A stretch of 24,247 nt of DNA from Pigoraptor vietnamica. Lineage: Eukaryota; Opisthokonta; Filasterea. This document shows positions 1 through 24,247 of the stretch, piece after piece. The notes under the pieces are model-generated. The model made no database searches, was not told where the DNA came from, and saw nothing but the letters and a program-made list of their open reading frames with translations. Within the stretch, counting starts at the first letter, position 1; every line of letters starts with the position of its first letter. Location: contig CALSCQ010002680.1 in assembly GCA_943704525.1 (NCBI GenBank), positions 1-24,247 of the forward strand. Reading direction: 5' to 3'. A program made the position numbers and the translations under genes.

Positions 1-88
1 GGAATGTCCATTGTGTTTGCATCCGAGCTTTCACTCACTGAACGTTGTGATTTTTTTTTTTCTTTTCTTTTTTCTTTTTTGTCCGCAG

Positions 89-294
89 CGGAGATGGATG
101 CGATTCTCGAGCGATCGCTTCTCTTTGCGCTCAAGTCGGCTGTGACGGACAAGGACCTTCCACTCCTCGCGAGCACGCTCTACTCGCAGCACATGCTGTC
201 TCAATGCAAGCTGCACCCGGCGATGGACATCAAGGGATCGCGGTACAAGAAGGTGCGTTGCCAGGCGGGATGTGAAAGCAGCGACGCTTCGACG

Positions 295-353
<59 letters not shown>

Positions 354-2280
354 CACACATACACACACACATACACACACACATACACACACACACATAC
401 ACACTCACGCACGCACACGCACACGCACACACGCACACAGACACACAGACACACACGCACAGACAGGCAGACACACACACCGCTGAAACATGTGGTCGCC
501 GCGGACGGCAATTGACTTGCGCTCTCCCGTCTGTTAATCTGTCCGCTTATGCAGCTGTCGAAGCTCATTCGAGAGATGGAAAAGCGGCGCATTCTCAAAG
601 TGAAGGAATTCACAAAGGGCATCGAGAGCGTCGTGTCGGTCGACCGCACCCATCCAGAGTGAGTTGTGTGCGGCGACGTGCGTGCACACGCGCTCGCAGA
701 TGGTGCGCACGGGTCACACTCCCATCCAGGCGAGGAAGGGCTGACACTCGGCGTTCGCGCTTCACGCACGCAGCCTCGTCGCGTTTGTGCCACCTGAAAA
801 GGACGAGATAGTGCATGAAAAAAAGGCGACTCCCGCGGGCGCGAGTGCCGTGCCCTCAGTGCCGCTGTCCGTACGCGACCTCTACCGCCCCAAGCAGGCG
901 GTTGCGCCGCTGTTCCCGGGCCTTGCGTGAGTGCGATGTTGCCCCGTCTGTTGAGTAGGCATGCGAGTTTTGTCTATTGTTTCGAACTGTTGTGTACGTG
1001 ACCCTGAGTGCCACCCAGACGACTTGCGTTCAATCCCCACTTTCGTAATCGTTTCATTCGCACGCGCAGGAAAGACACGTATCTGTTGCCGACCGACGTT
1101 CGCGACGCCATCAACGGCTACGTCACGGCCCACAACCTCGTCGTGCAAACGGACAAAAAGTGAGTGCCCGCGCTTCGCTCCTCACGCGGTTTGTACCGGA
1201 CACCCTGCATTGGGGCACGCGCACACAGGGCTGAGTCTCACACGAACCTGCGCGCAGATTCATCACTCTGGACCCTTTCCTCACCGACGCCCTCTACGAC
1301 AAGGCCGAACGCGGCTCTGTTACGAAAATTGCACGCGACGAATTGAGCAGGCGGTACGCAATGTCACAAGCGACATGTCCTCACGCACAATTCCCGCATG
1401 TGGACACACGCACGCGCACACGCATGCTCGCACGTTCCCGTAGCACTCGCGACTCCTCCAGCTGCGATGCTGACGCGTGCGTCTCTACTGCTTCCACAGG
1501 GTAATGGACAAGATGCAGTCGTTTTATGCGATTGGGTTCCCAAACGGCGAAGAGGAATTGCGGTGGGTCGTCGCCTTCTGGATCGCACTGCCCCACCATT
1601 CATAGCGCTTGTGTTTACGCTGCACGACCCCGTTGGTATCTCCTCCCCTCGTCCTATCATCGTTCACACTAGACACTCTTGCGCACTTTTTTTCCCCTTT
1701 CGACTCACTATGCTTGTGTGCGCAGGAAGGGCACTCTTGAGCCCATATCGGTCGAGATTAGCCTGCGTCCCGGCAAGCGTGTCGTGACGCTCATCTCGAA
1801 CTTGGAGCCGTACCGAATCGAACCCGCGACCATCGCAAAAGAAATGCAGAAGCTTGCGGCCGCCAGCACGACACGTGAGTGTGTAGCGCGCATGCATTGT
1901 CTTGTCTGAACTCGTGCGCATGCAGTTCAGGGGAATGCCGTCTTCATTTGCGCGCCGCACGCTGTGTTTTACCAACGCCAGTAACGCCGATCGCCGCACA
2001 CGCCATCGCACGCACGCATACACGCAAAATACGCCACGACACGAATCGCAACAAGCACATATGTGTCACACACATAACAAAATAGAAGAAACGGTTTACA
2101 ACAGCAAACGTGCCGCTGACACACGGCACGCTCGCAGTGACCACCACGCCGAGCAGCGGCGGGCAAGTCGTCGTGATACAAGGCGACGCCGCGAACGAGG
2201 CCGTCAAACTGCTGACGACGCGCTTTGAAGTCCCGCGAAAGTTCATCAACGCGCCCGACGCAAAGCCCAAAAAGAAGTGA
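89..2280 (+). CDS. EIF2D: eIF2D (ligatin), C-terminal part, 8 exons, 5' end outside window
   Basis: Translation factor eIF2D delivers tRNA to the ribosomal P site without GTP and takes part in re-initiation and 40S recycling in the cytosol. Exons read from the sequence: 89-252, 555-658, 774-926, 1070-1159, 1258-1353, 1500-1562, 1726-1874 and 2138-2280. They splice to 319 residues plus a partial first codon and end in TGA; all phases agree. The first exon matches the winged-helix region (residues like DLPLLASTLYSQHM and DIKGSRYKK, recalled from human eIF2D). The middle exons (RDLYRPKQAVAPLFPG, YVTAHNLVVQTDKKFITLDP) match the SWIB/MDM2-like region. The last two (KGTLEPISVEISLRPGKRVV, RFEVPRKFI) form the SUI1 domain and end in a Lys-rich tail, as in human. 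The N-terminal DUF1947/PUA half must lie upstream. Introns are 98-302 bp with consensus ends. The gene is convergent with the cyclase, 92 bp away. Confidence 0.95.
297..480. repeat. (CA)n microsatellite in an eIF2D intron
   Basis: A nearly pure CA run covers about 297-365 and decays into CA repeats interrupted by CG, CT and GA steps up to about 480. It fills most of the 302-bp intron 253-554 of eIF2D. The long His/Thr and Cys/Val reading frames through here are products of the repeat and not genes. Confidence 0.95.
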
Positions 2281-2372
2281 CATAAAGGCTCGCAATCGAC
2301 CCGTCCACACTCTCCGTGCCCGTGCGCGCTGTGACGAAGGCCGACCGACCGCGTCCGCAATCGCGACACGGC

Positions 2373-5273
2373 TCACTTGTCCGTGAGCGCGCGCACGCCG
2401 GTCCAGTTGGGTGGCGGCACGTAGTCCGTCTCCTTCATGAAATCGAGGAGGACGCGCGCGGCGACGCGGAGGTGGTCCGTGGGCGTGTCGTACTTGGACA
2501 GCATCTCGCGCGCCTGTCGCCAGCGCCCGTCAATGTAGTGGCCGATGGCGGCTTCGTAGTGCGCCTTGGTCTCCGCGACGGCATCCGACTTGAGGGTGAG
2601 GATCTCGGTGGTGAAGTGGTCCTTGCCCGTCGCCGTCAGGAAGCGCGGGTTCAGCGTGTAGAGGAAGACCGCCGCCCGCGAACCCTTGAGATTAACAATG
2701 TCAATCTTGAGGAAGAGGCCGCGGTACTCGGACGGCACGACCGAATAGAACTGGCCGCTGAAGAGGTTGTCGACGCCGTACTGCTTCGTGGCGCTCTCGA
2801 GACGCGCCGTAATGTTCACGTGGGGGGAGAGGTAGCTCGCGTCGACCTTGTAGTTCGACCCGATCGGTCCCTCGATCGCCCAGCCGACGTGGAACCCAAA
2901 GCCCATCTTGAGGCGATAGTTGGGCATCACCTTCTGCAGCCGCGCGACCATTCCGCACAGCACGTCCGAGCTCACGAGGCCCTCCTGCACCTCGAGAAAC
3001 GACTTGAGCGTGCCGACGGAGAGCTGCGCAAGCAGCGCGACGCTCTGCTCGTGGCCCGCGAGCGAGTTGTCGCTGTGCTTCTGCACTGCCGCAATGTCGT
3101 GAGACGACGGCGACCGTTCCGCCCCGCCGTTCGACACGGCAAGCCCGTCTCCCACGCCGCCCGCGACCTGGCCCGGCAGCGTCACGCCGTTGTGGTCGTT
3201 GCTCGAGCCGTCGACATCCTCCGAGACGACAATCATCGCCACGGGGTCGTTTCCGTCGTCCGTCGAGACAGTGACCCCCGCGCCGGGCTCCTTCGCAGTG
3301 CTGCCGCGCGGCGTGCGGCCCTTGGGCGTCGTCGTCGCCGCCGACGTCGACTGCGTGTTGCGCCCCGGCTGGTTGCCGCTCGGTGGCCGCGTGCCGTCAG
3401 CGCGCGGGTCGACCTCCGCCGGCTTCCAGACGAGAAGGAAGGCATCGCCAATGTTCTTGTTGGGCGAGCCGCTATTCCTGCACACGGCCGAGTGCACGAC
3501 GTCGGCTATCTGGTTGACGAAGAGCATGACGTCCTCCTTCAGGTGCTCCGTGACGTCCGTGAACGTGCGAATGTCGCAGAACCCAAAGATCGCGCTCATC
3601 TTACGACCGGGGACCATCGGGTGGAGGTCGCCGTCGGTGCTCATGTTCTCCGAGATGATCTTTGCGCCCGCCGTGCCAAAGGCAATCTGCAGCAGGTATC
3701 CCAGCTTGCTGATCATCGTCATGAGGAGCCCGGTCTCGTACTGGTTCTCCGCCTGCGTCCCATACGTCGCCACGTTCATGAGCGGGTTCGTCGCGAGGCC
3801 CGTAATGATCGACGTCATCTTGCTGATCGGGCCGATCACGAGCGTGTTGAGATCGCGCTGGAAGAGCGCGTTGCCGACGACGAGCAGCACGATAAGCGAG
3901 ATCGTGAGAATGATGCTGAGGACCGCCTGGAACTTGACCGACGAGCGAATGCTGTAGTACGCGAGGCCCAACCCGTTGGCGCTGACGAGCTTGAGGTACT
4001 CGCTCTCCCTGAAGTCGTGCTCAATCGCATACGGCGTGCCGTAGTACGGAAACTCGGCCCACGGCACGCGCAGGTAGAGGATATCCACAAACATGACCGA
4101 ATACATCGTCGCCATTGCCGTCGCGTCCGACGACGCGTTGAGCGACCACGAGAGCTCCTCGAGGCCGTTCTCCAGCGCGTGCACCGACGTGTCTGACGAG
4201 TCCTCGGTGAAGTTGAAGAGGAGGAGGAGGACGATAAGCCCGACGACCCACTTGTTCGTTGTGCTCGCCTGCAGCTTCGTGCCGACCTTCGTCGGTCGCA
4301 GAATGTCCTCGTCGTTTTCCTCTTGAAGCTTGGCGGCGCTGCCCGTGACGCGGTCCTTGCGCCAGAGGCGGACGATTCGGACGACTCGCAGCATGCGCGC
4401 AATTCGTGTGCTCGCGCGCGCCGCACGTCCCGCCCGCGCCACGGAGAGGTTCGACAGGGCGTTCGCGATGGCATCGCTGCCGAAAAAGTGGACGACGTCC
4501 GGAAGCAGCGAGATGACCGACAGGAAATCGAGGAAAAAGAAAAGCCGGCCGACGTACGCCGTCCCGTTCGCGATGCACATAATCACAAACTCGACCACGA
4601 AGAGAAAGAAGACGATCACCGACACGAGCTGCATGCCGTAATCTGCCGACTTGGGAAGCGCCGCCTGCGTAAAGTCCGCGGCGAACAGCACCCAAATCGT
4701 CGCCACCGTCATGACGATCGACACAATCGGGCTCTCGATGATACTCTTGCACCAGGCGATGAACGGCGACGCGTCCATAAGCGCGCGCAGCTTCTCCGGG
4801 TCCATCTCCGTAGCCGCCACGCGCATCTCCTCGCTCGTAAAACTCGGCGCAAGCGAAAGCCGCGCCGCAAGTGACTCGCGCATCTTTCCACTCGCAGCCC
4901 CGTTGACCTCGTCCGCGCGGAGGCCGCCCTCTGCGTCCTCCGCAAGATCGTTCAGGTTGCTCCCGCGTCGCAACGGCCGACCGGCGGCTTGCAAGAGGCC
5001 CTTGAGCATCTCCGACGGTCGCCGCCGTTTCTTTATGCTTTCCCGCCCCGTCTCCGAGCCCAAGAAGCGGCTCGACGCTCGCCGCATTTCGGACGTGTTG
5101 ACAATAATGGCGGACTGAATCGAGGGAGCGTCCGACGGCCGCTGCACGTCCACGGGCGTGACTTCGCCATCATCCATCCACACGGCGACGCCGTTGGAGA
5201 TTCGCAGCCGTGGGTTGGACGCCGCGCGTGCAATCGACCCATGACGGGGCGAGCCCGGCGCGGAGTCCCCCAT
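2373..5273 (-). CDS. Voltage-sensor-like / class III adenylyl cyclase fusion, intronless
   Basis: A 966-residue membrane protein predicted to make cAMP from ATP. Visible order: basic, Ser-rich cytosolic tail (1-180) with three RRxS sites (Ser67, 87, 105); S1 about 183-203; S2 214-236; S3 243-263; S4-like helix 279-305 with nine arginines; a fifth helix 341-355; a roughly 90-residue loop with sequons at Asn354 and Asn379; a sixth helix 450-468; a HAMP-like linker; then the cyclase domain (about 557-875). Catalytic residues follow class III rules: metal-binding Asp567 (FCDIR) and Asp610 (KNIGD), adenine-selecting Lys606 (guanylyl cyclases have Glu) and Asp811, transition-state Asn820 and Arg824. 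One chain holds all of them, so a homodimer with two sites is expected. A Pro/Ser/Gly/Thr-rich insert (about 618-742) splits the domain. No potassium-channel GYG filter is seen. The start ATG at 5273 opens the frame. The gene has no introns although its neighbours have many. Channel-cyclase fusions are known from ciliates and apicomplexans, but this order differs. Confidence 0.93.
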   Translation of the reverse strand: MGDSAPGSPRHGSIARAASNPRLRISNGVAVWMDDGEVTPVDVQRPSDAPSIQSAIIVNTSEMRRASSRFLGSETGRESIKKRRRPSEMLKGLLQAAGRPLRRGSNLNDLAEDAEGGLRADEVNGAASGKMRESLAARLSLAPSFTSEEMRVAATEMDPEKLRALMDASPFIAWCKSIIESPIVSIVMTVATIWVLFAADFTQAALPKSADYGMQLVSVIVFFLFVVEFVIMCIANGTAYVGRLFFFLDFLSVISLLPDVVHFFGSDAIANALSNLSVARAGRAARASTRIARMLRVVRIVRLWRKDRVTGSAAKLQEENDEDILRPTKVGTKLQASTTNKWVVGLIVLLLLFNFTEDSSDTSVHALENGLEELSWSLNASSDATAMATMYSVMFVDILYLRVPWAEFPYYGTPYAIEHDFRESEYLKLVSANGLGLAYYSIRSSVKFQAVLSIILTISLIVLLVVGNALFQRDLNTLVIGPISKMTSIITGLATNPLMNVATYGTQAENQYETGLLMTMISKLGYLLQIAFGTAGAKIISENMSTDGDLHPMVPGRKMSAIFGFCDIRTFTDVTEHLKEDVMLFVNQIADVVHSAVCRNSGSPNKNIGDAFLLVWKPAEVDPRADGTRPPSGNQPGRNTQSTSAATTTPKGRTPRGSTAKEPGAGVTVSTDDGNDPVAMIVVSEDVDGSSNDHNGVTLPGQVAGGVGDGLAVSNGGAERSPSSHDIAAVQKHSDNSLAGHEQSVALLAQLSVGTLKSFLEVQEGLVSSDVLCGMVARLQKVMPNYRLKMGFGFHVGWAIEGPIGSNYKVDASYLSPHVNITARLESATKQYGVDNLFSGQFYSVVPSEYRGLFLKIDIVNLKGSRAAVFLYTLNPRFLTATGKDHFTTEILTLKSDAVAETKAHYEAAIGHYIDGRWRQAREMLSKYDTPTDHLRVAARVLLDFMKETDYVPPPNWTGVRALTDK

Positions 5274-5531
5274 TGCCGGAGATTAGGCCGCTGAGGGCCC
5301 CTCCGGCGCCGCTCCGCTCTGTTCCTTCGCTCTCGCAAACACCTTGGAGGGGCGCGTTGCTATAGCATGGCGTACGACAGACGGGGGCCGACCCCACGCC
5401 GAGAGAACGAGATGCCGACGCTAATCACAAGCGCGCGCCTGTTGTGCCCTTTCGCTCGAAGCGTCCCACTCCTTCTTCCTTCTTCTACGGGGTCTGTCGT
5501 TGTGGTGCGCCCACTGTTTCGCTCCGAAGCG

Positions 5532-5563
5532 TCTCTCTCTCTCTCTCTCTCTCCCTCTCTCTC
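5532..5563. repeat. (TC)n microsatellite
   Basis: About 32 bp of TC repeat interrupted twice by an extra C. It lies about 260 bp upstream of the cyclase start codon, and reads GA on the cyclase strand. Pyrimidine tracts of this kind are common in promoters or 5' leaders, but no function can be assigned. Confidence 0.9.
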
Positions 5564-5666
5564 CGTTTTCCTCTGAGTGCTGCTGTTGACTCGCCGTTTC
5601 GCGTATGTTGGAAGTTGAACTGTCTCGGCGCTTTTTTGGGTGCTGGAGACAATTAATTTGAATATA

Positions 5667-5692
5667 GGTCGTATTTTTGGCAAAATATGACC
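5667..5692. repeat. 26-bp near-perfect inverted repeat
   Basis: Arms GGTCGTATTTT and AAAATATGACC pair at 10 of 11 positions around a 4-nt TGGC spacer. The repeat lies in the AT-rich island about 395 bp upstream of the cyclase ATG and about 595 bp upstream of the CH gene ATG. It could be a dimeric DNA-binding site or a hairpin. Confidence 0.75.
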
Positions 5693-6120
5693 CAATTTTC
5701 AATCTATCGGAGGGGCAAACTGCCGGTTGCCAAGGACAACGCCCTTTCTGGCACTATTACTTGTAAGGTCCCATTCGGTTCCGTGTTGGACTTTATTTGA
5801 CTACAACTCGAAAAAACGCGTGAAATTCGAATCCAACCAAGTTAAATTGTTCGACAGTGTCCATGTCTTCAAAATTTTGCGGCGCAAATTCAAATAAACG
5901 GTCGAACACACACCATTTTATTCAGAAAGGAAGAATTTTGACCCCATATTTACCACATTTCCAATTTGTTTCTACCCGCGAGTACGTGTCCAGATACATC
6001 TAAACCAAGACGGTGTCGCGCGCCATACATGACCGCGAGAGCACACAACACATCAGCCCTGCGCGCTTAGTACTCACCACCGCTCATCGAGCACCATTGT
6101 GCCAAAGCCTTCTTCATTTG

Positions 6121-6177
6121 GCGTGTGTGCGTGTGTGTGTGGGCGGGTGTGTGTGTGTGTGTGTGTGGGCGTGTGGC
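6121..6177. repeat. (GT)n microsatellite
   Basis: GT repeats interrupted by GGGCGG and GGGC, ending about 110 bp before the start codon of the giant CH gene. They probably lie in its promoter or 5' leader. The alternating purine-pyrimidine sequence could adopt Z-DNA, which is inference. Confidence 0.9.
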
Positions 6178-6285
6178 GTCTTCTCTTCCCGCTGCACACT
6201 TTCATCGAGCGGTCCTTGGCGACCGTTTGCGGAAATGGGTGTCCCTTGAGTTTAAGCGCCGGAGTGGCCCCGCCTAAGCGGCGAC

Positions 6286-9200
6286 ATGGCGTCGGCAGAA
6301 GTGGCGTCGGTGTCCGCGGAGGCACACCCGCAACCGCCCGACGCCCTCAACACGTCGCTGCAGTCGGGCTCGCTGCGTTCGCCGTTGGTGAACGTCCACG
6401 CAGAGACGCCCGCGCCCCATCACGAGCGGAGTGGGCACGGCGAGCATGGAAAGCATCACCACGGGCACCATGGCCACCACAGCCACTCGCGAAGAACTCG
6501 CATCAACAATTTCCAGCGAGCCCAGGCGCGGCGTAGCGTCGCTGACGAGGAAGACGCGCACGTTCACCTCGCCAACAGCATCTACAGGGTCAGCTTTGAC
6601 GCGACGAGGGCTTCGGTGCCTGGTTACAAATCCGCGCGCAAAGAGGCGCCGCATCGCGCGTCGGATCCCGAGGCACCGACGCTGGCGTCGATGTCCGTGG
6701 ACAGCCTGTTTAAGAGTCAGAGCCGCAATGGGGACGCGTCTCATCGCACAGCGAACGTAGCTGCGATGGGCGCGCCTGCTGTCGCCGTGAACGTGACGTC
6801 GACGGACAAGGCGTTGGTCGGGTGGTGTAACGAAGTGCTGGCGGCGAGTGGGAGGGCGCCGATATTCAGTCTCGGCGAAGACTTGAGGGACGGCGTAGTG
6901 TTGCATGCGATCGCAGAGACGCTGTTTGGAACGACGCTCTCGACCCCGTGCATATCGGTGGGCGGATGGGCGTGAAGAGCACAGGGTGGCTCTTCGCCTT
7001 TCTGCGTATTGCTGGCGGAGCAGTCTATTCGCCACCCTTCCCAGTGGTCTTTAGGGGTGGAAGTGCCTGTTTTGTTTGATGCAAATTTTTTTTTCTCAGT
7101 CGCATAATTTTTTTAGCCGTGCGATGCCTTGGGACCCACAGTGCGCTCACTGGCGCGTGTTTTGTCTGGCAGCCGTGTCGCTTCCGCTTTGAGAAGGTGA
7201 CGAACGTCGAGATTGTTGTGAACGAACTCCGGTTCAAGGGCGTTGCGTTCCCGTACACGCTCGAAGGTGCGTGCGTGTGTAGTGCGGGTCTTCGCTTGTG
7301 CTCCTGCTTGGAATAGTGCATGCACTCGGCTATTTCCTGTTGCCTGTGTGCGTGTGCTGCGTCCTGCTGTTCGTGTGCGTGTGCTTGTGCGTGTGAGTTT
7401 GGTGTGTTTCTCAAAGGAAGTACTACTTCCTATGCCTGTGTGCGTGTGCTGCGTCCTGCTGTTCGTGTGCGTGCGTGTGGATCTTGGTGTGTTTAGCTTA
7501 GCATGAGTTCCGTCTTTATTTCTTTGTATCTTTTCTAAGGGAAAGCAGCTTAACACGAGTTCCTTCTCATTTCGCAGATCTCGTCGAGGGTGACCTGGCC
7601 GCCACGAAGACGCTGCTGTGGCTTCTGTTTCTCAACTTCTACGCTTTCAAATTTGGTAAGCGTTCGTGTTGTCAACGTACTTTCTCTGCGCGTTCCATGC
7701 ACAGGGGCGCGCGCTCAAGCTCGTCTTCCGTGTCGTAGAGGGCCTTCGGTCCAACGTCGATCTCTGCCGCGTTTTGCTGAAATGGGTAAAAGACCTGTGC
7801 GAGGACGAGGACGTCAGTGCGACGTCTTCGCTTGTGGAGTGGTGGGTGTAAACAACGTAGCTATTCCAGCTAATGTTGTGTGACACTGAACGGGATAGGC
7901 CGTCGCACAGCGCCGCCTTGTCGCTTATTCGCACTCTCTATCCCCCAAACACACTCGCACTCACACACACACACACACACACCACATCCATCAGCTTTTG
8001 TTACGAGGCAACACTTCCACTGCTGTCCGCGAAGTTCTGCACGGCGGATGGCTGGGGATCGTCGCAGGTGTGTTGTCGTTGTTGTGCGTCCCAGAGCGCA
8101 ATTCCACAGGCTGAATTCGGTCGCTGTTTCGCCATGGGTAACACCCAACATTTATTGTCTTGCCGCGCTCTCACACACGAACACGCACATGCACACCCCT
8201 TTTGCACTCGCACGCACAGCGCAACATGAATCCGACTCGGCTCTCCCTCATCAAGCTCGCGTCTGCGTTTGGGATGGCGGCGTTGATTTCCGTCGACGAC
8301 GTCGCCCAGAAGGCCGTCAGCCTGGAAGCCGCCGCCGTGTACCTCTGCATTCTCAGACACAAGCTCAAGCTGCCGGTGAGTGTCCCCGTTGCGCCTGCAT
8401 TCGTGCACCATTCTCCAATTACACTAGAGGGCTCCTTCGTTACTATTGGCTGCAACACTGAAGGGCAACGTTGCCCCCGCGCAGGCGTTCACATCACAAG
8501 ATCCCGTGGACGCCGACGAAGAGCACACGGACGCGTGCCCCGACGTCGGCGGCACCATCGCGCCGCCACAGCGCCCGTCCCTTGCCGAGCGCCCGAAGAG
8601 CGCGCCGCCCGGACGGCCGCACCGGCAGGACACGGCGGAGGAGATTGAGCTGAGTTTCCTGCGCGGCGGATCCATTCGGCGTAACGATTCTGCGTCGGCG
8701 CTTCCCGCGTCGCCGCCCCCGCCCGCCGAAGCCAACGTGCTGTCGCTGTCATCCTCCGCTCGGATCGGAGCGAGCTTCAAGCGCGTCGGCCAGCGGGCGT
8801 CGATGCTCGCGCGCTTTTTCAGCATTCGAAGGTCCCCTTCCCCCGCGCCTCCGGCGACGTCTGCAGCGCCAACGCCGGCGCCCAAGAAGGAGCAGTCGGA
8901 CGGGACGATGGAGTCCACGTCCACGGCCAGCACTGTTGTCCACGCTCCGAAAGACGATTCGGCAGCTGCTGCGCAACCGCCCGCCGACACCGGTGCGCTG
9001 GCCGTATCGACCACAGCGACAACGATGGGTGGCTTGCTTGCTGTGCCGGACGCCCGATCATCGCGGACGGCGCCGCAGAGCCCGCGCACGCCGCAGCCGC
9101 CACAACCCGCTGCCACGCCCGAGCAGTCCGCGTCCAAGCGCAACGTGATGGTGTCGTACCCTTCCCTCCTGCACCTGAGCATGCAGCGCAGCGGGTCGTG

Positions 9201-12200
9201 GGCGCGGTTTGACGTGGTGGAGGGGGCAGTGGCACCCGTGGAAGACGACACGGCGTCCGTGGACTTTCTCTCCCCCGAAATGGAGTTTGACGGCCGCCGG
9301 TCGCCCACGGGCTCCGAGTCGACGTACTCGACGGCGTCGTCCGTGATGTCATCTCTGAGCGTGTCGACGACGAACCGCTCGTACGTGAGTCGCACGAGCC
9401 GAACGGGCACGCTTCGGTCCGTGGCGTCGACGCTCAGCAGCATCAGCGAGGACGGCAAGCCGCATCTCGTGGGTGCCGGCGTTGGCGGTGGCGGCAGCCT
9501 CAGCGATGTGAGCGAGGGCGCGGACGACACGCTCCTAAGTGCCGCCGAGCGCATGGCACACAATGCGGAGCTCGGAAGCCAAGCGCGCCTCGCGTCGTCC
9601 AGTCGGCGATCGCACGCGCCAGACGCCCTCAGTGTGAGCAGCCAGGGCAGCAGCATCGCGGAACGGCAGTCCGTGCGGAGCCAGCGTTCCCTGCGTTCGT
9701 TCGTCCCGGGCACCACATCGCCGGCGCAATCGTCGCGCGAGTTGGCCGGCGTGCTCCGCGCGCGCCGCCGCTCTCTGCCGAAGCGCCAGAAGTCCGTGTG
9801 GTACAACAGTGACAAAATTGAGGAGCGCGAGAGGCAGCGGGCGGAGGCCGTCGAACAGGTGCGCTTTCGACGTCCCGAGGCGCTGCGGTCCCGCATCGCG
9901 GACGACAACGACGGCGTGTGCTTGCTGTACGGCCCTTACGCGACGTTTTACACCGCCGACGTCTCGAGCGACGCGTACGGCGACTACGACTCGAAGGTGA
10001 ACCGGCTCATCGCGGTGACAGGGCCCGACGCCGAACACCAGGCCGAAACGGACGGCCGCCGCACGCTGCGCTCGATGATACACCTTGCGACGAGCGAGAC
10101 GCGCCTTGCCGTGGTCGCCATCGATGGCGCACAGCCGCCCCTCGAGCCCATCCCGAGTTCCCCCTTTCCGCCCGATGCGCCCGCCCCGGATGCGGCTGCG
10201 CAGGGCATGACGCGCTCGCCGTCGGTGTTGGAGGAAGTGTCGTCCGGGACCGTCCCGCCTGTTACTGTGGGCCACGCCGTACGCCGCCGCAGCTTTGCTT
10301 TGGAGACCGCGGTGTTCTCTGTGGGCGCGGAGGGTGCGCAGGAGCCTTCTGGCGAACTGCAATCCCCCGAAAGCCCCGCGCGTGCGGAGACGGTGTCGGC
10401 TGCGACTTCGCCGATTGCGCCGGAGGGTCGTCCGTACGACGATTTGGCAGAGTCGCACGCGCGGTTGCAGCTCGAATACGTTGACCAGATGGCCGAAATG
10501 CTGCGCGTGAACATGGACGGCATCGGACCGCACGCCCACGAGGCGGCAGAGAAGGACGCCGTCACGAGCGCCGCCCTGTCGCCGGCCATTGCGCAGCTGA
10601 GCGCCGCACGTTCGCCGGTGCTGCGCCGGGGCGCCACAGACGGTAACCTCTTGAGGAACTACGGGGTTTCTACGAACGCCGAATTCCCGTCCACGAACGA
10701 GCCGACGCTTTCGCGCGGTCGTTCCACGGCCGCCCTTCCGTCCGTGAGCAACTCGAGCAACAACGGCGCCCCTCGCCAACCGCCGTCGCCGCAGGGCATG
10801 GGCTCGCGGACGCCGTCGGTCGTTTCGATAGAGAAAGCGTCGTTCGCACCCGCCCCGCGCCTCGTGATGATGCGCGCATCGAGTCTGCGCCTGTCTATGG
10901 AGGACGGCGCAGCGCCAAAGCACCTCGATGCTTCCCAAGCCCCGCGAGCCGCGCCCCCGACACCCCCTTCGCCTCTTGGAGCGCCCGCGCCACCCGCCAT
11001 GGAGGTGGAGAGGGCCGTACCGTCCGCGCCGCCGCTGTCGGCACTGGAGAAGGCAGGCGAGGCCCGCATGTCTGGAGAGCCGGGTTTTTGCAGGGGGGCG
11101 GTGATGGACAGCCTCAACCCGCCGCCCCCGTATTGCCTTCGTACGAAGAGGCCGTGGCCGATCTCCGGCGCCGCTCACGCCCGGCGACCGAGTCGGCTAC
11201 ACTGATTGTTGCGCCCTCCTTGCCGCTGTACGTGGCTGCGGGAGAGCGCTTTGACGCAAAGCATGCGACCGAAGAGCACGACGACGACGACGACCAAGAG
11301 ACACAACTGCAGGTCGAGAGTGCCGCGGAGAGCGCACGCGAAATCCCTCCACCGCCGTCGGAAGCGCTCTCGCCCGACCGTGCGTTGACGGTGCCTGACG
11401 AGGGGCAGTCGTCGTCACGGCCACGACGCACGTCACTTGTGCGTGCGGACAAGGACGTTGGCACGGATGTCGAGCCGGCAGCACCTGCGTACGTGCGAAC
11501 GGAGGAGGCCGTCGAGTCCTCAATACTCGGGGGCTCTGCTGTCGCTGCTGGCGTACTAGTGGCTGCGCCAGCGCGTCGCACGTCCGTAGACCGCACTCCA
11601 ACTCCGGTTGTGAGCGACGCTCCGGCATTCACGAGTGTGCCTGTGGCGGAGGACGTAACGAACCCTCTCGTTGCCGAACAGGAAGCGTCTTCCGCGCCCA
11701 TTGCACGCCGCATGTCTGTGAAACGTCACGCGCACGACGTCGAGCACCTCCGCGCGGGCGGCGAGTCTGCGCTCGTTTTGACCGTGCCTGTAGGGACCTC
11801 GTCAGAGGAGGAGCGCCCGCCCCCGACTTACGTGGAGGCAACGGACGCGGCCGGCGACGCCGAAATTCCCGCGCCACCGAAGCAGCGCGCGATTCCGCAA
11901 GCGGTAATCGTCCGACAGGTGGTCGACGAGCCCGCGAAAATGGAGCACGTCTCTGCGGCGGAAGTGGCGGACGTCGTTGCCGTTGCGGTGGTCGAGGGAA
12001 CGCACGGCGCCGCGCGGCCCGTGTACATCAAGCGGCGACACCACGACGTAGAGGCAGGACAGACTGTACGGAGGGCGTCGTTCTCCCAGCATGAGGATGA
12101 TGACGTGCCGCTCACACTGGAGGTCGCACCGGTCGCCGTGCCTGTGTCCAATCCGCCCACGGAGTTGCCCCCGCTACTCCGTACTCTCCCGCCGCCCGTG

Positions 12201-15200
12201 ATTGCGCGCAGCGCGGAGGAAGCCGTCGTATCACCATCTGTCGTCGAGCCTGAAGTCCACGGCGAGGGCGTCGAGGTCAAGCGCGTGCTCTTGGAGGGCA
12301 CGCGCCCGCGCGCGCTGAGCCTGAAGCGCAGGCATCACGACGTGGAAGCGCTGCAGCTGAGCGTCGGCGATCAGCTCCCTACGCCAAGTGCGATCGTCGA
12401 CGCGACGCAGAGTAACAAGGAAGAGTTTGAAAGGACTTCGGAGACCGATTCCCTTCCCTCGCTGCAGCGCGCACTGCCAATGGCCGTGGTGTCCAAGCCA
12501 CGCGAGGGCCACGTGCAAGGCAGCGCGTCTGCGGCGCCCGAACCGCTCGTGTCGGAGGCGTCAGTTTCCGTCGCCGAACAGTCGTCGCAGCAACGTCCCC
12601 GCGTACTCAACGTACGCCGACACAGTCACAACGTTGACGAGGACGCGCGGCGGCTCCAGGAGATTGCGAACGAGGCCATCGTGGCCGAGCAACTCGCTGT
12701 TGACGTCGAGCACGCACATGCGGACGTTCAGCCAGTAACGGTTGTCGCTCAGCGAGCGCCGGATGTGACTGTGCAGCAGGCGCGGACCGTGGCGCCAGCG
12801 ATCGAGCAGGCGGTGCGTTCACCGCCCGCGAAAGAGGACGAAGCGTCCGAACCCAAGCCATCGCAACAGAGCGTGCCCGTGGCCACGGACGAGATTGTGG
12901 CCGAACCGGCGCACGTTGGAGAGACGGGATCGAGTCCGCCCCTTTCACCTGCCGAAGTTTTGTCGCCGGTGGAGGACATTGCGCTTTCGTCAGAGCTTGC
13001 AACGCCCGCCGCCGTTGCTCCGTCCTTGGAAGAAGAAGCTGTTCTCAGCGAAGTGAGCCTGGAGACCTCGAGCGACGAGGGAGGCGCGGACTACTTTGCG
13101 CGCTCGGTCTCCCCTCAGCACGCGCCACTCGCGGTGGTCGAAGAGGTCCCGGCCGAGAGCGTTGCTGCCGTGGACGCTGGCGTGGCGCGTGAAGAGGACG
13201 AGGGCGAGAAGTCAACGACGGACGCCGAAGTAGACGTTGCGGCCAGCGCGCAGTCGATGGACGATGACGCGGATGATATCATGCAGTATGATCACGACGA
13301 GCCGAGCGCTCTCAATGCGCCGGCCGGCCACGTGACGGATGCGGCGTTCAGCGACGGAGAGAGTGCCGAGGCGGCTGCGGACGTGCAGGCGTCGTCGCTA
13401 CCAGTGATCCGCGTGGACTCTGCGTCGTCGAACGGCGAGGGAAGCGTGCGGGACGTCGACGCGCCCCTCAGTGACCTTGTGCTCAGCCCATGGGAGGACG
13501 AGGGCGGCGCACACGTCGACGACGACCCCGAGTCCCTGTCAACGCTGTCGTCGGATACTGAGGAGGAGGTCGTCGCGGACGATGTGGGAAAGTTGGAAGC
13601 GGCCGATTTGCACGGAGCGGCCACCCCCCCGGATGACGCATCGCCTGTCTCCGATGCCGCTGTACAGAGTGTGGAAAGCGCGACCGTGTCGTCCACCGCC
13701 GTTCGCCCTGCGGAAGTGCGGAGTGCCGTGCACGTGTCGGCCGTCGTGGTGCCGTCAGAGTGGGCACACATGCACGAAGCAGTGGAGGAGAACGACGGGG
13801 CTGCCGCAGAAGAATCTGCGGGCAGTGCGAGCGAGCCCGCGCTGTCGGCACTGGAGGCGTCCGTGCTTGTGCCCGTTCCCGCCATCGAGCCGCTTGCGGA
13901 CGACGACACTTTCGCGCGTGTCTCTCCCGTGGATCTTGCGGGCCTGACGTTGGCGAGTGCTGCGGACGAGCCCGTGACGGCGGACGATGTCGGCGGTGAC
14001 GGCGACGGTGTGCTGAACGGCGTGCAAGAAGGTGGGTTGGCAGCCGGGGAGATTCGCGACGCTGCGACCGTGACAGAGGAGGACGAGCCTGCGGCGGACC
14101 CCGTGTCCACGAGTATCACCGCTGTCGCAGCAACTCTTGCGGACGCCGCAACGCCGTGGGGTGTCGCAGAAGCGCACAGCGCACAGCCGTACGTTGTTCG
14201 CAGCGGAAAGCGCTTTTCTGCGAGGGATGTCGTTGTGGTCGAGGCCGCCGACGCCGCGCCCGCCCCGTTGCACGAGCCTGCCCCGGAGGACGTGCCGAGT
14301 GATGGGGAGGCGGCAGTCGTCGAACACACCGAAGGGGCAGACGGGAGCACTTTGACCGAAGATGTGGCTGCTCTCGCCGACGTGCAGGAGGCCGAGCATT
14401 CGACAACGGACGTCTCGCGCGAGGACGAAGAGCAGGCGCGGGAGCTCGAAGGGGCGGAGGAATCCGTCGTCGTACCGCGCGGCTACAACCCCTTCGTCGG
14501 GGACGACGCTGAGCCGTCACCAGCAGACCTTGGGCCGTTCGGTAACCCGTTCCTGCCCGCGGAAGGGTCCCCTTTTGCGCTGGCGATGACCGTTGCCACA
14601 GACGACGCACCGCCTCCGCAGCCGGGCCTGAATCCGTTCGACGAGGACATCAACGAAGCGCAAGAGACTGCGATGGCCGGCACAGAGGCCGACGGTTCAC
14701 GTGCCGAGGTAACGCCTGCGGTTACTGCAATGCGCGACGACGAGAGCGGCCACGGTGGCGTTGAGGACGCGGAGTTGGCCGAAGGCGAGCAGGAGCTTGC
14801 GGCGCTCGAGTCGCTCAACAGTCTGATGGAGGCGTTCCTCGCGAGTGAAGAGGTGATCGTCGTCGGCGACGTGATCGGAGAGGGCGCGGCAGAGGGCGCG
14901 GCAGCGGAACCGTCCGATCAGCTCGAGGCTCGCGTTGATCAACTCGAGGCTCCCGTTGAAGAGCTGCATAGCGAAGAGACGCCAAACGCTTTGGAGCCGC
15001 ACGTTCCATCGCCCGCTGACGCGACCGCTGTGGTTGAGAGCGATGTGCTGCCTGTGAGCGAGACGGCAACTGAAGCACCGTCCGTTGGCTCTGACGTTGC
15101 TGTCACGGCAGCCGCTGACGCCATTGTCGTCGACGCGGTCGAGGAGTTGGACACTGCAGCGCCTGCGGACGGCGGTGCGGGACCGTCCGGGAATGCGCCC

Positions 15201-18200
15201 ACAGACGCAGTCGACGACCTTTCTCTCTCTGCGCGTCGGCGTTCGGTGGTGTTCACCGACCACGTGTACCTCATGTTCAAGCCGGGCATGACCGAGCCAT
15301 TGAAGGAGGAGCCCGACGTGCTCGGCTCGGACAGCGAGAGCGATGAGGACGACTACGACGACGAGGGCGACAGCGAAGAAGAGAGCGAAGAGGACGATGA
15401 TGACAGCGATGGCCACGAGGATACTGTCGCGGTCGTCGAAGTCACGAACGTCGGCGCCGGTGAGAGCGTCGGAGCGAGCGCGCATACCGAGAGTGCCGTA
15501 CGTGTCGTCCCCGCAGGCACTGTGGCAGTGGCTTCTGCGGTCGCTGTCGAGGCGGAACCGGTGGCCGATCCGTTGCAAGTGCGCACAGATGATGCCGCGC
15601 ACCCGGCCGAAGTGGGCGGTGAACTCGCGGGTGTCGTTGTCCCCCCGGTCGCCGTGCCAATTCCGGACATTGCCGTGTGGGCGCCAGAGGGGGAGGCCGC
15701 CGGCACGCACACGCCGCGCGAAGACGGCAGCGATTCCGACGCGTCGGAGTACTTTTCGCCCCCGTCGTCCCCGAGCCAGCTCCTGGGACGTGAGGCGCCC
15801 GCGGTGGTGGAAGCTGCCCTGCCCTCGATGGTGTTAGACGAGCCGGCGCTTGAAGTGGCGGAGACGCACCTGGCGACTTCGGAGGCGTCGTGTCAGACGA
15901 GCGATGTCCAGGACGAGGGCAGGCATGAGGGAGAGCAGGCCCCTCTCGTACACGAACACGAGCGGGAACAGGTGTCGGATGCTGTCGAGCCGCCTGCAGA
16001 GGCGTCTCCAGCCGCTCGTCACACAACGGAAGAGGACGAGGATATTATGCCGGCCGTGTCTCTGAGACAGGCAGAGTCGATTGAGAGCGAGCGGCCCACG
16101 TCTCCGTTCAACGTAACGCTACGCCACGTCGAGTCCGAACAGCCACCGGCGGATGTCGAAGAGGGTGTCCCTCTTTTTGGCGGGCTCAGACACGTGGAGA
16201 TAGAAGCGCGCGACCCCGAGCGCCCGACGTCGCCGTTCAATGTCTCTCTGCGTCACGTGGACACCGAGCCCTCTGCGGATGCCGAAGGAGGCCTCCCGCT
16301 TTTTGGCGCGCTTAGGCACGTGGAGACGGGGTTGCGGGAGCCTGAGCCGGAGCGCCCGGCGTCGCCTTTTAACATTTCACTACGTCACATCGAAGCCGAA
16401 GCGAGGGAAAGCGTCGACGACGCGCCGCAGTTTGGGTCCCTGCGTCACGTGGAACCCGAGCCGCGAGTGGTCGAAGCACCGGCGGTCCCGTTTGCCGTGA
16501 AGCTGCGCCACATTGACCGGGAACTGACGCTCGCGGACGACGAGAGGGTCCCTTCGCCCGCGTCACGTGGCGACGGCGGCTCGGATCATCGAGACGAGGC
16601 GCCCCCCGTTGTGCTCGCACGCGTCGAGGAAGACGTCGGACCGAACGACGAGGGCCCGCCTGTCTTTGCGCCACTGCGGCACGTGGAAATCGAACCCAAG
16701 ACGGCCGAACGGCCAGTGTCTCCCTTCCAGGTGTCCCTCCGTCACGTGGACCGCGAACTGACCTTGGCGGACGATGACGCGGCGCCGAGCTTGCCACTGA
16801 GGCCCGTTGAGGCGAGCATCGCCGAAGAAGAGCCGGAGGATGTCGTGACGCCCGTCGACTTTCACACGTCGGCAGCGACCTTTGGGGTCGCGTTGAACGA
16901 GGTGGCTGCCGACGTGCGAGAGCGGGAGGCGTCGTCCGACTATGAAGAAGAGGACGCGCTTGTCACGCCGCACTTTGCCGCGGCCGCGTTTGGCATCCAT
17001 TTGAGGAGAGTGTCACGTGCCGACCCAGCGCCCGTCGTAGAATCGAGCGAAGGCCATGGCGCGCTTGCGGAAGATGGTGCTGCGAGCGCCGAGAAAGGCG
17101 ATCCACGGGAGCCGATTGCCGAGAAAGGCGATCCACGGGAGCCGATTGCTGACGAGTCAGCGCCTGCGGTGCCCGTCGTCGCGGACGAAGCGGTGGACGC
17201 GTCTGCGCTGTCGGTCGAAGCAGCTGGGTTGGACGCGACTGCGTTTGCGGATGTGCCCCAAACAGCACCCGATCGTCGGTCCGGTTGGGCGACCTCGGCC
17301 ACGCGCGCAACGGTCGTGCACGTGTCCACTGCGTCGCAGGAAGAGGACGTCTTTGAGGGGCCGCAGTACCGTCCGCCACTGGAAGCGTTTGCGGCGTCTC
17401 TCCTGGGCAGCTTCCGTGACGACGGCGAAGACAGCGGCTTCGGTTTCGTCGATGACGACGGCTTGTTGGATGGCTCGCCCGCGGAAGTGCCCTCGTACGC
17501 CTACGAGCCCGCAGTGCAGCTCGCACTCGGTGATTCGTCTGGAGTCGAGAGCGGTGCGTCTGACGTGGTCGAGGCGGCTCTCGAAGACGAGCATGAGGCG
17601 CCGATTGTGACGTCTATGCAAGAAGATGCTGCGTCGGACGTCGCTGAGCACTCAACGCCCCCCACGGCACCGAGAGAAGAGAACAACGCCGAAGCTGCGC
17701 CCGTCGCCGACGCCCCTTCGTCCCCGCCGTCGCAGAATGATGAAACTGACGACGGCTCTGGTCTCGCGTCAGCCGCAGCCGCGCCGGCACAGAACGAGGC
17801 TGTTACTAAGGTCGTTGCGGTCGATGCGGCGGCCATCACCCCTTCGCTTGGAACGGTAGACACTGACATTGCGAATCAGCCCGCAGCCGTGGAAGAAGGG
17901 GGCGAGCGCGCTGACGTGACGTCGGCATTGGTGGAGGAGTCCCTCGGAGATGTCGACGAGGGCATACCATCGCCCGCCTCGCTCGATGAGCTGTCCGACG
18001 CATCGGAAACGCTTTCCTCTGTGTCGGAGGCTTCCGCTGGTGCCGCGGGGAACCCGGCGGAACACGTGGCGGAGGGTGCCGTTGAAGATGGAGCGGACGA
18101 AGGGAAGGCGACGGTGGTCGTTGTGGCCGACGTAGCGCGTGTGGGCGGGAAGACCGATGACGACGAGGTCCATGACGTCATGCCGGACGTCTTGTCTTCG

Positions 18201-19925
18201 CAAAGCGATTTGGACGAAGGCGGCGAGGGTTCGGAAGCGCGCGCCGCGAACGGCCGCGAGGGCACCTCACGTGACACGCTGCAGGCCTCGCTGACGCTTG
18301 AGGAGGAGTCCATCGCCGATGCGCTCGGTTTGGGTGCACTTTCCCCGACCGCTGCGCAGGAGCACGGCGCGGAGGACGCTCGGGGCGCTCAAATCGACGC
18401 AGCGACAGAGGAATACCGAGCCGTCGAAGTCGATGCGGCATCCTCGCTGGCCCACGAACGCACCCCCGGGGAGCAGTCCGCTGCACTTGGTGTGGAGGAC
18501 GAGCACGTGGATGTGCAGGCGGCCGTCCCTCCGACTGCCGAAGAGGACACGTCGGACGTGACACGCGGAGCGGAGCCTGCTGACACGCACGCGGACACTG
18601 CGCCCACCTCAACGCACTCGCCAGCCGATGCGGCGCGCTTGGAGGCCCTCGTGAGCGAAAAGGCGGCGCTGTTGATGCGTGCGAAGAAGTTGGACGAGGA
18701 GAACGAGGCGATGGCGCGCGAGCTGGTCGCGATGCGTCGCAAGTACCGCGAGCTGTCGCGCACGGCACCCGCGGGCGGCGACGACGGCAAAGGGAAAGTT
18801 CGGCGCGTGGACCTGTCGGAGAGCGTCGAGAAACGGTACAACGCGCTCATCGGCAACAGCATTCGCCCGGAGACGGCAGTGGACGTCGCACGCCTTTTGC
18901 CGATCGACTTTGAAAAACTGGCGCTTGAGAACGAGCGCCTCCGCGCGCTGGAGAGTGACGCCGAGCGCAAGAAGGTCGCACTCGCCAAGGAAAACAAAGA
19001 GCTCAAGCGCATGCTCTCGGACCTCACGAAGAAGGACCGGCACGAGGACACGCTCGATGCATCGGCCGTGTCCGCCCAACTGTCGGCGTCGAAGCGTGCG
19101 TTGGCGGCAGCGTCTCCGAGCACCACGCCGCGTCCATTGCGCCCGGGTTCCACGCGCCCTGTCGTCGTGCGCACGACGTCCGTCCCGCCGGTGCCGACCG
19201 TGAAGGAGGGGACGACGTCTGTTGCGTGGTCGCGAATTCCGATGAAACAGAGAACGATCAGCGCTCGTCCGGACGAGCGCGCACCCGCGTTGTCGTCGTC
19301 GACGCTGTCTCGAAGTGCGACTGGCAGCCTTGCTTCCCTGGACGCCTCCGCTGGTGCGGGCGCGCTGGCATCGCCATCGGCACGCAAGCGATCGCCGTCG
19401 AACACGCCGAGCGCAAGTCCCAAGCCTGCTGCAGCCGCCCCTCTCTCTCCCTCTGCGCCGCGCAAGACGTCTCCCGCTTCGACTGCGAAAGCCACTCCGA
19501 CGAGCAGTAAGGCGGACGAAGACCGCACAACGGCGCCGACTGTTGCCAGCGCAGCGCGGGCGGCTGCGGCGGCGGCATCAAAGACGAGGACGAGTCCGCT
19601 ACCGAAGCGCGCGACGTCTATTGCGGGTGCCGCACCCACTACGCCAAAGACGCCGTCGACGCCGAAGGCAGCGCCGACGCCCAAAACGACGCCTGCAATG
19701 TCTCTGGCAAGCGCAAAGGCGCTTGGGATCAAAGCCCACTCGGTGTCGGGCGACTTTCCCACGTCACCCCTTGACCTCTTTGCGCTGGGAACGCCCCGCC
19801 CGCCGACGGTGGGGGGCGGCAAGAGGCCCGCGGAGGGACGCGCGCGGCTAGTGCGCGCTCGCATTGCATCGCGATCGCCGTCGCTCACGGACTCTGCGGC
19901 AGAATCGCTCGAGGGGCGCGCGTGA
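6286..19925 (+). CDS. Giant tandem-CH-domain scaffold protein, about 4,180 aa, 8 exons
   Basis: Proposed exons: 6286-6957, 7173-7266, 7578-7655, 7739-7841, 7995-8067, 8220-8375, 8485 to 11016 (or 11004), and 11094-19925. Phases agree throughout and the stop is TGA. Exon 1 opens with a His-rich, disordered stretch. The first CH domain spans about residues 174-284 (DLRDGVVLHAIAETL, then EDLVEGDLAATKTLLW). A more divergent second CH starts at LLKWVKDLCEDEDV and ends near residue 390. Tandem CH pairs commonly bind F-actin, so cortical or cytoskeletal anchoring is inferred. The remainder is low-complexity Ser/Pro/Ala/Glu-rich sequence with RRHHDVE repeats, three NPF motifs, an acidic tract, LRHV repeats, a coiled coil (about residues 3748-3889) and a basic Ser/Thr/Pro tail. 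Exon 4-5 borders are the least certain, as is the exon 7-8 junction, where the frame changes. I recognise no named orthologue. It could be two genes, but no good start codon follows the junction. Confidence 0.82.
7341..7473 (+). repeat. Direct duplication in intron 2 of the CH gene
   Basis: A 41-bp unit beginning TGCCTGTGTGCGTG occurs identically at 7341-7381 and 7433-7473, an offset of 92 bp. The flanks are also similar (TATTTCCT and TACTTCCT before, TTGGTGTGTTT after). This points to a tandem duplication of about 90 bp. The 311-bp intron (7267-7577) is TG-rich and contains no other feature I can support. Confidence 0.85.
7962..7982. repeat. Short (CA)n tract before a splice acceptor
   Basis: About ten CA units lie just upstream of the proposed 7994 acceptor of the CH gene, in the intron between the proposed exons 4 and 5. 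CA-rich intronic elements can modulate splicing in animals; that role here is unproven. Confidence 0.85.
11005..11093 (+). other. Proposed short intron joining the two long frames of the CH gene
   Basis: The frame of exon 7 runs to a stop at 11203-11205, while the 8.8-kb frame is open from before 11088 in another phase. A consensus-like acceptor, TTTTTGCAG, ends at 11093. Donors at 11005 (GTGGAG, 89-nt intron) or 11017 (GTACCG, 77-nt intron) are both in phase 0 and restore the long frame. These lengths match other introns here (83-109 nt). Neither donor is a strong consensus. A sequence error in the G6 run just after the acceptor is the main alternative. Confidence 0.6.
11424..12656 (+). repeat. 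RRHHDVE repeat family, about 97-103 residues per unit
   Basis: Four clear copies of a basic motif of the type xVKRRHHDVEA have their key Lys/Arg codon at 11721, 12030, 12324 and 12615, spaced 103, 98 and 97 residues. A weaker copy (LVRADKDVGTDVE) lies at about 11442. Each unit also carries a hydrophobic line of the type LPxLxRALPxAVV about 55-60 residues before the motif. The sequence between is acidic and variable. These are protein repeats in the giant CH scaffold, about residues 1350-1755. I know no named family for them. Confidence 0.8.
14487..14639 (+). other. Cluster of three NPF motifs in the CH scaffold
   Basis: Asn-Pro-Phe occurs at codons 14487-14495, 14544-14552 and 14631-14639 within about 51 residues (contexts YNPFVGDD, GNPFLPAE, LNPFDED). 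NPF is the classic ligand of EH domains (Eps15, EHD, intersectin families) in endocytosis. The local sequence is acidic and disordered, as usual for such ligands. Binding is inferred. Confidence 0.7.
15231..15422 (+). other. RVxF-like motif followed by a Ser/Asp/Glu tract
   Basis: A basic site ARRRSVVFTD (15231-15260) is followed by a Tyr/Phe-containing segment and then a tract of roughly 37 residues made mainly of Asp, Glu and Ser (about 15309-15422). RSVVF fits the protein phosphatase 1 docking consensus [RK]x[VI]xF, and RRRS fits a PKA-type site. The acidic Ser tract looks like a casein kinase 2 substrate. All of these functional readings are inference from short motifs. Confidence 0.5.
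16047..17019 (+). repeat. Alternating 21-residue LRHV repeats in the CH scaffold
   Basis: The Leu codon of LRHV-type motifs lies at 16119, 16185, 16248, 16311, 16380, 16440, 16503, then 16614 (weak), 16674, 16737 and 16797 (LRPV). Steps are 60-69 nt, except one gap of 111 nt. Two subtypes alternate: A, RPxSPFNVxLRHVD/E; B, PxFGxLRHVE. Two degenerate copies (FGVALNEV, FGIHLRRV) and a leading SLRQAES extend the block to about residues 2888-3211. The F-x-x-x-L-R pattern recalls short actin-binding motifs such as the DFRxxL of MLCK, but I cannot claim homology. Confidence 0.85.
17088..17147 (+). repeat. Perfect 30-bp tandem duplication inside the giant exon
   Basis: Two identical 30-bp units (17088-17117 and 17118-17147) encode AEKGDPREPI twice. 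Perfect identity at the DNA level, including wobble positions, indicates a recent in-frame duplication. Confidence 0.97.
18627..19050 (+). other. C-terminal coiled-coil region of the CH scaffold
   Basis: Heptad-like Leu/Ala/Met-rich, charged helices (LEALVSEKAALLMRAKKLDE; EKLALENERLRALESD; KVALAKENKELKRMLSDL) are the only strongly helical stretch in the second half of the protein, about residues 3748-3889. Dimerisation is the usual role. It is followed by a basic Ser/Thr/Pro-rich tail of about 290 residues with many TPK units, a composition seen in microtubule-binding tails; that comparison is inference. Confidence 0.75.
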
Positions 19926-20294
19926 ATGTCTGATGCTGTAGCTTCTTTTTTGTGATTTTTGTGTACGCGTGCGCGTGCGTGTGTTCGTTCGTGCAAAATG
20001 TGCTTGAGCCTTATTATCGTCGCTGTGTTTCGTTTGCGTTTGTGTTCCCTTCTGAGCGTGGGTTGGACGGACTTTTGGGGTTGGGTGCTGGCACCCGTCC
20101 TCTGCGTGTTTGCCTGACGGCTGCCGCGCGCGAGAACCGAATATACCAACTACTACTATCCTATTGTCCAGCAATCTAGCACTGCAGAGACACCACATTG
20201 ATCGCAACGACAGCGCGACGACAGGTACATTCGCGTGCGGCACCGTGTTCACAACAGTCCAACTGCCGGACATGACGCCATGTCCACGTGAGCA
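19926..20294. other. Convergent intergenic spacer
   Basis: The spacer between the stop codons of the giant CH gene and WDR82 must hold both 3' ends. It starts with T-rich and TG-rich sequence (about 19945-19985), which could act as a downstream polyadenylation element for the plus-strand gene. No AATAAA is evident near either stop. No gene is seen. Confidence 0.6.
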
Positions 20295-21049
20295 CTACGA
20301 CGCCTCGATGGTGGGTATCCAGAAGGACTGCGCGCAAAAAAAAAAAAATCTTGAGATCGCAGGAAAGTGAAGCAACCGAAGCGTGCGCGCGTCTATGTGC
20401 TGCATGCGTCTGCGATTGTGCGGCATGCGTCTGCGATTGTGTGGTGGGTGTGTCTGCATCCCTGCGTGTGCGCAAGTGCAGCCTGTGGTGCATGCACGCG
20501 TGCATGTGCGGGCCTAGCACGGTCAACGAAACTCACCAGCACCGAAGATGCCGACGCCATCTCGCAAAATTTGTTGTTCCACGCCACGTGACCGACCGGC
20601 TGGTCGTGTCCCGTGAGCACTGTGACAGGATGTCCGGTAGCCACGCTCCACACATGCACGCGCCCGTCATCGCCGCCTGTTACAGTATTAGATCTTAACC
20701 TTATGTTTGCACCAACACACAGCACAACGCAACGCACATATACAACCGCGCCGTGCTACGTGCGTACGCAGACAGGCACGAGTACACACCGCACACGACA
20801 AACTGTCCGTCCGGCGAGAAGCGGCCGCGGAGGGGCATTCGCGAGGCGTTCGAGTGCCCGCTGAACGATGCCTTCCGGAGGCCCTGGAATGCATCCATCA
20901 AATACAGCGCGTGTCCCTCGGTCGATATGAGAAAGTATTGGCCGGTCGGGTCACCGCAGACGTCTGTCCATGCGCTCCTGCGCGGCGAAATTGTCACAGG
21001 GTGGTCTATGAGAACTGGCAAACCAACGAAAGAGGGGGAAAAAAAAAAA

Positions 21050-21115
<66 letters not shown>

Positions 21116-22436
21116 GAACAAAGCAGACAGGAGGGATCGAACTTGAATACTTACTTGTCGTGGGTGTCCTTCAACATGAGTGAATCGAAAGGACCCTGGG
21201 CAATAGGTTCTCGGTTAAGACCACGCGAACACACACCCCAACGCACACGCCAAACAAGCAGGCCTATACACAGGGGCGAGCGCACCCGCGCCCGCACACG
21301 CACACTCAAACACACACGCACACGCAGACACAAAACACGCACCCCGTGGACCTTGCGGAGGTCGTACAGCTTGAGCACTTCAGAGTTGAGAGCGACCGCA
21401 AAAATGGTTCCCGCCGAGTCGTAAGTGACAAGCGCATTGCCCTGCACTTGCAGCAAGCCCTGCGGTGACGCACAAGGACTGAGTGACATATGCAGTGTGG
21501 ATGACACACGTACTGCAAACGAAACTGAACTACTTCGTCAGTCCGCAGAGACGTTGTCGCTTTTCACACGCGAGTGTGCACACATGCATCGAAACGACAA
21601 CAGCGAGGGTTGAGAGTTACCTGACAGTTTGGGGAGCGCGTGTCCCACCAACGGACTGTCTGGTCGACCGACGACGACAAGAATGTGTCGTCCTTCGGCG
21701 AAACGGCAAGGCCAACCACGCTGCGAAAACAACACAGCCGTATGAGGAGGCGCCGTTAAGCGTGAAGTGCACACAGACATATTGCGCGCTGGAAATACGC
21801 GTATGCAATGTATGCGTATCAGTGTGTGCGTGCGGGCGAGTGCATGTGCAAGGTTCATCAAGACTACATGCCAACCCACCGGTCCGTGTGACCCTGAAAG
21901 TAGCGAATGTACTTGTTGTCGTGAAGGCTAATGTAGCGAATTGTGTCTGCACATCGAAGGCGGCGTCACACCCACGCAACTCATGCCCAGGCACCTGCCC
22001 TCCCACGCACACGCGCGTACACTACAGCGCACAAGATTCTGAAGAAGCCGGCAATACTTACTGTCAAGCTTAGTCGAAGCGTAGATTGCGCTCAGCGGCG
22101 CATGGAGAGGTCGAATAAGGTTGACGCCATACTTTTTGCTATACACCGTCTTCTTGTGCCTGTGCGTATGTGCGTCATGTGAGAGAGAGAGAGTGCGTAG
22201 ATAGTTACAAATAAGAAGAAATGCAATCCACCTCAGCACGCGTGCATGATGGGTCGAACGACGTGTGACACTCACAGTCCGCTGACGGCGTCGTAAATGT
22301 TGATGGATTCGCCGTCGTTGCTCGTGATGCAGAATTCGCCAGCAGTGTCAAATTCCACCGAATTGAGCGTGTGCTGACTTTCCCTGAACGTGCGCGCAAT
22401 CTGGAAGCTGCGCATAGCCTCCACCGTCAACCTCAT
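20295..22436 (-). CDS. WDR82: WDR82 / Swd2 homologue, 9 exons, complete
   Basis: WD40 protein of the SET1/COMPASS histone H3K4 methyltransferase and of PNUTS-PP1 transcription-termination complexes; nuclear. Exons on the minus strand: 22436-22276, 22159-22062, 21946-21880, 21720-21621, 21459-21343, 21195-21155, 20977-20790, 20676-20537 and 20327-20295. They splice to 945 nt, 314 residues plus TAG, with all phases agreeing; human WDR82 has 313. Diagnostic matches (from memory of the human protein): start [100 protein letters not shown] and the end FWIPTIEAS. The seven-bladed propeller should be whole. The last exon encodes only ten residues, and exon 6 is 41 nt. Donors are GTGAGT/GTAAGT-like and acceptors CAG. 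The start at 22436 is fixed by alignment with MKLT of human. Confidence 0.97.
20402..20443. repeat. 21-bp tandem duplication in the last WDR82 intron
   Basis: Two 21-bp units beginning GCATGCGTCTGCG differ at one position. About 50 bp further on (20491-20506) lies a perfect 16-bp palindrome, CATGCACGCGTGCATG. Both fall in the 209-bp intron before the terminal exon. Confidence 0.9.
21039..21114. repeat. Poly(A)/poly(T) tract in WDR82 intron 6
   Basis: Eleven A, one C, then 64 uninterrupted A on the plus strand; this is poly(T) on the WDR82 strand, inside the intron 20978-21154. No duplicated flanks or element body were found beside it. The length may be unstable or inaccurately assembled. Confidence 0.95.
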
Positions 22437-23852
22437 TTTTGTGCGCAGCAATACAGAGAGTGCGAAGAAGCCATCCTCTCGTGTGTGTGTGCGCGCGCGT
22501 TTTTGAGAGCCGAAGACAGCAAAGCTCATGTGGAGCGTTCACGTGGTATCACGTGGTGTCACATGAGCCCACGTGATTAAGGGGAACGTGGCAACACACG
22601 TCAACGTTTGACATGCCATTGACATAATTTGATATAATTCTGAATTCGATACATTTTCCATACATTAAAATGGAATAATAAAATGAGATGTCACAAAATA
22701 TGCCAGAAATACTTCAATTCGCCGAGAATGTCCGCGCGCACAAGCCCTCTTCCATCCCTCTCGCACACACCACACGCACTGGTCTCGCTCTCTCGCACGC
22801 GCAACGACGACGAAACCCACTGCGGGTGCTCTTGCACTGAGGTCTGGCGGAATTCCCCGGTTGCCGACAGCGACACACTCAGCCGAGTGTGCACGGCCCA
22901 CTGCGGAGCCCGAGTGCCGAGACGAGAACGACAGACAACTGCGCCTGTGGCGAACGCAGTGTGCCCCACCCCCTCCACTCCCCCAGTGTTGGTGGCGGAA
23001 TGTGTCTCTCGCCGCAACTGCGCTGAGTTTTTCCTCCCCTTCTCGCCTGATTCGTCCTCACACCGCCGCGCGTGTACAGTATTTTCTGCTCTTCGGCACT
23101 CTTCACTCTCCGCGTGTGCCCCTTTGAGAGAAGTTGACGCGCCAGTAACGCCACCGTCGGTGTTTCGTGACGCTCACGCAAATTTCCCCGATAACTTCAT
23201 TTCTGGAACGCATCAATCGCACGAGCGATACGGAACATTTTTTTTACTCAGTCGTTCGCCAACTGCGTTGCTGACAGCAGCAGCATTCTCCCCGCAATCG
23301 GCTTCTATTGTTGCGCACCTGGGGCCTCGTCTCTCCCACTGAGGGCATTTTCCAATCGGCGTCCTCGGCATTTTTCGTGTGCCCGTGCGAAACGGTTGGT
23401 AAGGACTGAAAGCGCACGGCTTATATTCACGGCATGTGGTGTCGGCGCGTTTTGGTCCACGCGCATGCTTCGCCTATGTCCTTCGGCGTCTTTGCACACT
23501 CAAACTGTTCGGCCTTTTCTAATCTCCCGAAATAATTGTTGATTGCTTCAGACGAAGGGCTGTCGCGCGGAGGCGGGAGCTTCGGTCAGTTGCGGTGTGT
23601 GTCTCTCTCCGTCGCCAGGCCCTTGTGGGCGTCCCAACGGCGTAAACGGCGACGCGCTCGACGCGTGCTCCCTGCGCTTGCCTGAGACGTCTTTCAACGC
23701 GCGGTCGCACACACGGCGGCCGTCTTCATCAACCGAAAACGGCGTGCGCCGGCGCGTTTGGACGAATTGTGTGATTGGGCTTTCGGCGCTCTTCGGCGCC
23801 GGTCGCCCGGCCATTCACCTCGTGCGCGCCCTGCCGAGTGTACGCACTCATC
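22437..23852. other. Divergent intergenic region, WDR82 / membrane-protein gene
   Basis: About 1.4 kb between two start codons. Next to WDR82 it holds a phased CACGTG array (22540-22575), three TTGAC cores (22600-22623) and a strongly AT-rich stretch (about 22605-22720). Further on it is pyrimidine- and CA-rich, with a TTATATT word at about 23420. An open frame of 219 codons at 22683-23342 has no recognisable motif and is not called. No RNA gene was recognised. Confidence 0.65.
22540..22575. promoter_or_regulatory. Four CACGTG-type boxes at exact 10-bp pitch upstream of WDR82
   Basis: CACGTG at 22540-22545 and 22550-22555, CACATG at 22560-22565, CACGTG at 22570-22575, each separated by 4 nt. 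The 10-bp pitch puts every box on nearly the same helix face. CACGTG is the palindromic E-box/G-box core bound by bHLH (Myc/USF-like) and some bZIP dimers. The array begins 104 bp upstream of the WDR82 start codon, so it most likely serves that promoter. Binding is inferred. Confidence 0.7.
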
Positions 23853-24147
23853 ATGAGGGGGTCGAGTGCGCTGCCGGTGTCCGTGCACTCCTCGCACCAC
23901 CGGGCACCGGGCGTGCGGCGCGTGTTCGTCGCAGCGGGCATCGCGGGCGCGCTCTACTTTGGCCTGTGCCTGCTGCTCTTCTGGCGGCTTGACGAGTATT
24001 CGAAGTTGGAGGAGGCGTACAGGGAGACGCTCGTGGAGGTGGCGCAGTTGCGGAGTCAGGTGGAGCGCATCTCGTTCGAGCGCGACGAAGATCCCAACCA
24101 GCGCGAACGGTACGACCCGGCGCAGAAAACAATGCTTGATCTGGACG
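23853..24147 (+). CDS. Type II membrane protein with coiled coil, first exon only
   Basis: ATG at 23853 opens 98 codons that end at a GTGAGT donor (24148) in phase 1; the rest of the gene lies beyond the window. The product starts with a short basic, His/Ser-containing cytosolic tail, followed by one hydrophobic helix (about residues 25-45, FVAAGIAGALYFGLCLLLFW) and a charged coiled coil (about 47-75) with heptads such as EVAQLRSQVERI. Basic residues before the helix favour cytosol-in, lumen-out topology. Golgi glycosyltransferases and golgins often look like this, but nothing identifies a family. An in-frame start further upstream cannot be excluded. The final 100 bp of the window would be its first intron. 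Confidence 0.55.
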
Positions 24148-24247
24148 GTGAGTTCCGTTAGTGGCGCATTATTCAATGTTCACATTGTGTTTGTCACTGT
24201 GTCGTCGTGCTGGAAAGAGGGAAGGATGCCCCGGGGGTGGTTTTGGG

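Follow-up and report, generated by a model that had tools for sequence, protein, structure and literature searches.

A candidate pore-less, voltage-regulated class III adenylyl cyclase and a same-genome paralogue lacking the S4 ladder

Introduction

The closest described systems to the protein considered here are two proteins from zoospores of the water mould Phytophthora parasitica, PPTG_13136 and PPTG_13761, each with an N-terminal Ion_trans voltage sensor that includes an S4 motif and a C-terminal guanylate/adenylate cyclase (PMC12223298, Sci Rep 2025). In the available portion of that report the two are said to have no pore-helix homology and are called a bimodal family, similar proteins are counted in 90 or more organisms that bear flagella or cilia, and the range of the family is stated to be the stramenopiles and the alveolates. 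Five helices are counted there in the N-terminal domain of PPTG_13136 and three in that of PPTG_13761, and antibody staining of PPTG_13136 is placed mainly on one flagellum, the protein being not differentially distributed by quantification (PMC12223298). The older fusions of K+ channels with cyclases are treated, in the text available from these sources, in PMC3283738, PMC10651576, PMC12414865, PMC5746546 and PMC4588038; the last of these links hyperpolarisation of Paramecium to a rise in cAMP, with the channel-cyclase as a candidate. How membrane potential sets flagellar cAMP is an old question.

The open reading frame and its parts

The window, by which is meant the whole stretch of DNA analysed (24,247 nucleotides), is contig C1112. 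It belongs to an assembly of the host's own genome that comprises 1395 contigs totalling 32.5 Mb, that is eukaryotic to judge by introns and gene content, and that was searched for related sequences. An intronless open frame with a GC3 of 0.87 encodes a predicted protein of 966 residues, P0001, the parts of which are as follows.

2373..5273, minus strand: whole open frame, P0001, 966 residues, intronless
4779..5273, minus strand: N-terminal region, residues 1-165, no Pfam match, presumably cytoplasmic
4344..4778, minus strand: voltage-sensor-like S1-S4, residues 166-310, by an Ion_trans match at 184-310 and, for S1-S3, hydropathy
4572..4628, minus strand: S2, residues 216-234, with F225-x-x-E228, by hydropathy and residue check
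4488..4544, minus strand: S3, residues 244-262, with D249, by hydropathy and residue check
4350..4436, minus strand: S4 ladder, residues 280-308, ten in-register arginines, a count reached in 0 of 5000 shuffles
4194..4250, minus strand: fifth membrane helix (TM5), residues 342-360, by hydropathy
3933..4193, minus strand: loop, presumed outside, residues 361-447, with sequon N379 (N354 lies just before it) and G434-L-G436
3876..3932, minus strand: sixth membrane helix (TM6), residues 448-466, by hydropathy
3606..3875, minus strand: linker, residues 467-556, HAMP-like by eye only
3387..3605, minus strand: class III cyclase, first part, residues 557-629, with D567, K606 and D610
3024..3386, minus strand: low-complexity insert, residues 630-750, absent from the C504 paralogue
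2634..3023, minus strand: class III cyclase, second part, residues 751-880, with S813, N820 and R824
2376..2633, minus strand: C-terminal tail, residues 881-966, with related tails in the paralogue and, weakly, in a cyclase on contig C12

What the sequence of P0001 shows is an S1-S4 region whose S4 ladder is complete, a further two hydrophobic segments that flank a loop, and a cyclase with its catalytic residues. The original prediction had given exactly these limits for the frame, which lies on the minus strand, and had named S1-S4 with an arginine ladder, a unit of two helices around a loop of about 90 residues, and a class III cyclase with metal, adenine-binding and transition-state residues; all three parts are found, on the evidence set out below.

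The voltage-sensor-like half

In a Pfam scan of the whole protein the sole match is to Ion_trans (PF00520), at residues 184-310, with 24.7 bits and E 1.6e-5 against a curated cut-off of 25; scanned alone, the membrane segment of 191 residues reaches 26.9 bits (E 3.2e-6). The profile positions matched, 7-119 of 241, correspond to the S1-S4 half, the pore half being unmatched, and a genome-wide search with the Ion_trans profile returned the locus of P0001 among its 40 matches. Hydropathy, as a 19-residue mean, peaks at 183-201 (2.13), 216-234 (3.03) and 244-262 (1.78), and again at 342-360 (1.45) and 448-466 (2.77), with weaker peaks above 1.0 at 385-403 (1.26), 477-495, 515-533, 744-762 and 853-871. 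As expected, S4 itself gives no peak, since it is charged.

The S4 arginines stand at residues 280, 283, 286, 290, 293, 296, 299, 302, 305 and 308, and hydrophobic pairs occupy the helix between R290 and R302. Ten arginines in register, with one four-residue step permitted in the count, never occurred when residues 161-330 were shuffled 5000 times or the whole protein 1000 times, the best shuffle giving six. Acidic residues are present in S2 (E228, within F225-x-x-E228) and in S3 (D249), a combination that we take to be the charge-transfer-centre pattern of channel voltage sensors.

An iterated profile search was run against 1479 entries, namely the open frames from 72 loci of the same genome together with the membrane segment of the C504 paralogue, a set biased towards channels and cyclases. 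Its first round returned six entries at E <=0.1 from three places (a voltage-gated channel on contig C58, a channel on C547, and the paralogue), all with weak E-values of 0.0018 to 0.1, and its second round gave the paralogue at E 0.27-0.58. Rounds 3 and 4 took in a frame from a cyclase locus as well (L028, E 0.03), and add nothing because they had drifted to a profile of some 50 positions around S4. A PDB sequence search with S1-S4 yielded five rows: a GPCR accounts for four, and the fifth is a sodium channel at E 8.6. Single-sequence AlphaFold models were of low confidence (pLDDT 38.9 and 52.3), and Foldseek with such a model found no match at E <=0.001, its lone row (E 7.0) being meaningless. 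The Ion_trans match and the ladder support a voltage-sensor-like domain in P0001.

The cyclase domain

A phmmer search of the PDB matched residues 779-876 or nearby to the photoactivated cyclase 5mbg (E 5.1e-9), which we take to be bPAC, to 1wc1, presumably CyaC, and to others. In the alignment with 5mbg the second half of the domain contributes 30.1 bits and the first half, at 560-616, a weak 6.0 bits. The catalytic residues D567, K606, D610, S813, N820 and R824, as read from this alignment, are all in place, presumably with the two aspartates serving the metal, the lysine and the Asp/Thr/Ser position the purine, and the asparagine and arginine the transition state. The purine-side residue is serine (S813), not aspartate, and together with K606 this hydroxyl residue suggests that the substrate would be ATP in preference to GTP. 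The first half of the domain shares 59% identity with its counterpart in the paralogue, and the cyclase exon of the paralogue matches Guanylate_cyc of Pfam with 37.3 bits. P0001 itself has no Guanylate_cyc match, either whole or with the cyclase part alone, likely because the domain is interrupted by a low-complexity insert of 121 residues (630-750) that the paralogue lacks.

A paralogue without the S4 ladder

What is new here is a paralogue in the same genome, on contig C504, in which the parts follow the order of those in P0001 and the S4 ladder is missing. The gene was modelled as three exons encoding 814 residues, the splice sites being picked by eye; its cyclase part is 48% identical to that of P0001, and ahead of this part lie a group of four hydrophobic segments and then two more, separated by an outer stretch that has weak hydropathy peaks too. 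The F-x-x-E of S2 and the Asp of S3 are retained, in S4 only K287, R289, R300 and R303 are basic, no Ion_trans match was obtained, and the linker is shorter than that of P0001. Similarity between the two proteins over S1-S4 is weak, its score being reached by 3 of 500 shuffles (6 of 500 over S1-TM6), and over TM5-loop-TM6 none was found, 302 of 500 shuffles reaching the score; this control is a weak one because shuffling breaks hydrophobic stretches. Since no sequence similarity was found over TM5-loop-TM6, the layout common to both paralogues is read there from order and hydropathy. One genome has both a ladder-bearing and a ladder-less copy, and we infer that the ladder-less copy was once a voltage sensor. 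Elsewhere in the genome, the outer domain of the cyclase on contig C12 resembles a Cache domain by eye.

The paired helices and the loop between them

Helices at 342-360 and 448-466, placed by hydropathy, enclose about 87 residues that are presumed to lie on the outer side, with one sequon at the membrane edge where TM5 ends (N354-F-T) and another within the loop (N379-A-S). By hydropathy an additional membrane segment inside the loop is possible, because the weaker peak at 385-403 reaches 1.26 against 1.45 for TM5. The original prediction had seen in the loop the look of an extracellular sensor, with a ligand as one possible input, and in the linker a likeness to HAMP. Pfam gave neither HAMP nor Cache/PAS at E up to 10 in residues 340-509, in a scan where HMMER filters discard most weak matches, and the loop (361-447) has no Pfam match, no PDB sequence match and no confident structure; the HAMP likeness is one seen by eye, and a ligand sensor is possible and unsupported. 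An NCBIfam match to PhnE at 415-465 (22.7 bits against a cut-off of 216.7) and a second NCBIfam match to P0001 (E 0.22) were taken as chance.

If the loop were nonetheless a Cache- or PAS-like sensor, P0001 could be a ligand-receptor cyclase in which S1-S4 is a vestigial anchor, as perhaps in the paralogue, and two observations from the same genome lend themselves to this account, namely that the paralogue has this layout and no ladder and that the outer domain of the C12 cyclase has a Cache-like appearance. We consider it unlikely, as P0001 preserves the ladder together with F225-x-x-E228 and D249, a state not readily explained unless voltage sensing has been selected for, and the loop is shorter than 90 residues and without a match in Pfam or the PDB.

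Less probable still is a true six-helix channel-cyclase fusion of the ciliate or apicomplexan style, with TM5, the loop and TM6 forming a pore, G434-L-G436 possibly the filter, and ion flow accompanying or driving control of the cyclase. The Ion_trans match ends at the end of S4, although the five hydropathy peaks and S4 do come in channel order, with the weaker peak at 385-403 falling inside the loop. No K+ filter resembling T-x-G-Y-G was seen in P0001, in agreement with the original prediction that a GYG filter is missing. G434-L-G436, the only G-x-G within residues 331-560, speaks for a filter in that it ends 11 residues before TM6, but it is preceded by charged residues, unlike a pore helix, and the corresponding stretch of the paralogue has no G-x-G. 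Purified Paramecium cyclase showed K+ channel properties, as reported in the available text of two reviews (PMC4588038, PMC5746546); in the parasite fusions, by the portion of PMC3283738 that describes them, G-x-G follows TMD6, and P0001 has none after TM6 up to residue 560. That S1-S4 serves solely to anchor the protein in the membrane by its positive charge, without voltage sensing, is very improbable, for although the Ion_trans score lies at the cut-off and the structure models are of low confidence, the ten in-register arginines, the hydrophobic pairs between them from R290 to R302 and the acidic residues of S2 and S3 speak against it.

The host genome

On contig C341 the genome encodes a homologue of ARMC4/ODAD2, which docks the outer dynein arm (E 3.6e-240), and the host, a single-celled organism, therefore probably has motile cilia. 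The light-harvesting family was absent from the genome search, and by this one marker the host is non-photosynthetic. There are two thymidylate synthase genes, of which the copy on C341, the contig of the ARMC4/ODAD2 homologue, has no adjoining DHFR; the sole DHFR match in the genome search is fused to the other, on a stretch of contig C788 with 39% GC that looks virus-derived, and a DHFR of the host's own was not found. Fusion of DHFR to thymidylate synthase is usual in stramenopiles and alveolates. Because the C341 thymidylate synthase is unfused, the host may lie outside these two groups, a tentative placement given that assembly or search is incomplete. TIM, a general gene, was not found in the genome search, which points to an incomplete assembly or a missed gene; of EF-1A the search recovered just the first exon, where a contig ends, and no rRNA was obtained.

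Proposed mechanism and its significance

The reading that we favour, and hold to be reasonably probable, is that P0001 belongs to the recently described protist voltage-sensor-plus-cyclase kind, as a class III adenylyl cyclase that is regulated by voltage and has no pore. P0001 would act as a homodimer; the active sites of class III cyclases are shared between two subunits. A change in membrane potential would move S4, and this movement would pass through the S4-TM5 linker to the TM5/TM6 pair and on through the linker at 467-556, resetting the cyclase dimer and changing cAMP. P0001 is perhaps ciliary, and the change in cAMP might then occur in the flagellar membrane and adjust the beat. The outer loop may be a second, extracellular input or only a structural turret. 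The literature covered, mostly outside subscription journals, yielded neither an account of a pore-less cyclase controlled by voltage nor a functional test of any pore-less member.

In a pore-less cyclase of this kind the sensing of voltage would be uncoupled from the flow of ions, and the pair formed by the ladder-bearing and ladder-less paralogues is a natural control. Voltage-driven tools for cAMP could also be built on P0001 as a scaffold. Should the host be confirmed to lie outside the stramenopiles and alveolates, the fusion would be older or more mobile than the published range implies. A bolder version of the favoured reading, which we put forward as doubtful, is that P0001 is a pore-less cyclase with two inputs, regulated by voltage and ligand and occurring outside the stramenopiles and alveolates, paired in its genome with a voltage-blind sister of like layout, from which some of the linker and the charges of S4 have been lost. 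If this were true and both proteins dimerised, the mixing of subunits could tune how strongly cAMP tracks membrane potential.

Comparison with known systems

Searches of the viral_contigs, genome_contigs and plasmids collections, which hold viruses, prokaryotes and plasmids and no protists, with P0001 and with two-sequence alignments as queries, found no relatives, and a DNA-pattern search of viral_contigs gave 15 loci, none with a tblastn match at E up to 1.

The catalytic domain of P0001 is like those of 5mbg and 1wc1, and its purine side combines a lysine with a hydroxyl residue as in 5mbg, but those cyclases have other input domains and no voltage sensor. With the ciliate and apicomplexan K+ channel-cyclase fusions (Paramecium, Tetrahymena, Plasmodium AC-alpha) it has in common a channel-like six-helix part and a class III cyclase. 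The G-x-G described after TMD6 in the parasite members, in the available text of PMC3283738, is lacking there in P0001. The phosphatase Ci-VSP and SLC9C1 (sNHE) resemble it in that a voltage sensor drives a non-channel activity, as far as the text available from PMC10651576 and PMC6052114 describes them, but their effectors are different, and in P0001 two extra helices and a loop stand between sensor and enzyme.

The original prediction had implied that the layout was new, an implication that would lapse if an identical architecture turned out to be common. The pore-less sensor-cyclase layout, compared by description, had already been published in 2025, and because the available text of that paper (PMC12223298) describes the same layout, in at least 90 organisms, the novelty of the architecture of P0001 is reduced; the prediction largely lapses as to novelty and not as to biology. 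By this description the Phytophthora family has an Ion_trans sensor, no pore homology and a C-terminal cyclase in one chain, all of which P0001 has as well, and there too two paralogues occur in one genome; the hosts are flagellated, as that of P0001 probably is. The sensor-to-cyclase interval, taken from stated domain limits, is 246 residues in P0001, 252 in PPTG_13136 and, longer, 306 in PPTG_13761. The differences are that five and three N-terminal helices are counted in that paper, against four in P0001, and that P0001 carries the 121-residue insert in its cyclase. On this comparison by description, P0001 looks like a further example of a recently described and little-studied kind.

Surroundings of the voltage-sensor-like cyclase gene

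The remainder of the window carries the following features beside the gene for P0001, the 966-residue voltage-sensor-like cyclase:

6286-6975, plus strand: first frame of a gene, with a Pfam calponin-homology (CH) domain match
8446-19925, plus strand: two long overlapping open frames of 919 and 2945 amino acids
20396-20737 (region to about 21507), minus strand: WD40-like frame, from the Pfam scan
about 1-500 and 21000-21100: a long repeat of the (CA)n type, and a stretch rich in A that codes for poly-lysine, visible in the open frames

The two overlapping frames are acid-rich and of low complexity, and the Pfam scan returned no match for either. The frames adjoining the WD40-like frame were likewise without a match in that scan, and may be additional exons of one gene with it.

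Elsewhere in the assembly, a 39% GC stretch on contig C788 that contains a fused DHFR-TS frame looks virus-derived or contaminant within this GC-rich genome. Contig C341 carries both an ARMC4/ODAD2 homologue and a thymidylate synthase, with no DHFR adjoining the latter.

Related cyclases in the assembly

A profile search of the genome gave 96 Guanylate_cyc matches, counted per exon and thus not giving the number of genes, and none of these falls on the window gene or on contig C504. Two of the cyclase loci are as follows:

C12, about 4362-8030, minus strand: cyclase with a long outer domain
C504, 4408-7377, minus strand: P0001 paralogue, with the same order of parts

The C12 cyclase is unlike P0001; by eye, its long outer domain appears Cache-like and its linker HAMP-like. 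The C504 paralogue shares the layout of P0001 but lacks the S4 arginine ladder, has a shorter linker (residues 467-556 in P0001), and is without the cyclase insert found in P0001 (residues 630-750).
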